Source: an uncultured Anaeromyxobacter sp.
GTDB taxonomy: Bacteria > Myxococcota > Myxococcia > Myxococcales > Anaeromyxobacteraceae
Direction: 5' to 3'
Length of the DNA: 64,000 nucleotides
Assembly (NCBI GenBank): GCA_903874275.1
Contig: CAIQRS010000084.1
Span: 1 to 64,000, forward strand
The position numbers were made by a program, and so were the translations under genes. The notes under the pieces were generated by a model. It was not told where the DNA came from and did not search any database. It saw only the letters and a list, made by a program, of their open reading frames with translations. Of the stretch, positions 1 to 64,000 are shown piece after piece (the stretch's first letter is position 1; every line of letters begins with the position of its first letter).

Positions 1-114
1 GGGGGCGGCGGCGGCCGGCGCAGGGGCCGGGGCGGCGGGCTTGGCGGCGGGGGTCTGGGCGAGGACCGGGAGGGCGAAGGCGACGGCCACGAGGGCGCTG
101 AGGATCTTCTTCAT
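1..114 (-). CDS. Exported Ala/Pro-rich protein, N-terminal fragment (runs off the left edge)
   Basis: The first 38 codons are visible; the rest lies outside the window. The start is MKKILSALVAVAFALPVLAQ, a clear Sec signal peptide with two lysines, a hydrophobic core and a probable cut after Ala-Gln. An Ala/Pro/Lys low-complexity stretch follows. AAGGAG lies 11 bases before the ATG (112-114), which fixes the start. The mature domain is not visible, so no function can be given. Such linkers often join a signal peptide to a periplasmic or outer-membrane domain (inference). It is divergent from the queD operon. Confidence 0.6.
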   Translation of the reverse strand, partial: MKKILSALVAVAFALPVLAQTPAAKPAAPAPAPAAAAP

Positions 115-331
115 TTGGAGTCTTCTCCTTGGGGGTTGTTCTGACTGGCGGGTAAAGCTCTTCCAGTGTCCTAAGCAGCGTCCGTGCCATGACATGGCCC
201 GCCATGGGTACCGTGAAAACAGGTACTTGGCCGGTGGTCGCCGGGCTGCCTCCCACGGATCGGGGAGTTCTGGGACGCCCCCGGCAGGAACTGGGTAGGA
301 GTTCCACGGGGTTCGCGACTATAAGCGGCGG

Positions 332-718
332 ATGCCCACCGACTACACGGATCGCCGGACCATGCGGCTCGACGTCGAGTTCTACTTCGCCGCTGCCCAC
401 CGTCTCCCCCGGTACGAGGGACCCTGCTTCCGGCTCCACGGGCACAACTACAAGTTCTTCGTGGGCGTGGAGGGCGAGGTCGATCCGGCCACCGGGATGA
501 TCGCCGACTTCGGGAAGATCAAGGAGGTTGTGGCCGAGGAGGTCCTCTCCCGCGCCGACCACCGCAACCTGAACGACGTCCTCGACAACCCCACCGCCGA
601 GAACATCGCGCGCTGGATCTGGGAGGTGCTGGCGCCGCGGGTGACCGGACTCTGCGAGGTGCGGCTCTACGAGATCCCCGACTGCTGCGTGACCTACCGG
701 GGGCCGGGTGGGCGCTAG
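332..718 (+). CDS. queD: 6-carboxy-5,6,7,8-tetrahydropterin synthase / 6-pyruvoyl-tetrahydropterin synthase family (QueD)
   Basis: T-fold enzyme acting on 7,8-dihydroneopterin triphosphate, the product of FolE encoded next to it. Zinc histidines lie in FAAAH and HGHNY, and a Cys-x3-HGH pattern (CFRLHGH) matches the QueD type with its catalytic Cys. DHRNLN and a late Glu (LYEIPD) complete the family pattern. The start is ambiguous. ATG 332 has TATAAG at 320-325 just upstream, which would give a leaderless message. ATG 362 gives the usual length of 118 residues. Neither has a Shine-Dalgarno. The 3' end overlaps folE by 11 bases. No queC, queE or queF is in the window, so a tetrahydrobiopterin-type role cannot be excluded. 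Confidence 0.85.
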   Translation: MPTDYTDRRTMRLDVEFYFAAAHRLPRYEGPCFRLHGHNYKFFVGVEGEVDPATGMIADFGKIKEVVAEEVLSRADHRNLNDVLDNPTAENIARWIWEVLAPRVTGLCEVRLYEIPDCCVTYRGPGGR

Positions 719-1322
719 GAGACGGCCTTCCACGGGAGCGGCCGCTGCGGCCGTCGCGCGCTTCCTCGCCGAGGTGGTCCCGGCCGCAGCCCTGAAGGAT
801 GCCGACGTGAAGGGCACTCCGCGCCGCGTGGCCGAGGCCTTCCGCGACGACCTGCTCGACGGCTATCGGGCCGACCCCGTGGAGATCCTCGGGCAGGCCA
901 TGGAGGTCCCGGGGCGTGATCTGGTGGCCCTGGCCGGGATCGACTTCCACGCGGTCTGCCCGCACCACCTCCTCCCGTACCGGGGCCGGGCCTGCGTGGC
1001 CTACGTGCCCGGCGGCCGGGTGGTGGGCTTCGGCGTGCTGGCGCGCCTCCTGGACTGCTTCGCCCACCGCCTGGTCATCCAGGAGGTCCTGGCCCGGCAG
1101 GTCGCCGACGCCCTGGTGCGCCACCTGGGGGCGAACGGAGCGGCCTGCATCCTCGACGCGGAGCAGATGTGCCTCACCGTGAGAGGCGAGCGGCGCCGCG
1201 AGGCCAGGGCCCACGCCCAGGCCTTCGCCGGGTCGATGGCGCGGAGCGCGGCCTGGCAGCGGCGGGTCCTGGGCATCGCCTCGGGCCAGCCCGCCGGGTC
1301 CCCGGGGAGGAGACGCCGGTGA
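708..1322 (+). CDS. folE: GTP cyclohydrolase I
   Basis: Converts GTP to 7,8-dihydroneopterin triphosphate, the first step of folate, queuosine and biopterin synthesis; cytosolic homo-oligomer. The 204 residues contain the zinc motif CPHHLLPY and the downstream Cys in the EQMCLTVRG segment, with the GVLARLLDCFAHRLVIQE core typical of the family. The GTG start lies inside the end of queD (11-base overlap), indicating translational coupling. Its stop overlaps the GTG of the next gene (GTGA). The last 15 or so residues are Arg/Gly-rich and non-conserved. Being beside QueD places enzyme and consumer in one operon. Confidence 0.93.
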   Translation: MGARRRPSTGAAAAAVARFLAEVVPAAALKDADVKGTPRRVAEAFRDDLLDGYRADPVEILGQAMEVPGRDLVALAGIDFHAVCPHHLLPYRGRACVAYVPGGRVVGFGVLARLLDCFAHRLVIQEVLARQVADALVRHLGANGAACILDAEQMCLTVRGERRREARAHAQAFAGSMARSAAWQRRVLGIASGQPAGSPGRRRR

Positions 1323-2017
1323 CCGGGGGGCCCGACGGGCGGCTCGACGGCCGGACCGCCATCGTCACCGGCGGTGGAAGGGGCATCGGGGCGGCGGTGG
1401 CCCGGGAGCTGACCCGCCGTGGGGCGCGGGTGACCGTCTTCGCGCGCAGCGCTGCCGAGGTGGACGGGGTGGCGGCGTCGGGCGGGGCGGCGCTGGCCGT
1501 CGCCGGCGACGTGTCGGTGGAGGCCGACGTGGTGCGCTTGCGCGCCTCGCACGAGCGGGTCCTCGGCCCCTGCGACGTGCTGGTCCACGCCGCCGGGATC
1601 CTGGTGCGTGGACGCGTCGAGGTCCTCGACCCGGCCGCCTGGCGCCGCGTGCTCGACGTCAACCTGACCGGGGCCTTCCTCCTGGCCCGCGCGGTGCTGC
1701 CGGGGATGCGCGCGCGGGGCCGGGGGCGGATCCTGGCCATCGCCTCCATCTCCGCCCACGTGGGGACGGCCGAGGGGTCGGCCTACAATGCCTCGAAGTG
1801 GGGACTGGTCGGCTTCGCGAAGAGCCTGGCCGAGGAGGTGCGCGGGTCCGGCGTCCAGGTGATGACCATCTCCCCGGGCGGGGTGGCCACGCGCATGCTG
1901 GCGCAGACCCCGTTCCCGCCCGCCATGGAGGCGGACGACGTGGCCCGGGTGGTGGGCTGGTGCGCCGCGGAGGCGCCGGACGCGATGAGCGGGAGCGACG
2001 TGGAGGTGTTCGGGTGA
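1319..2017 (+). CDS. Short-chain dehydrogenase/reductase (SDR)
   Basis: Classical NAD(P)-dependent SDR of 232 residues. The Rossmann glycine motif TGGGRGIG is at about residues 16-23, HAAG replaces the usual NAG, and the active site comprises a Ser in IASIS and YNASK (Tyr-x3-Lys). The GTG start at 1319 overlaps the folE stop by 4 bases and is preceded by GGGGAGGAG, so the longer frame beginning in folE is not needed. The substrate is unknown. The annotation could be 3-oxoacyl-ACP reductase-like, but the FolE-QueD context makes a pterin reductase (sepiapterin or dihydromonapterin type) worth testing. Confidence 0.85.
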   Translation: MTGGPDGRLDGRTAIVTGGGRGIGAAVARELTRRGARVTVFARSAAEVDGVAASGGAALAVAGDVSVEADVVRLRASHERVLGPCDVLVHAAGILVRGRVEVLDPAAWRRVLDVNLTGAFLLARAVLPGMRARGRGRILAIASISAHVGTAEGSAYNASKWGLVGFAKSLAEEVRGSGVQVMTISPGGVATRMLAQTPFPPAMEADDVARVVGWCAAEAPDAMSGSDVEVFG

Positions 2018-3414
2018 CGGCGGGGACGGGGACGGGGATGACCGAGGCCTTCGCGGAACTGCGCGCGGCCTTCCCGGCCGAACGGCTGGTCGAGGACGCG
2101 GAACGGCTCGCCGAGTACGGCAAGGACGAGTCGGACCTGGGGGTCTTCCCGCCAGGACTGGTGGTGAAGGTGGACTCGGCCGAGGAGGTGCGCGCCGTCT
2201 TCGCCATCGCCTCGCGCCACCGGGTCCCGGTGGTTCCCATCGCCGCGCGCACCGGGAAGTCGGGAGGGTCGCTGGCCATCCACGGCGGGATCGGGGTGTC
2301 GGTGGAGCGGATGAACCGCATCCTCGAGATCCGGCCCGGCGACCTCACCGCCCGGCTCCAGCCCGCGGTGATCACCGGCGTGTTCCAGGCCGAGGTGGAG
2401 AAGCACGGGCTCTTCTACCCGCCCGATCCCAACTCGCTCGACACCTGCTCGATCGGCGGGAACGTGGCCGAGAACGCCGGGGGGCCCCGGGCGCTCCGCT
2501 ACGGCGTCACCCGGGAGTACGTGCTCGGCCTCGAGGTGGTCATCCCCACCGGCGAGATCCTCCGGGTGGGGCGGCAGACCATCAAGGGCGTGGCGGGCTA
2601 CGATCTCACCGCGCTCTTCGTGGGGAGCGAGGGGACGCTCGGCATCGTCACCGAGGTGACGGTGAAGCTCCTCCCGCGCCCGCGCCACGTGGCCACCGCG
2701 CTGGTCTGCTTCCCCGACCTGGCCACCGCCGCCCGGGCGGTGAGCCGCGTGCTGGCCGAGGGGGTCATCCCGCGCTGCCTCGAACTCATCGACGACGTCT
2801 CGGTCCAGGCCATCGCGAAGGGCTCGCCGTTCCAGCTTCCGCCCGGCGCCGGCGCGGCGCTCCTCTTCGAGACCGACGGCAACGACGAGGAGCAGGTCTT
2901 CGCGGAGATGGCCCGGGTGGCCGAGATGGTCCAGGGCAGCGCCTCGGGCGAGGTGATCGTGGCCCAGAACGAGGCCCAGCGCCGGGACATCTGGGAGACC
3001 CGCAAGTACCTGTCGGTGGCACTGAAGAAGCTCGCCGCGGCCAAGCTCTCCGAGGACGTCGCCGTGCCCCGCTCGCGCATCCCGGAGATGGTGGCGCGCA
3101 GCCGGGAGATCGGGAAGTCCCACGGCCTGCTGGTCGCCACCTACGGCCACGCCGGGGACGGCAACCTCCACTGCAACGTGCTCTTCGACGGCGAGCGGCA
3201 GCGGGAGGCGGCCGAGGCGGCCGTCGCCGACATCCTGCGGGCTGCCGTGGACATGGGCGGGACCATCACCGGGGAGCACGGGGTGGGGCTCGCCAAGCGG
3301 GACTTCCTCGAGTACGAGCAGGGCCCGGCGGTCCTCGGGCTGGAGCGGCGCATCAAGGCGACCTTCGATCCGCTGGGGATCCTGAACCCGGGGAAGATGT
3401 TCCCGGAATCCTGA
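2014..3414 (+). CDS. glcD: FAD-linked oxidase, GlcD / D-lactate dehydrogenase type
   Basis: Flavoprotein of 466 residues with a PCMH-type FAD-binding N-terminal half (RTGKSGGS, then PPDP and SIGGNVAENAGG) and an FAD-oxidase C-terminal domain (HAGDGNLHCN and GGTITGEHGVG). This family oxidises 2-hydroxy acids such as glycolate or D-lactate. The GTG at 2014 overlaps the SDR stop (GTGA) and has GGAGG seven bases upstream; an in-frame ATG at 2038 is the alternative. There is no GlcE or GlcF partner here, so the electron acceptor and exact substrate are open. Last gene of the queD operon. Confidence 0.88.
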   Translation: MTAGTGTGMTEAFAELRAAFPAERLVEDAERLAEYGKDESDLGVFPPGLVVKVDSAEEVRAVFAIASRHRVPVVPIAARTGKSGGSLAIHGGIGVSVERMNRILEIRPGDLTARLQPAVITGVFQAEVEKHGLFYPPDPNSLDTCSIGGNVAENAGGPRALRYGVTREYVLGLEVVIPTGEILRVGRQTIKGVAGYDLTALFVGSEGTLGIVTEVTVKLLPRPRHVATALVCFPDLATAARAVSRVLAEGVIPRCLELIDDVSVQAIAKGSPFQLPPGAGAALLFETDGNDEEQVFAEMARVAEMVQGSASGEVIVAQNEAQRRDIWETRKYLSVALKKLAAAKLSEDVAVPRSRIPEMVARSREIGKSHGLLVATYGHAGDGNLHCNVLFDGERQREAAEAAVADILRAAVDMGGTITGEHGVGLAKRDFLEYEQGPAVLGLERRIKATFDPLGILNPGKMFPES

Positions 3415-3489
3415 GGGCCCTCCAAGGCGCCGGCAGAATCGCGCTGTGGTTGCGGCAGCTTCCGCTCTTCCCGGGGGCTGGATCTTGCC

Positions 3490-3518
3490 TTGACAACGAT
3501 CCACCGATCCGGCATCAA
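3490..3518 (+). promoter_or_regulatory. Probable sigma-70 promoter for korAB
   Basis: TTGACA (3490-3495), a 17-base spacer and a weak CATCAA (3513-3518) stand in the 192-base gap before korA. The -35 is perfect; the -10 matches only at three positions. AAGGAG precedes the korA ATG. Confidence 0.5.
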
Positions 3519-3606
3519 GTTAACCCCCTTGGTACCCGGTCAGGACGTTTCTGCCGCGCCAGGCCCCCTCCCGCGAAGGCCCCCCCTCAAGGAGACGAAG
3601 GACGAC

Positions 3607-5466
3607 ATGCAACCCAACACTGGAAAGACCCGGCCGGTCGAGCAGGTCGAAGGCGTCACCATCCGCTTCGTCGGCGACTCCGGCGACGGCATGCAGCTCG
3701 TAGGCTCGGAGTTCACCAAGGCCTCCGCCATCGCCGGCAACGACCTGGCGACGTTCCCCGACTTCCCCGCCGAGATTCGCGCCCCCACGGGCTCGCTGGC
3801 CGGCGTCTCCGGTTACCAGGTCAACTTCGGCTCCAGGGACATCTTCACCCCGGGTGACCAGCCCGACGTCCTCGTGGCCATGAACCCGGCCGCCCTGAAG
3901 ACCAACCTCCAGGACCTCCGTCCCGGCGGCATCCTCATCACCAACAGCGGCGCCTACACCGAGGGCAACCTCGAGAAGGCCGGCTACAAGTCCCACCCGC
4001 TCGACGACGACGCCCTGAAGAAGAACTACAAGGTCGTCTCGGTCGACATGGACAAGCTCACCCAGGCCGCGCTGGCCGGGTCGGGGCTCTCCAACAAGGA
4101 CGTCGCCCGCTGCCGGAACTACTTCGCGCTGGGCATGATGTACTGGCTCTACAGCCGCCCGCCCGAGGCGCAGCTCGAGAACATCCGGGCCAAGTTCAAG
4201 AAGAAGCCGGAGATCGCCGAGGCCAACGTCAAGGTGTTCCAGGCCGGCCACGCCTTCGGCGAGACCACCGAGCTCTTCGTCTCCCAGTACACGGTGCCGG
4301 CGGCCAAGCTGGCGCCGGGAACCTACCGGAACGTGACCGGCAACGGCGCCGCGGCCCTGGCGCTGGCCACGGTGGCCAAGCTCACCGGCCGCGAGGTCTT
4401 CCTGGGCAGCTACCCCATCACCCCGGCCACGGAGATCCTCCAGGACTCGTCCTACTTCAAGGACATGGGGGTCGTGACCTACCAGGCCGAGGACGAGATC
4501 GCCGGCATTGGCTCCGCCATCGGCGCCTCATTCGGCGGCTCGCTGGGCGTGACCACCACCTCCGGCCCGGGCCTGGCGCTCAAGTCGGAGATGCTGGGTC
4601 TCGCGGTCATCGCCGAGTTGCCGCTGGTCGTCATCGACGTGCAGCGCGGCGGCCCGTCCACGGGCATGCCCACCAAGACCGAGCAGTCCGACCTCTACAT
4701 CGCGCTCTTCGGCCGCCACGGCGAGGCGCCCATGCCGGTCATCGCGGCGCGCAGCCCGGCCGACTGCTTCTACGCCACGCTCGAGGGATTCCAGATCGCC
4801 ACCAAGTGGATGACCCCGGTTCTGGTGCTCACCGACGGCTACCTGGGCTTCGGCTCCGAGCCGTTCCGCATCCCGGAGGAGGGTGAGCTCGCGCCGTTCG
4901 AGGTCAAGTACCAGACCACGCCCAACTACAACGGCCAGTACATGCCGTACCTGCGCGACGCCAAGCTCATCCGCCCCTGGGCCGTCCCCGGGACGGCCGG
5001 CCTCGAGCACCGCATCGGCGGCCTCGAGAAGGACTCCATGTCGGGCATGGTGTCCTACGACGGCATGAACCACGAGAAGATGGTGAAGACCCGCGCCCAG
5101 AAGATCCGCAACGTCATCGAGGACGTCCCCGACGTCGTCGTGGACGGCGAGCCCACCGGCGACCTGCTGCTCCTCTCCTGGGGCGGCACCTACGGCTCGG
5201 TCCGCGGCGCCGCGGCCAGGCTCCGCGGCCAGGGCAAGAAGGTCGGGCACGTGCACCTGCGCTGGCTCAACCCGCTGCCGAAGAACCTCGGCGCGGTGCT
5301 GAAGGCCTTCAAGAAGGTGCTGGTTCCCGAGGTCAACGACGGCCAGCTGGCCAACTACATGCGCATGTCCTTCCCGGGTCTCGATCCGCTGCAGTTCAAC
5401 CGGATCAACGGGAAGGCCATCAAGATCAGCGAGCTCACCGCCAAGGTGAACGAGATCCTGGGCTAG
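3607..5466 (+). CDS. korA: 2-oxoacid:ferredoxin oxidoreductase, fused gamma-alpha subunit (KorA)
   Basis: Subunit of the thiamine-diphosphate enzyme that interconverts 2-oxoglutarate (or another 2-oxoacid) plus CoA with the acyl-CoA, CO2 and reduced ferredoxin; used in the oxidative or reductive TCA cycle of anaerobes and microaerophiles. The 619 residues begin with a gamma-type domain (GDSGDGMQLVGSE, FPAEIRAP), followed from about residue 210 by the alpha domain (GSYPITPATEIL, QAEDEIAGIGSAIGAS, PSTGMPTKTEQSDL). ATG 3607 is chosen over an upstream frame because AAGGAG precedes it. korB follows after 21 bases. The fusion of gamma and alpha is the normal form for two-subunit KorAB. Confidence 0.92.
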   Translation: MQPNTGKTRPVEQVEGVTIRFVGDSGDGMQLVGSEFTKASAIAGNDLATFPDFPAEIRAPTGSLAGVSGYQVNFGSRDIFTPGDQPDVLVAMNPAALKTNLQDLRPGGILITNSGAYTEGNLEKAGYKSHPLDDDALKKNYKVVSVDMDKLTQAALAGSGLSNKDVARCRNYFALGMMYWLYSRPPEAQLENIRAKFKKKPEIAEANVKVFQAGHAFGETTELFVSQYTVPAAKLAPGTYRNVTGNGAAALALATVAKLTGREVFLGSYPITPATEILQDSSYFKDMGVVTYQAEDEIAGIGSAIGASFGGSLGVTTTSGPGLALKSEMLGLAVIAELPLVVIDVQRGGPSTGMPTKTEQSDLYIALFGRHGEAPMPVIAARSPADCFYATLEGFQIATKWMTPVLVLTDGYLGFGSEPFRIPEEGELAPFEVKYQTTPNYNGQYMPYLRDAKLIRPWAVPGTAGLEHRIGGLEKDSMSGMVSYDGMNHEKMVKTRAQKIRNVIEDVPDVVVDGEPTGDLLLLSWGGTYGSVRGAAARLRGQGKKVGHVHLRWLNPLPKNLGAVLKAFKKVLVPEVNDGQLANYMRMSFPGLDPLQFNRINGKAIKISELTAKVNEILG

Positions 5467-5487
5467 GCCCGGAAGGAATAAACGACC

Positions 5488-6534
5488 ATGAGCGCAAACG
5501 GCCAGACCCAGAATCCCGTCCCCACCTACACCAAGAAGGACTTCGAGTCCGGAGTCGATCCGCGCTGGTGTCCCGGGTGCGGCGACTTCTCCATCATCAA
5601 CCAGGTCCAGAAGGCCATGCCCAACGTGGGCGTGGCCCGCGAGAACATCGTCTTCATCTCCGGCATCGGGTGCTCGTCGCGCTTCCCGTACTACATGAAC
5701 AACTACGGGATGCACACGCTGCACGGCCGCGCGCCCTCCTTCGCCTCCGGGCTCAAGGTGTCGCGTCCGGAGCTGATGGTGTGGGTGATCACCGGCGACG
5801 GCGACGCGCTCGCCATCGGCGGCAACCACTTCATCCACACCATGCGGCGAAACCTGGACCTCAAGGTCCTGATGTTCAACAACCGCATCTACGGCCTCAC
5901 CAAGGGGCAGGTCTCCCCGACCTCGCTCCTCGGCCAGAAGACCAAGACCACGCCGCACGGCTCCCCCGACTACCCGTTCAACGCCCCGGCGCTGGCGCTG
6001 GGCGCGGGCGCCACCTTCGTGGCCCGCTCCATCGACGTCGAGGGCGCCCACATGGGCGGCGTCATCGCCGCGGCCGCCGCCCACAAGGGCAGCACCTTCG
6101 TGGAGGTCTTCCAGAACTGCCCGGTGTTCAACGACGGCGCCTACACGTTCCTCACCGACAAGGCCGTCAAGACCGAGGCCATCCTCCGCATGGAGGCCGG
6201 CAAGCCGCTGCTCTTCGGCAAGGACAACAAGAAGGGCATCCGCTTCGACGGGCAGAAGGCCGAGCTCCAGGTGGTGACGCTGGGCGAGGACGGGGTCACC
6301 GAGAAGGACATCCTGATCCACGACCCGACCCGCGCCGACCCGACCATCGCCTTCATGATGGCGAACCTGTCCGACCGGGCCGGGTTCCCGACCCCCATCG
6401 GCATCTTCCGCGACGTCCGCAAGCCCACCGCCGACGAGATGACCTGGGAGATGATCGGCGCCACCAAGGCCAAGAAGGGCGAGAGGTCGCTCGTGAAGTT
6501 CCTCTCCGACGCCGACACCTGGCAGGTGAAGTAG
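5488..6534 (+). CDS. korB: 2-oxoacid:ferredoxin oxidoreductase, beta subunit (KorB)
   Basis: Carries the thiamine-diphosphate site and a [4Fe-4S] cluster; works with KorA. The 348 residues include WCPGCGDFSI and a further cluster Cys (GIGCSSRFPYY). The TPP motif starts at GDGDALAIGG and ends at NNRIYGLTKGQVSP, with the usual GDG-to-NN spacing. HGRAPSFASGLK is typical of this subunit. AGGAATAA lies just before the ATG. No separate ferredoxin-like delta subunit follows, so the enzyme is the two-subunit kind and needs an external ferredoxin. Transcription probably ends in the hairpin at 6570-6595. Confidence 0.92.
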   Translation: MSANGQTQNPVPTYTKKDFESGVDPRWCPGCGDFSIINQVQKAMPNVGVARENIVFISGIGCSSRFPYYMNNYGMHTLHGRAPSFASGLKVSRPELMVWVITGDGDALAIGGNHFIHTMRRNLDLKVLMFNNRIYGLTKGQVSPTSLLGQKTKTTPHGSPDYPFNAPALALGAGATFVARSIDVEGAHMGGVIAAAAAHKGSTFVEVFQNCPVFNDGAYTFLTDKAVKTEAILRMEAGKPLLFGKDNKKGIRFDGQKAELQVVTLGEDGVTEKDILIHDPTRADPTIAFMMANLSDRAGFPTPIGIFRDVRKPTADEMTWEMIGATKAKKGERSLVKFLSDADTWQVK

Positions 6535-6565
6535 CGCCGGGCTCCGGCCTCGAGCCGGTTTCGAT

Positions 6566-7372
6566 TCATGGGGCGCCGGTGCGAGCCGGCGCCCCTCCTC
6601 GTTGGTGTGCCGCGCAGCGGGCTCCGGCCGGCGAGGCGGGCGGCGCAGCCTCGGTGCAGCGCGCGCAGGCGGCCTCGGCGTCCGCGCGCCTCCCGGCGGC
6701 CTCGAGCGCGGCGCAGGCGCCCAGCCAGGCCTCGGCCATCGACGGGTCGAGCCGGGCGGCCTGAGTGTAGCTCCCGGCCGCGCCGTCCAGGTCCCCCTGC
6801 AGCCAGGAGACCCATCCCAGGTCGTGGTGGACGAGGGCCACCCCGGGGCGGGCCTCCACGGCGTGGAGGATGTCGCGCCGGGCCCGGTCGAGCAGCAGGC
6901 GCCGCTCCTCCCCGGCGACCCGCAAGGCGCGGCGGGCCAGGAACCGGGCCCGGACGAGCCGGGGCGCGATCTGGTCGGGATCGACTCGGAGTGAATCGCC
7001 CAGGGCCGCCTCGCCGGAGACCGCGTCCCCCAGCGCGAGCAGGGCCTCGCCCCGGCCGGCGTGCCCCTCGGCCAGGTCGGGGTCGGCGGCCACCGCGGCG
7101 TCGAACTGGGCCAGGGCCTCCCGGACCCGCCCGTCGCTGCGCAGGGCGACGCCCAGCCCGGCCCGGGCCTCGGCCAGGTCGGGCGCCATCTCCAGGGCGT
7201 GCTCGAAGGCGACCTCGGCCCGCTCCCGGTCCCCGGCCGCCAGGTGGGCGTAGCCCCGGCGAACCTGCTCGACGGCCCGGGGGTGGGGGGAGGAGGCGAC
7301 GCAGGAGAGGGGGAGAAGGGCGGAGAGGAGGAGGGCGCCGAGGGAGGGGGCGGTGCGCGCGGAGCGGGCCAT
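6566..7372 (-). CDS. TPR-repeat lipoprotein
   Basis: Secreted lipoprotein of 268 residues. Starting at ATG 7372 the N-terminus is a signal peptide ending in a lipobox (LLPLSC, Cys24); the frame extends further upstream but would bury the signal. After the Cys come tetratricopeptide-like units (AHLAAGDRERAEVAFEHAL, APDLAEARAGLGVALRSDG, DPDLAEGHAGRGEALLALG, and a later pair near HHDLGWVSWLQGDLDGA). TPR proteins scaffold complexes; the partner is unknown. It is convergent with korB and divergent from the RHH gene. The last residues are encoded by the hairpin at 6570-6595. Confidence 0.75.
   Translation of the reverse strand: MARSARTAPSLGALLLSALLPLSCVASSPHPRAVEQVRRGYAHLAAGDRERAEVAFEHALEMAPDLAEARAGLGVALRSDGRVREALAQFDAAVAADPDLAEGHAGRGEALLALGDAVSGEAALGDSLRVDPDQIAPRLVRARFLARRALRVAGEERRLLLDRARRDILHAVEARPGVALVHHDLGWVSWLQGDLDGAAGSYTQAARLDPSMAEAWLGACAALEAAGRRADAEAACARCTEAAPPASPAGARCAAHQRGGAPARTGAP
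6570..6595. terminator. Perfect 10-bp hairpin between convergent genes
   Basis: GGGGCGCCGG (6570-6579), loop TGCGAG, CCGGCGCCCC (6586-6595). It lies 35 bases after the korB stop and just inside the 3' end of the opposing TPR gene, whose stop is 6566-6568. There is no T run on either side, so any termination would be hairpin- or Rho-assisted. Confidence 0.5.
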
Positions 7373-7477
7373 CGCCGCCGGTGGAGCGTCCGGCGTGCCG
7401 GCGCCGGGGCGCGAATGCACGGACCCTCCGTCGCGCCGAGGGCCGCGGTCCGGACGCGAGGGTGCGCCGGCGACTCG

Positions 7478-7506
7478 TTGACACTACATGCGTGGTCACA
7501 TAGTTT
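7478..7506 (+). promoter_or_regulatory. Sigma-70-like promoter for the RHH gene
   Basis: TTGACA (7478-7483), a 17-base spacer and TAGTTT (7501-7506). CATAGT at 7499-7504 is an alternative -10. The ATG follows at 7517, so the message would have at most a few untranslated bases and there is no Shine-Dalgarno. An imperfect inverted repeat (TGACAC / GTGGTCA) overlaps the spacer and could be an operator (weak). Confidence 0.55.
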
Positions 7507-7516
7507 CGCAGGACCG

Positions 7517-7708
7517 ATGGCCCGGAAGAAGATCTCGACGACCGTGTACATCACGCCCGAGCAGGACGAGCGGCTGAAGCTGCTCAACGAGCGGACCAAG
7601 GTTCCGGTCGCGGAGTACATCCGGCAGGGGATCGACCTGGTCCTCGAGCGGTACCGCACCGCGCTGCCCGGTCAACTCACGCTGGACGAGCTGGATCGGA
7701 AGGGATAG
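7517..7708 (+). CDS. Ribbon-helix-helix protein
   Basis: Small basic protein of 63 residues. [20 protein letters not shown] is a beta strand followed by a helix, and [20 protein letters not shown] forms the second helix; this is the ribbon-helix-helix (CopG/Arc-like) DNA-binding pattern. The open frame extends far upstream, but ATG 7517 matches the fold start and the promoter. It lies 11 bases before the UDP-sugar decarboxylase gene, so it is probably first in that operon and may repress it; that is inference. No toxin gene is next to it, which argues against a standard toxin-antitoxin pair. Confidence 0.75.
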
Positions 7709-7719
7709 CGGTCACCCGC

Positions 7720-8661
7720 ATGGGAGAGAAGCGCGTCGTCATCCTCGGAGCCGCAGGGTTCATCGGAAGCCACCTCACCGACCGGTTCCTCTCGGAGGGA
7801 TTCTCGGTGCTCGGCGTGGACAGCCTGATCACCGGCACCATGCGCAACCTTCGCCACCTGGAGGGGAACCCCCGGTTCACCTTCTCGAAGGGCGACATCT
7901 GCGACGGGCTCGACTGGGTCGAGGGGCCGGTGGACGCGGTGCTCGACTTCGCCTCGCCGGCGTCCCCCATCGACTATCTGGAGAAGCCGTTCGAGACCCT
8001 CAAGGTCGGCTCGGTGGGCGTGGAGAAGGCGCTCGACCTGGCCCGCGCGAAGGGCGCGACCTTTCTGCTCGCCTCCACCTCCGAGGTCTACGGCGACCCG
8101 CTCGAGCACCCGCAGAAGGAGACCTACTGGGGAAACGTGAACCCGGTGGGGCCGCGCGCCGTCTACGACGAGGCCAAGCGCTTCGCCGAGGCCATCACCA
8201 TGGCCTACCACCGCTACCGGAAGGTGGACACCCGCATCGCCCGCATCTTCAACACCTACGGGCCGCGCATGCGGCTCGACGACGGCCGGGTGGTCCCCAC
8301 GCTGGTGGCCCAGGCCCTGCGTGGCGAGCCGCTCACCGTCTTCGGCGACGGATCGCAGACCCGCAGCTTCTGCTACGTGGACGACAACGTCGAGGGAATG
8401 TGGCGGCTCCTGCGCACGCCGGACCACGACCCCGTCAACATCGGCAACCCGGAGGAGATGACCATCCTCGCGTTCGCCCGCTCGGTGCAGCGGCTCTGCG
8501 GACGGGACCTGCCCATCGTGCACCGGCCGCTGCCGCAGGACGACCCGCGTGTCCGCAAGCCCGACATCACCCGGGCCCGTGCGCTCCTCGGATGGGAGCC
8601 CAGGGTGGGCTTCGACGAGGGGATGCAGCGCAGCATCGAGTGGTTCCGCCAGCAGATCTGA
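7720..8661 (+). CDS. UDP-glucuronate decarboxylase-type NAD-dependent epimerase/dehydratase
   Basis: Extended SDR of 313 residues. [10 protein letters not shown] is the NAD motif. [10 protein letters not shown], the [10 protein letters not shown] segment and [14 protein letters not shown] (catalytic Tyr-x3-Lys) are hallmarks of the UDP-xylose synthase subgroup, which decarboxylates UDP-glucuronate to UDP-xylose. Later landmarks are [25 protein letters not shown] and [10 protein letters not shown]. It serves surface polysaccharide or glycan synthesis in the cytosol. It lies between the RHH gene and a GalE-like gene with short gaps, so the three probably form an operon. Confidence 0.82.
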
Positions 8662-8672
8662 GGGAGGGGCGC

Positions 8673-9599
8673 ATGGCCGCGAGGATCCTCATCACCGGGG
8701 GAGCCGGGTTCATCGGCTCGACCATCGCCGACCGCTTCGTGGCGGCGGGGTGGGACGTGGCGGTGGTGGACGACCTCTCCTCGGGCAAGCGGGAGAACGT
8801 GCCGGACCAGGCCCGCTTCTACCCCTGCGACGTGCGCAGCGCCGCAGCCGCCGAGGCGGTCGAGCGGGAGCGCCCCGACGTCCTCTGCCACCACGCCGCC
8901 CAGATCGACGTGCGCCGCTCCATGGCCGATCCCCGGTACGACGTGGACGTGAACCTGGGAGGGCTGGTGAACCTCCTCGCCGCCTCCGCCCGGGCCGGGG
9001 TGCGCCACGTGACCTTCGCCTCCAGCGGCGGCGCCGCCTACGGCGAGACCGACCGCATTCCCACGCCGGAGGACGAACCCACCCGTCCGGTGTCGGTCTA
9101 CGGGGCCTCCAAGGCCGCCAGCGAGCTCTTCCTGGGAGTGTGGCGGGCGTCCCACGGCATCACCTCCACGGCGCTCCGCTACGGCAACGTATACGGGCCC
9201 CGGCAGGACCCGCACGGCGAGGCCGGCGTGGTGGCCATCTTCGCCGGGCGCCTCCTGGCCGGGGAGCCCTGCACCGTGAACGGCGACGGCGGCCAGACCC
9301 GCGACTACGTCTTCGTGGACGACGTGGCCCGGGCCAACCTGCTCGCCGCGGAGAAGCGGCACGACGGGGCGCTCAACGTGGGCACCGGCGTGGAGTCCGA
9401 CGTGAACCGGATCTACCGGATCCTGGCCGACGCCGCCGGCGTGCCCACGGAGGCCATCCACGGGCCCGCCAAGCCGGGTGAGCAGCGCCGGTCCTGCATC
9501 GACCCGTCCGCCGCAGGACGCGCGCTGGGCTGGCGGGCCTCGGTCTCCCTCGAGGAGGGGCTCCGGCGGACGCTGGAGTGGTTCCGCGCCAGGCGCTGA
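8673..9599 (+). CDS. NAD-dependent epimerase, UDP-glucose 4-epimerase-like
   Basis: Extended SDR of 308 residues: GGAGFIGSTIADRF binds NAD, HHAAQIDVRRSM follows the GalE pattern, and YGASK (Tyr-x3-Lys) plus the Ser of FASSGGAAYGE form the active site. RYGNVYGPRQDP, GDGGQTRDYVFVDDVA and NVGTGVESDVN are family landmarks. It most likely interconverts UDP-hexoses (glucose/galactose or the N-acetyl forms); the exact sugar cannot be read. GAGGGAGG precedes the ATG. It is probably co-transcribed with the decarboxylase upstream. Confidence 0.82.
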   Translation: MAARILITGGAGFIGSTIADRFVAAGWDVAVVDDLSSGKRENVPDQARFYPCDVRSAAAAEAVERERPDVLCHHAAQIDVRRSMADPRYDVDVNLGGLVNLLAASARAGVRHVTFASSGGAAYGETDRIPTPEDEPTRPVSVYGASKAASELFLGVWRASHGITSTALRYGNVYGPRQDPHGEAGVVAIFAGRLLAGEPCTVNGDGGQTRDYVFVDDVARANLLAAEKRHDGALNVGTGVESDVNRIYRILADAAGVPTEAIHGPAKPGEQRRSCIDPSAAGRALGWRASVSLEEGLRRTLEWFRARR

Positions 9600-9625
9600 A
9601 AACGCCGCCCGGTTGGCGCCATGAG

Positions 9626-9638
9626 GCCGGACGCCGGC
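9626..9638. terminator. Short hairpin between convergent galE-like gene and mtgA
   Basis: GCCGG (9626-9630), loop ACG, CCGGC (9634-9638), in the 40-base gap between the two stop codons. It has no T run. It is a weak terminator candidate only. Confidence 0.3.
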
Positions 9639-9639
9639 G

Positions 9640-10524
9640 CTACCGGTCATCGGGCGGCTCCTCCTCCACGTCGGAGGGGAGACTGGCGGGCGTGGACAGG
9701 AGCCGCTCCAGCTCGGCACGCGCGGCCAGGGCCTCTCCCGCCGTCACCGTTCCGTTGCGCTCGAGCAGCCCCAGGATCCGGCGCGCCCGGCGGGCCAGCC
9801 AGCGCGGCGCCGGGGTGAGGGCCGCGCGCCGGGGTGCGGGCAGCATGGCGGCGAGCACCGCGGCCTGGGCTGGAGAGAGGTCCCGCGCCGAGGCCCGGAA
9901 CCAGTGCTGCGCCGCGGCCTCGGCGCCGAAGACCCCGTTCCCCCACTCGGCGACGTCCAGGTAGAGCGTGAGGATGCGCCGCTTCCCGAGGGAGCGCTCC
10001 ATCTTCACGGTGAGCAACGCCTCGCGTGCCTTGCGCAGCCAGCTTCGTTCGGTGCCCAGCCAGAGGTTCTTGGCGAGCTGCTGGGTGATGGTCGAGGCGC
10101 CGCGGATGGTGCGCCCGGCCTTCCAGTTCTGCGCTGCCGCGTTCTGGATCTCGTCCCAGTCGAAGCCGGCGTGACCGAAGAAGGAGGCGTCCTCGGAGGC
10201 GACGACGGCGCGCTGCAGGCGCGGCGAGATGCGGTCGAGCGCCACCGGGCGGTAGTCGGGCCGGAAGGGCTTCCCGGAACGGGTCGCCTCGGCGCGCCGC
10301 TGGTCGATGAGGGCGGTGGTGGCCGGCGTCCGGGTGGCGAAGGCGGCGGGGTCGGGCAGGGAGAACCAGAGGGCGGCGGCCGCGCCGGCGGCCAGGGCGA
10401 GGAGGGTGAGGAGGGCCAGGCCGACCCTGCCGAGGCGCCCGGTGCGGCCCGTTCGGGGCGCTCGGGGCGCGCCGGCCCGGTTTCCACCCTTTCGCCTGGA
10501 CGCGGCCACGCGCTTGCCTACCAC
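9640..10524 (-). CDS. mtgA: Monofunctional biosynthetic peptidoglycan transglycosylase (MtgA)
   Basis: Glycosyltransferase family 51 enzyme that polymerises lipid II into glycan strands at the inner membrane. A basic cytoplasmic tail is followed by one membrane helix (VGLALLTLLALAAGAAAALW). The GT51 motifs are AVVASEDASFF with the catalytic Glu, RGASTITQQLAKNLWL, RKAREALLTVKMERSLGKRR and DVAEWGNGVFGAEAAAQHWF. The C-terminal tail is acidic (DVEEEPPDD). The start is uncertain: GTG 10524 or GTG 10509 give a sensible tail. The frame runs to 10611, but that would overlap the divergent sodB start. No clear Shine-Dalgarno. Confidence 0.88.
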   Translation of the reverse strand: MVGKRVAASRRKGGNRAGAPRAPRTGRTGRLGRVGLALLTLLALAAGAAAALWFSLPDPAAFATRTPATTALIDQRRAEATRSGKPFRPDYRPVALDRISPRLQRAVVASEDASFFGHAGFDWDEIQNAAAQNWKAGRTIRGASTITQQLAKNLWLGTERSWLRKAREALLTVKMERSLGKRRILTLYLDVAEWGNGVFGAEAAAQHWFRASARDLSPAQAAVLAAMLPAPRRAALTPAPRWLARRARRILGLLERNGTVTAGEALAARAELERLLSTPASLPSDVEEEPPDDR

Positions 10525-10609
10525 ATGGGCGAGCGGACCGGGGGCCGGTGGATTACATGCGAGGGAAACTCCCGACGAGCGGCACGCGTTGCCGCGGAGG
10601 AACACAGAC

Positions 10610-11212
10610 ATGAGCGTGAAGCTCTACAAGCCCCAGGACTTCTCGAAGGTGCGCGGCCTCGCCGGAATCTCCAACGACCAGATCGAGGAGCACCTCAAGC
10701 TCTACGAGGGCTACGTGAAGCGCACCAACGCGCTCACCGAGAAGCTCGAGGGGCTGGCCAAGGAGGGCAAGGCCTCCGGCGCCGACCCGGTCTACGCAGA
10801 GCTGACCCGCCGGCTGGGCTTCGAGTACGGCGGCATCGTGAACCACGAGTACTACTTCGGGAACCTCACCGCGGGCGCCCAGGCCGAGCCGCCGGCCGGC
10901 TCCAAGCTGGCCAAGGCGATCGAGGGCTCCTTCGGCAGCCTCTCCACCTACCTGGCCGACTTCAAGGCCATCGCCACCATGCCGGGCATCGGCTGGGCCA
11001 TGACCTTCCAGGATCCGGGCACCGGCTGGCTCTCCAACCAGTTCGTCACCCTCCACGAGAACGGCGTCCCGCCCGGCTTCCGGCCGATCCTGGTCCTCGA
11101 CGGCTGGGAGCACGCCTTCATGCGCGACTACAAGGCCTTCGAGCGCGGCAAGTACGTCGAGGCCTTCTTCAAGAACGTGGACTGGGCGGCGGTCGAGGCC
11201 CGGCTGAAGTAG
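10610..11212 (+). CDS. sodB: Superoxide dismutase, Fe/Mn family
   Basis: Dismutates superoxide to oxygen and peroxide in the cytosol. The 200 residues contain the four metal ligands at His28 (EEHLKLYEGY), His79 (VNHEYYF), Asp164 and His168 (LDGWEHAF), plus GIGWAM in the C-terminal domain. The N-terminal segment lacks the usual LPxLPY opening, so it is a divergent member. Fe versus Mn use cannot be decided by eye. GGAGG precedes ATG 10610. mutY starts almost at the stop, suggesting coupling of oxidative-damage functions. Confidence 0.87.
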   Translation: MSVKLYKPQDFSKVRGLAGISNDQIEEHLKLYEGYVKRTNALTEKLEGLAKEGKASGADPVYAELTRRLGFEYGGIVNHEYYFGNLTAGAQAEPPAGSKLAKAIEGSFGSLSTYLADFKAIATMPGIGWAMTFQDPGTGWLSNQFVTLHENGVPPGFRPILVLDGWEHAFMRDYKAFERGKYVEAFFKNVDWAAVEARLK

Positions 11213-11216
11213 TCCG

Positions 11217-12395
11217 CTGGCGACGCCCGCTCCCATCCCGTCCCCGGCGCGTCGCGCCGGGCTGCGCCGTCGCCTGCTCTCCTGGTGGGACGCCGGGCAC
11301 CGGGACCTGCCCTGGCGCTTCCCGCAGCACGCCGCCGATCCGTACCGGGTGTGGGTCGCCGAGGTGATGCTGCAGCAGACCCGGGTGGAGGCGGCGGCGC
11401 CCTACTACCGCCGCTTCCTGGCGCGCTGGCCCACGCTCCCGGCGCTGGCCGGGGCCGACGACGCCGAGGTGCTGGCCGCCTGGAGCGGGCTCGGCTACTA
11501 CGCGCGCTGCCGCAACCTCCTGGCCGCGGCGCGGACCGCGCTGGCGCGGCACGGGGGGCTGCCGGCCTCGCTCCCGGCGCTGCGGGCGCTGCCCGGCTTC
11601 GGCCCATACACCGCGGGTGCAGTGGCGAGCATCGCCTTCGCCATCCCGGTGGCGGCGGTGGACGGCAACGTGGCCCGGGTCCTCTCGCGGATCTTCCTCG
11701 TTGACGGACCGTCACAGTCACCCAAGGTGAAACACCGGCTGGCCGCGCTGGCGGCGCGGCTGGTGGACCCGGGCCGGCCCGGGGACTGGAACCAGGCCCT
11801 CATGGAGCTCGGGGCCACCCTGTGCATGCCCCGGCGCCCGCGCTGCGCGGCCTGCCCCCTGGCCCGGGGGTGCGCCGCGCGCGAGGCCGGGCGGGAACAG
11901 GAGATCCCCGAGCCGAAGGTGCGGCGGAGGCCGGTCCGCCTGGAACTGGCCCTCCTGCGGGTGGAGCGGGGAGGGCGGTTGCTCCTCTGCCGGGCCCTCG
12001 ACGACGGGCTCTTCCCGGGGATGTGGGGGCTGCCGGGGATCGTGGTCCCGGAAGGGGAGGACCCGGCCGGGTTGCTCCGCAGCAGGGGCCGGGCGGAGCT
12101 GGGGTTCCGGGTCGAGGTCGGGGAGGAAGTGGCCGTGGTGACGCGCCTGCTCACCCACCGGCGGCTGGAGCTCCGCGTCTACCGGGGCTCCCTCCTCGGC
12201 CGCCCCCCGCGTGACGCATCGCGGTGGGGCTTTACATCCGAGGGCGAGGCGAGTAGGTTGCCCGCCTCAACGGCGATGCGCCGTGCCATCGAAGCCTCCG
12301 GCGGCTGGAAGCCTGCTCGTCGGAGGGACCGTGGTGCGAAAATCGTCTCCGGGGAGAACCGGAAGGCCTTGACTTCCCGAGGCCGAACCGTATAA
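11217..12395 (+). CDS. mutY: A/G-specific adenine DNA glycosylase (MutY)
   Basis: Removes adenine opposite 8-oxoguanine. The helix-hairpin-helix is at LPGFGPYTAGAVASIAF, the catalytic Asp in VDGNVARV, the catalytic Glu in EVMLQQT, and the [4Fe-4S] ligands Cys-x6-Cys-x2-Cys-x5-Cys are at about residues 203-219. A NUDIX-like C-terminal domain (LFPGMWGLPG) recognises the lesion strand. The conserved N-terminal LLSWWDAGHRDLPWR lies upstream of the first GTG (11349). The only start-like codons before it in frame are CTG 11217 and later CTGs, so CTG 11217 is proposed. The stop TAA is inside the rpsL promoter -10 box. Confidence 0.88.
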   Translation: MATPAPIPSPARRAGLRRRLLSWWDAGHRDLPWRFPQHAADPYRVWVAEVMLQQTRVEAAAPYYRRFLARWPTLPALAGADDAEVLAAWSGLGYYARCRNLLAAARTALARHGGLPASLPALRALPGFGPYTAGAVASIAFAIPVAAVDGNVARVLSRIFLVDGPSQSPKVKHRLAALAARLVDPGRPGDWNQALMELGATLCMPRRPRCAACPLARGCAAREAGREQEIPEPKVRRRPVRLELALLRVERGGRLLLCRALDDGLFPGMWGLPGIVVPEGEDPAGLLRSRGRAELGFRVEVGEEVAVVTRLLTHRRLELRVYRGSLLGRPPRDASRWGFTSEGEASRLPASTAMRRAIEASGGWKPARRRDRGAKIVSGENRKALTSRGRTV

Positions 12396-12396
12396 T
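12369..12396 (+). promoter_or_regulatory. Strong sigma-70 promoter of the str operon
   Basis: TTGACT (12369-12374), a 16-base spacer and a perfect TATAAT (12391-12396), about 78 bases before rpsL. It overlaps the last codons of mutY, whose TAA is 12393-12395. It is the best -35/-10 pair seen in the window and fits a ribosomal operon. Confidence 0.85.
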
Positions 12397-12473
12397 TCGC
12401 GCCCTTTTTGACGATGAAGCCGTCGCAGGTGCACCGGGTTCGCCCGCCGCGCCTCAGGAAAGAACCGGATCGA

Positions 12474-12845
12474 ATGCCGACGATCAGCCAGCTGGTCCGC
12501 AAGGGCCGCGAGAAGCTCAAGACCAAGAGGAAGGCTCCCGCGCTGGTGGAGTCTCCCCAGAAGCGTGGCGTGGCCACGCGCGTCTACACCACCACCCCGA
12601 AGAAGCCCAACTCGGCCCTTCGCAAGGTGGCGCGCGTCCGCCTCACCAACGGCTTCGAGGTCACGAGCTACATCCCCGGCGTCGGCCACAATCTCCAGGA
12701 GCACTCGGTGGTGCTCATCCGCGGAGGGCGCGTGAAGGACCTCCCCGGCGTCCGCTACCACATCATCCGCGGGACCCTCGACGCAGTGGGCGTCCAGGGC
12801 CGCAAGCAGAGCCGCTCGAAGTACGGCGCCAAGCGCCCGAGCTAG
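12474..12845 (+). CDS. rpsL: 30S ribosomal protein S12
   Basis: Decoding-centre protein of the small subunit, 123 residues. [19 protein letters not shown] and [18 protein letters not shown] are the conserved segments that hold the streptomycin-related lysines and the conserved Asp; they look wild type. The start ATG follows AGGAAAG. First gene of the str operon, 12 bases before rpsG. Confidence 0.98.
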
Positions 12846-12857
12846 GCAGAGGATCCG

Positions 12858-13328
12858 ATGCCCCGTCGTCGCGTAGTCGAGAAGCGGAAGATCCTGCCCG
12901 ATCCCAAGTTCCAGGATCGGACCGTGGCCAAGTTCATCAACAACCTGATGCGCGAGGGCAAGAAGTCCACCGGCGAGCGGATCATCTACGGCGCCTTCGC
13001 CGTGGTCGAGAACCGCCTCAAGGACGACCCCCTCAAGGTCTTCAAGAAGGCCCTCGACAACGTGAAGCCGGTGGTCGAGGTCAAGTCCCGCCGCGTGGGC
13101 GGCGCCACCTACCAGGTTCCCGTGGAGGTCCGCCAGGACCGGCGCACGGCACTGGCGATGCGCTGGCTCATCGAGTATGCCTCGTCCCGCGGCGAGAAGA
13201 CCATGGTCGAGAAGCTGGCCGGGGAGATCCTCGACGCCGCCAACAACCGCGGCAACGCGGTGAAGAAGCGCGAGGACACCCACAAGATGGCGGAAGCGAA
13301 CAAGGCGTTCGCGCACTACCGCTGGTAG
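12858..13328 (+). CDS. rpsG: 30S ribosomal protein S7
   Basis: Primary 16S rRNA-binding protein of the small-subunit head, 156 residues, the usual length. It starts [10 protein letters not shown], has [20 protein letters not shown] and ends [14 protein letters not shown], all family-typical. In many bacteria S7 represses its own operon. A 155-base gap with a hairpin and a tandem repeat follows before fusA. Confidence 0.98.
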
Positions 13329-13398
13329 TCCGGGAGGAGAATCGAGGATCGAAGACGCCGACTCGGTCGGCCGGGGCCCAGAGGGACCCGAAGGTTCT

Positions 13399-13470
13399 TT
13401 GACAGCTCGGTCAGGTCGGGACGTCGCCAGGCGACGTCGGGTTTCCGTACGCAACGGTTCGAACGGTTCG
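13399..13470 (+). promoter_or_regulatory. fusA leader: TTGACA, hairpin and tandem 9-base repeat
   Basis: The rpsG-fusA gap holds TTGACA (13399-13404) without a good -10. An inverted repeat GACGTCGCC/GGCGACGTC (13420-13428 and 13430-13438) follows, then two perfect tandem copies of AACGGTTCG (13453-13461, 13462-13470). The ATG of fusA is at 13484. The arrangement suggests an RNA or DNA control element, but its type is not recognised. Confidence 0.4.
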
Positions 13471-13483
13471 AAGGATAGAGAAC

Positions 13484-15577
<2,094 letters not shown>

Positions 15578-15607
15578 TCCGGCGCGCAACGACGGAGGAG
15601 AGGACAC

Positions 15608-16798
<1,191 letters not shown>

Positions 16799-16812
16799 AC
16801 AAGGAAGAGGCA

Positions 16813-16856
16813 GCCCCGGCGAACGGCGGTGCAGTTCGGCCGCGCCGCGCCGGGGC
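16813..16856 (+). other. Large inverted repeat between tuf and rpsJ
   Basis: GCCCCGGCG (16813-16821) pairs perfectly with CGCCGGGGC (16848-16856) across a 26-base loop that itself holds GCGG/CCGC complementarity. It lies in the 78-base tuf-rpsJ gap. It could act as an RNA control site for the S10 genes or simply separate the two modules; there is no T run. Confidence 0.4.
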
Positions 16857-16876
16857 CAGAAGCCGAGGACGTGAAG

Positions 16877-17182
<306 letters not shown>

Positions 17183-17193
17183 TCGAGGACGCC

Positions 17194-17814
17194 ATGGCAA
17201 AGTTCGACGTCTACAGCCTCGACCGGACGAAGGTCGGCGAGATCGACCTCAAGGACGAGGTCTTCGCAGGCCCGGTGAACGAGCACCTCTTCTGGGAGGT
17301 CGTGAAGGCCAAGCTCGCATCCGACCGTTCCGGAACGCACGCGGTGAAGAACCGCTCCCTGGTGTCCGGCGGAGGCAAGAAGCCCTGGAAGCAGAAGGGC
17401 ACCGGCCGGGCCCGCGCCGGCTCGATCCGCGCCAGCCAGTTCGTCGGCGGCGGGAAGGCCATGGGCCCGAAGCCCAGGGACTACTCCTACGACGTGCCGC
17501 GCAAGGTCCGGAAGGCCGCGCTCCGCTCGGCGCTCGCGCTGCGCAACTCCGAGCAGAAGATCCTCATCGTGGATCGCTGGGCCCCGGAGGCGCCGAAGAG
17601 CGCCGCCGCCGCCCAGGTGCTGGGGAAGCTCGGCGTGAAGAAGGCCCTGGTGGTGGACGGAGCCGAGAACGCCGCGCTGCAGAAGTCGATTCGCAACCTG
17701 GTGGGCTTCGACTTCCTGGCCACCCAGGGACTGAACGTGTACGACATCCTGGGCCACGAGTACCTGGTGCTGACCGCCGATTCGGCCAGGAAGGTGGAGG
17801 AGGCGCTCTCATGA
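17194..17814 (+). CDS. rplD: 50S ribosomal protein L4
   Basis: 23S-binding protein lining the exit tunnel; in E. coli it also represses the S10 operon. The 206 residues contain [19 protein letters not shown] and [20 protein letters not shown], the conserved L4 loop. The ATG is preceded by GAGGACGCC. Its stop overlaps the rplW start (ATGA). This is the direct neighbour of rpsJ; L3 is not between them. Confidence 0.97.
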
Positions 17815-18104
17815 ACCTGACCGTCCAGGACGTGATCGTCCGACCCATCATCAGCGAGAAGGCGGAGCGCGGCCGCGAGGCCGAGCGTCAGTACGCCTTC
17901 CAGGTGCACCGCGAGTCCACCAAGATCCAGGTCAAGGGCGCGGTCGAGAAGCTCTTCTCGGTGAAGGTCACCGCGGTGCGCACTTCGATCGCCCGGGGCA
18001 AGAACAAGCGCGTCGGCCGGCAGGTTGGCCGCCGTCCCAACTGGAAGAAGGCCATCGTCACCCTCAAGGAAGGCGACACCATCGCCCTCTTCGAGGGGAA
18101 GTAG
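17811..18104 (+). CDS. rplW: 50S ribosomal protein L23
   Basis: Tunnel-exit protein that docks trigger factor and SRP; 97 residues. [13 protein letters not shown] at the start, [19 protein letters not shown] and the [20 protein letters not shown] loop are typical. Start overlaps the rplD stop by four bases. Confidence 0.97.
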
Positions 18105-18119
18105 GCCAGGGGAACGAGC

Positions 18120-18968
18120 ATGGGCGTCAAGAGCTACAAGCCGACCAGCGCAGCCCGCCGTCACATGACGGTGGCCGACTTCGCCGAGATCACCAGGGAC
18201 CGTCCCGAGAAGAAGCTGACCCGCTCGAAGAAGCGGACCGGCGGACGCAACGCGCACGGTCACATCACCACGCGTCACATCGGCGGCGGCCACAAGCAGC
18301 GCTACCGGGTGATCGACTGGCGGCGCGACAAGGACGGGGTCCCGGCCAAGGTCGCCACCATCGAGTACGACCCCAACCGCACCGCGCGGATCGCGCTTCT
18401 CCACTACAAGGACGGGGAGAAGCGCTACATCCTGGCGCCGCTCGGGGTCAACGTGGGCGACCAGCTGGTGTCCGGCGACTCCGTGGACATCCGGCCCGGC
18501 AACACGCTCCCCATCCGCGGCATGCCGCTCGGCACCCAGATCCACGGGCTCGAGCTGCAGCCCGGTTCGGGCGCCAAGCTCATCCGCACCGCCGGCTCCT
18601 TCGGGCAGGTCATGGCCAAGGAGGGCGACTACGCCCAGATCCGCATGCCCTCCGGAGAGATCCGCAAGGTCCTGCAGGTGGTCCGGGCGACGGTGGGCCA
18701 GCTCTCGAACATCGAGAACGCCAGCATCCGCGTGGGCAAGGCCGGCAAGTCGCGCTGGAGGGGCATCCGCCCCACCGTCCGCGGCCTGGCGATGAACCCG
18801 GTCGATCACCCGCACGGCGGCGGTGAGGGCAAGTCCGGTCAGGGCAATCCGCACCCGGTCTCGCCCTGGGGACAGAAGACCAAGGGACTCAAGACCCGCA
18901 ACAACCGCCGCACGGACAAGTACATCGTTTCGCCCCGCAAGCGGGGCGTGCGCAGCCAGGCAACGTAG
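18120..18968 (+). CDS. rplB: 50S ribosomal protein L2
   Basis: One of the most conserved large-subunit proteins, near the peptidyl transferase centre; 282 residues. [32 protein letters not shown] and the C-terminal [15 protein letters not shown] loop with the conserved His are present. Normal length. Confidence 0.98.
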
Positions 18969-18987
18969 CGGCGAGGACTGAAGACAC

Positions 18988-19290
18988 ATGGCGCGTTCCA
19001 TCAAGAAGGGCCCCTTCGCCGACAAGCACCTCCTCAAGAAGGTGGAGGACGCGAACAAGGGGAGCAAGAAGTCGGTCATCAAGACCTGGTCCCGGCGGAG
19101 CACCATCATGCCGGACTTCGTGGGCCACACGTTCGCGGTCCACAACGGGCGGAAGTTCGTGCCGGTGTTCGTCCAGGAGAACATGGTCGGGCACAAGCTC
19201 GGCGAGTTCTCCCCGACCCGCACCTTCCACGGGCACACCGGCGAGAAGAAGGCGGTCGCGGCACCTTCCGCGCCGCCTCCGAAGAGGTAG
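18988..19290 (+). CDS. rpsS: 30S ribosomal protein S19
   Basis: Small-subunit head protein that pairs with S13; 100 residues. [40 protein letters not shown] and [14 protein letters not shown] identify it. The tail ([12 protein letters not shown]) is a few residues longer than in E. coli. Confidence 0.98.
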
Positions 19291-19299
19291 AGGACGGAC

Positions 19300-19749
19300 A
19301 TGGCCGACACCCAGAAGAAGACCGCCGCGACCCCGGCCCCTGGCCGCAAGGTCAAGGTCACCCGCAAGGAGCGGCGCGCCCGCACCGAGGCGGCCCGCCC
19401 CAAGCCGGGGCCGCACGCCTCGCTGCGCCAGCTCCGCGTCACCCCCCGCAAGGTCCGGCTGGTCGCCGACCACGTGCGCGGGATGCCGGTCGGCGCCGCG
19501 CTGGCCATGCTCAAGTTCACGCCGCAGGCGGCCGCGCCGCACCTCGCCAAGCTGCTCCGGTCGGCGGTGGCCAACGCCGAGAACAAGGGCGGCCGCGTCG
19601 ACGTGGACGCGCTGTTCGTGAAGACGCTCACCGTGGACCACGGCCCCAAGACCCGCCGCTTCATGCCGCGCGCCATGGGACGGGCCACCCGGATCGACAA
19701 GAAGACGAGCCACGTCTACGTGGAACTCGGCATCGCGGGGCGCGCGTAA
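19300..19749 (+). CDS. rplV: 50S ribosomal protein L22 with N-terminal extension
   Basis: Exit-tunnel protein. The L22 domain starts at about residue 42 ([20 protein letters not shown]) and ends with the conserved tip region ([20 protein letters not shown]). The first 40 or so residues are Lys/Arg/Pro/Thr-rich and absent from the usual 110-residue protein, giving 149 residues. ATG 19300 is the only start with a reasonable upstream GAGGACGG, so the extension is likely real. Confidence 0.95.
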
Positions 19750-19769
19750 GCGCGCCGCAAGGAGATCAC

Positions 19770-20438
<669 letters not shown>

Positions 20439-20474
20439 CCTTCCCCGTCGGGAACACTTCCAGGAGAACCAGAA

Positions 20475-20891
20475 ATGCTGCAGCCGGCGAGGACGAAGTA
20501 CCGGAAGATGATGAAGGGGCGCATGCGGGGCAAGGCCTACCGCGGCTCCGAGCTCAACCAGGGCTCGTTCGGCCTGTCGGCCACCGAGTGCGGCTGGCTG
20601 ACCAGCCGCCAGATCGAGGCCGCCCGCGTCGCCATCAGCCGCTACGTGAAGCGGGGCGGGAAGCTCTGGATCCGGGTCTTCCCGGACAAGCCCATCACCA
20701 AGAAGCCCGCCGAGACCCGCATGGGCACCGGCAAGGGGCCGGTGGAGTACTACGTGGCCGTCATCAAGCCCGGGCGCGTGCTGTTCGAGATCGAGGGTGT
20801 CACCGACGACCAGGCCGCCAAGGCCTTCTCGCTGGCCGCCCACAAGCTGCCCGTCTCCACCAAGCTGGTGAAGCGCGGCGTGACCCTGTAG
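20475..20891 (+). CDS. rplP: 50S ribosomal protein L16
   Basis: Large-subunit protein at the A site, 138 residues. [39 protein letters not shown] and [19 protein letters not shown] are family landmarks. The gap to rpsC is 36 bases. Length normal. Confidence 0.97.
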
Positions 20892-20899
20892 GAGGCGAC

Positions 20900-21139
20900 A
20901 TGTCGACCAACACCGAACTGCGCCAGCTGTCCACCGAGGAGCTCGAGGCGCGCGTCGCCGAGCTCAAGCAGCAGATGTTCGAGATGAAGAGCAAGCTCAA
21001 CACCGGCGTGCTGGACTCGACCGCCGACCTCGCCAAGACCCGGCGCCTGGTGGCGCGCTGCAGGACGCTGGCGCGCGAGAAGCAGCTGGGCGTCGTCCGC
21101 AAGGCGAAGACCGAGAACCGCAAGGGCGAGAAGGAGTAG
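20900..21139 (+). CDS. rpmC: 50S ribosomal protein L29
   Basis: Tunnel-exit protein paired with L23; 79 residues, slightly long. [20 protein letters not shown] and the core [20 protein letters not shown] match the L29 two-helix hairpin. GGAGG stands five bases before the ATG. The Lys-rich tail ([10 protein letters not shown]) is the extra part. Confidence 0.94.
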
Positions 21140-21141
21140 TC

Positions 21142-21402
21142 ATGGAACGCGGCAAGGCCAAGTCCCGCGTCGGGGTGGTGGTCTCGAGCAAGATGCAGAA
21201 GACCGTCGTGGTGCGGGTGGAACGCCGCACCGCCGACCGCAAGTACGGCAAGATCATCCGCCGCGCCGAGCGCTACAAGGCGCACGACGAGGGCGAGACC
21301 TCCAAGGCCGGCGACAAGGTCCGGATCGTCGAGACGCGCCCCATGTCCAAGGACAAGCGGTGGCGGGTGGCCGAGATCATCGAGAAGGGCCCGGAGGTCT
21401 AG
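21142..21402 (+). CDS. rpsQ: 30S ribosomal protein S17
   Basis: 16S rRNA-binding OB-fold protein, 86 residues. [20 protein letters not shown] and [19 protein letters not shown] are conserved. Two bases follow the rpmC stop; rplN starts two bases after its own stop. These spacings imply translational coupling. Confidence 0.97.
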
Positions 21403-21404
21403 CC

Positions 21405-21773
21405 ATGATCCAGCAGCAGACGATCCTGGACGTCGCCGACAACTCGGGCGCCAAGAAGGTCCAGTGCATCAAGGTGCTGGGCGGCTCGCGGCGCAAGTAC
21501 GCGTCCCTGGGCGACGTCATCGTGGTCTCGGTGAAGGAGGCCATCCCGCAGTCGAAGGTCAAGAAGGGCGAGGTCGCCCGGGCCGTCATCGTGCGCACGG
21601 CGCGCGAGGTGCGGCGCCCCGACGGCAGCTACATCCGCTTCGACGGCAACTCGGCGGTCCTCATCAACAAGGACCTCGAGCCGGTCGGGACCCGCATCTT
21701 CGGGCCGGTGGCCCGCGAGCTGCGCGCCCGCAAGTTCATGAAGATCATCAGCCTGGCGCCGGAGGTTCTGTAG
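21405..21773 (+). CDS. rplN: 50S ribosomal protein L14
   Basis: Inter-subunit bridge protein, 122 residues. [20 protein letters not shown], then [20 protein letters not shown] and [20 protein letters not shown] are typical. GGAGG of the rpsQ end serves as its ribosome site. Confidence 0.97.
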
Positions 21774-21776
21774 GCC

Positions 21777-22094
21777 ATGGACGTCCACAAGAACGACACG
21801 GTGAAGGTCCTCTCCGGCAAGGAGAAGGGCAAGTCGGGCAAGGTGCTCGAGGTCCTTCACGAGAAGAGCCGGGTCCGGATCGAGAAGCTCATGACGGTGA
21901 AGCGCCACCTCAAGAAGGGGCGCAGCCAGGTCAACCCGGACGGCGGCATCATCGAGAAGGCCGGCACCATCCACCTCTCCAGCGTCATGGTGGTGTGCCC
22001 GAAGTGCGGCAAGCCCACCCGCGTGGCCCACGCCACCCGGGAGGACGGCCGCCGGGTGCGGGCCTGCAAGAAGTGCAAGCAGCGGTTCGAGTAG
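21777..22094 (+). CDS. rplX: 50S ribosomal protein L24 with zinc-ribbon motif
   Basis: Assembly-initiator protein of the 50S subunit, 105 residues. The KOW motif is at [20 protein letters not shown]. The C-terminal half has [10 protein letters not shown] and CKKCK, a CxxC/CxxC pattern that may bind zinc. Starts three bases after rplN; a 56-base gap follows before rplE. Confidence 0.96.
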
Positions 22095-22150
22095 GGAACG
22101 AACGCATCGCCCGGAGGCCTTAGGCCCCGGACGAAGGCAAGGAGCGAACG

Positions 22151-22693
22151 ATGGCAGCGCGTCTGAAGGAACGGTTCGAGAAGGAGATCCGGCCTGAACT
22201 GGTCAAGGAGCTCGGGTTGAAGAACCCGATGCAGGCTCCTCGGCTGGAGAAGGTCGTGGTCAACATGGGGCTTGGCGAGGCCATCCAGAACGGCAAGATC
22301 CTGGATGCGTCGCTGGAGCAGCTGACCGCCATCACCGGGCAGAAGCCGGTGGTGACCAAGGCCCGCAAGTCCATCGCGAACTTCAAGCTCCGCCAGGGGC
22401 AGAGCATCGGGGCCATGGTCACCCTGCGCGGGAACCGTGCCTACGAGTTCCTGGACCGGTTGCTCAACGTGGCGCTGCCGCGCGTGCGTGACTTCAAGGG
22501 CGTGTCGCCCAAGGCGTTCGACGGGAAGGGCAACTACACCCTCGGGGTGAAGGAGCAGATCATCTTCCCGGAGATCAACTACGACAAGGTCGAGAAGATC
22601 AAGGGACTCAACATCACCGTGGTCACCACGGCGCGGAACGACGAGGAGGGCAGAGTCCTCCTCCGCCACCTCGGCATGCCCTTCCGCCAGTAG
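22151..22693 (+). CDS. rplE: 50S ribosomal protein L5
   Basis: 5S rRNA-binding protein, 180 residues. [40 protein letters not shown] and [20 protein letters not shown] are diagnostic. GCAAGGAGCG precedes the ATG. Length normal. Confidence 0.97.
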
Positions 22694-22714
22694 CCGGACC
22701 AGGAGACGGACACG

Positions 22715-22900
22715 ATGGCAAAGCTTTCGAAGATGGCGCAGGCGGCACGCAAGTTGAAGTTCCCCGTGCGCCAGTACAACCGCTGCCCGATCTGCGGGCG
22801 GCCCCGCGCATTCCTGCGCAAGTTCCAGATGTGCCGCATCTGCTTCCGCAATCGCGCGCTCCGGGGCGAAGTCACCGGCGTCATCAAGTCGAGCTGGTAG
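22715..22900 (+). CDS. rpsN: 30S ribosomal protein S14, zinc-binding type
   Basis: Small-subunit head protein of the short C+ (type Z) form, 61 residues. CPICGRP and CRICF give the Cys4 zinc site. The long Cys-free version is not present here, so this copy needs zinc. The start is preceded by AGGAGACGG. Confidence 0.97.
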
Positions 22901-22912
22901 GGAGACTCATCG

Positions 22913-23314
22913 ATGAGCTTCACGGATCCCATTGGCGACATGCTCACCCGCGTGCGGAATGCATCCTCCGCGCGTCACGAGAAGGTGCTGGTCCCGGCCT
23001 CCAACCTCAAGGCGCGCATCGCCGAGGTGCTGAAGGCCGAGGGCTTCATCCTGGACTTCGTCCTGCACAAGGACGACGGGCACCAGGGGGCCATCACCAT
23101 CCTCCTCAAGTACGGGCAGGACCGAGAGCCCGCCATCAGCGACATCAAGCGGGTCTCCAAGCCCGGCCTGAGGCGCTACGTGGACACCGCCCAGATTCCC
23201 CGCGTCCTCAACGGAATGGGCATCGCCATCCTCTCGACCTCGAAGGGCGTCATGGTCGATCGGGAGGCCCGCAAGCAGAAGGTGGGCGGCGAGCTCATCT
23301 GCACCGTCTGGTAG
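22913..23314 (+). CDS. rpsH: 30S ribosomal protein S8
   Basis: 16S-binding protein of 133 residues; in E. coli it represses the spc operon. [20 protein letters not shown] at the start and the C-terminal [20 protein letters not shown] and GELICTVW are conserved. GGGAGAC precedes the ATG. Confidence 0.97.
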
Positions 23315-23322
23315 GAGCATCC

Positions 23323-23865
23323 ATGTCCCGCATCGGAAAGCTTCCGGTCAAGATCCCGGAAAAGGTCAAGGTCATCGTGGATGGAACCACGGTGAAGGTC
23401 GAGGGGCCCAAGGGCAAGACCTCGTTCAAGGCCAACGCCCTGATGAAGTTCCAGGTGGACAAGGGCGAGGTGCTGGTCCTCCGCCCCGACGAGTCCACGC
23501 TGGCCCGCTCGCTCCACGGGCTGACGCGCACGCTCGTGCGCAACGCCATCGACGGGGTCACCAAGGGCTACGAGAAGACCCTCGACATCGTCGGGGTCGG
23601 CTTCAAGGCCGAGGGGAAGGGCAAGGAGATCAACTTCATCCTTGGCTTCTCCCACCCGGTGGTCTTCAAGCTCCCGGAGGGGATCACCGCCGAGGTCGAT
23701 CCGAAGCAGACCAAGGTCACGGTCCGCGGCGCCGACAAGCACCTGGTTGGAATGACCGCTGCCCGCATCCGCGAGCTCCGGCCGCCCGAGCCGTACAAGG
23801 GCAAGGGCATCAAGTACAGCACCGAGATCATCCGCCGCAAGGAAGGCAAGACCGGCGCGGCCTAG
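23323..23865 (+). CDS. rplF: 50S ribosomal protein L6
   Basis: Protein at the factor-binding base of the large subunit, 180 residues. [40 protein letters not shown] and [20 protein letters not shown] mark it. The TAGGAG of the rpsH stop serves as Shine-Dalgarno. Confidence 0.97.
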
Positions 23866-23919
23866 CGGCCGCCCGCTCATGTGCCGGCTGGGTCTGCGCC
23901 GGCGCAAGGAGGAGCAAAC

Positions 23920-24279
23920 ATGGCAGAGAAGGTCACCCCGCGCGAGAAGCGCAAGGCGCGAATCCGCAAGAAGCTGTCGGGCACCGCGGAGCGTCCGCGC
24001 CTCACCGTCTACCGGAGCCTGAACCACATCTACGCCCAGCTGGTGGACGACGTGGCCGGCACCACCATCGCCTTCGCCGGGACGACGTCCAAGGCGCTGC
24101 GCGAGGCGGTGAAGGAAGACGACAAGACCGCCGCCGCCAAGAAGGTCGGGACGACGGTCGCCAGGATGGCGCTCGACAAGGGCGTCACCCACGTGGTCTT
24201 CGATCGAAACGGTTTCGACTACCACGGCCGTGTCGCCGCGGTGGCGGAGGCCGCCCGCGAGGCCGGCCTCAAGTTCTAG
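23920..24279 (+). CDS. rplR: 50S ribosomal protein L18
   Basis: 5S rRNA-binding protein, 119 residues. [37 protein letters not shown] and the end [19 protein letters not shown] are typical. ATG 23920 follows AAGGAGGAG; an earlier in-frame ATG at 23881 has no such site and is rejected. Confidence 0.97.
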
Positions 24280-24301
24280 ACACTTTAGGATTGAGGGACG
24301 A

Positions 24302-24805
24302 ATGGCTGCTCCCATCAACGTGAACGATCTCGATCTGACGGACCGCGTGGTCCACATCAACCGCGTCGCCAAGGTGGTCAAGGGCGGCCGGCGCTTCAGC
24401 TTCTCCGCCCTCATCGTGGTCGGCGACGGCCAGGGGCACGTCGGCATCGGCCTGGGAAAGGCCAACGAGGTGCCGGAAGCCATCCGCAAGGGCGGCGAGC
24501 AGGCCAAGAAGAACGTCTTCAAGGTGCCCATGTCCGGGACCACCATCCCGCACCAGGTGATCGGTCACTTCGGCGCCGGGAAGGTGCTCCTCAAGCCGGC
24601 CAGCGAGGGCACCGGCGTGATCGCCGGCGGCGCCGTCCGCGCCGTGCTCGAGGCCGCCGGGGTGCGCAACGTGCTCACCAAGAGCCAGGGGTCGCGCAAT
24701 CCGCACAACGTGCTCAAGGCCACGGTCGAAGGGCTCAAGCGGCTTCGCAATGCAGACCGCGTCGCGCAGATGCGCGGCAAGACCATCGCCGAAATGACGG
24801 AATAG
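24302..24805 (+). CDS. rpsE: 30S ribosomal protein S5
   Basis: Decoding-fidelity protein, 167 residues. Double-stranded-RNA-like N-terminal domain with [20 protein letters not shown] and [21 protein letters not shown]-terminal [20 protein letters not shown]. The upstream site is poor (ATTGAGGGACGA). Confidence 0.97.
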
Positions 24806-24820
24806 GGCAGGGGACACGAG

Positions 24821-25048
24821 ATGGCAGCCATCAAGGTGACTTTGAAGCACGGACTCTCCGGGATCCCGGCGGACCAGCGGGCAACCGTGACGGGAATGGG
24901 TCTGAAGAAGACCAATTCGACGAAGATCCTCCCCGACAACCCTGCAACCATGGGGATGATCCGCAAGGTGGGGTATCTTCTCGCCTGGGAGCGCGTGGAC
25001 GCCCCGGCGCCGGTGGGCCGCCTGGCCAGGAAGTCGAAGGGCGCGTGA
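24821..25048 (+). CDS. rpmD: 50S ribosomal protein L30
   Basis: Large-subunit protein of 75 residues. IKVTLKHGLSGIPADQRATV, then GLKKTNSTKILPDNPATMGM and IRKVGYLLAWERVD define the fold. The last 15 residues are an Ala/Pro/Lys tail beyond the usual 60. Confidence 0.95.
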   Translation: MAAIKVTLKHGLSGIPADQRATVTGMGLKKTNSTKILPDNPATMGMIRKVGYLLAWERVDAPAPVGRLARKSKGA

Positions 25049-25094
25049 GGGCGCGCGGCGCCCCCCGCTCCAACGAGTGTAGAAAGGGAAGCTC

Positions 25095-25613
25095 ATGTCT
25101 TCGCTGAACCAGCTGAAGGCGCCTCGCGGCGCCACCAAGGTCCGCAAGCGCGTCGGTCGCGGCCAGGGCTCCGGCCTTGGCAAGACCGCCGGCCGCGGCG
25201 GCAAGGGCCAGAAGGCCCGCTCCGGCAACATGCACTTCGAGGGCTTCGAGGGCGGTCAGATGCCGCTGCAGCGCCGCCTCCCGAAGTTCGGGTTCACCAA
25301 CCACTTCCGGCTCGAGTTCGAGGAGGTCCAGGTGACCGACCTCGGCCTGCTGCCGGCCGGGAGCGTCGTGGACCTCCAGGCCCTGAAGGGGGCCGGGCTG
25401 GCCCGCGGCAAGGGCGACGGCGTGGTCGTGCTCGGCAAGGGCGAGCTCACCGGGGCCTACACCGTCCGCGTCGAGCGGGTCACCGCCGGGGCGCGCGAGG
25501 CCATCGAGAAGGCTGGCGGCAAGGTGGAGAACCTGCCGGCGCGCCAGACCATGGGCGACAAGCAGAAGGCCGAGAAGGCCGAGAAGAAGGCCAAGGCCAA
25601 GGGCAAGGCGTAG
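25095..25613 (+). CDS. rplO: 50S ribosomal protein L15 with Ala-Glu-Lys tail
   Basis: Late-assembly protein of the large subunit. GATKVRKRVGRGQGSGLGKT and GFEGGQMPLQRRLPKFGF are diagnostic. The 172 residues exceed the usual 145 or so because of a C-terminal [15 protein letters not shown] tail, related to extensions on S11 and L17. AAAGGGAAG precedes the ATG. secY follows after 21 bases. Confidence 0.96.
   Translation: MSSLNQLKAPRGATKVRKRVGRGQGSGLGKTAGRGGKGQKARSGNMHFEGFEGGQMPLQRRLPKFGFTNHFRLEFEEVQVTDLGLLPAGSVVDLQALKGAGLARGKGDGVVVLGKGELTGAYTVRVERVTAGAREAIEKAGGKVENLPARQTMGDKQKAEKAEKKAKAKGKA
25566..25586 (+). repeat. 21-base repeat coding the L15 tail
   Basis: The 21 bases encoding the core of the AEKAEKK tail are identical to 31915-31935 in rplQ, and 20 of them match 29203-29222 in rpsK. 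It may reflect convergent codon use or copying between ribosomal genes. Confidence 0.7.
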
Positions 25614-25634
25614 GCGGCGTGGGGGGATAACGGG

Positions 25635-26969
<1,335 letters not shown>

Positions 26970-26999
26970 ACGCGCCGGCCGGCGCACCGGGAGAGCCGC

Positions 27000-27650
27000 A
27001 TGATCCTCATCCTCTTGGGACCTCCGGGCGCCGGCAAGGGCACGCAGGCCAAGCTGCTGGCCAGCAAGCTGCAGATCCCGCACATCTCCACGGGCGACAT
27101 GTTCCGCGACCACAAGGCGCGGGGCACCGAGCTCGGGAAGACCGTGGACGCCATCATGTCCTCGGGCGGCCTCGTGCCCGACGACGTCACCAACGCCATG
27201 GTGAAGGACCGGCTCTCGCGCCCGGACGTGGCCGGCGGCTTCATCCTCGACGGCTACCCCCGCACCACGGCGCAGGCCGGCTTCCTCGACCAGGTCCTGG
27301 TCTCGATGGGTCGAAAGCTCGACCGGGCGGTCTCCTACGAGATCGCCCAGGAGCTCCTGGTGGACCGCATGAGCGGCCGGCGCAGCTGCCCGACCTGTGG
27401 CGCGGTCTACCACGTCACCGCCAACCCGCCCCGCACGGCCGGCGCCTGCGACCGCGAGGGCGCCGCGCTCGTCCAGCGCGACGACGACAAGGCCGAGACG
27501 GTGGCCCGCCGTCTGCGGGAGTACGACTCCAAGACCGAGCCGCTCAAGCGCTACTACCACGAGCGGGGCAGCCTGTCGGAGGTGGCCGGGACCGGCGCGC
27601 CCGACGAGGTTCTCGCCGCGGCCCTGCGGGTCCTGGGCCGGGCGTCCTAG
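27000..27650 (+). CDS. adk: Adenylate kinase
   Basis: Interconverts ATP + AMP and 2 ADP. The 216 residues have the P-loop GPPGAGKGT (7-15), the AMP site STGDMFRDH, and FILDGYPRTTAQA. The long-form LID carries CPTCGAVYH and a later CDREG, so zinc may be bound by three Cys and an Asp. One base is shared with the map start. Confidence 0.97.
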   Translation: MILILLGPPGAGKGTQAKLLASKLQIPHISTGDMFRDHKARGTELGKTVDAIMSSGGLVPDDVTNAMVKDRLSRPDVAGGFILDGYPRTTAQAGFLDQVLVSMGRKLDRAVSYEIAQELLVDRMSGRRSCPTCGAVYHVTANPPRTAGACDREGAALVQRDDDKAETVARRLREYDSKTEPLKRYYHERGSLSEVAGTGAPDEVLAAALRVLGRAS

Positions 27651-28402
27651 TGCAGCTCAAGTCGGCCGACGACCTCGCGCGGATGCGCGACGCGGGGCGG
27701 ATCGTCCGCACCGTGCTCGACGAGGTCGCGGCGGCCGCGGTCGCCGGCGTCTCCACGGCAGAGCTCGACCGGCTCGCCGAGGCCCGCACCCGGGCGCTGG
27801 GCGCCGTTCCGGCCTTCAAGGGCTACCTGGGCTACCCGGCCAGCGTCTGCATCTCGGTGAACGACGAGGTGGTCCACGGGATCCCCTCCGAGAGCCGCAT
27901 CCTGCGCGACGGGGACCTGGTGGGGCTCGACTTTGGCGCCATCCTGGGTGGATTCCACGGGGACGCAGCCGAGACCGTCCTGGTGGGGCAGGGGAGCCCG
28001 GAGGCCGAGCGGTTGCTGGCCGCCACCCGGGAGGCTCTCGACGCCGGGGTCGCGGCTGCCCTGCCGGGCGGCAGGGTGGGGGACATCGGAGCCGCCGTCC
28101 AGCGCAGCGCCGAGGCCCGTGGGTTCTCGGTGGTCCGCGAGTTCGTCGGGCACGGGATCGGGCGAAAGCTCCACGAGCCGCCCCAGGTGCCCAACTTCGG
28201 GGAGCCCGGCACCGGAGCCTGGATGCGCCCCGGATTGGTCCTGGCCATCGAGCCGATGGTGAACGCGGGGCTGCCCGGGGTCCGGACCCTGGGGGACGGC
28301 TGGACCGCAGTCACCGAGGACGGTAGGCTTTCGGCCCATTTCGAGCACACCGTGGCCATCACGGAGACGGGTCCGGAGATACTCACCCGGTCGGGGATCT
28401 GA
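27650..28402 (+). CDS. map: Methionine aminopeptidase, type I
   Basis: Removes the initiator Met from nascent proteins. The 250 residues show the five metal ligands: Asp in GLDFGA, Asp in FHGDAAET, His in GHGIGRKLHEPP, Glu in AIEPMV and Glu in HFEHTV. CISVNDEVVHGIP is also typical. GTG 27650 overlaps the last base of the adk stop. infA, which usually follows map, is not here; a promoter and leader follow instead. Confidence 0.96.
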   Translation: MQLKSADDLARMRDAGRIVRTVLDEVAAAAVAGVSTAELDRLAEARTRALGAVPAFKGYLGYPASVCISVNDEVVHGIPSESRILRDGDLVGLDFGAILGGFHGDAAETVLVGQGSPEAERLLAATREALDAGVAAALPGGRVGDIGAAVQRSAEARGFSVVREFVGHGIGRKLHEPPQVPNFGEPGTGAWMRPGLVLAIEPMVNAGLPGVRTLGDGWTAVTEDGRLSAHFEHTVAITETGPEILTRSGI

Positions 28403-28431
28403 GTTCCCCGGGGCCTAGGATCATGTGGCGC

Positions 28432-28460
28432 TTGCATGGCAGAATTTCGCATGTTATAGG
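28432..28460 (+). promoter_or_regulatory. Promoter of the rpmJ-rpsM-rpsK-rpsD operon
   Basis: TTGCAT (28432-28437), a 17-base spacer and TATAGG (28455-28460), just after map. It would make a leader of about 140 bases before rpmJ. It sits where infA normally lies. Confidence 0.6.
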
Positions 28461-28544
28461 GCGCCCTTCGCATCGGGCCGATGTGTGTGGTCCGGGTGCG
28501 TCAGGAGTCGAGGAAACTCGAGGGGGCAAGGCGCCTCCGACGGT

Positions 28545-28571
28545 CCCGCCGGCAGGCACGGCGGGGCTTTT
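28545..28571 (+). terminator. Attenuator-like hairpin in the rpmJ leader
   Basis: CCCGCCG (28545-28551), a 7-base loop, CGGCGGG (28559-28565), then GCTTTT ending at 28571; a GC stem with a short T run is the form of an intrinsic terminator. It stands 38 bases before rpmJ. Upstream in the same leader is TCGAG-GAAA-CTCGA (28508-28521), a stem capped by a GNRA tetraloop. Together they suggest transcription attenuation of this ribosomal operon. Confidence 0.55.
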
Positions 28572-28609
28572 CGTCTCGTGCCAGAACTTTTCGGTCGGGT
28601 GACAAGGTC

Positions 28610-28726
28610 ATGAAGGTCCGCGCGTCGGTGAAGAAGATCTGCGACAAGTGCAAGGTCGTGAAGCGCAAGGGCGTCGTGCGGATCATCTGCGCGGCGAATC
28701 CCCGCCACAAGCAGCGCCAGGGCTAG
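28610..28726 (+). CDS. rpmJ: 50S ribosomal protein L36, zinc-binding type
   Basis: Smallest ribosomal protein, 38 residues. [20 protein letters not shown] and [14 protein letters not shown] include the Cys3-His zinc site (CDKC, C, H). It is first in the alpha-type cluster, behind its own promoter and leader. Confidence 0.97.
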
Positions 28727-28761
28727 CCTCGGGCTAGACCCGGAGAACCGGAGACAGAGGA

Positions 28762-29148
28762 ATGGCTCGTATCGCCGGCGTCGACCTCCCCGCAGAAAAG
28801 CGCGTCGAGATCTCGCTCCAGTACATTTTCGGGATCGGGAAGGCCACCGCCAAGAAGGTCCTCGCCAAGGCGGGGATCGACCCGGTCACGCGGACCAAGG
28901 ATCTGGACGACGATCAGATCCGCCACATTCGCGAGGCCATCGAGGCCGTCACCCAGGTCGAAGGCGACCTGCGGCGAGAGACCTCCATGAACATCAAGCG
29001 CCTCATGGACCTGGGCTGCTACCGCGGCCTCCGCCACCGCAAGGGGCTTCCGGTCCGCGGCCAGCGCACCCACACCAACGCCCGCACCCGCAAGGGCCCG
29101 AAGCGGGGCCTCGTGCGCAAGGCTGCGGCCGCACCGGCCCCCCGCTAG
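28762..29148 (+). CDS. rpsM: 30S ribosomal protein S13
   Basis: Head protein contacting the P-site tRNA and S19, 128 residues. [37 protein letters not shown] and the C-terminal [17 protein letters not shown] are conserved. A short Ala/Pro tail follows. ATG 28762 is preceded by GAGACAGAGGA. Confidence 0.97.
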
Positions 29149-29186
29149 GATGCCCGGCGTGATTTCGCAGAGAACGGAGAGCCAGA

Positions 29187-29705
29187 GTGGCTGACGAGAA
29201 GCAGGCCGAGAAGGCCGAGAAGCCGGTGAAGAAGGCCGAGGCGGCTCCCGCCAAGGTCGAGGAGTCGGCGCCCCCCCCCGTCCCGAACCTGACCGGCATC
29301 GAGCCGGTGACCGCGTCCCCCGTGACCCCGAAGAAGGGGAAGAAGCGGGTCAAGAAGAACGTGGCCAGCGGGATCGTGTACATCAACTCCACCTTCAACA
29401 ACACGATGATCACCATCACCGATCCGACCGGGAACGTCCTGTCCTGGTCGTCGGCCGGAGCGCGCGGCTTCAAGGGCTCGCGCAAGTCCACGCCGTTCGC
29501 CGCCCAGGTGGCGGCGGGCGACGCGGCCGCCAAGGCCATGGAGCACGGCCTCAAGGCCGTTGTGGTCATGGTCAAGGGGCCGGGCGCGGGTCGCGAGTCT
29601 GCGCTCCGGGCCATCGCCTCGGCCGGACTGAAGATCTCGCTCATCAAGGACGTCACGCCCATCCCGCACAACGGCACCCGGCCCCCCAAGCGCCGGCGCG
29701 TCTGA
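29187..29705 (+). CDS. rpsK: 30S ribosomal protein S11 with long N-terminal extension
   Basis: Platform protein of the small subunit. The S11 domain runs from about residue 52 ([20 protein letters not shown]) to the end ([15 protein letters not shown]) with [20 protein letters not shown]. The preceding 50 residues are Glu/Lys/Ala/Pro-rich ([20 protein letters not shown]), giving 172 instead of about 129 residues. GTG 29187 has GGAG upstream; the only later start-like codon is a GTG right at the domain edge with no site, so the extension is probably translated. Confidence 0.95.
29203..29222 (+). repeat. Repeat coding part of the S11 extension
   Basis: Twenty bases matching the repeats at 25566-25586 (rplO) and 31915-31935 (rplQ); here it codes AEKAEK near the N-terminus rather than in a C-terminal tail. 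Confidence 0.65.
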
Positions 29706-29726
29706 GACGGACAGGAGACGAACACA

Positions 29727-30353
29727 GTGGCTCGTTACACCGAAAGCGTCTGCCGGCTCTGCCGCCGCGAGAATCTCAAGATGTACCTGAAGGGCGACCG
29801 TTGCTACACGGACAAGTGCGCCATCGAGCGCCGTCCGTACCCGCCCGGACAGCACGGCCAGGGCCGCATCAAGTTCAGCGAATACGGCGTCCAGTTGCGC
29901 GAGAAGCAGAAGGTCAAGCGCAGGTACGGGCTCCTCGAGTCGGGCTTCCGGCACGCCTTCGCCGGCGCCGCCGCCGCCAAGGGGCGCACGGGTGAGAACC
30001 TGCTGCGCGGGCTCGAGCTCCGGCTCGACAACGCCGTGTTCCGGCTCGGCTTCGCCGACAGCCGCAACGAGGCGCGCCAGCTGGTGCAGCACGGCCACTT
30101 CCGCGTCAACGGCCGCAAGGTCACCATCCCCTCCTACCAGCTGCGCACCGGGGACGTCGTGGACGTCCGCGACCGCAGCAAGAAGGTGGCCCGTATCGCC
30201 GAGGCCATCGAGGCGGTGGACCGGCGCGGCGTCCCGGCCTGGCTGGAGCTCGACAAGGCGGCGTTCAAGGGCACGGTGCGGACCGCACCGTCGCGCGAGG
30301 ACATCACCATGCCGATCCAGGAGCAGCTGATCGTCGAGCTTTACTCGAAGTGA
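29727..30353 (+). CDS. rpsD: 30S ribosomal protein S4, zinc-binding type
   Basis: Primary 16S-binding protein and, in E. coli, repressor of the alpha operon; 208 residues. The N-terminal CRLCRRE and [11 protein letters not shown] give the Cys4 zinc site, and the S4 RNA-binding domain is at [20 protein letters not shown] through [22 protein letters not shown] start at 29727 behind AGGAGACG. Confidence 0.97.
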
Positions 30354-30359
30354 TACCCC

Positions 30360-30383
30360 GGGCGCGGCCTGCCGGCCGCGCCC
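30360..30383 (+). terminator. Strong GC hairpin between rpsD and rpoA
   Basis: GGGCGCGGCC (30360-30369), loop TGCC, GGCCGCGCCC (30374-30383), ten perfect pairs seven bases after the rpsD stop. There is no T run. It could be a partial terminator or an mRNA 3'-end stabiliser that sets the rpoA level relative to the ribosomal genes. Confidence 0.45.
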
Positions 30384-30486
30384 GACGTCGTCGGATTCCA
30401 ACACGAAGCGTCGCGCGCCCCACGGCGCCCTGACCCCGCCGGGCTGCGGAGGAAAGGGAGGGGGCGGCGGCCAAAGGAGAAAGCCC

Positions 30487-31503
<1,017 letters not shown>

Positions 31504-31536
31504 GCGTCCAACGAACTCTCCGAGGGAGATGCCGAG

Positions 31537-31974
31537 ATGAAGCACCGCGTAGCCGGCCGCCGGCTCGACCGAACCACCGAGCACCGGATTGCGATGTTCC
31601 GCAACCAGGTGACCCAGCTCCTGCGCCACGAGCGCATCGTCACCACCACGCCCAAGGCGAAGGAGCTGAAGCGCATCGCCGACAAGGTCATCACCCTGGG
31701 CAAGAAGGGCACCGCCCACGCGCGGCGCATCGCCTTCCGCGACGTCCGCGACGGCGAGGTGATCGAGAAGCTGTTCGGCCCCATCGCCGAGCGGTACGCC
31801 TCGCGCGCCGGCGGCTACAGCCGGATCATCCACAAGGGCAAGCGCCACGGCGACAACGCCGACATGTCGATCATCGAGCTCGTCGACCGCGTCGTCGTGG
31901 CCGAGGAGCCTGCCAAGGCCGAGAAGGCCGAGAAGAAGTCCGACAAGAAGGCCAGCAAGGCCAAGGGCGAGTAG
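31537..31974 (+). CDS. rplQ: 50S ribosomal protein L17 with Ala-Glu-Lys tail
   Basis: Tunnel-exit region protein. [20 protein letters not shown] and [20 protein letters not shown] are diagnostic. The 145 residues include a tail of about 25 ([20 protein letters not shown]) not found in the usual 120-residue protein. CGAGGGAGA precedes the ATG. rpsP follows after 20 bases. Confidence 0.97.
31915..31935 (+). repeat. 21-base repeat coding the L17 tail
   Basis: Identical over 21 bases to 25566-25586 in rplO and nearly so to 29203-29222 in rpsK; codes AEKAEK. Confidence 0.7.
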
Positions 31975-31994
31975 CCCGGAAGGAGGAGTATCCG

Positions 31995-32252
31995 ATGGCG
32001 GTTGTCCTTCGCCTTTCCAGGGCGGGAACGCACAAGGCGCCGTTCTACCACGTGGTGGCCACCGACTCGCGCAAGCCGCGCGATGGCCGCTACCTGGAGG
32101 ACGTCGGCCAGTACGACCCGACCCAGTCCCCGATCCGCCTGCAGCTCAAGGTGGACCGCGTCGATTTCTGGCTCAAGGCCGGCGCCAAGCCGAGCCCCAC
32201 TGTCGCAAAGCTCATCAAGCTGGCCAGGGCAGCGGTCCCGGCTCCGGCCTAG
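31995..32252 (+). CDS. rpsP: 30S ribosomal protein S16
   Basis: Small-subunit assembly protein, 85 residues. AVVLRLSRAGTHKAPFYHVV, DSRKPRDGRYLEDVGQYDP and DFWLKAGAKPSPTVAKLI are conserved. GGAAGGAGG precedes the start. It heads the rpsP-khpA-rimM-trmD-rplS set. Confidence 0.97.
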   Translation: MAVVLRLSRAGTHKAPFYHVVATDSRKPRDGRYLEDVGQYDPTQSPIRLQLKVDRVDFWLKAGAKPSPTVAKLIKLARAAVPAPA

Positions 32253-32278
32253 TCCCGGGCCTCCCGGGCGGCACGGCC

Positions 32279-32509
32279 ATGCGCGACCTGCTTCTCTGGC
32301 TGGCGAGGGAGTTGGTGGACCGGCCCGACGAGGTCCACGTGGACTCCATCGACCGCGAGCGCAGCGTGGTCCTCGAGCTGGCCGTCGATCCGGACGACCT
32401 CGGGCGGGTGATCGGCCGCGGCGGCAAGACCGCCAAGGCCATCCGAACGGTGGTGGACGCGGCGGCGCGGCGTGAGGGTCGGCGGGCCGTCGTCGACATC
32501 CTCGACTGA
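32279..32509 (+). CDS. khpA: KH-domain RNA-binding protein KhpA
   Basis: Small single KH domain, 76 residues; the GxxG loop is in [18 protein letters not shown]. It begins [19 protein letters not shown], typical of the YlqC/KhpA family, which in other bacteria pairs with KhpB to bind many RNAs. The position between rpsP and rimM is conserved. Its stop shares one base with the rimM ATG. Confidence 0.93.
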
Positions 32510-33042
32510 TGGCCTGGGTCCGGCTCGGCACGGTGGTCCGGGCCGTCGGCCTCGACGGCAAGGTCGGGGTGGCTGGAACCGAGGGTGCGCTCCCGCGGAT
32601 GAGCACCGTGGCGCTCCGCAGGGCGGGCCAGGCGGAGACCGAGCGCAAGGTCCTCTCCGCCGGACCGCAAGGGCGGATCTGGTGGGCGCGCCTCGAGGGC
32701 GTGGAGGACCGGACGGGCGCCGAGGCGCTGCGGGGCTGCGAGGTGTGGGGGCGGCGGGAGGAGATGGGCGACGCCGGCGAGGGGCGCCATTTCTGGGCCG
32801 ACCTCGAGGGGATGCCGGTGGTCGAGGCCAGCGGGGTCGAGCTGGGACGGGTGGTGGAGCTCTACGTGACCGGGGGCGTGGACGTGCTGGTGGTCCGCGG
32901 TCCCGGGGGAGAACGGCTGGTGCCGCTCGCTCCCTGGGTCACGGTGGATCGGGAGCAGGGCCGGGTGGTGGTGGACGCGCCTCCCGGGCTGCTCGAGCTG
33001 GACGAAGAGGAGGAACGCGGGACGCAGAGGAGACCGACGTGA
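32509..33042 (+). CDS. rimM: 16S rRNA processing protein RimM
   Basis: 30S maturation factor that binds S19; 177 residues. The N-terminal beta barrel opens with [17 protein letters not shown] and the PRC domain includes [14 protein letters not shown], the [17 protein letters not shown] stretch and [20 protein letters not shown]. The start overlaps the khpA stop; the stop overlaps the trmD GTG (GTGA). Tail acidic then basic. Confidence 0.92.
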
Positions 33043-33779
33043 AGCGGCTGGAGGTGGAGATCCTGACCCTCTTCCCTCGGATGTGCGAGGGGTACCTCTC
33101 CGAGAGCATCCTCGGGAAGGCGCGGGAGGCGGGGCTCCTCGACGCGCGGGTGACCGACATCCGCGAGTACGCCTCCGGGAAGCACCGGGTCACCGACGAC
33201 GCTCCCTACGGTGGGGGCGGCGGGATGGTGATGAAGCCGGAGCCGCTGACCGCCGCCATCGAGGCCGCCCGTGAGCGGCTGCCCGGGGCCCGGGTGCTGC
33301 TCATGAGCCCACGGGGGGAGCCGCTCTCGCAGCGGCTGGTGGAGGAGCTGGCGGAGCACGGACGTCTCGTCATCGCCTGCGGGCGCTACGAGGGAGTGGA
33401 CGAACGCGTGAGGACGGCAGTCGACATGGAGGTCTCCTGCGGGGACTTCGTGCTCACCGGCGGTGAGCTGGCGGCGCTCTGCGTCGTGGACGCGGCCGCC
33501 CGCCTGGTCCCTGGGGTTCTCGGAAACGAGACCTCGGCCGGCCGGGAGAGCTTCGCCGGAGCCCCCCTCCTGGAGTACCCTCACTACACGCGGCCGCCGG
33601 CCTTCCGCGGAGTGGAGGTCCCCGAGGTCCTCCTTTCCGGGGACCACCGGCGCGTCGAGAGGTGGCGCCGGCGCGAGTCGCTCCGGGTCACGCGGGAACG
33701 GCGCCCGGATCTGTTCGCGCGCCTGCAACTGGACGAAGACGACCGCCGGCTCATCGAGGCCGGCGACGACGAGCTGTAA
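33039..33779 (+). CDS. trmD: tRNA (guanine-N1-)-methyltransferase
   Basis: Methylates G37 of tRNAs using SAM; SPOUT knotted fold; 246 residues. [20 protein letters not shown] at the start, [30 protein letters not shown] and [20 protein letters not shown] are family signatures. The GTG at 33039 overlaps the rimM stop and follows GAGGAGACC. Confidence 0.97.
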
Positions 33780-33792
33780 GGGAGATGAGACG

Positions 33793-34167
33793 ATGCTGCG
33801 CAAGGAAATCGCCGCCGTAGAGGCCAAGTATCTCCGCAAGGACGTTCCCGTCTTCCGTGGTGGGGACACCGTGCGGGTGCACACGAAGATCAAGGAAGGC
33901 GACAAGGAGCGCATCCAGCTGTACGAGGGCGTGGTCATCGCCTCGTCCGGCGGCGGCCCGCGCGCCATGTTCACCGTCCGCAAGGTGAGCTACGGCGTGG
34001 GCGTCGAGCGCATCTTCCCGGTCCACAGCCCCCGCATCGACCGCATCGAGGTGGTGGGGCGTGGCGCCGTCCGCCGGTCGCGCCTGTACTACCTGCGCAA
34101 CCTCCAGGGGAAGGCCGCCCGCGTGCAGCAGGAAGAGGGACCGGGCGCGTCCAGCCGGACCGCCTAG
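33793..34167 (+). CDS. rplS: 50S ribosomal protein L19
   Basis: Inter-subunit bridge protein, 124 residues. [35 protein letters not shown] and [20 protein letters not shown] are conserved. ATG 33793 is inside a longer frame and preceded by GGGAGATGAG. Last ribosomal gene of the block. Confidence 0.97.
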
Positions 34168-34179
34168 CCCTTTCCGGCG

Positions 34180-34193
34180 CTCCGTACGCGGAG
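34180..34193 (+). terminator. Small hairpin after rplS
   Basis: CTCCG (34180-34184), loop TACG, CGGAG (34189-34193), in the 43-base gap to the next gene; no T run. TACAGT at 34194-34199 right behind it could be a -10 box for the next gene, with a weak TTTCCG 17 bases upstream. Confidence 0.3.
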
Positions 34194-34210
34194 TACAGTT
34201 CCCGGCCGAC

Positions 34211-36052
34211 GTGCTCCTGCTCGAGATCGCAGCCCAGGGTGTCCGCGGATTCGCGCCCGAGCGGGGGCGGATCCTCTTTCGCGCGGGCTACAACGTGGTC
34301 GCCGGTGACGGCGCGGCGCTCCGCCGTGTCGTCGCGGCGCTGTTCCACACCGATCTTCCCCCCGATCCGATCCTGCGCGGGGACGGCGCCGGCGCACCCG
34401 GGGCGGTCCGGGCCGGCCTGACGCTCGCCGGCGACGACGGGGTCACCTGGCGCGTGGTGCGGGACCTCGGCGGCGGGTGCCAGCTCCAGCGCTACGACGC
34501 CGAGAAGAGGACCTTCGAGTCGGTGCTCCAGGACCCGGTCCGCATCGCCGAGGTGCTCCGCGCCGCCGGTGCGCCGTCCCCGGAGCGCTACGCGGCGGTC
34601 CTCTCCGTGGCTTCCGCCGACTTTCCGTCCCGGCAGGCTCCCGGCGGGATGGCCGGCGTGGTGTCGGTCGTGGCGCCGCGCCGGTCCGTCGCCGATCCGG
34701 AGGGGTCCCGCAAGAAGCTCGAGGCCGCGCGGGCCGAGCTCGAGCACGCACGGTCGGCGGACCAGCTCCAGTCGCAGATGGACACCGCTCAGTCCCGCCT
34801 CTTCAAGCTGGAGGAGATGCTCAAGTCCGGGGAGCAGGTGAAGGAGCGGGTTCGCGCCGCGCAGGCCGGCATGGCCGCCTTCGCCGCCGGGGAGACGGCC
34901 CTGGCCGCCCTGGGCGACCCCGCGGCCCGGCTCGCCGCCTGCACCAGGGCCACGGCGCGGCGCGACGAGGCGCTCAAGAAGGTGGCGGCGGAGCGGGACG
35001 CGCAGGAGGGAAGCGCGGGACCGGGATCCCGTTCCCTGATCCAGCAGCCGGGCTTCGTCGCCGGCCTGGGCGTCGGCGCGGTGGCGCTGCTCGCCGGACT
35101 CTTCACGGATCTGAGGGCGCTGGCGCTCGCAGCCATCCCCGCCACGGGGTGGTCCGCGTTCGAGGGGCTCCGCTGGATCGGGCGGGCCGAGTCGGCGGAA
35201 CTGGCGGGGCGCCGCTCCCGATGGCTCTCCGAGCGGGAGAAGAAGGCCCTCGAGCTCTGGGAGCGGGAGACCGCCGCGGTCCGGGGCGTGATGGCGGCGG
35301 CTGGAGTGACGACGCTCGCGGAGCTCGAGGACCTGCTCGGCCGGGCGCGGGAGGCGCGGGCCAACCTCGACGAGGCCGAGGCTGGGTTCACCGCCTGGCA
35401 GGCGCGCGCCGAGACCTCCGACGCGGAGGCGGAGCGGGTGGCGGTCCAGCAGGAGATCGGGGTCCTGGAGGGGCAGCTCACCAGCGGGGTGGGCGGCTTC
35501 GTGCGGGACATCCACTCCCTGGAGCAGGAGATCGCCCGGCTGGAGCGGGAGGTGGAGGCCGGTCCCTTCGAACCGCTCGGCGAGGCGACGGTGGTGGAGT
35601 CGAAGCCGACGCCGGCCCCACGAGGGGAGGCCTTGCGGACGCTCATGGAGCGGGCCTCCGCCGACCTGGGGCTCACCCCGGGGGCGGCGCTCCGGGCCCT
35701 TCAGCCGCGGGTCCTCCAGCTCCTGCCCGTGCTCTCCGGGCAGCGCCTCACCAACTTCTTCGTGGACGAGCGGGGGAACCTCCAGGTCCAGGCCGGCGGG
35801 AAGCTCGTCCCCACGGGGACGCTGGGGGTACCCGAGCGGGACGTCTGCTTCGCCGTGCTCAAGGTGGCGTTCCTCGAGCAGGGGCTCGCCGCCGGCAAGT
35901 CGGTGGCGGTTCTCGACGAGGCGTTCGGCGTCCTGCCGGAGGGCTCGCGGAAGACCCTGGCCCGCGTCCTCAAGCAGCTCGCCAAGGGGCGCCAGATCAT
36001 CCACGGAACGGCCGATGTCCTCTTCCGGGAGGCGGCGGACCACGCCGGGTAG
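34211..36052 (+). CDS. Coiled-coil, divergent SMC/RecN-like ATPase-type protein with two hydrophobic segments
   Basis: Not a family I can name. The 613 residues open with LEIAAQGVRGFAPERGRILF and GYNVVAGDGAALRRVV, which align by eye with the start of RecF/SMC/YhaN head domains, but the Walker A Gly-Lys-Ser/Thr is missing (GDGAALRR). Residues about 160-240 and 350-460 are Glu/Arg/Ala-rich predicted coiled coil. A hydrophobic pair lies at about 277-305 (GFVAGLGVGAVALLAGLFTD and ALALAAIPATGW). The end has KSVAVLDEAFGVLPEGSRKT, a Walker B/D-loop-like stretch, and ARVLKQLAKGRQIIHGTAD. The GTG start is chosen because this N-terminal pattern starts there. Between rplS and yraN, same strand. Confidence 0.6.
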   Translation: MLLLEIAAQGVRGFAPERGRILFRAGYNVVAGDGAALRRVVAALFHTDLPPDPILRGDGAGAPGAVRAGLTLAGDDGVTWRVVRDLGGGCQLQRYDAEKRTFESVLQDPVRIAEVLRAAGAPSPERYAAVLSVASADFPSRQAPGGMAGVVSVVAPRRSVADPEGSRKKLEAARAELEHARSADQLQSQMDTAQSRLFKLEEMLKSGEQVKERVRAAQAGMAAFAAGETALAALGDPAARLAACTRATARRDEALKKVAAERDAQEGSAGPGSRSLIQQPGFVAGLGVGAVALLAGLFTDLRALALAAIPATGWSAFEGLRWIGRAESAELAGRRSRWLSEREKKALELWERETAAVRGVMAAAGVTTLAELEDLLGRAREARANLDEAEAGFTAWQARAETSDAEAERVAVQQEIGVLEGQLTSGVGGFVRDIHSLEQEIARLEREVEAGPFEPLGEATVVESKPTPAPRGEALRTLMERASADLGLTPGAALRALQPRVLQLLPVLSGQRLTNFFVDERGNLQVQAGGKLVPTGTLGVPERDVCFAVLKVAFLEQGLAAGKSVAVLDEAFGVLPEGSRKTLARVLKQLAKGRQIIHGTADVLFREAADHAG

Positions 36053-36055
36053 GGA

Positions 36056-36433
36056 GTGCCCACCACCCGGGACAAGGGGCGCGACGCGGAGCGGCTGGCC
36101 GAGGCCTGGCTGGTGCACCGCGGGTACGTCATCCTGGACCGCAACCACGCCACCCGGAGCGGCGAGGTGGACCTGGTCTGCCGCGACGGGCGCGTGCTCT
36201 GCTTCGTGGAGGTGCGGAGCCGGGCCGGCCGGGGGCACGGCGCACCGGAGGAGACCGTGGACCGCCGCAAGGCGCTGCGGGTGGTCGCGGCCGCCACCGA
36301 CTGGGCCAGGCGCCACGGCTCGATGGACGACGACATCCGCTTCGACGTGCTGGCGGTGAACGGGAGCGGCGACGCCCCGGGGTTCGAGCTCTTCCAGGGC
36401 GCCTTCGACTCCTCGGGAGGGTCGCCGGGATGA
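36056..36433 (+). CDS. YraN family (UPF0102) endonuclease-like protein
   Basis: Small protein of 125 residues with the restriction-endonuclease-like fold: RDAERLAEAWLVHRGY, then GEVDLVCRDGRVLCFVEVRS, which holds the Glu/Asp ... Glu-x-Arg (usually Glu-x-Lys) core. Its cellular role is unclear in all bacteria. GTG 36056 comes three bases after the previous stop with TAGGGAG overlapping it. The stop overlaps the rsmI ATG (ATGA). Confidence 0.88.
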   Translation: MPTTRDKGRDAERLAEAWLVHRGYVILDRNHATRSGEVDLVCRDGRVLCFVEVRSRAGRGHGAPEETVDRRKALRVVAAATDWARRHGSMDDDIRFDVLAVNGSGDAPGFELFQGAFDSSGGSPG

Positions 36434-37269
36434 GCGCGGGCACCCTCTACGTGGTGGCGACCCCCATCGGCAACCTGGGCGACCTCTCCCCCCGTGCGGC
36501 GGAGGTGCTGCGGACGGTGGGCGTGGTGGTCGCCGAGGACACCCGCCGGACCCGGACGCTGCTCGCCCATGCCGACGCCCACCCGGCCGACCTGCTCTCC
36601 CTGCCGGCCTTCGACGAGGCGGGTCGGGTGGAGCGGATCGTGGCGCGGCTCGCCGCCGGCGCTTCCGTGGCGCTGGTGACCGACGCCGGAACCCCCGGGG
36701 TCTCCGACCCGGGATGCCGGCTCGTCGAGGCCGCCTGGGAGGCGGGGGCGAAGGTGGTCCCGGTGCCCGGGCCGTCGGCGGCGCTGGCGGCGCTCTCCGC
36801 CTCGGGGCTCTCCGCGGATCGGTTCCTCTTCGCCGGCTTCCTGCCGCGCAAGGGCGGGGCGCGGGCCGAGGCGCTGCGCTGGCTCGCAGGCGTGCCGGCC
36901 ACGCTGGTGCTGTTCGAGGCCGGGAACCGGGCGGCGGACACCCTCGCCGACCTGGAGGCCGCCTTCGGCGACCGCCCGGCGGCGCTGGCCAGGGAGCTGA
37001 CCAAGCTGCACGAGGAGATCGCGCGCGGCCGGCTCTCGGAACTCCGCTCCCGGTTCACCGGAGCGCTCCGTGGCGAGGTGACGCTCGTGGTGGCCGGTGT
37101 CGCCGAGGCGCCGGAGGAAGCTCCCGTCGAGCCGCCCGAGGAGGAGATCCGGCGGCGGCTCGCGGCCGGGGAGGCGCCCACCGAGGTGGCGCGGGCCATC
37201 GCGAAGGGACGGGACCTGTCGCGGAGCGAGGCCTACGCGCTGGTGGAGCGGGTGCGGGGTCGTCGCTAG
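36430..37269 (+). CDS. rsmI: 16S rRNA (cytidine1402-2'-O)-methyltransferase
   Basis: Tetrapyrrole-methylase-fold enzyme modifying C1402 in the decoding centre. The 279 residues have [50 protein letters not shown] and [22 protein letters not shown] replaces the usual YE(S/A)PHR. The C-terminal region is Glu-rich then ends in a helix. Its TAG overlaps the stop of the opposing regulator gene in a shared CTAG. Confidence 0.94.
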
Positions 37270-38675
37270 CTCAGATCCTCGGCGCCGCGCAGCCCCAGCT
37301 CCTTCATCTTCACCTGGAGCGACTTGCGGCTGATCTGGAGGTTCTTGGCCGCCCGGGTGACGTTCCCGCCGGTGGCCTCGAGGGCCCTGGAGATGAGCGT
37401 GCGCTCCAGCTCGGCCTGTGCCTGGCGGACGATATCCTTCATCGAAGCGCCGCTGGGAGCGGCGATGGCCCCGAGCGCGCCGAGCGGAGCCACCGGGCGC
37501 CCCGGGCCGGGAGCGCGCTCCCGCAGGGTCTCGGGGAGCTGAGCCACCGTGACGAGCGCGCCGTCGGCGAAGAGCACCGAGCGCTCCATGACGTTCTCGA
37601 GCTCGCGGATGTTCCCAGGCCAGCCGTAGTTGACGAGGATCTCCATGGCGCCGTCATCGACCCGCTCGACCCGCTTGCCCAGGCGCCGGTCGTACTTCTC
37701 GATGAAGTGCTGGACCAGCAGCGGGATGTCCTCCCGGCGGTCGCGGAGGGGCGGGAGCGCGATGGGGACCACGTTGAGCCGGTAGAAGAGGTCCTCGCGG
37801 AACCTGCCATCCGCGATGAGGGCCATGAGGTCCCGGTTGGTGGCGGCGATGAGCCGCACGTCCACCCGGATGGTCTTGATGCCGCCCACCCGCTCGAACT
37901 CCGACTCCTGGAGGGCCCGGAGGAGCTTCACCTGCATCTCGACGGGGATCTCGCCGATCTCGTCGAGGAAGAGGGTGCCCCCGTCGGCCAGCTCGAAGCG
38001 GCCGGGCTTGGAGCCCACCGCCCCGGTGAAGGCCCCCTTCTCGTAGCCGAAGAGCTCGCTCTCGACGAGGTCCTTGGGGATGGCGGCGCAGTTCACCTTG
38101 ATGAGCGGCTGTGTGCGGCGCGAGCTGCCCCGGTGCAGGGCCTGGGCGACCAGTTCCTTGCCGGTGCCGCTCTCCCCGGTGATGAGGACCGTGGAGGGGG
38201 ACTCGGCGACCCGGGCGATGACGTCGTAGACCGCCCGCATGGAAGGGGACTGCCCCACCAGAGGTGGGCGCTCCCCCTCGGCCGTGGGGGGGTGGACGTG
38301 CTGCCCCTCGAGGACGCGGGCCCGGGACGCCTTGGCGATGACCTTGCGCAGGTCGTCCTGGTCGAAGGGCTTGGTGATGTAGTCGAAGGCGCCGGCCTTC
38401 ATGGCCTCGACCGCCGTGTCCACCGTCCCGTGCGCGGTGATCATGATCACCGGGACGTCGGGGTGGGCCGCCGCCACCTGGCGGAGCAGGTCCATGCCGC
38501 CCATGCGGGGCATGACGAGGTCGGTGACCACCACGTCCACGGGGGCCCGTTGCATGGCCGCGAGCGCCTGCTCCCCGTCCTCGGCGGTGGTGACCTCGTA
38601 CCCGTCCCGCTTCAGCATCGCCGCGAGGACGCGGCGGATGTTGGTCTCGTCGTCGACGATCAGGACGTGCGCCAC
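37266..38675 (-). CDS. Sigma-54-dependent response regulator, NtrC family
   Basis: Transcription activator of 469 residues. The receiver domain (1-120) has DD at the acidic pocket and phospho-acceptor Asp52 (VVVTDLVMP). The AAA+ domain has Walker A GESGTGKE (167-174), the sigma-54 contact loop GAFTGA (about 214-219) and LFLDEIGE. The C-terminal Fis-type HTH is at [23 protein letters not shown] 38675 is used because the frame runs on upstream through the kinase gene. It follows the kinase gene by 53 bases, so the two form a cognate pair. Target genes are unknown. Confidence 0.93.
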
Positions 38676-38728
38676 GGCCCGTCCTGTTAGCACGAGTGGC
38701 CGTGGAAGGGGAGCGAAGGGGAGACCCC

Positions 38729-40930
38729 TCAGCCGGGGCGCCGCCGCCTCCGGGCGCGCCGGCCGTCGGCTGCCCCCGTGACCGGACCGGCGAGGGGCTG
38801 CACGGCCGCCTCGACCGGGATCGACGGGAGGGAGACCGTGAACTCGGCCCCCCCTTCCGGCGGCGTGGAGACGGAGAGGGACCCGCGGTGCGCCTTGACG
38901 ATGCGCTGGCTGATGGCGAGCCCCAGGCCGGTGCCCTTCTCCTTGGTCGTGTAGAAGGGGACGAAGATGCTCTCCCGCACCTCTGGGGGGATTCCCGGCC
39001 CGGTGTCGCGGAAGCGGACCTCGATGCGGGCGTCGCGGTAGCGGGGCTCGCGCCATCCGGCCAGGTCGTCGCGGGCGAGGGTGGCGGTGACCCGGAGCTT
39101 GCCGCCGCTGGGCATGGCCTGGAAGGAGTTGAGCGCCAGGTTCAGGAAGACCTGCTTCAGCTGCTCGGCGTCGCACTCGACCGGGGGCAACTCGGGCGCC
39201 ACGTCGATGGCGATCTCGATGCCCTCCGGGATCTGGGGCGTGAGCAGCTTGAAGGTGCGCTGCAGGAGGTCGCCCAGGTCCCCGGGCGACATGCTCGTCT
39301 TGAGCGGGCGGGCGTAGTCGAGGAAGGCCGTGACCACCCCGTTGAGCCGATCGACCTCCTCGACGATGATCTCGAGGAACTCCCGGTCCTCGACGGGGAG
39401 GCGCCGGGGGTCGAGGTACTGGGTGGCGCCCTTGATGGCGGCGAGCGGGTTGCGGATCTCGTGGGCCAGGCCGGCGGCCATCTCGCCCAGGGCGGCGAGC
39501 CGGTCGCGCTCCTTCATCTGCTGGTAGAGCTTGGAGTTGTCGATGACCACCGCGCAGCGGTCGGCCACCTCGATGAGCGCCGCGATCTCGTCGGAGGCGA
39601 AGGCCTCCTGCACCCGCTCGTCCCAGCAGGCCAGGAAGCCGGCCACCCGGTCTCCGGCCACGAGCGGCATGCAGATGCCGGCCTTCATGAGCTCCATGGC
39701 CTCGCGGGCGTCCACGATCCGCTCCAGTTCCTGCGAGATGGCCGGGGGCATCGGGGTGGCGGCGGCGTCCCCCTTGGCGGGCGGGTACTCGGCCTGCAGC
39801 TCGGCGAGTCGGCGGTCCAGGTTCTCGAGCAGGAGGGCGCGCCGCCCGTCCCCTGCGGCGCGGAGCAACGCGCGGGCGGTGCCGGCGTCGAGGAAGGGAA
39901 CGGGCTCCGGCCCGCGGAAGGCCAGCAGCCGGTAGCCCGGGCGGTCCTCCGACACGAGCCAGATCGACGCGTGGGTGACCCGCCGGGTCTCGGTGAGCCC
40001 GTCGAGCACGGCGCGGTCCAGATCTCCGGGGTCGATGACGTTGACCACGCGGTCGCGGAGCGTCTCCAGCTCCCGGACCAGCTCGTAGCGCTCCGGGAAG
40101 AGGTTCACCACCACCCACTCCTCGACCCTGGAGCGGATGGGGTCGAAGAGGGCCAGGATCACGAAGGAGGCCACCAGGGTGTTGAAGAAGAAGAGCCCCG
40201 GGCGCACGCCGACCCAGGAGACGAGTCCGCCGTAGATGCTCGCCAGGACGATCCCGAGGAGGGTGACCACCGCGATCTTCCCGAGGAACTCGTGGAGGTC
40301 GAGCAGGCGGCGGCGCAGGAGCGCCTGCAGGAGCAGGAACATGTACAGCGTGAGCGCCATGAACCCGAGCCCCTCGAGCGGGTAGGCGACGCCGAGGCGG
40401 GGGAGGAAGTCGAGGAAGGCCAGGGTTCCCACCACGGCGGCGCCGACGAGCACGTAGGTGAGCCGGGCGCGGTCGGCGCGGGTGGGCGCGGCCGCCGTCT
40501 CCCTCCACACCACCGAGAGCACGGCGGCGAGGGCCAGCAGCACGAAGACGGCCACCAGGAGGGAGGCCAGGTCCGACCGGGCCAGCGGCGAGGCGGCCAC
40601 GACCAGGCCGAAGACGGACCCGCCCAGCATGAGGTCCCGGGCGCGCCGCGCCGGGCGTCGCTTCACTCCGAGGAACTCGAGGTAGAAGGCCAGCGCCGCG
40701 GCCGGCAGGAGCGACCCCGATCCGATGGCGAGCCGCTTCCAGACGTCGTGCCAGCCCGCGGCCCCCGAGAGGCCGTGGAGGAACTCGGCGGTGGAGAAGA
40801 TGAAGAGGTCGAGCGAGAGGAGGGCGAAGAGGGTGAAGGACCGGGGGCGCGCCGGGCGGAGCAGCGCGGCCCCGGCGAGCGCCAGGGCGACGATGGCGGC
40901 GAGGAGCGCTGCCTGGTCGCGGATGTCCAC
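38729..40930 (-). CDS. Membrane sensor histidine kinase (7-8 TM, GAF, HisKA, HATPase)
   Basis: Sensor of 733 residues. An N-terminal membrane region of about 260 residues with several helices ([37 protein letters not shown] and others) is followed by a GAF-like domain, the H-box [19 protein letters not shown] with His490, and an ATPase domain with N-box [21 protein letters not shown] and [16 protein letters not shown] 40930 has TAGGAT eight bases upstream (40939-40944), a leaderless-type arrangement, and no good Shine-Dalgarno. The signal is unknown; the region before GAF resembles the N-terminal part of PrsK-like kinases (inference). Confidence 0.9.
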
Positions 40931-40971
40931 CGGGGCCAATCCTAGGCCAGATCGGCTCTCCGGTCGCGCGC

Positions 40972-41000
40972 TTGACCGCCGGCCGGACGTCCCCCAGATT
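40972..41000 (+). promoter_or_regulatory. Candidate promoter of the Slt gene
   Basis: TTGACC (40972-40977), a 17-base spacer and CAGATT (40995-41000); the ATG is at 41009, so the transcript would start at or next to it. Divergent from the kinase gene within a 78-base gap. Confidence 0.45.
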
Positions 41001-41008
41001 CCGTCCGG

Positions 41009-43177
41009 ATGCTCCTCTCCACCGCCGCCGCCCTCCTGTTCGCCGTCTCGACCCCCGCCGTGGTCAGCGAGGCGGACGTCCACCCCCCGGCGGCTCGGCG
41101 CACCCTGGCCGAGCTCCGCTTCCTGCGGGCCCGGAGCGCCCTCGCCGCGGGCGACGCCGAGCAGGCCACCGGTGACCTCTCCGGGCTCGCCGCCTTGCTC
41201 CCGAGCATCGCCGACCGGGTGGATGCACTGTCGGCCGCCGCCGCCGAGGCGCAGGGGGACACGGGGTGGGCGGTGGAGGCCTGGGGGAGGGTGCCGAGGG
41301 AGTCGGTGCTCTGGCCGCAGGCCCGCGTCTCCATGGCGAGGCTGCTCAACGCGGACGGGAAGGGAAGGGAGGCCGTGGAGGCGCTCCGGCCGCTTCTCTC
41401 CCTCCCTGCGCCGGGCGACCTCTCCCGGGGGGACCCCGCGCCGCGCGCGCTGCTGCTCGCCGGGAAGATCCTGGCCGAGCAGCCCGGAGGGGGAGCGGAG
41501 GCGCGGCGGGTGCTGCTCGAATGCTGGGCCGGCCACGGGCTCTCCGCGGAGGCCAGGGAGTGCCGCACGCGCCTGGAGGCCCTGCCGCCTCCGGACGGGG
41601 GGCCGCCCGGTGACGAGGACGCGCTGCGGCGTGCCGAGGCGCTCCTCGACTGGAACCGCAACGAGCAGGCGCTGGCGGACGCGCGGCGGCTCGGGGAGCG
41701 GTTTCCTCCCGTGGCGGCCGATGCGCCGCTCTCCTGCCGGGCGGCCTTCGTCCGGGGCAAGGCCCTGCGCAAGCTCCGGCAGCACGGCGACGCGGCGGCG
41801 GAGCTCGAGCCGGTGGTCGAGCTGTGCACCGATCCGGCCCTGCGCCCCCGCGCCCTCTACCTGCTCTCGGTGACGCGGGCCAACGTGGCCAACGGGGCGG
41901 GGATCGAGGCCTACCGGCGCTTCGCGCGGGAGTACCCGGAGCACGCCCAGTCCGACGACGCCCTCTACTTCGCCTCCGACCTGCTCATCCGCGAGGGGAG
42001 GCACGACGAGGCCCTGGCGCTGCTCGCCGAGCTGGTGGAGCGCTATCCGGACGGGGACTTCCGCGCCGACGCCATCTTCCGCGAGGGCTGGATGAAGCGG
42101 CGCCGCGGTGACCTCGACGGCGCCGTGGCTGCGTTCGGGCGGATCGAGGAGCTCTACCGCGAGTCCGACCCCTACGAGCACGCCCGGGCCATGTACTGGC
42201 GTGGGCGGACGCTGGCCCAGCGCGCCGGGAAGGGGGACCGCGACCGGGCCAGGCAGGAATGGGTGGAGGTCGCGCGCCGCTATCCGGGCGACTACTACGG
42301 CCTGCTCTCGCGGGCACGCCTCGCGGAGGCGGGGATCAAGGTGCCCGACCACCGGCCCACCGGCGCGAGCCGGAAGGGGTTCCGCTACCGGTCCGGGCCG
42401 CTCGCCGGGGACCCGCACTTCCGCGCCGCCCTCCAGCTCCTGCGGCTCGGGCTCGACAAGGAGGCCGCCGAGGAGCTCAACGCCGCGGACCGGAAGGGGC
42501 TAACCGGGAGCAAGGAGCACCCCGAGCCGCTGCTCCTGCTCGCCGAGCTCCTCGAGCAGGCCGGGGACTCGCGGGCCTCCCACCGGCTCCTGCGCGCCCA
42601 GGGGCGCCAGGTGCTCCGGGAGCCGCCCGCCGGCATGGGGTTGCGGGTCTGGCAGATGGCCTATCCCCCCGCCTGGCGCGACCTTGTGGTCCGCTTCGCC
42701 CCCGGGGCGGGCGTGCCCCCCGACCTGCTGCAGGCGCTCATGCGGGAGGAGAGCGCCCTCGACCCCGCCGTGGTCTCGTCGGCGGGAGCGGTCGGCCTCA
42801 CCCAGCTCATGGTCCGCACCGCCGCCCAGACGGCCAAGCGGCTCGCCTTGCCCGCTCCCTCGGCGGCCGATCTGACCGACCCACGCCTCAACATCCGGCT
42901 CGGAGCCGCCTACCTGGGAGATCTGATGAAGCGCTTCGGCGGGTCGGCGCCGCTGGCGCTGGCCGCCTACAACGCCGGAGAGGGGAACGCCCGGGCCTGG
43001 TGGCGGTCGCGGGGCTCCCTGCCGCTCGACGAGTTCGTGGAGGAGATCCCCATCCAGGAGACCCGCGGCTACGTGAAGCGGGTGCTGCGCAGCTACTCCG
43101 CCTACCGGATGCTCTACGGCCGGGACGGTGAACGACCCGTACGGCTGGTGCAGCAGCTCCCCCCGGCGCCGCCATGA
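41009..43177 (+). CDS. Soluble-lytic-transglycosylase-type peptidoglycan lyase
   Basis: Periplasmic enzyme that cleaves glycan strands to 1,6-anhydroMurNAc ends. The 722 residues start with a signal peptide ([20 protein letters not shown]), followed by a long alpha-helical TPR-like superhelix (residues about 30-540), including [20 protein letters not shown] and repeats of [19 protein letters not shown]. The C-terminal GH23 domain has the catalytic Glu581 in [13 protein letters not shown], then [10 protein letters not shown] and [12 protein letters not shown]. There is no Shine-Dalgarno; see the promoter entry. Confidence 0.9.
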
Positions 43178-43213
43178 GAGCGTGACTCCAGGCCCCGTGG
43201 TAGGGTTTCCCCG

Positions 43214-43807
43214 ATGCTCGACACCTCGGTCCTGGTCCTCAACAGGGTCTACCAGCCGATCCACGTCACGTCGGTCCGGCGGGCCGTGTCGCTCCTCTAC
43301 CAGGGAGTGGCGAGGGCCATCGACGACGAGTTCCGGCTTCTCGACTTCGAGAGCTGGGCCGAGCTGGCGGCGGCGAACGACGAGGCCATCCACACGCCCA
43401 CCCGCGCCATCCGCGTGCCCCGGGTCGTGGTGCTGGTGGCCCACGCCCACCTGCCGCACCACCGGGTGCGCTTCTCGCGCCTGAACGTCTACGCCCGCGA
43501 CGAGAGCGCCTGCCAGTACTGCGGCCGGCGGCGGGCCCGCGCCGAGCTCAACCTCGACCACGTGATCCCGCGATCCCGGGGCGGATCGACGAGCTGGGAG
43601 AACGTGGTGTGCAGCTGCGTCGCCTGCAACCTGCGCAAGGGAGGCAGGACGCCGGAGGAGGCGGGCATGCGGCTGCTGCGCCAGCCCTCCCGGCCGCAGT
43701 GGACCGCGGTCTTCCGGGCGGCGGCGCGCCGCGCCCTTTACCGGCAGTGGATTCCGTTCCTGGGGCTGGCGGACGCGGCCTACTGGAACGTCGAGCTGCG
43801 GGACTGA
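43214..43807 (+). CDS. HNH endonuclease domain protein
   Basis: Protein of 197 residues. The first 100 form a non-catalytic domain (LDTSVLVLNRVYQPIHVTSV). The HNH core is at 95-140: CQYCGRR, LDHVIPRSRGG with Asp115/His116, NVVCSCVACNLRKGGR, with two CxxC pairs for zinc. This form is widespread in Gram-negative and other bacteria as a stand-alone chromosomal gene of unknown role; it is not next to a methylase, so restriction is unlikely. TAGGGT lies seven bases before the ATG. A J-domain/HTH gene starts two bases after its stop. Confidence 0.85.
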   Translation: MLDTSVLVLNRVYQPIHVTSVRRAVSLLYQGVARAIDDEFRLLDFESWAELAAANDEAIHTPTRAIRVPRVVVLVAHAHLPHHRVRFSRLNVYARDESACQYCGRRRARAELNLDHVIPRSRGGSTSWENVVCSCVACNLRKGGRTPEEAGMRLLRQPSRPQWTAVFRAAARRALYRQWIPFLGLADAAYWNVELRD

Positions 43808-43809
43808 GC

Positions 43810-44451
43810 GTGCGGCGCATCCTCGAGCAGAGCTTCTACGAGCTCCTGGAGGTCTCCCCCTCGGCCACCCCGGAGGAGATCGAGCGCGCCTGGGAGCGGG
43901 CCCGCGTGCTCTACGGGACGGGGTCGCTGGCCGCCTACACCCTCCTCACCCCCGAACTGGCCGCGGTCCTCGCGAGCCGCATCGACGAGGCCTACGAGGT
44001 GCTCCTCGACCCGATGGCCCGGGCGGCCTACGACGCCAGGCTCCCCGTGGAGGAGGCCCGGACCGCACGGCCGGCCCCGGAGCCCGCCGCCGCCCCGCCC
44101 GTTCCACAGGCAGCGCCCCTGACGTTCGCGCCGCCCGATCCGGCCCCCCCTTCGCCGGCGGTCGAGCCGCCTCGCCCGTTCGTCCCCCCGGAGGGGGCGG
44201 CCTGGACCGGCGAACTCCTCCGGAAGGCGCGCGAGGCGCGGGGGCTCTCGGTGGTCCAGCTGTCCGAGCGGACCAAGCTTTCCCGGCTCCACATCGAGGC
44301 GGTCGAGGCCGAGAGCTTCACCCAGCTCCCCGTGGCCGCCTACCTGCGCGGCATCGTCATGTGCATCGCCCGGGAGCTCCGGCTCGACGGCCAGAAGGTG
44401 TCACGGTCCTATCTGGAGAGGGCCGCGGGGGCCTCCAAGACGGGGCGGTAG
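43810..44451 (+). CDS. Degenerate J-domain / RodZ-type HTH protein
   Basis: Protein of 213 residues in three parts. Residues 6-75 resemble a DnaJ domain (SFYELLEVSPSATPEEIERA ... DEAYEVLLDPMARAAYDARL), but the His-Pro-Asp needed to stimulate DnaK is absent (ERARVLYGTGS in its place). A Pro/Ala linker follows (80-135). The C-terminal HTH_25-type domain is at TGELLRKAREARGLSVVQLS and ERTKLSRLHIEAVEAESFTQ with YLRGIVMCIARELRLD. There is no membrane helix, unlike RodZ. GTG 43810 is two bases after the HNH stop, so the two are probably co-expressed. Confidence 0.72.
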   Translation: MRRILEQSFYELLEVSPSATPEEIERAWERARVLYGTGSLAAYTLLTPELAAVLASRIDEAYEVLLDPMARAAYDARLPVEEARTARPAPEPAAAPPVPQAAPLTFAPPDPAPPSPAVEPPRPFVPPEGAAWTGELLRKAREARGLSVVQLSERTKLSRLHIEAVEAESFTQLPVAAYLRGIVMCIARELRLDGQKVSRSYLERAAGASKTGR

Positions 44452-44463
44452 CGGTCCCCCATC

Positions 44464-44491
44464 TTGACCGCGGCGAGGGGCGGACTAGCAT
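44464..44491 (+). promoter_or_regulatory. Candidate promoter of the 88-residue protein gene
   Basis: TTGACC (44464-44469), a 16-base spacer and TAGCAT (44486-44491). The ATG is at 44498, six bases after the -10, so the transcript would begin at the start codon; there is no Shine-Dalgarno. Confidence 0.5.
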
Positions 44492-44497
44492 CAGCAC

Positions 44498-44764
44498 ATG
44501 CCGCTCATCGAGGCGCCCGAGCAGGCCATCCGCCTGGCGCGCGCCATCTGCTCCGACGTGTCGCTCTACAACGAGGAGAAGATCGTCCGCTCCATCGAGC
44601 AGGACTCCTTCTTCGACGCGCTCCGGGAGGAGCTCGAGGAGGGGCGGGAGCTGTACCGTTCCCGCGTCGCCCCCGATCTCTACCAGCGGACCAACTACTA
44701 CGACCGCGCCATCGTGGATGTCATCCTTCGCCCCAAGGGACACGTGAAGTCCCGGATCTGGTGA
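44498..44764 (+). CDS. Conserved-looking hypothetical protein (88 residues)
   Basis: Not recognised. It is a compact, charged, non-membrane protein with no Cys pair or nucleotide motif. Residues 8-45 read as two helices (EQAIRLARAICSDVSLYNEE, KIVRSIEQDSFFDALREELE), and the end is RTNYYDRAIVDVILRPKGHV. The coding pattern, codon use and tight fit between its own promoter and rluD support a real gene. The downstream pseudouridine synthase gene is in the same frame right after its stop, so the two are likely co-transcribed. Confidence 0.65.
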   Translation: MPLIEAPEQAIRLARAICSDVSLYNEEKIVRSIEQDSFFDALREELEEGRELYRSRVAPDLYQRTNYYDRAIVDVILRPKGHVKSRIW

Positions 44765-44776
44765 GGCGAGGGGAAG

Positions 44777-45727
44777 CTGGGCGAGCACCAAGAGTTCCGG
44801 GCCGGGGAGAGCGAGGCGGGAGTCCGCCTCGACCTGGCCGTGTCGCGCCTCTCCCCGTCGCTCTCGCGTGCGCGGGTCCAGCGGCTCCTCGCCGAGGGGC
44901 GCGTCCTCGTGGACGGGCGGCCGGGCAAGCCCTCGATGCGGTTGCGCGGCAACGAGCGGATCGCCGTGGAGGTCCCGGACCCCGAGCCCTCCGCCGTGCT
45001 CCCGCAGGACCTCCCGCTCACCGTGCTGCACGAGGACCGGGACCTGCTCGTCCTCGACAAGCGGGCCGGCATGGTGGTCCACCCGGCGCGCGGGTCGCCC
45101 CACTCCACGGTGGTGAACGCCCTCCTTCACCGGATGGGGAGCCAGGGGGCCCCCGGGGACCGGCTCGGCCTCGTCCACCGGCTCGACCGGGAGACCTCGG
45201 GGTGCCTGGTCGTGGCGCGGACCGAGGCCGCGCTCGCGGATCTGCAGTCCCAGTTCCAGGGGCGCACCGTCGAGAAGGCCTACCTGGCGCTGGTCCACGG
45301 ACGCCTCCCCGACGAGGGGAGGCTCGAGACGCCCTACGGGCGCCACCCGCGCGACCGGAAGAAGTTCACTTCGCGTGAAGGTCGCCGCCGGGCCCTCACC
45401 GAGTGGAGGGTGAAGGAGCGGTTCGGCGACCGGGCCACGCTGGCCGAGGTGACGCTCCACACCGGTCGAACCCACCAGATCCGGGTCCACCTCTCGGAGG
45501 CCGGGCACCCGGTCCTGGCCGACGGCACGTACGGGGGGACCCGGCGCGAGGCCCGGCTCGGCCCGGCCGACCCGCTGCGGCTCGCGGGCGCCGCCATCGG
45601 GAGGCAGGCGCTCCACGCCTGGAAGCTCGCCTTCCACCACCCGCGAACCGGACGGCTGCGCCGGTTCGAGGCCCCAGTCCCGCCCGACCTGGCCGAGGCC
45701 ATCGCCATCCTGCGCCGGGAGATCTAG
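44777..45727 (+). CDS. rluD: RluD-type 23S rRNA pseudouridine synthase
   Basis: Isomerises uridines, probably in 23S rRNA helix 69. An S4-like N-terminal domain (LDLAVSRLSPSLSRARVQRL, EGRVLVDGRPGKPSMRLRGN) is followed by the catalytic domain with VHRLDRETSG (catalytic Asp137), KAYLALVHG, TGRTHQIRVHL and GHPVLADGTYGG. The first standard start in frame is GTG 44840, which would cut off the conserved Arg-Leu-Asp of the S4 domain. CTG 44777, with GAGGGG just upstream and no other option before the preceding in-frame stop, restores it. The stop overlaps the methyltransferase stop in CTAG. Confidence 0.85.
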   Translation: MGEHQEFRAGESEAGVRLDLAVSRLSPSLSRARVQRLLAEGRVLVDGRPGKPSMRLRGNERIAVEVPDPEPSAVLPQDLPLTVLHEDRDLLVLDKRAGMVVHPARGSPHSTVVNALLHRMGSQGAPGDRLGLVHRLDRETSGCLVVARTEAALADLQSQFQGRTVEKAYLALVHGRLPDEGRLETPYGRHPRDRKKFTSREGRRRALTEWRVKERFGDRATLAEVTLHTGRTHQIRVHLSEAGHPVLADGTYGGTRREARLGPADPLRLAGAAIGRQALHAWKLAFHHPRTGRLRRFEAPVPPDLAEAIAILRREI

Positions 45728-46314
45728 CGCCCCCGCCGCCGGGCCTCGAAGCGGCGCATGGTGTCCCGCTCGCGCCGCGTGGCCGGATCGATGACCAGGC
45801 CGGCCTCCGCGAGCGTCCGCTCGGTCTCCCGGTTGGGGTGGCAGCCGCCGGAGAGGGCCGTCCAGGCCGGCTGGCTCCAGTCCTGGAGCCGGGCCTTCCA
45901 GGGCAGCGGGGACCGGACGTGCTCGAGGGCGCGAACCGTTCCTCCGGGCGCGAGGACCCGGAGCATCTCGGCGGCTGCGGCGGCGGGATCGGTCACGGAG
46001 CAGAGGACCAGCCCGCTGGCCACGGTGTCGAAGGCCCCGTCGCGGAAGGGGAGCGCCTCGGCGCGGGCCCGGACCAGCAGCGCGCCGGGGGAGCGGCGCC
46101 GGGCCCGGGCCAGGCTCTGGGAGCAGGGGTCCACGCCGACGGCGCGGGTTCCCGGCGGGAGGAGCGGGAGGTTGCGCCCGGTGCCGCATCCCAGGTCGAG
46201 GGTGCGGCCGCGCGCCCCGTCGGCGAGCCAGCGGCGCCAGGGGCCGAGCCCGAGCCTCTCGAGGATCGCCATGGCGCCGTCGTACAGCCAGGGGATCTGC
46301 TCGGCGCCGCGCAT
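45724..46314 (-). CDS. Class I SAM-dependent methyltransferase (UbiE-like)
   Basis: Protein of 196 residues with the SAM motif LDLGCGTGRNLPLLPPGTRA (about 40-58), VDPCSQSLARARR, the acidic PFRDGAFDTVASGLVLCSV and LRVLAPGGTVRALEHVRSP, the Methyltransf_11/UbiE order. The late RRERDTMRRFEARRRGR is basic. The substrate is unknown; small molecules or phospholipids are usual for this group. It starts nine bases after the ABC exporter gene and is probably co-transcribed with it. Confidence 0.82.
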   Translation of the reverse strand: MRGAEQIPWLYDGAMAILERLGLGPWRRWLADGARGRTLDLGCGTGRNLPLLPPGTRAVGVDPCSQSLARARRRSPGALLVRARAEALPFRDGAFDTVASGLVLCSVTDPAAAAAEMLRVLAPGGTVRALEHVRSPLPWKARLQDWSQPAWTALSGGCHPNRETERTLAEAGLVIDPATRRERDTMRRFEARRRGR

Positions 46315-46323
46315 GGTGGATCC

Positions 46324-48198
46324 TTAGTCCAGGTAGCCCTGGGCCTGCAGCGAGAAGAGGTGGGCATAGCGGCCGCCCCGCTCGACGAGCTCCCGGTGGC
46401 TTCCCAGCTCCTCGACGCGTCCGCCGTGCAGGACGGCGATCCGGTCGGCGATGCGGACGGTGGAAAAGCGGTGGGAGATGACGATGGCGGTCCGCCCCGC
46501 GGCCAGCTCGCGGAAGCGCACGAAGAGCTCGTGCTCCGACTCGGCGTCGATGCTGGCGGTGGGCTCGTCGAGCACCAGGATCTCGGCGTCGCGCATGAAG
46601 GCCCGGGCCACCGCGAGCTTCTGCCACTGCCCGGCCGAGATCTCGTGCCCCTTCTCGAACCAGCCACCGAGCACCGTGTCGAGCCCGGCAGGCAGCGACT
46701 CCACCAGCGCCCCGGCGCCGGCGCGGCGGGCCGCCTCGGCGATGCGGGGGCGATCCTCGACGTGGGCGGGGTTCCCGAAGCCGATGTTCTCGGCGGCGGT
46801 GAACTGGTAGCGGACGAAGTCCTGGAAGACGGCCCCGATGCGGGAGCGGAGGTCGCGCGGATCGAGGTCGCGAAGGTCCACTCCGCCGTAGGTGATCCGC
46901 CCCTCGGTGGGGTCGTAGAGCCGCAGGAGCAGCTTCACGAGGGTGCTCTTGCCGGCGCCGTTCTCCCCGACGAGCCCCAGGGTCTCCCCCGGCTCGAGCC
47001 GGAGGCTCACGTTCCGCAGCGCCCACTCCGGGCGGGAAGGGTAGCGGAAGGAGACGTCCTCGAAGACGATGGGGAGCGGCGCGCCACGCGGGACCGTGGC
47101 CGGCGGGTCCACCCGCGCCGCCTCGCCGGAGGTGGGTATGGCCAGGAAGGCGAAGAGGTTCGACATGTAGAGGGCGTCCTCGTACATGGCGCCCACCGCC
47201 GACAGGATCCCCTGGAAGGCCGACTGTCCCTGGCGGAAGACCACCAGGTAGAGGGTCATGTCGCCGAGCGAGATCTCGCCACGCGCCGCCCGCTCGGCCA
47301 CCAGCAGGTACATCCCGTAGAAGGCGCCGAGCGCCAGGATCCCGAAGGCGGTGCCGGCCACCAGCCGCCGGACCGCGAGCCTGCGGTCCTCGGCGTAGAA
47401 CTTGGAGAAGAGGTCCCGGTAACGCCCCAGCACGAGCGGCCCCAGGTCGAAGAGCTTGACCTCCTTCACGTGGGAGTCGCGGGTGAGGATCCACTCGAGG
47501 TAGTTGAGGCGCCGCCCCTCCGGGGCGCGCCAGGTGTTCACCCGGAACGACTCGGCGGAGAGCCGGGCCTCGGCCACGAAGGCCGGGATCGAGGCGGCCA
47601 GGATGACGAGCACGCTCCAGGGGGAGAGGCGCCAGAGGAGGGCGGAGAGGGCGGCCAGCGTCACGGCGTTCTGCGCCACCCCGAAGGCCTGCATGACGAG
47701 CGACAGGGGGCGCGAGGAGGCCTCGCGCCGGGCGTTCTGCATCTTGTCGTAGACGTCGGCGTCCTCGAAGTGGCGCAGCTCGAGCGAGAGGGCCTTCTCG
47801 AGGATCCGGACGTTGATGCGGTTGCCGAGGTGGGTGCGGAGGAGCTCGCGGAGGAGCCCGAGCAGGCGCCCCAGGACGAGCGTCGCCGCGAGCAGTGCCA
47901 GTTCCACGAGCACGAGCCGGGCCACCCGATCCCGGTCGCCGGCGGCGCCGGTTCGGGCCGCCTCCACCACGCCGTCGATGATGAGCTTGCCGACCCAGGC
48001 CACCGGGGCGGGGAGGAGCGCCGTCATCCCGGTGAGCGCCGCGATGGCGAGCGTGCCGCGCCGATCGGCCTCCCAGACCAGCCGGAAGGTGCCCGGGACC
48101 TGCCCGAACACGCCGGCGGCCGCGGTCAGCCGGCCGCGGAGGTCGGTCGGGGCGGTGGGGTCGGTACCGGGGGAGCTCGGGCGACGGGCGGGGGGCAA
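46324..48198 (-). CDS. ABC exporter, fused membrane and ATPase domains
   Basis: Half-size exporter of 624 residues expected to work as a homodimer. The membrane domain (about 45-340) includes LAIAALTGMTALLPAPVAWV and LVRLVLVELALLAATLVLGR-type helices. The ATPase has Walker A LVGENGAGKST, the Q-loop in GAVFQDFVRYQ, a variant signature HEISAGQWQKLAVARA (Ala for Gly in LSGGQ), and Walker B ILVLDEPTASID, ending ISHRFSTVRIADRI. The start is TTG 48198; the next in-frame GTG is 30 codons later. No Shine-Dalgarno is seen. The substrate is unknown; the following methyltransferase may act on the same molecule. Confidence 0.88.
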   Translation of the reverse strand: MPPARRPSSPGTDPTAPTDLRGRLTAAAGVFGQVPGTFRLVWEADRRGTLAIAALTGMTALLPAPVAWVGKLIIDGVVEAARTGAAGDRDRVARLVLVELALLAATLVLGRLLGLLRELLRTHLGNRINVRILEKALSLELRHFEDADVYDKMQNARREASSRPLSLVMQAFGVAQNAVTLAALSALLWRLSPWSVLVILAASIPAFVAEARLSAESFRVNTWRAPEGRRLNYLEWILTRDSHVKEVKLFDLGPLVLGRYRDLFSKFYAEDRRLAVRRLVAGTAFGILALGAFYGMYLLVAERAARGEISLGDMTLYLVVFRQGQSAFQGILSAVGAMYEDALYMSNLFAFLAIPTSGEAARVDPPATVPRGAPLPIVFEDVSFRYPSRPEWALRNVSLRLEPGETLGLVGENGAGKSTLVKLLLRLYDPTEGRITYGGVDLRDLDPRDLRSRIGAVFQDFVRYQFTAAENIGFGNPAHVEDRPRIAEAARRAGAGALVESLPAGLDTVLGGWFEKGHEISAGQWQKLAVARAFMRDAEILVLDEPTASIDAESEHELFVRFRELAAGRTAIVISHRFSTVRIADRIAVLHGGRVEELGSHRELVERGGRYAHLFSLQAQGYLD

Positions 48199-48256
48199 GG
48201 TTGTAGGCTAGATAGCGCCTTCAGTTTTTCGCCGCCACGTCGTACATGGGTTGCCG

Positions 48257-50340
<2,084 letters not shown>

Positions 50341-50344
<4 letters not shown>

Positions 50345-51693
50345 CTTCCTCCGCCCGCCGCCGCCGCTCCCTTGCCGCTCTCTCCGCTGCGGTCGAGGGC
50401 CAGCTTGAAGAGCACCGGGCCGAAGAGCTCGTTCAGCGCCACGGCCGCCACCGCCAGCGCCCCGAACTGGGCGCCGAAGGCGGGGAACTGCCCCTGCATC
50501 CTGGCGGCGATCCCCAGCGCCAGCCCGGCCTGGGAGACCAGGCCGGCCCATCCCCATGAGCGCAGCTCGGGTGGATCGCCGGCCAGGCGGGCGGTGAGCC
50601 GCGCTCCCACCACCGCGGTGGCGGCCCGGACCGCGAAGAAGAGCAGGGCCGCCGGCCAGAGGGTCTTCAGCAGGGGGAGGTCGAGGTGGGCGCCGGCGGT
50701 GGCGAAGAAGATGACGTAGACCACCTCGCCGGTGTTCTCGATGGCGTGCAGGAGCTTCTCCCCCTGCCGGGAGAAGTTCTGCACCACGAAGCCGGCGGTG
50801 AGGAAGGTCAGCAGCCACTCGAAGCGGAGGTAGGCGATGACGTCCACCACCACGAGGCCGAGCAGGAGGAGCACGAGAAGCACCTGCCGGCCCACGAAGC
50901 GCAGGTAGGCGACCAGCAGGAGCCCGAGGGTGGTCCCGATGGCGACGCTGCCCAGGAGCTCGTGCCCCAGCTCGCCGAAGGCGGCGAGCGAGAGGGTCGC
51001 GCCTGGCTCGAGCAACGGCCGCACCCCGGTCATCACCAGCGCCAGCAGCACGACCACCACCACGTCGGAGGACATCACGAAGCCGACGGTGAAGTCGGTG
51101 AGCCGCCCGGCGGGGCGGGTCTGGGAGAGGATGCCCATGACCGCGGAGGGGCTGCGGGTGATGGCGACGACCCCCCAGAGGAGGGCCACCGCGAAGACCG
51201 CCGGAAGGGGCATGCCGCGGGTGAACGGGACGAGATCGCGGGCCAGGACGAAGGTGGTGGGGATGACCAGGAGCGCCAGCCCGTTCTGGACCACGGTGGC
51301 CGCGACCAGGCTCCGGAAGCCGCGCCGCAATGCCTCGAGCCGGAGCTCGGCGCCGCCCGCCAGCGCGATGAGCGAGAGGGCGAGCGAGTTCACCACCGAC
51401 AGGTCGGCCACGGTCTGGTGGTCCACGGCGTGGAGCACGTAGGGGCCCGCCACGATCCCGGCGAGCAGGAAGCCGGTCAGGTGCGGGAGGCGGACGACCT
51501 CCAGGAGGCTCGAGGCCAGGGTCCCGGCGAGCAGGAAGAATCCGACCGCGGCCAGGTCGCGTCCGGTGCGCTGCCACTCGCCGGGGAGGGAACCGGCGAG
51601 CCGTTCGACCCCCAGCATGAGCGCGAAGAGGCCGAGCAGGGCGCCGAGCTCGAGGAGGCGGGTCCAGGGACCCTTGCGGGCGGGCGCGCTCAC
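50341..51693 (-). CDS. CPA-type cation:proton antiporter membrane protein
   Basis: Inner-membrane protein of 450 residues with about 12 hydrophobic segments. HLTGFLLAGIVAGPYVLHAV is the usual TM2-3 opening of CPA2 transporters; AITRSPSAVMGILSQT and GFVMSSDVVVVVLLALVMTG occupy the ion-site positions, with Ser-Asp rather than the Asp-Asp or Asn-Asp pair. The last residues are Gly/Ala-rich. It starts with GTG that overlaps the stop of the upstream antiporter-like gene by four bases. No Trk/KefC-type NAD-binding domain is attached. The ion and direction of transport are unknown. Confidence 0.75.
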
Positions 51694-52874
51694 GTCGGCA
51701 CCTCCCCGGCCCGGCGCAAGGCCCGGCGAAGCGCCGGTGGACCGAGGAACTCGCCGGCCACCGCGGCGGCGACGGTGGTGGCCAGCACCAGGTCACCCAC
51801 GGGTCCGGGGTAGCGAAGATTCACTGATAGTGCAATGGCGATCCCCAGCGGACCGGTGGAGAAGAAGGCCAGGGAGAGTCCGGGCCCCCCACGCCGCGCC
51901 ACCGGGTCCACCGCCGCGACCACCGCGGCGGCCAGCAGCGCCGTCCCCAGCCGCGCCAGCAGGGCCGCGGCCACGATCCAGAGGGCCGGGCCGGAGACCA
52001 TGTCCGTCCGGGCGCCGGCCAGGAAGAGGGCCGGGAGGATCACCGCCCCCTCGACCCCGCCCGCCAGCGTGCGCGCCTGGGCCCGCAGGGGCGAGGCGAT
52101 GGCCAGGAAGAGCCCCAGGGAGAACCCGGTCGCCAGCACCGACAGGTCGAGCCGCTGGGCGAGCCCCGTGCCGAGCAGGGAGAATCCGAAGAGGAGCGAC
52201 CAGAAGGTCACCGGGCGGAGCGAGCGTCCGAGCAGCCCCGCGAAGACCAGGCCGAGGACTCCACCCACGGCGAGGCCGCCGCCGGGGAGGGCCATCACGC
52301 CCCGCGAGGTGTCGAGCGACATGAGGAGGCTCATGGCCGCGATGGGGACGAGGTCGTCGGAGCGGGTGATCCCGGCCACCCGCTCGATGAGCGGGCCCCC
52401 CGCGCCCAGCCGCTCGGAGGCCCAGCGGGCCACGTGGCGGGAGGTGTCGGCCAGGGCCGCGGCGAGGCAGACCGCGAGCGCCAGGCGTTGCTCCTGGTCC
52501 GGGAAGAGGGCGCCGGCCGCGGGAACCCGTTCGAGGACGAGGAGGACCGCGCCGCCGACCCCTGCGAGGGAGAGAAGCCCCACGATCACCCCGAGGGCCA
52601 CGGCCCCCGCACCGACGCGCCGTTCCCCGTCCACGCCGAGGGTGAGCCCGACGAGGAGCGCGATCCAGCCGGTGGCGAGCAGCGCCAGGGGGGCGAAGCG
52701 GGCCACCTCGGCGCCGCCCACGAGTCCCAGCGCCGACGGGCCGGCGACGAGGCCGGCCAGCAGCCACTCGGACCCGGACGGCAACCCCCGGCCGCGCAGC
52801 CCGCGCCCTCCCATCAGGAACCCGCCCACGTAGGCGACGAGGAGCAGGACGAACAGCGACTGCAGGGTGCTCAC
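51690..52874 (-). CDS. Second, divergent CPA-type antiporter-like membrane protein
   Basis: Membrane protein of 394 residues, about 12 helices. SEWLLAGLVAGPSALGLVGG matches the CPA2 opening, and the ion-site region reads AALADTSRHVARW and GITRSDDLVPIAAMSLLMS, this time with an Asp-Asp pair. It is not a copy of the downstream antiporter but a distant relative. GTG 52874 overlaps the stop of the MscS-like gene and its own stop overlaps the next GTG, so the three genes are translationally coupled. A heteromeric transporter is the simplest reading (inference). Confidence 0.7.
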   Translation of the reverse strand: MSTLQSLFVLLLVAYVGGFLMGGRGLRGRGLPSGSEWLLAGLVAGPSALGLVGGAEVARFAPLALLATGWIALLVGLTLGVDGERRVGAGAVALGVIVGLLSLAGVGGAVLLVLERVPAAGALFPDQEQRLALAVCLAAALADTSRHVARWASERLGAGGPLIERVAGITRSDDLVPIAAMSLLMSLDTSRGVMALPGGGLAVGGVLGLVFAGLLGRSLRPVTFWSLLFGFSLLGTGLAQRLDLSVLATGFSLGLFLAIASPLRAQARTLAGGVEGAVILPALFLAGARTDMVSGPALWIVAAALLARLGTALLAAAVVAAVDPVARRGGPGLSLAFFSTGPLGIAIALSVNLRYPGPVGDLVLATTVAAAVAGEFLGPPALRRALRRAGEVPT

Positions 52875-54361
52875 GCCGCCCCCGCCGCTCCAGGACCGGG
52901 TCGGCCCAGCTTCACCCCCTCGGCGCGCAGGGCCGAGGAGACGCGCACGGCCAGGTCGGCTCCGGGTCCGGCCACGCGGTAGAGCGCCCCGGTTGCGTCG
53001 AGGCTCACCAGATCGGCCGCGGTGCCCGGGCCGCCGGTCCGCAGCAGGATCTCCCGGACCAGCGCCTGGTCCTCGGTGGAGTCCACCGAGAGCTCGAAGC
53101 GGGCCGCCGCGGCGAGGCCGGGGAGGCGGGTCGGGAGGATCAAGGTGGCCAGGTGGGGGACGAGCACCCGCCGGCCCGACGCGTCCTCGACCTCGACGTC
53201 GAGGAGCCCGACCGCGCGCACGATCCCCGTCGTGGCGCCGATCTCGGCGACGTGCCCGGTCCGGTAGACCCTCCCCAGGAGGCGCGGCAGCCCGGCGGCC
53301 ACGCTGGCCAGCACCGGCGCCGCCGCCAGCCCCACGGCCAGCAGGGCGGCCTGCCCCAGGTTCGCGAGCATGCCCTCGTCGCTCCCGGTGAGGACCGGCG
53401 CGGCGAACACCGAAGCCACGATCACGAGCGCGATGCGCAGGAGCTGCCCGACGGGCACCGCCAGCTCGGCCGGCATCCAGCGGAGGTGGGTCTCGCCGGC
53501 CGCCACGCTCCCGAAGAAGAGCCGGACGGCGCGCAGCCCGAGCAGGAGGAGGGCGCCGGCCACGATGGCGGCGATGGTGGCCGGGATGGCGCCGCCGACC
53601 CGGGCCAGCGTGCTCGCGGCCGGACCGAGGACCACCTGGCCGAGGTGGAGCCCGGCGCCGCGGGTGGAGGGGAAGAGGGAGAGGGCGAAGACGACCCAGG
53701 CGTAGGCGATGACGATCTGGAGCACGACGCGCCCCACCCGGATCCCCACGGCGAGCGCGCCGGCCACCCCCTCCGGGCTCACCAGCTCGACGCCCCGCAG
53801 CCGGAGCGCCGGGGCGCGCCCCCTGCGCTCCCGGATGGTCGATTCCACGCCCCGGTCGAGGTCGCCGATCTTCCGGAGGAGCAGGAAGGCCACCAGCCCC
53901 GAGAGGACGAGGAGGGAGAAGTGGAAGACCAGCTCGGCGATGCGCGCCCTGCGCCGCTCGACGCGCAGCACCCGGTCCACGTCGGAGGCGGCGGATCGGG
54001 AGAGCTCCTCGATCCCCGGGAGCCCGGCGGCGGCGACGTCCTCGGGACCGAGCTCGAGGACCACCACCTTGCCGACGCGGATCGACGCCGCGTCGCCCTG
54101 CAGCTCGACCACCGCTTCGCCGGAGGGGCCCGCCTCCATGACGTCGGCGAGGGCCTTGCTGGCCGCGCGGGCGCGGGGCGCCGCCTCGACTCCGCCGCGC
54201 GATGCACGGAGGGTGAGCACCCGGGCATCCCGCAGGGTCACGTCGGCGCCGGCCGGGGCCGGCGGCGGAGCGGCCTCGGCGAGCACGGGCAGGAGGGCGA
54301 GGAGGAGCGCCAGGATCACCGGCCCAGACTCACGGAGGGGCCGGCCGATGGTCAAGGGCAA
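52871..54361 (-). CDS. MscS-like mechanosensitive-channel family protein
   Basis: Protein of 496 residues. Signal peptide at the start (RESGPVILALLLALLPVLAEA), a periplasmic domain (35-165), then hydrophobic segments including FHFSLLVLSGLVAFLLLRKI and IPATIAAIVAGALLLLGLRA. The MscS core is at NLGQAALLAVGLAAAPVLAS, then YRTGHVAEIGATTGIVRAVG and RRVLVPHLATLILPTRLPG. The Gly/Ala packing of TM3 and the beta domain are as in MscS, but the pore helix is divergent. TTG 54361 is the likely start. It heads a three-gene set with two antiporter proteins. Confidence 0.75.
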   Translation of the reverse strand: MPLTIGRPLRESGPVILALLLALLPVLAEAAPPPAPAGADVTLRDARVLTLRASRGGVEAAPRARAASKALADVMEAGPSGEAVVELQGDAASIRVGKVVVLELGPEDVAAAGLPGIEELSRSAASDVDRVLRVERRRARIAELVFHFSLLVLSGLVAFLLLRKIGDLDRGVESTIRERRGRAPALRLRGVELVSPEGVAGALAVGIRVGRVVLQIVIAYAWVVFALSLFPSTRGAGLHLGQVVLGPAASTLARVGGAIPATIAAIVAGALLLLGLRAVRLFFGSVAAGETHLRWMPAELAVPVGQLLRIALVIVASVFAAPVLTGSDEGMLANLGQAALLAVGLAAAPVLASVAAGLPRLLGRVYRTGHVAEIGATTGIVRAVGLLDVEVEDASGRRVLVPHLATLILPTRLPGLAAAARFELSVDSTEDQALVREILLRTGGPGTAADLVSLDATGALYRVAGPGADLAVRVSSALRAEGVKLGRPGPGAAGAA

Positions 54362-54381
54362 ACGGCTCGCCGCGATGGCGG

Positions 54382-54410
54382 TTGGTGCGCCCCGCCCCCC
54401 GGGTTAGATT
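54382..54410 (+). promoter_or_regulatory. Candidate promoter of the solute-binding protein gene
   Basis: TTGGTG (54382-54387), a 17-base spacer and TAGATT (54405-54410); the ATG is at 54427 behind CGGAGA. Divergent from the MscS-like gene. Confidence 0.4.
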
Positions 54411-54426
54411 CACGGCCGGAGACCGG

Positions 54427-55248
54427 ATGACCCTCTCGACCCTGCTCGCAGCCATCGCCCTCGCCGCCGACCCGGTGGCCTTCGTCGCCGTCGCCCCCGG
54501 CTATCCCGGGACGACCGCCGAGGCCCAGGCGTCCATGGACGCCTTCGCGGCGGCCCTGGCCGCGCAGTCGGGGCTGCCGGCGGGGTCGGTCACCGCCGCC
54601 TACTTCGAGAAGGACCGTCCGGGGGCGGAGCGGCTGCAGAAGCCCGACGCGGCCCTGGGCATGGTCGCGCTCCCGTTCTTCTTGAAGGAGGGGGAGGCGC
54701 TGCGCCTCGAGCCCCGGCTCGGCGCCGCCCAGAAGGGGACGGGCGCCACCGAGGTCTGGGCGCTGGTTGCGAAGAAGGGTCGGGTGAACGGTCCGGCCTC
54801 CCTCGACGGCTGGCAGGTCAGTTCCGTCGCTGGCTACGCCCCGGCCTTCGTCACCGGCACGGCCCTGGCCGGGTGGGGGCGGATGCCTTCGACCGTCAAG
54901 GTCGTGCAGTCGAGCCAGGTGCTCTCGTCCCTCCGCAAGGCGGTCGCCGGCGAGAACGTCGCGGTCCTCCTCGACGGCGCACAGGCCGCCGCCCTGCCCA
55001 CGCTCCCCTTCGCCGCCGAGCTCGAGGTGGTGGCCCGGTCCGCGCCGCTGCCCACCGGAGTGGTGGTGACGGTGGCGAAGCGGCTCACGCCCGAACGCTG
55101 GAAGGCGCTCGAGAAGGGGCTGCGCCAGCTGGGCGATCGCCCGGACGGGGCGGCCGCGCTGGAGGCCATCCGGCTGCAGGGATTCGTCCCGCTCGACTCG
55201 GAACTCCTGGCCGCCGCTCGCAAGGCATACGCGGGCGCGGCGAAGTGA
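54427..55248 (+). CDS. PhnD-like periplasmic solute-binding protein
   Basis: Protein of 273 residues with a weak signal peptide (MTLSTLLAAIALAADP). The pattern of two lobes, DAALGMVALPFFLKEGEALR in lobe I, SLDGWQVSSVAGYAPAFVTG and SSLRKAVAGENVAVLLDGAQ in lobe II, resembles PhnD/SsuA-type phosphate, phosphonate or oxyanion receptors, in which a buried dipole binds the anion. There is no ABC permease or ATPase next to it. The stop overlaps the GTG of the lipoprotein gene (GTGA). The ligand cannot be read from sequence. Confidence 0.6.
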   Translation: MTLSTLLAAIALAADPVAFVAVAPGYPGTTAEAQASMDAFAAALAAQSGLPAGSVTAAYFEKDRPGAERLQKPDAALGMVALPFFLKEGEALRLEPRLGAAQKGTGATEVWALVAKKGRVNGPASLDGWQVSSVAGYAPAFVTGTALAGWGRMPSTVKVVQSSQVLSSLRKAVAGENVAVLLDGAQAAALPTLPFAAELEVVARSAPLPTGVVVTVAKRLTPERWKALEKGLRQLGDRPDGAAALEAIRLQGFVPLDSELLAAARKAYAGAAK

Positions 55249-56039
55249 TCCGCGCCGCCCGGATCGGCTGGCTCGCCGTCCTGCTCGGGGCCGGTTGCGC
55301 CTCGGCGCTGAAGGAGCCGCCGCCCATCGCGACCCTGCAGCGGGAGCCGACCGGGACGGTCCCGGCGAACGCCCTGCTCCAGGAGGCGGCCGAGGAATAC
55401 GAAAAGCGCCCCGACCGGGCCGCGGTCCGTCGCGCCGAGGGGCTCTGCCTCGCCGCCGCGCAGGCCGACGAGTCGCAGGTTGCGGGGCTGGTGTGCGCCA
55501 TCCAGGCCAAGTCCTGGCTCGCCGAGCGGGAACAGGACGTGAAGGTCCGGACCGACCTGGCGGTGAGCGCCGTCCAGGCGGGGCAGTGGTGCCTGCGGCG
55601 GGAGCCCACCTCCGTCCCCTGCAAGTTCTGGCTGGCCGTCGCCCTCGGGCTGCAGGCCAGGGACCGACCGACCACCGTGGAGGACGGCCTCAAGCGGATG
55701 GCCCAGCTCCTTCGGGAGGCGGCCAGCGAGGCGCCGGGCTTCGAGGAGGCCGGGCCGGAGCGGGTGCTGGCGATCCTGCTCGTCCGGGCGCCCGGCTGGC
55801 CCATCGGCCCGGGGGACGACGAGGGGGGGCTGGTCCACGCGCGAAGGGCCGTCGAGCTGCGCCCCGGATACCCCCCGAACCAGCTGGCGCTCGGCGAGGT
55901 GCTCCTCAAGAACGGCCAGAAGGCGAAGGGGAGGGAGGCGCTGCTCCGGGCCGTGGAACTCGCCGGTGGGCCCCCGTGGTCAGGCAACCCGGACGTGACG
56001 ACCTGGGTGGCGGACGCGCAGGCCCTGCTCTCCCGGTGA
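55245..56039 (+). CDS. TPR lipoprotein, TatT-like
   Basis: Lipoprotein of 264 residues: VIRAARIGWLAVLLGAGC ends in a lipobox with Cys18. Helical repeats follow, with VRRAEGLCLAAAQADESQVA, then CKFWLAVALGLQARDRPTTV and HARRAVELRPGYPPNQLALG. The order resembles TatT, a T component of some TRAP transporters, but no TRAP membrane subunits are present. Extra Cys residues in the repeats could form disulfides. GTG start coupled to the binding-protein gene. It probably acts in the periplasm with it. Confidence 0.6.
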   Translation: MIRAARIGWLAVLLGAGCASALKEPPPIATLQREPTGTVPANALLQEAAEEYEKRPDRAAVRRAEGLCLAAAQADESQVAGLVCAIQAKSWLAEREQDVKVRTDLAVSAVQAGQWCLRREPTSVPCKFWLAVALGLQARDRPTTVEDGLKRMAQLLREAASEAPGFEEAGPERVLAILLVRAPGWPIGPGDDEGGLVHARRAVELRPGYPPNQLALGEVLLKNGQKAKGREALLRAVELAGGPPWSGNPDVTTWVADAQALLSR

Positions 56040-56050
56040 AGGCGGACGAC

Positions 56051-58261
56051 ATGTCGACGAGCCAGACCCACACCACCTTCTGCCGGATCTGCGAGTCCCT
56101 CTGCGGGCTCGAGGTCGAGGTGGACCAGGGGCGGGTGGTGAAGATCCGCGCCGACGACGCGCACGTCGCCACCCGCGGCTTCTCCTGCCCGAAGGGGCTG
56201 CGCCAGCAGGAGATCTACTCCTCGCCGGATCGGCTGCTGGTCCCGGAGAAGCGCACCGAGGGTGGATGGGAGCGGGTGGGCTGGGACCGCGCGCTCGGTG
56301 AGATCGGGGCCAAGGTCCGCTCGCTGCGGGCGGCGCACGGCCCGGACAGCATCGCCATGTACGTGGGGACGGCGGCCGGGTTCGGCGTGCTCCACCCGGT
56401 CTTCGCGCAGGGGTTCATGACCGGGATCGGCTCCCGCTCCATGTACTCGTCGTCCACGCAGGACTGCTCCAACAAGTTCGCCGTGGCCCGCGAGGTCTAC
56501 GGCTTCCCCTTCACGCAGCCATTCCCGGACCTGGAGCGGATCCGCTGCCTCATCATCGTGGGGGCGAACCCGGTCATCTCGAAGTGGAGCTTCCTCCAGG
56601 TCCCCAACCCGGCCCGGGCCCTCCAGGCCATCGAGGAGCGGGGCGGGCGGGTCTTCGTGGTGGACCCGCGCCGCACCGAGACGGCGCGGGCAGCCGGAGA
56701 GCACGTCTTCATCCGCCCCGACACGGACGTCTTCTTCTACCTCTCCTTCCTGCGGGAGCTGTTGGCCGCCGGCGTGGACGAGGCGCGGGTGGCGCGCTTC
56801 GCCCGGGGGCTCGACGCGGTGCGGGAGCTGTGTGCGCCCTGGACCCCGGAGCGCACGGCCGAGGTCACCCGCATCCCCCCGGAGAAGCTGCGGGAGATGG
56901 TGGCGGCCTTCCGGTCGGCCGACGGTGCGGCGCTCTATTCCTCGACCGGCGTCAACATGGGGTCGAACGGGTCGCTGGCCTTCTGGCTGCAGGAGGTGGC
57001 GAACTGCGTCTCCGGCAACCTCGACCGGCCCGGCGGCACGCTGGTGGGCAACGGGGTCATCGACTTCGCCGCGTTCGGAAAGAGGACCGGAACCCTGCTG
57101 CGGAACGACCGCTCCCGGATCGGAGATTTCCCCTCGGTGAACGACGCCTTCCCGGGGGGCGTCCTGGCCGACGAGATCCTCACCCCCGGCGACCGGCAGG
57201 TCCGGGCCCTCTTCGTCACCGGGGGCAACCCACTCATCACCATGGCCAACTCCGGTCGGCTGCGCGATGCCTTCCGGAAGCTCGAGCTCCTCGTCACCCT
57301 CGACCTCTTCAAGAACGAGACCGGGTCGATCGCCCACTACGTGCTGCCCTGCACCTCGCCGCTGGAACGCCCGGATCTGCCCTTCATCTTCCCGCTCATG
57401 CTCGGACTTCAGAACAGGCCCTATCTCCAGGCCACCGATGCGCTGCTTCCGCCACCGGGCGACGTCCGGGACGAGGCCTCCATCTACCTGGACCTCTGCC
57501 GGGAGAGCGGAGTCTCGCTCTTCGGATCCCGCATCGCGCAGGGGGTCCTGCAGGCCATGAAGCGGCTCTCGCCTCGCCCCGGGACGCAGCCGGCCCTCCC
57601 GCAGAAGCTCCTGCTCTCGGCGATCCTGCGGGCCACGAAGCAGGGCTCGTTCCGTGCGCTGCTCCGCCAGCGGCACGGGAGGCTCCGCGAGCCCCACCGG
57701 GGAGGGGACTTCCTGGGCGCGCGCGTGGTCACCGACGACCGGCTGGTGGACCTGGCCCCGACGAGGCTGCTCGAGCAGGCGCGCAAGCTCGGAGACGACT
57801 TCGAGCGGGAGCGGGGGCGCCGCGACGTGCTCAAGCTCATCTCGCGGCGGGCCGTGACGACGCACAACTCCTGGACCCACAACATCGCGCCCTTCGCGGC
57901 CCCGGGGACGAACCTGCTCTACGTCCACCCGGAGGACGCGGCCCGGATCGGCGTGGCCGACGGAGCCCTCGCCGACGTCTCCACCAGGGTGGCCACCGTG
58001 CGGCTTCCAGTCAAGTACCTTCTGGACCTCATGCCCGGCACCGTGGCGCTCCCCCACGGGTGGGGGCACCAGCACGCCGAGGGGCTCTCGGTGGCCTCCC
58101 GGACCACGGGGGTGAACGTGAACCTGCTCGCCGCGGACGGCCCCGACGGGATCGAGAGGATGAGCGGAATGGCGCACCTGACCGGATTTCCCGTGGAGGT
58201 TCGGCCTGCTGCCGGCCCCCTCGATCCCCGGAGCTGGTCGGGCATCCCCGCGCCCCGGTGA
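56051..58261 (+). CDS. Molybdopterin oxidoreductase, DMSO-reductase superfamily
   Basis: Large catalytic subunit of 736 residues. Cys11, Cys14, Cys18 and Cys46 form the [4Fe-4S] site at the N-terminus. Cys139 in TQDCSNKFA is the likely Mo/W ligand. GANPVISKWSFLQVPNPARA and VFVVDPRRTETARAAGEHVF are pterin-binding landmarks, and the C-terminal region is a molybdopterin-dinucleotide domain (HNIAPFAAP, GVADGALADV). There is no Tat signal, so it is cytoplasmic, and no Fe-S or membrane partner is adjacent. ATG 56051 follows the lipoprotein gene by 11 bases. The substrate is unknown; the family includes formate, nitrate and thiosulfate enzymes. Confidence 0.87.
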   Translation: MSTSQTHTTFCRICESLCGLEVEVDQGRVVKIRADDAHVATRGFSCPKGLRQQEIYSSPDRLLVPEKRTEGGWERVGWDRALGEIGAKVRSLRAAHGPDSIAMYVGTAAGFGVLHPVFAQGFMTGIGSRSMYSSSTQDCSNKFAVAREVYGFPFTQPFPDLERIRCLIIVGANPVISKWSFLQVPNPARALQAIEERGGRVFVVDPRRTETARAAGEHVFIRPDTDVFFYLSFLRELLAAGVDEARVARFARGLDAVRELCAPWTPERTAEVTRIPPEKLREMVAAFRSADGAALYSSTGVNMGSNGSLAFWLQEVANCVSGNLDRPGGTLVGNGVIDFAAFGKRTGTLLRNDRSRIGDFPSVNDAFPGGVLADEILTPGDRQVRALFVTGGNPLITMANSGRLRDAFRKLELLVTLDLFKNETGSIAHYVLPCTSPLERPDLPFIFPLMLGLQNRPYLQATDALLPPPGDVRDEASIYLDLCRESGVSLFGSRIAQGVLQAMKRLSPRPGTQPALPQKLLLSAILRATKQGSFRALLRQRHGRLREPHRGGDFLGARVVTDDRLVDLAPTRLLEQARKLGDDFERERGRRDVLKLISRRAVTTHNSWTHNIAPFAAPGTNLLYVHPEDAARIGVADGALADVSTRVATVRLPVKYLLDLMPGTVALPHGWGHQHAEGLSVASRTTGVNVNLLAADGPDGIERMSGMAHLTGFPVEVRPAAGPLDPRSWSGIPAPR

Positions 58262-58272
58262 AGACGGGATGC

Positions 58273-58289
58273 CCCCGTACCCGACGGGG
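58273..58289 (+). terminator. Hairpin after the molybdopterin oxidoreductase
   Basis: CCCCGT (58273-58278), loop ACCCG, ACGGGG (58284-58289), eleven bases past the stop. It has no T run but is a plausible terminator before the OmpA-domain gene. The remaining gap to 58441 holds TATACG (58370-58375) without a good -35. Confidence 0.4.
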
Positions 58290-58441
58290 TCCTCCGGCCT
58301 CCGTTTGTGACGCGGCGTGACATTGTGGGTGTGCTGCGCAAATTTGGAGGCGTTTCCCGGCATGTGGGATATACGGTGGGTTCAGATTCCCGCTCGAAGA
58401 GGCGGCCCGAAGCCGCTTTCCATGGGAAGGAGAGCCATCCG

Positions 58442-59449
58442 ATGAAGAGGATTCTTTGCATTGTCGCGGCCGCGGCTGTCGGCCTCACTGCGGGTACGGT
58501 TCAGGCGCAGGGCTTCAAGCCCGACCCGAACATGAACTACCAGGTCCTGGCCCTGCGCGCCGTCGAGACCTCAAGACTCGAGGGGGTCGTGGCCTCGGTC
58601 GATCCGGCCAGCCGCAAGGTCGACATCAAGGGGCCGAGCGGCAGGGTTCGGACCATCAAGGCCGCCAAGAACATCCAGGGGCTCGAGAAGATCAGCGTCC
58701 AGGACACGATCGTCGCCGAAACCTACCAGTCTGCCACGTTCCTGGTGGCCAAGAAGGGCGAGCCCCTCATGGCGCCGGAGGTGGTGAGCGCCTTCCAGGC
58801 GGCGTCCCGGCCCAATGAGGTCATCGAGGCCGGCGAGGTCATTGCCGAGGGGACCGCCACCGTGGCCGCGATCGACAAGACCGCGCAGGTCATCACGTTC
58901 ACCGGCCCCGCGGGCCGCAGCTTCCCGATCAAGGTGGAGAACCCCGTCCTGCTCAGCGGCGTCTCGGTCGGGCAGACCGTCGACTACCGCCTCCTCGAGC
59001 AGGTCGCCTTCGACGTCAAGGTGACGCCGAAGCCGGCCCCGGCGCCGCTCCCGCCGCCGCCCTCGCACGCCAAGGTCGAGGGCAAGAAGATCGTCATCGA
59101 CGACGTGATCTTCTTCGACACCAACAAGGACACCATCCAGGCCAAGTCCTTCGACATCCTGACGGACGTGGCGACCATCATGAAGGCCAACCCGAACTTC
59201 AACGTCCGGGTCGAGGGGCACGCCTCCAAGGATGCGAAGTCGGCGGCCCGCGGCAAGGCCGGCGCCGACTTCAACCTGCGGCTCTCCGATCTCCGCGCCA
59301 AGGCCGTCAAGGCCTACCTGGTGGGCAAGGGCATCGCCCCCGAGCGGCTCGAGGCCGTCGGCTTCGGCTGGAACCAGCCCATCGCGCCGAACGACACGAA
59401 GGAGGGGCGCTACAAGAACCAGCGCGTCGACTTCGTGATCACCAACTAG
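58442..59449 (+). CDS. OmpA-domain envelope protein
   Basis: Exported protein of 335 residues with signal peptide MKRILCIVAAAAVGLTAGTV ending near QAQ. Residues 40-200 contain two repeated beta-rich units (EGVVASVDPASRKVDIKGPS and ATVAAIDKTAQVITFTGPAG) of a DUF-like kind. The OmpA peptidoglycan-binding domain is at 220-335: IFFDTNKDTIQAKSFDILTD, NVRVEGHASKDAKSA, LRLSDLRAKAVKAYLVGKGI, GFGWNQPIAPNDTKEGR and NQRVDFVI. It anchors the envelope to the wall. AAGGAG precedes the ATG. Confidence 0.88.
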   Translation: MKRILCIVAAAAVGLTAGTVQAQGFKPDPNMNYQVLALRAVETSRLEGVVASVDPASRKVDIKGPSGRVRTIKAAKNIQGLEKISVQDTIVAETYQSATFLVAKKGEPLMAPEVVSAFQAASRPNEVIEAGEVIAEGTATVAAIDKTAQVITFTGPAGRSFPIKVENPVLLSGVSVGQTVDYRLLEQVAFDVKVTPKPAPAPLPPPPSHAKVEGKKIVIDDVIFFDTNKDTIQAKSFDILTDVATIMKANPNFNVRVEGHASKDAKSAARGKAGADFNLRLSDLRAKAVKAYLVGKGIAPERLEAVGFGWNQPIAPNDTKEGRYKNQRVDFVITN

Positions 59450-59476
59450 CAGACGGTCGAAGACGCGACACACCTG

Positions 59477-59504
59477 GCGGCCGGCTCCTCAGGGGGCCGG
59501 CCGC
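59477..59504. terminator. Terminator-like hairpin between convergent genes
   Basis: GCGGCCGGC (59477-59485), a 10-base loop, GCCGGCCGC (59496-59504), nine pairs, midway between the OmpA-domain stop and the stop of the DUF481-like gene; no long T run. Confidence 0.5.
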
Positions 59505-59537
59505 TCCTGCTTCCGGGTCCTGGCGCGAGCAGGATGC

Positions 59538-60566
59538 TCAGCGGCGGTAGGTCCAGCCGACGGACAGCGTGAGGCGGTAGTCACTCCTCGACGCGGTCTC
59601 GTCGGGCGGCCGGGTGTCGAAGGTGTACATGAGGTTCATCCCCACGTTGAAGTCCGAGAAGACCTCGTACTTCACCCTGCCGGTCGCCGTTCCGCGCACG
59701 CGCCCGAGGTCGTTCAGGACCGGGAGGAGGGACAGCTCGATCTCGGTGTCGAGCTCGGGGCTGGCGTAGCGGAAGGCCCGCCAGGTGGCGTCGAAGTAGC
59801 CGGCGACGGCGACGTCCGAGCGCACCCCCGAATACTGCTCCCATGCCACGGTGAGCCCCGCGGCCAGCCAGAACTCCATGAAGCTGTTCCGGATCGCCGC
59901 GTAGGCCATGTCGGCGCCGGTCGACAGTCGCAGGTTGAGGCCGAGCTCGGCGTTCTGGTCGAGCCCGCCGAGCAGGCTGACCCGCCAGGGCTTGAAGTAG
60001 TAGCTGCCGGAGAGCGCCAGGGAGTTCTCGGTGGTCGCCGCCACCTGCTCGCTGCCCTGGACGTAGGTGGTGAAGGTCGCGGACGTCCCGAACATCTCCC
60101 CCCGGTAGTCGAAACCGCCGCCTGCCGAGAGAGTCAGGGCCTTGTTCGCCTTGGCGAGGGAGAAGCCCAGATCCGCGTTGGCGCGGACCCGGTTCCAGAA
60201 GCGGTCGTCGACGGGCGTGATGGACACGACCTCGTCCAGCCGCACCGAGCGGGTTCCGACCAGGAGCTCGCCGTCCGCGCCCGCGTGGAGCGGCCCGAAG
60301 TAGGTGGTTCCCGACGAGAACTCGACCGCGAACGGGTAGGTGCTCTCGATCTGCGTCACCCGGAGCCACTCGATGGAGACCCTTCCCATGTCGTCGGTGC
60401 GGAGACCCAGGCGGCCGAGCGACATCTGGAGGATCTCGCCGGGGACGCGAAGGCCTCCACGGAGCGTGACGACGTCGGTCCGATCCCGGGCCTCGGCCCG
60501 CGGGGCCAGCAGGAGCAGCCCCAGACAGGCCACCCCGATCGGGACGGTGAGTGCTCGGCGTGACAT
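59538..60566 (-). CDS. DUF481-like outer-membrane beta-barrel protein
   Basis: Exported protein of 342 residues. The signal peptide MSRRALTVPIGVACLGLLLL ends near ARAEA. A small beta domain follows (TDVVTLRGGLRVPGEILQMS, SVRLDEVVSITPVD), then repeating amphipathic strands from about residue 115 (LTLSAGGGFDYRGEMFGTSA, SLALSGSYYFKPWRVSLLGG) to the aromatic end LTLSVGWTYRR, the layout of the YdiY/DUF481 family. ATG 60566 is used; the frame extends to a TTG at 60608. Its role is unknown; it is convergent with the OmpA-domain gene. Confidence 0.75.
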   Translation of the reverse strand: MSRRALTVPIGVACLGLLLLAPRAEARDRTDVVTLRGGLRVPGEILQMSLGRLGLRTDDMGRVSIEWLRVTQIESTYPFAVEFSSGTTYFGPLHAGADGELLVGTRSVRLDEVVSITPVDDRFWNRVRANADLGFSLAKANKALTLSAGGGFDYRGEMFGTSATFTTYVQGSEQVAATTENSLALSGSYYFKPWRVSLLGGLDQNAELGLNLRLSTGADMAYAAIRNSFMEFWLAAGLTVAWEQYSGVRSDVAVAGYFDATWRAFRYASPELDTEIELSLLPVLNDLGRVRGTATGRVKYEVFSDFNVGMNLMYTFDTRPPDETASRSDYRLTLSVGWTYRR

Positions 60567-60664
60567 GGCGGGGACGGAGACTAGCAGTCGGGGTACCCGT
60601 AGATCCAACTGGCGCGGGCCGACGGCTGCACTAAGATTGATTGTCCTTTTAGGGAGGGGAACGA

Positions 60665-61042
60665 ATGTCCAATTTCTGGGATCTGGCCTGGCTCATCTTC
60701 TCGTCGTTCATCTTCATCTCGTACCTCATCATCCTCTTCCAGATCGTGGTCGACCTCTTCCGCGACCCGGAACTCGGAGGGGGGTCGAGGGCCCTCTGGA
60801 TCATCGGGCTCATCTTCCTGCCCGTATTCACGGCCGTCGTGTACGTGCTGAGCCGCGGGAGGAGCATGTCGGAGCGGCAGCGCGCCAGCGTGCAGAAGGC
60901 CCGCTCGGAGACGGAGAACTACATCCGGGAGGTGGCCGGCAAGTCGCCGGCGGAACAGATCGCCGCCGCCAAGGCCCTGCTCGACGCCGGGACCATCACG
61001 CAGGAGGAGTACGCGAAGCTGAAGGCCAAGGCGCTCGCCTAG
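60665..61042 (+). CDS. PLDc_N-like membrane protein with SHOCT domain
   Basis: Protein of 125 residues with two membrane helices (LAWLIFSSFIFISYLIILFQ, LWIIGLIFLPVFTAVVYVLS) in the arrangement of the phospholipase-D nuclease N-terminal domain (PLDc_N), a charged helix (ETENYIREVAG) and a C-terminal SHOCT domain, EQIAAAKALLDAGTITQEEY, a short oligomerisation motif. GGGAGGGGAA precedes the ATG. A hydrolase gene starts 13 bases downstream, so they are likely co-transcribed. No catalytic residues are present; it may assemble or sense membrane state (inference). Confidence 0.78.
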   Translation: MSNFWDLAWLIFSSFIFISYLIILFQIVVDLFRDPELGGGSRALWIIGLIFLPVFTAVVYVLSRGRSMSERQRASVQKARSETENYIREVAGKSPAEQIAAAKALLDAGTITQEEYAKLKAKALA

Positions 61043-61055
61043 GGAGGATGGCGGG

Positions 61056-62531
61056 ATGACGGCCGGGCTGGTTCGGTGGATGAAGCGCGCGGGAATCCTG
61101 GCGGCCGTCGTGGTCGTCACCCTCTTCGTGGGGCGCATCGTCGAGACGCAGCGCGGGCCGCCGCTCCGCGTGTGGCACACCTACGTGCCGGAGGAGTTGA
61201 CCGTCGACGAGATGGAGCGGACCGATTGGGCCGGGTACGTCAAGGCCGAGGCGGCCCTCTTCGAACGCCTCGGCGCCGAGCTGAAGAGCGGCCTCGAGGA
61301 GGAGGACCGGATCCCGGGCAACCGCTACTTCGACGGTAGCCCGATCTACCCGCCCCGGTTCCAGCAGGACTGGAACCGGTCCTACGTGCTCGAGCCCGAC
61401 GGTCCGCCCCTCGGCGCGGTCGTCTTCCTGCACGGGCTCACCGACTCGCCCTACAGCCTCCGTCACATCGCCCGTCTCTACCGCGCGGCGGGCTGGGTTT
61501 CGGTGGCCCCCCGGCTTCCGGCGCACGGCACCGTTCCGGCTGCGCTGTCCTCGGTGCAATGGGAGGAGTGGCACGCGGCCACCCGGCTCGCCGTGCGGGA
61601 GGCCCGGCGGCGGGCCGGCCCCTCGACGCCGCTGCACATCGTGGGGTTCTCGAACGGTGGAGCGCTCGCGATGATGTACGCGCTCGACGCGCTCGGGGAC
61701 AAGGCCCTGCCGCGTCCGGATCGCCTCGTCCTCATCTCCCCCATGATCGGGGTGACCAGCTTCGCCCGCTTCGCCGGGCTGGCCGGGCTCCCCGCCATGC
61801 TGCCTCGCTTCGCCAAGGCGGCCTGGCTCTCCAACATGCCGGAGTTCAATCCGTTCAAGTACAACTCGTTCCCGGTGAACGGTGCGACCCAGTCCCACCG
61901 GCTGACGCAGGTGCTGCAGGGCCGGATCGCCCGCTACGAGCGCGAGGGGAAGCTTGGGGAGATCGCTCCCATCCTCACCTTCCAGTCGGTTCTCGACTAC
62001 ACCGTCCACACCAAGGCCATCATCGACGCGCTCTACGCCCACCTGCCCAGGAACGGCAGCGAGCTCGTCCTCTTCGACCTCAACCGCGCGGCGCTCTTCA
62101 GCCCGTTGCTCCGGAGCTCGATGGAGACGCTCGTGGAGCGCATGCTCCCGGCCCCGCCGCGGAACTACCGGACCACCATCATCACGAACGGCGGCCCGGA
62201 CGACCGGGAGGAGGTCGCGCGCGTCACCGAGGCCGGCCAGACGACCTCGACCGTCCGGCCGCTCGGGATGTACTACCCCCAGGACGTCTTCTCGCTCTCC
62301 CACGTGGCATTGCCGTTCCCGCCCGGCGACGCGCTCTACGGGCTGCAGCCGGATGGAACGGAAGACTACGGGATCGCGCTCGGCGCCATGGCGGGGCGCG
62401 GGGAGCGCGGGGCCCTCGTGGTGAGCCTGGACGCGCTGCTGCGGGTGTCCTCGAATCCGTTCTTCGCCTACGTCATCGAGCGCGTCGACGAGGGAATCGC
62501 CCCGCGGCGGCCGGCCCCCGCGGCACGGTGA
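61056..62531 (+). CDS. Membrane-anchored alpha/beta hydrolase
   Basis: Protein of 491 residues: one N-terminal membrane helix (RAGILAAVVVVTLFVG), then an alpha/beta-hydrolase fold. VVFLHGLTDSPYS gives the oxyanion hole, GFSNGG the nucleophile Ser, with APRLPAHG just before. The acid is unclear and a late SLSHVALPFPP may supply the His. A substrate-insert region is likely between VLISPMIGVTSFARF and the C-terminus. Resembles serine esterase/lipase proteins of unknown substrate. ATG 61056 is preceded by GGGAGGATGGC. It is convergent with the SulP gene. Confidence 0.8.
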   Translation: MTAGLVRWMKRAGILAAVVVVTLFVGRIVETQRGPPLRVWHTYVPEELTVDEMERTDWAGYVKAEAALFERLGAELKSGLEEEDRIPGNRYFDGSPIYPPRFQQDWNRSYVLEPDGPPLGAVVFLHGLTDSPYSLRHIARLYRAAGWVSVAPRLPAHGTVPAALSSVQWEEWHAATRLAVREARRRAGPSTPLHIVGFSNGGALAMMYALDALGDKALPRPDRLVLISPMIGVTSFARFAGLAGLPAMLPRFAKAAWLSNMPEFNPFKYNSFPVNGATQSHRLTQVLQGRIARYEREGKLGEIAPILTFQSVLDYTVHTKAIIDALYAHLPRNGSELVLFDLNRAALFSPLLRSSMETLVERMLPAPPRNYRTTIITNGGPDDREEVARVTEAGQTTSTVRPLGMYYPQDVFSLSHVALPFPPGDALYGLQPDGTEDYGIALGAMAGRGERGALVVSLDALLRVSSNPFFAYVIERVDEGIAPRRPAPAAR

Positions 62532-62534
62532 TCG

Positions 62535-62556
62535 GGCTCAGGCCTCGGCCGGAGCC
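62535..62556. terminator. Hairpin between the hydrolase and the SulP transporter
   Basis: GGCTC (62535-62539) and GAGCC (62552-62556) around a GC-rich loop in the 30-base gap between the two convergent stops; a weak terminator candidate. Confidence 0.35.
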
Positions 62557-62561
62557 GTCGC

Positions 62562-64000
62562 TCAGCGTGTCTCCCCGGATGGGGTCTGCCCGAGCCAGGC
62601 GTGGGCCGCGGCGGCGGCCTGGTTCACCGATTCGCCGAGCTGCTCGGTGGCGAGGAAGACGTTTTCCTCGCCGATGAGTTGCAGCGTGCCGGTCCGGGCC
62701 AGCTGATCCCGGGCGGCGGGATCGACCCCGACCAGCATGAGCCTGCCCCCGCGCCCCTGCAGCGCCTGGGCGTAGCGTTGCAGGACGGCGATGAACGTGC
62801 TCCCCAGGTCCGTCTTCCCGCGAAGGGCGAGCGCCACGACGGCGCGCGAGGAGCCCTCCACGGAAGGCAGCAGGTCCCCGACGCTCTTCGCGGCGGCGAA
62901 GAAGAGGCTGCCGTTCACGACCAGCACGGTCAGGTGGTTGCTGAGGGCCTGGCGCGGCGCGGGGCGGAGCACCGGCATCCCTCCGGGAACGAGCACGAGC
63001 TCGCTGACCTCGGTCCGGTTCGACTCGCGGGTGACGTGGAGGACGATGGTGACGGCCACGCCGAGGAGCACGGCGAAGTGCAGGGGCAGGAAGAGGGTGG
63101 CGAGGAACGTGAGCGACATCGCCGCCGCGGGCGCCCAGCCCGTCCTCCACGCCGTCAGGGCGGGCGCGATGCGCAGCCCCTGGAATCCGGCCACGATGAG
63201 GAGCGCCGCCAGGGCGGGCATGGGAACCAACTCGGCCAGTGGGGCGGCCAGGAGCACGATGACGGCCACGCCGGCCCCGCCGAAGACGTTGGTCCAGCGG
63301 GAGCGGGCGCCGGCGCCGATGATGAGGGCGGTCCCGGAGATCGAGCCACCCGCCGGGAGGCCGCCGACGAGACCGGTGGCGATGTTGGCGGCTCCCTGGC
63401 CGAGGAAGTCGCGCGAGACGTCCGGGAACTTTCCATCCGGGTTGGTGTAGGCCTGGCTGACCCCTGCGCCCTGGACGAGCCCGATGATGGCCACCGACAG
63501 GGCCGGGAGCAGCATGGTGAGGAGCATCCCGGGCTGGGGCAGGGAGAGCTGGGGGAGGCTGCGCGGGATGCTCGAAACGTCGTGCACGATCCGGACGGCG
63601 CTCCACCCCTGCCCGGGGTCGAGGGCCGGGAGGGAGAGCAAGGCCAGGGTGCCGGTGGCCAGGGCGATGGCGAGGACGAAGGCGAACTTGCTCCAGCGGG
63701 ACCGGAGCAGGAGGACGATCGCTCCCAGGGCCAGCCCGCCGATGACGGTGGTCCGGAGGTCGATCCGGTTCAGGCGCAGGAGGAGGTCGAGGGCCCGGGC
63801 CACGGCGTTCGGGAACGGGCTCCGATAGCCGGTCAGTTCCCCGAGCTGGCCCAGGATGATGAGCACCGCCACGCCGTTCAGGAAGCCGGTCATGACCGGG
63901 TCGGAGACGAAGCGCAGGATGGAGCCGGCCCGGAGCAAACCGGCGAGCAGCTGGATCACGCCGACCAGGAGGACGAGCGCTGCCAGCGCCGCGAGCCGAT
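62562..64000 (-). CDS. SulP-family anion transporter with STAS domain (5' end outside the window)
   Basis: The visible 479 residues lack the N-terminus; the frame is open through base 64000 and reads ALVLLVGVIQLLAGLLRAG there, the typical SulP helix before SILRFVSDPVMTGFLNGVAV. Further marks are VVGGLPAGGSISGTALIIGA-type sequence (GLVGGLPAGGSISGTA) and VPMPALAALLIVAGFQGLRI. From about the last 150 residues a STAS domain follows (VLVVNGSLFFAAAKSVGDLL), which in this family controls transport. Likely substrates are sulfate, bicarbonate or similar anions; none can be fixed. Confidence 0.9.
   Translation of the reverse strand, partial: RLAALAALVLLVGVIQLLAGLLRAGSILRFVSDPVMTGFLNGVAVLIILGQLGELTGYRSPFPNAVARALDLLLRLNRIDLRTTVIGGLALGAIVLLLRSRWSKFAFVLAIALATGTLALLSLPALDPGQGWSAVRIVHDVSSIPRSLPQLSLPQPGMLLTMLLPALSVAIIGLVQGAGVSQAYTNPDGKFPDVSRDFLGQGAANIATGLVGGLPAGGSISGTALIIGAGARSRWTNVFGGAGVAVIVLLAAPLAELVPMPALAALLIVAGFQGLRIAPALTAWRTGWAPAAAMSLTFLATLFLPLHFAVLLGVAVTIVLHVTRESNRTEVSELVLVPGGMPVLRPAPRQALSNHLTVLVVNGSLFFAAAKSVGDLLPSVEGSSRAVVALALRGKTDLGSTFIAVLQRYAQALQGRGGRLMLVGVDPAARDQLARTGTLQLIGEENVFLATEQLGESVNQAAAAAHAWLGQTPSGETR

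Follow-up and report, generated by a model that had tools for sequence, protein, structure and literature searches.

A Rad50-like protein with a dismantled ATP site and a putative membrane hairpin, encoded behind rplS in Myxococcota

Related systems and the locus

Rad50 and SMC proteins are treated as ATP-driven machines. Formation of their ATP-sandwich dimer requires residues of the P-loop, the signature motif, the D-loop and the switch His, and the proteins also dimerise via the apex of the arm, which in Rad50 is much longer than in the protein described here. The AAA_27 family (PF13514), which we take to be YhaN-type, shares with this protein a split ABC head at both ends, a coiled coil, a central two-helix hydrophobic hairpin and a Walker B motif of the type xDDxF. 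The complete AAA_27 proteins that we scanned are ~1010-1090 aa long and carry intact GPNEAGKS, LSRGTRE, NFD and TCH motifs, whereas the present protein has 613 aa and no Pfam match, its ATP site is broken and it is encoded at a different locus. With Rad50/SbcC it has in common the head fold and a sequence-profile match in both head halves, and it differs by the absence of P-loop, signature and zinc hook, by a much shorter arm and by its apex hairpin. SMC, RecN and RecF belong to the same ABC-head superfamily; the SMC hinge domain is absent from the model of our protein. Archaea-specific SMC-related proteins (ASRPs) matched below cut-off in 18 of 31 members, in the window member via the coiled coil; according to statements in PMC9389158 they carry Walker A, Walker B and mostly a zinc hook, whereas a CxxC zinc hook occurs mid-protein in none of the 77 full-length members of our family (0/77), and ASRP membership was rejected on both counts.

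The window, a stretch of 64,000 nucleotides from an uncultured Anaeromyxobacter sp., contains on its + strand a 613 aa open reading frame that runs from a GTG at 34211, a start position common to the homologues, to a stop ending at 36052. As the initial annotation had described, the gene lies directly behind rplS and before yraN-rsmI on the same strand: 43 nt separate the rplS stop from the gene start and 3 nt the gene end from the GTG of yraN, within the order trmD-rplS-gene-yraN-rsmI. The features are as follows, with the evidence for each.

33039..33779, + strand: trmD, context (ORF, blastp neighbour test)
33793..34167, + strand: rplS, ribosomal protein L19, context (ORF, neighbour tests; E. 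coli trmD-rplS order compared)
34211..36052, + strand: whole gene, Rad50-like hairpin-bearing pseudo-ATPase (ORF and translation, conserved start, dN/dS)
34211..34630, + strand: N-terminal half of the ABC head, aa 1-140 (AF2 model, VIA/Foldseek to Rad50)
34286..34336, + strand: P-loop remnant GYNVVAGDGAALRRVVA, aa 26-42, no Lys, loop shortened (alignment with P-loop-bearing orthologues)
34697..35008, + strand: ascending coiled-coil helices, aa 163-266 (AF2 secondary structure)
35048..35173, + strand: apex hydrophobic hairpin, aa 280-321, probably membrane-inserted, at the Rad50 zinc-hook position (hydropathy, conserved G/LLDIPxFG block, AF2 helices)
35174..35560, + strand: descending coiled-coil helices, aa 322-450 (AF2 secondary structure)
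35630..36049, + strand: C-terminal half of the ABC head, aa 474-613 (AF2 model, profile match to Rad50 and AAA_27)
35819..35842, + strand: degenerate signature motif TLGVPERD instead of LSxGxRE, aa 537-544 (column counts)
35903..35920, + strand: Walker-B-like strand VAVLDE, aa 565-570 (sequence, column counts)
36056..36433, + strand: yraN, predicted PD-(D/E)XK nuclease, context (ORF, neighbour test, literature)
36430..37269, + strand: rsmI, context (ORF, neighbour test)

The window protein had no Pfam match even at E 10 and only sub-cut-off matches in NCBIfam; the Pfam cut-off for AAA_27 was reached neither by the window member, which was assigned to no family, nor by the single match among 31 members, at E 0.015. 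A literature search, thin on subscription journals and without preprints, returned nothing on this gene, and the present description draws attention to a gene that carries neither a Pfam nor an NCBIfam label. Between 33700 and 36500, scans detected no promoter-like sites and a single weak terminator-like site, positioned inside the gene. A small perfect inverted repeat lies at 34179-34194, between rplS and the gene start. An RNA element in this intergenic stretch was considered and rejected, as the fold z-score is 0.80 and shuffles fold at least as well.

A Rad50/SMC-type head with a dismantled ATP site

Computation shows that both protein ends together form one ABC head of the Rad50/SMC type, and with a head built from the termini and joined by a coiled coil the protein has the fold that defines the Rad50/SMC superfamily. 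The AlphaFold2 model of the window protein (pLDDT 87.8, pTM 0.51) gave Rad50 and SMC-family heads as top Foldseek matches, with E 1.5e-10 to Rad50. VIA-align superposed the model on Rad50 3qku with Z 23.4 over 267 residues at 3.0 Å, and SMC heads scored lower (Z 20.6 for 5h68 and below). The model of a P-loop-bearing orthologue (L045, pLDDT 82.0) aligned to Rad50 4ncj with Z 27.5 over 278 residues at 2.6 Å. By sequence alone, the family profile matches Rad50 in the PDB at E 3.1e-12, and a profile of six distant members matches Rad50 via both head halves at E 3e-9. The initial annotation had read the ends as the two halves of an SMC-type ATP head and had named a lack of structural similarity to ABC ATPase heads as the result that would speak against this reading; the similarity turned out to be strong. 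Head charge is near neutral in most of the 25 members computed and gives no sign of DNA binding.

Profile-profile comparison (hhalign) matched the C-terminal head half of the family to AAA_27 with a probability of 98 and E 2.1e-13. The family profile, too, picks out AAA_27 loci; at E <= 1 it gives no match to the SMC-like ORFs that were fetched from the window's genome and its relatives (L240-L254). The NCBIfam recN and PRK10869 profiles matched weakly, with best E values of 0.058 and 0.033 in 2 and 3 of 31 members, respectively. RecN or SMC is unlikely to be the nearest kin and was rejected as such on the basis of these weak RecN matches and the missing family-profile match to SMC-like ORFs. 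For the earlier label "RecN-like", "Rad50- or AAA_27 (YhaN)-like" is the better description. Judged from the profiles, the nearest relatives found are the hairpin-bearing AAA_27 (YhaN-type) ATPases, and we conclude that the family is an offshoot near AAA_27/Rad50 with a short arm. Membership in a defence system was rejected, as the window protein has no PADLOC match. The P-loop-bearing L045 gave weak PADLOC matches, the best to LmuB (E 8.1e-8), located in the coiled coil and taken as coil similarity.

The N-terminus of the window protein reads GYNVVAGDGAALRR and contains no GxxxxGK[ST], which bears out the absence of the P-loop Lys noticed at the outset. At this position a distant P-loop-bearing orthologue reads GYSVFVGGPGSGKTS, and the strand-to-helix loop of the window protein is ~4 residues shorter than in P-loop-bearing orthologues (YSVFVGGPGSGKTSI). 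Since the loop is shortened as well as Lys-free, more than one mutated Lys is involved. Among 141 distinct N-termini read, which represent a large part but not all of the matching loci after merging of identical N-termini and prior exclusion of nine fragments without an N-terminus, the P-loop is missing in 132, and [AG]xxxxGK[ST] is kept in nine. All same-genus and same-family members read are without P-loop. The nine carriers, distant but syntenic orthologues, correspond to all nine sampled genomes of one class (f13). Whether every member has lost the P-loop, as had been asked initially, therefore receives a divided answer: close homologues have, these nine orthologues have not. An intact P-loop in close homologues, named at the outset as the sign of a local mutation, was thus not encountered.

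A local mutation, a pseudogene or a mis-assembly would have nothing to its credit beyond the missing Lys, and we consider it exceedingly improbable. The P-loop is absent in all close kin read, the match is free of stops, and dN/dS between the window gene and two same-genus copies amounts to 0.296 and 0.263; local mutation and pseudogene are refuted by these data. Across 11 pairs dN/dS ranges from 0.037 to 0.336. The gene is under purifying selection and functional, and together with the recurrence of a hydrophobic segment among the homologues this puts the observation beyond chance.

Motif columns were counted in 77 full-length members and in eight AAA_27 controls. Signature Ser and signature Gly are each found in 0/9 P-loop members vs 8/8 controls, the D-loop Asp in 1/9 vs 8/8, and the switch His in 0/9 P-loop members, 17 of 68 P-loop-less members and 8/8 controls. 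The first Walker-B position is D in all eight controls and all nine P-loop members; among the 68 P-loop-less members it is D in 31 and E in 31. The window protein itself has neither a Walker A nor a signature motif (LSxGx) and retains the acidic pair of Walker B, its C-terminal half carrying the Walker-B-like VAVLDEAF. Because signature Ser/Gly and switch His are absent even in the P-loop class, the requirements of an ATP-sandwich dimer have been lost there too. These counts show that the composite ATP site is dismantled: signature Ser/Gly, D-loop and switch His have been lost or are no longer conserved, and outside one class the P-loop is gone. Signature loss is family-wide, and the P-loop survives in a single class.

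It might be argued that nucleotide is still used, in one class via P-loop and Walker-B Asp, and that other members may bind a nucleotide or ligand as a switch via the remodelled loop. The nine f13-class members, with their [AG]xxxxGK[ST] and a Walker-B Asp in 9/9, would fit this possibility, but even these members have neither signature motif nor switch His, and the window protein is entirely without a phosphate-binding loop. The possibility is therefore rather remote, although the sequences of P-loop-less members are compatible with nucleotide binding at a remodelled site.

In a tree with AAA_27 heads as root, two P-loop-less members of f10 form the sister group of the P-loop clade (support 94), and the P-loop-less L030 branches at the base, outside the P-loop clade and f10. 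If the P-loop is ancestral, this topology suggests two or more losses; deep support is modest (80-94), and 14 rows were excluded, namely four long branches (L151, L115, L041, L112) and ten near-copies or incomplete rows.

Coiled-coil arm, apex hairpin and a possible membrane platform

Between the head halves, computation shows a short antiparallel coiled coil that ends in a hydrophobic hairpin at the position of the Rad50 zinc hook. The coiled coil and hydrophobic pair that had been noticed mid-protein are hence present, the pair at ~aa 280-321. Apex helices of the AF2 model span residues 280-298 and 302 onward; hydropathy peaks at 1.99 for residues 281-299 (KD19), and the second hydrophobic stretch is weaker than the first. 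Hydrophobic segments were called with a 19-residue Kyte-Doolittle window and a threshold of 1.6. On this scale, at least one segment exceeds the threshold in the hairpin region of 74 of the 77 full-length homologues, and the hairpin block LDIPxFG occurs in 31/77. Membrane insertion of the hairpin is likely, as predicted from hydropathy; full insertion is not certain, because only 26/77 show two such segments close together.

A central hydrophobic hairpin, which in AAA_27 lies outside the Pfam definition, is thus present here too, with a weak second segment in the window protein. Among AAA_27 proteins of the same order, 17 of 18 scanned have a strong hydrophobic helix pair mid-coil, and the gene of the remaining one is cut by a contig end (L221-L239; 20 fetched, two missed by the search pattern). 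The strong pair also occurs in the AAA_27 loci L130 and L132 and is absent in L131. With their two strong mid-coil hydrophobic helices, full-length AAA_27 ATPases of this order look membrane-anchored as well.

Alternatively, the apex could be a hydrophobic dimerisation tip instead of a membrane anchor, making the protein a soluble, ATP-independent SMC-like bridge for two DNA or protein clients. The weakly hydrophobic second hairpin helix and the conserved LDIPxFG block point in this direction, as does apex dimerisation of Rad50 and SMC proteins. We judge such a bridge unlikely, given the near-constant segment of KD >=1.6 in the hairpin region and the two strong transmembrane-like helices that the nearest relatives possess at this place.

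The explanation we favour, with a probability of roughly 0.58, is that of a membrane-anchored, ATP-independent relative of Rad50 and AAA_27 (YhaN-type) proteins acting as a scaffold. The hairpin would sit in the inner membrane, with arm and head in the cytoplasm. Without ATP cycling, the head could serve as a fixed dimerising or client-binding platform, and this platform might keep DNA, or a partner that processes nucleic acids, at the membrane; the nature of the client is a guess. The pseudo-ATPase scaffold with a possible membrane hairpin proposed in the initial annotation gains support from the head match, the lost ATP motifs and the recurring hydrophobic segment. A more far-reaching version, which we offer tentatively and with the odds against it, would see a phylum-wide membrane tether derived from a Rad50/YhaN-type ATPase whose ATP site was lost stepwise, the signature first and the P-loop later and more than once, so that a DNA-repair motor became a fixed inner-membrane platform positioning DNA or the YraN/RNase HII nucleases. 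If stepwise loss holds, the P-loop-bearing class would represent a surviving intermediate stage on the way from motor to scaffold.

The fold as such is known; what is new is the combination of hairpin apex, dismantled ATP site, phylum-wide synteny and one class with a relic P-loop. A family, mostly with one match per genome, that kept the head, exchanged the hook for a probable membrane hairpin and, in most of a phylum, gave up using ATP would demonstrate that such a head can be a static module. Moreover, survival of syntenic orthologues with and without P-loop makes the order of loss and the former role of ATP directly testable.

Distribution and the rplS neighbourhood

With the window protein as query, homologues turned up in 39 of 41 relatives; across the phylum Myxococcota, 160 of 193 genomes had a match. 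The gene is present in 9/9 genomes of the P-loop-bearing class, that of G077, and with an orthologue as query it was recovered in 18 of 39 distant or earlier-missed genomes. A contig scan with narrow patterns yielded six loci, all from Myxococcota, Myxococcales or "Deltaproteobacteria" MAGs. Members cluster largely by family in the gene tree, with P-loop members forming one group (support 100), and for 135 of the 141 distinct N-termini, from several classes of the phylum, rplS is the gene immediately upstream, in the same orientation; two of the six exceptions have <730 bases upstream on their contig. These computations show that the gene is inherited vertically at one locus. One match (G078:C21:102311-103738; L042, L102) contains a TGA with one query and none with another.

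Genomes without the gene are informative about its position. An rplS locus was obtained from 13 of 14 and read. In 12 of these 13 stretches the first gene behind rplS, in the same orientation, is rnhB or yraN; the remaining one (L269) has rnhB and yraN on the opposite strand. The slot that the gene occupies is stable, and it functions in genomes that lack the gene. A service to the ribosome might nevertheless be envisaged, in which the protein, co-expressed with rplS and trmD, tethers ribosomes, polysomes or some maturation step to the membrane and its head binds RNA or protein. The upstream rplS in several classes would agree with this, as would the scan, in which the interval from rplS to the gene start showed neither a promoter-like nor a terminator-like site. 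However, rplS works without the gene in the 12 gene-less loci, three reduced f4 genomes among them, and vertical inheritance accounts for the common position; since gene-less genomes keep rplS beside rnhB or yraN, a ribosomal partnership is unnecessary to explain where the gene lies. Ribosomal function as the cause of the synteny was rejected on this ground, and we hold ribosome service in general to be improbable. Of the proposed tie to ribosomal genes, the positional part is retained; a connection with ribosome function did not emerge.

Turning back to the membrane scaffold, the neighbours identified were trmD, rplS, yraN, rsmI and, in f13, rnhB, none of them of the Mre11/SbcD type. YraN is at best a first candidate partner, a weak lead that derives from its position as next gene in most loci read of the window's order and from its description as a helicase-associated nuclease in natural transformation (a statement in PMC12455585 and the title of a preprint cited there); passages of PMC1189080 assign the YraN family to the PD-(D/E)XK nucleases. 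Against YraN or DNA as client speak the near-neutral heads and the loci in which yraN is present without the gene: most gene-less loci retain yraN, so YraN does not need this protein.

It also speaks against YraN that none of the six f13-class loci listed has yraN directly behind the gene in the same orientation. In two of them, L061 (3984-4646) and L063 (4280-4957), rnhB lies directly behind the gene, and in L063 yraN follows rnhB on the opposite strand, rnhB in both loci and yraN in L063 having been named by eye from sequence. This order hints at an older arrangement rplS-gene-rnhB-yraN-rsmI. Three small genomes (2.1-2.7 Mb; G068, G123, G146) of genus g20 in family f4 are without the gene; their loci (L271, L274, L275) show rplS followed by yraN and rsmI and were read as natural deletions of the gene. 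In a genome of 1.3 Mb, the rplS match (L263, G065:C5:6988-7320) contains one in-frame TAG, which may be the true gene end or a recoded codon.

Follow-up and report, generated by a model that had tools for sequence, protein, structure and literature searches.

Conserved pairing of two divergent CPA-fold genes in Myxococcota: a probable heteromeric antiporter, preceded in one branch by an MscS-derived gene

Introduction

Do two different CPA-type genes that lie end to end behind an MscS-like gene encode two antiporters or one? CPA antiporters are textbook homodimers, with a full ion site in each protomer. The locus that raises the question lies in a contig of an uncultured Anaeromyxobacter sp. 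(CAIQRS010000084.1), the first 64,000 nucleotides of which were analysed and are called the window. The three genes are referred to as C, A and B.

Locus layout and gene junctions

All three genes are on the minus strand, C (52871-54361) first, then A (51690-52874) and last B (50341-51693). Gene C has a TTG start and encodes an MscS-like membrane protein of 496 residues, identified by PF00924, by profile and by AlphaFold with Foldseek. Gene A has a GTG start and encodes a divergent CPA-fold protein of 394 residues, identified by AlphaFold with Foldseek and by profile alignment to B. Gene B, also with a GTG start, encodes a CPA2-type antiporter of 450 residues and is the presumed transport subunit; its relatives match PF00999 and score below the cut-off of TIGR00932. 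The C stop overlaps the A start in a GTGA at 52871-52874, and the A stop overlaps the B start in another at 51690-51693 (both minus strand). The coordinates, strand and both overlaps of the initial annotation are exact in the sequence.

The C-A-B order occurs in ten genomes from seven families (G000, G001, G024, G025, G047, G115, G116, G162, G182 and G186). The annotation had called for a search for this order in other genomes, with a lack of conservation counting against it; the order proves to be conserved well beyond close relatives. The C/A overlap is 4 nt at all ten loci, window included, and the A/B overlap is 4 nt in the window and in 43 of 48 other pairs; a simple gene caller supplied the starts for genes outside the window. 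Recurrence of the order, with these 4-nt overlaps, across ten genomes and seven families rules out a chance gene neighbourhood. The arginine decarboxylase gene speA is convergent with the operon. Divergent from C, at 54427-55248 on the plus strand, lies a gene for a phosphonate-binding-like periplasmic protein with weak likeness to the sterol-binding protein BstB. A scan for sigma-70 promoters, which is uninformative in G+C-rich sequence, found none.

A and B are homologous CPA-fold proteins

The window copies of A and B themselves have no match in a Pfam search. Their relatives match Na_H_Exchanger (PF00999), those of B down to 7e-34 and those of A down to 4e-17. AlphaFold models A (pLDDT 85, pTM 0.86) with the whole CPA fold, scaffold half included, and the model matches NapA, SOS1 and NHA2 with a Foldseek probability of 1.00. 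The profile of B matches NHE, NhaP and NapA structures. The NhaA/NapA fold of the CPA superfamily is therefore seen in A by AlphaFold and Foldseek, and in B by PF00999 in its relatives and by profile matches to PDB structures. The two profiles align over 357 columns (hhalign, E 1e-26), showing A and B to be homologous, and the A profile also picks up the adjacent B.

Trees place A and B in two separate clades whose branching largely matches, and the longer branches of A indicate that it evolves faster than B. All tree support values come from short tree searches.

Distribution and co-inheritance of the pair

Among 195 Myxococcota genomes, the A profile matches 101 and the B profile 103, in nearly the same set. 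The number of genomes with a pair is given as about 100, since a few on the list (e.g. G188) hold only single-gene relatives fused to EIIA; the genes have been co-inherited in many soil myxobacteria. The mismatches between the lists are an A fragment with no B found where the assembly is broken (G131), a B fragment at a contig end (G002), an A whose divergence kept it below the threshold but which was found on inspection (G186), and an A located elsewhere in the genome (G183). Across the 195 genomes, every A found was accompanied by a B in its genome, apart from cases at contig ends. Strong B matches occur in 24 of the 60 nearest genomes, with an A-type gene directly upstream wherever the contig allowed. 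A scan of genome contigs with window B returned two close relatives only; in plasmid searches, A had no matches and B had three distant ones, all single-gene. The coupling of two antiporter genes put forward in the annotation is thus borne out by the near-constant A/B overlap and by profiles that match nearly the same genomes.

Several other arrangements of related genes were also observed. A B-type antiporter domain is followed by about 800-1000 further residues in three genes (L146:1429-5886, L112:5744-9499 and L110:5638-9501); the extensions in L112 and L110 have weak AAA/STAND-type matches, that in L146 has none, and the long L146 gene adjoins TrkH- and TrkA-like genes. Genome G077 encodes a B paralogue about 1000 residues longer, beside TrkH/TrkA-like genes and without an A, and also has its own A-B pair. 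Three consecutive antiporter genes, A-B-B', are found at L106:4089-8017. Single-gene relatives of A and B of about 560-600 residues (L113:3660-5348, L115:4290-6077 and L116:237-1997) have Asn-Asn at motif positions 6-7, and a C-terminal EIIA fusion is shown by Pfam for L113 and L116.

Ion-site residues

Position 7 of the CPA motif, D164 in NhaA, holds the Asp of greatest weight in CPA proteins. The motif positions 6, 7 and 8 and their meaning are those of Masrati et al. 2018 (PMC6181914), by whose rule an acid at position 6 and a Lys at position 8 mark electrogenic members and proteins without them are electroneutral; a base occupies position 8 in 95% of CPA proteins and is missing in about 5%. 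Position 8 was mapped to NapA K305 via the single-gene relative L150. Residues were counted over 51 B and 49 A proteins, and with many of the genomes being near relatives these counts are not independent events.

In the window, B has S209-D210 at positions 6 and 7 (51064-51069, minus strand), an Arg at R356 (50626-50628, minus strand) and an Ala at position 8, four residues further on. The Asp at position 7 and the Arg one turn before position 8 are present in 51/51 B proteins, in which an acid at position 6 and a base at position 8 are each found in 0/51. Window A has D173-D174 at positions 6 and 7 (52353-52358, minus strand), a conserved Arg at R308 (51951-51953, minus strand) and Ala312 at position 8, four residues past it, where 43/49 A proteins have Lys or Arg. 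An acid is present at position 6 in 42 of the 49 A proteins and at position 7 in 37 (31 Asp and 6 Glu). Residues at the two positions vary among DD, EE, DA, DG, GT, GN and none, and the 12 proteins without a position-7 acid are spread over several subclades; by eye, no acidic residue is seen in the matching helix of the G183 A.

The annotation had by implication assigned ion binding to the Asp-Asp subunit, A. The pattern is the reverse, with the position-7 Asp invariant in B and repeatedly lost in A, and these counts rule out that B is the decayed subunit. The full DD..RK motif is present in single-gene relatives from plasmid records of Clostridia and Photobacterium. The simplest history is that a complete antiporter was duplicated and the A and B copies then lost different parts of the site. 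Each antiporter occurring alone with an intact site had been named as the case against a heterodimer: such proteins exist among the outgroup single-gene relatives (DD..RK in L150 and L151), and neither A nor B was itself found so.

The strongest competitor to a heteromeric pair is that A and B are two independent homodimeric antiporters, merely co-transcribed with a separate MscS-like channel as an osmotic or pH stress operon. Antiporters of known structure in the CPA family are homodimers, such as KefC (PMC11150392), single-gene relatives exist, and co-inheritance and coupling would also fit two homodimers in one pathway. Both proteins in the window, with Asp-Asp in A and Ser-Asp in B, keep the position-7 Asp, and window A may therefore transport as well. 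However, in 12 of 49 pairs an A without the position-7 acid, and in G183 apparently without the whole site, is nevertheless kept with B. The pairing of the genes, the matching subclades of A, B and C and the near-constant 4-nt overlap also speak against two separate homodimers, which are considered unlikely.

Gene C and the genes in front of A

Window C passes the Pfam cut-off for MS_channel_2nd (PF00924; 22.5 versus 20.2 bits), while some relatives score under it. The profile of C and its relatives matches MscS and YnaI structures (E 6e-10), and the AlphaFold model, of low overall confidence (pTM 0.40), matches MscS locally by Foldseek. An N-terminal domain of mixed alpha/beta structure (residues 39-112; 54026-54247, minus strand; pLDDT 82-92 over most of it) precedes the transmembrane helices and would sit outside the cytoplasm. 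The end of the MscS pore helix and the beta domain lie at residues 351-403 (53153-53311, minus strand), as placed by Pfam and by alignment with solo MscS paralogues. C shares with small-conductance channels of the MscS type (PF00924) this pore-helix end, the beta domain and the alpha/beta domain that follows; it differs from them in an altered pore helix with a VPHL motif, where solo paralogues show PN- or SN-type motifs, in a shorter C-terminus and in its fixed place before A. Window C ends in ALRAEGVKLGRPGP, possibly a remnant of the solo-paralogue end GVQIMSPHY, and most other C proteins are without such an end. C is at most a putative channel of the tension-gated heptameric MscS kind.

The C proteins of the ten C-A-B loci make up a single clade that excludes solo MscS paralogues and divides into the three subclades also seen in A and B. 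For B, one supported clade takes in these loci as well as G070, G150 and G183; the A proteins of the loci group with weaker support (86, drawn open). On these trees, C appears to have joined A-B once, in one branch of the pairs.

In G070 and G183, B has moved away and C and A are still adjacent at another place, where they were located by searching with A and C of G186. In G070 the two overlap by 4 nt (L153:4881-4884), and in G183 A apparently starts inside the end of C (L152). Survival of B alone in these genomes is thereby ruled out, and the three genes stay in one genome even when B has moved. At L144:2141-5995, the relocated B of G183 comes immediately after genes resembling those for the alpha and gamma subunits of ATP synthase.

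Most A-B pairs have other genes in front of A and no C, so the pair does not require C. In another branch these are genes for PII-like and EIIA proteins (L101, L105, L106), and in Myxococcaceae-type genomes genes for a PII-like protein and a KGG stress protein. The front gene differs by branch, which fits a model in which A-B would be the core and the front gene an input.

Individual loci illustrate the variety. A PII-like protein with a weak match to P-II structures is encoded before A-B pairs of another family at L101:5483-6299, L105:5769-6585, L106:3246-4092 and L108:3863-4222, as is an EIIA-type protein in three of the four; B at these loci has Lys-Asp at positions 6-7. At L123:5272-6117 and similar loci, a 112-residue protein resembling this PII-like protein and a KGG/LEA-type stress protein are encoded before A-B. 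In a Subdoligranulum plasmid record (L150:4609-6155), a PF00543 P-II protein directly precedes a single-gene antiporter with full DD..RK, possibly an ancestor-type arrangement.

Interchangeable front genes, together with the faster evolution of A and the decay of its ion site, would also suit an A that acts outside a homodimer of B, as a regulatory or assembly subunit, for instance a sensor or a chaperone. The complete CPA fold with its scaffold half, which A retains, would be superfluous in a pure regulator, and such a role is regarded as distinctly improbable.

Relation to known systems

The best-scoring relative of B reaches 51.7 bits against TIGR00932 (CPA2, TC 2.A.37), with a cut-off of 238.3, and is by this model a distant relative rather than a member. 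That the NhaA-fold pair carries some other substrate, such as an organic or inorganic anion, and that the antiporter label is wrong, would agree with this low score, with the position-8 base always missing in B and with an atypical TM4 motif (S-P) in the alignment, but is very improbable given the PF00999 matches of B relatives, the invariant position-7 Asp of B and the standard motif in single-gene relatives.

TC subfamily 2.A.37.6 was founded on a Myxococcus xanthus protein of the CPA2 family, Q1D5P4, of 432 residues (PMC3924187). Q1D5P4 is probably the M. xanthus B, because B proteins of Myxococcaceae-type loci are also 432 residues long and of CPA2 type; this identification with 2.A.37.6.1 is a match of length only. 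In the passages of that paper on the subfamily, the description is of a single protein, and neither a partner A nor an operon is mentioned.

NapA and NhaA, homodimeric electrogenic CPA2 antiporters, resemble A in fold and in the Asp-Asp and position-8 Lys of many A proteins, and resemble B in the position-7 Asp. They are homodimers of one gene, whereas in A-B the motif is split unequally over two. KefC, KefB and related regulated antiporters have cytoplasmic regulators and, like B, a position 6 that is not acidic (QD in KefC); KefC differs in keeping the position-8 Lys and in being a homodimer (PMC11150392), and the window operon is without a soluble regulator. In the Mrp/CPA3 antiporters several membrane proteins are needed for one antiport (reviewed in PMC9408914). 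They have an unrelated fold and seven subunits, and are similar to A-B, with or without C, only in being heteromeric.

In the literature searched, which includes few subscription papers, neither a paired or heterodimeric CPA antiporter nor an operon joining MscS and antiporter genes is described. The annotation's statement that no system of this layout has been described holds for that literature, with B itself probably already filed as TC 2.A.37.6.1.

Proposed mechanism

Elevator movement is established for the CPA family. The reading judged probable is that A and B make up one heteromeric antiporter, whose two genes arose when a single-gene antiporter of CPA2 type was duplicated long ago, with B as transport subunit, A as its partner and C as an MscS-derived accessory. 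The heterodimer suggested in the annotation remains the best account of the gene pairing, the matching clades, the near-constant overlaps and the residue pattern. Points against it are that window A keeps the position-7 Asp, that B is apart from A in G183 and G070, and that G077 has a paralogue without A.

We infer a physical complex of A and B, as well as its stoichiometry, most likely that of a heterodimer joined via the scaffold domains, as CPA homodimers are. B would be the obligatory transport subunit, with the ion-binding D210 and the invariant Arg, and would carry its ion by the usual elevator movement. It is predicted to exchange a monovalent cation (K+ or Na+, which the sequence does not predict) for protons, electroneutrally because the position-6 acid and position-8 Lys are lost (rule of PMC6181914). 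A would be its rapidly evolving partner and would determine stability or regulation, most likely as the other scaffold half and a regulatory handle. The ion site of A is intact in some lineages (Asp-Asp in the window) and disrupted in others.

The input in the window would be C, which may sense membrane tension or osmotic state and probably either passes it to the antiporter, perhaps gating it, or releases solutes beside it. C and the antiporters might hypothetically control turgor jointly, as the annotation had proposed. A further step would be that C, the pseudo-antiporter and the catalytic antiporter assemble into a single complex, a heterodimeric cation/proton antiporter gated by membrane tension and the first in the CPA superfamily; this is offered tentatively, as a doubtful extension.

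Implications

In this conserved pair, one gene never loses the catalytic Asp while the other decays; this would amount to a natural separation of protomer roles and would allow a test of whether either protomer drives its partner. Genomes of the Myxococcus type appear to contain the pair, and knock-outs are an established method there. The branch with the MscS-derived protein would offer a concrete case of a channel fold that may have been reused as a transporter regulator.
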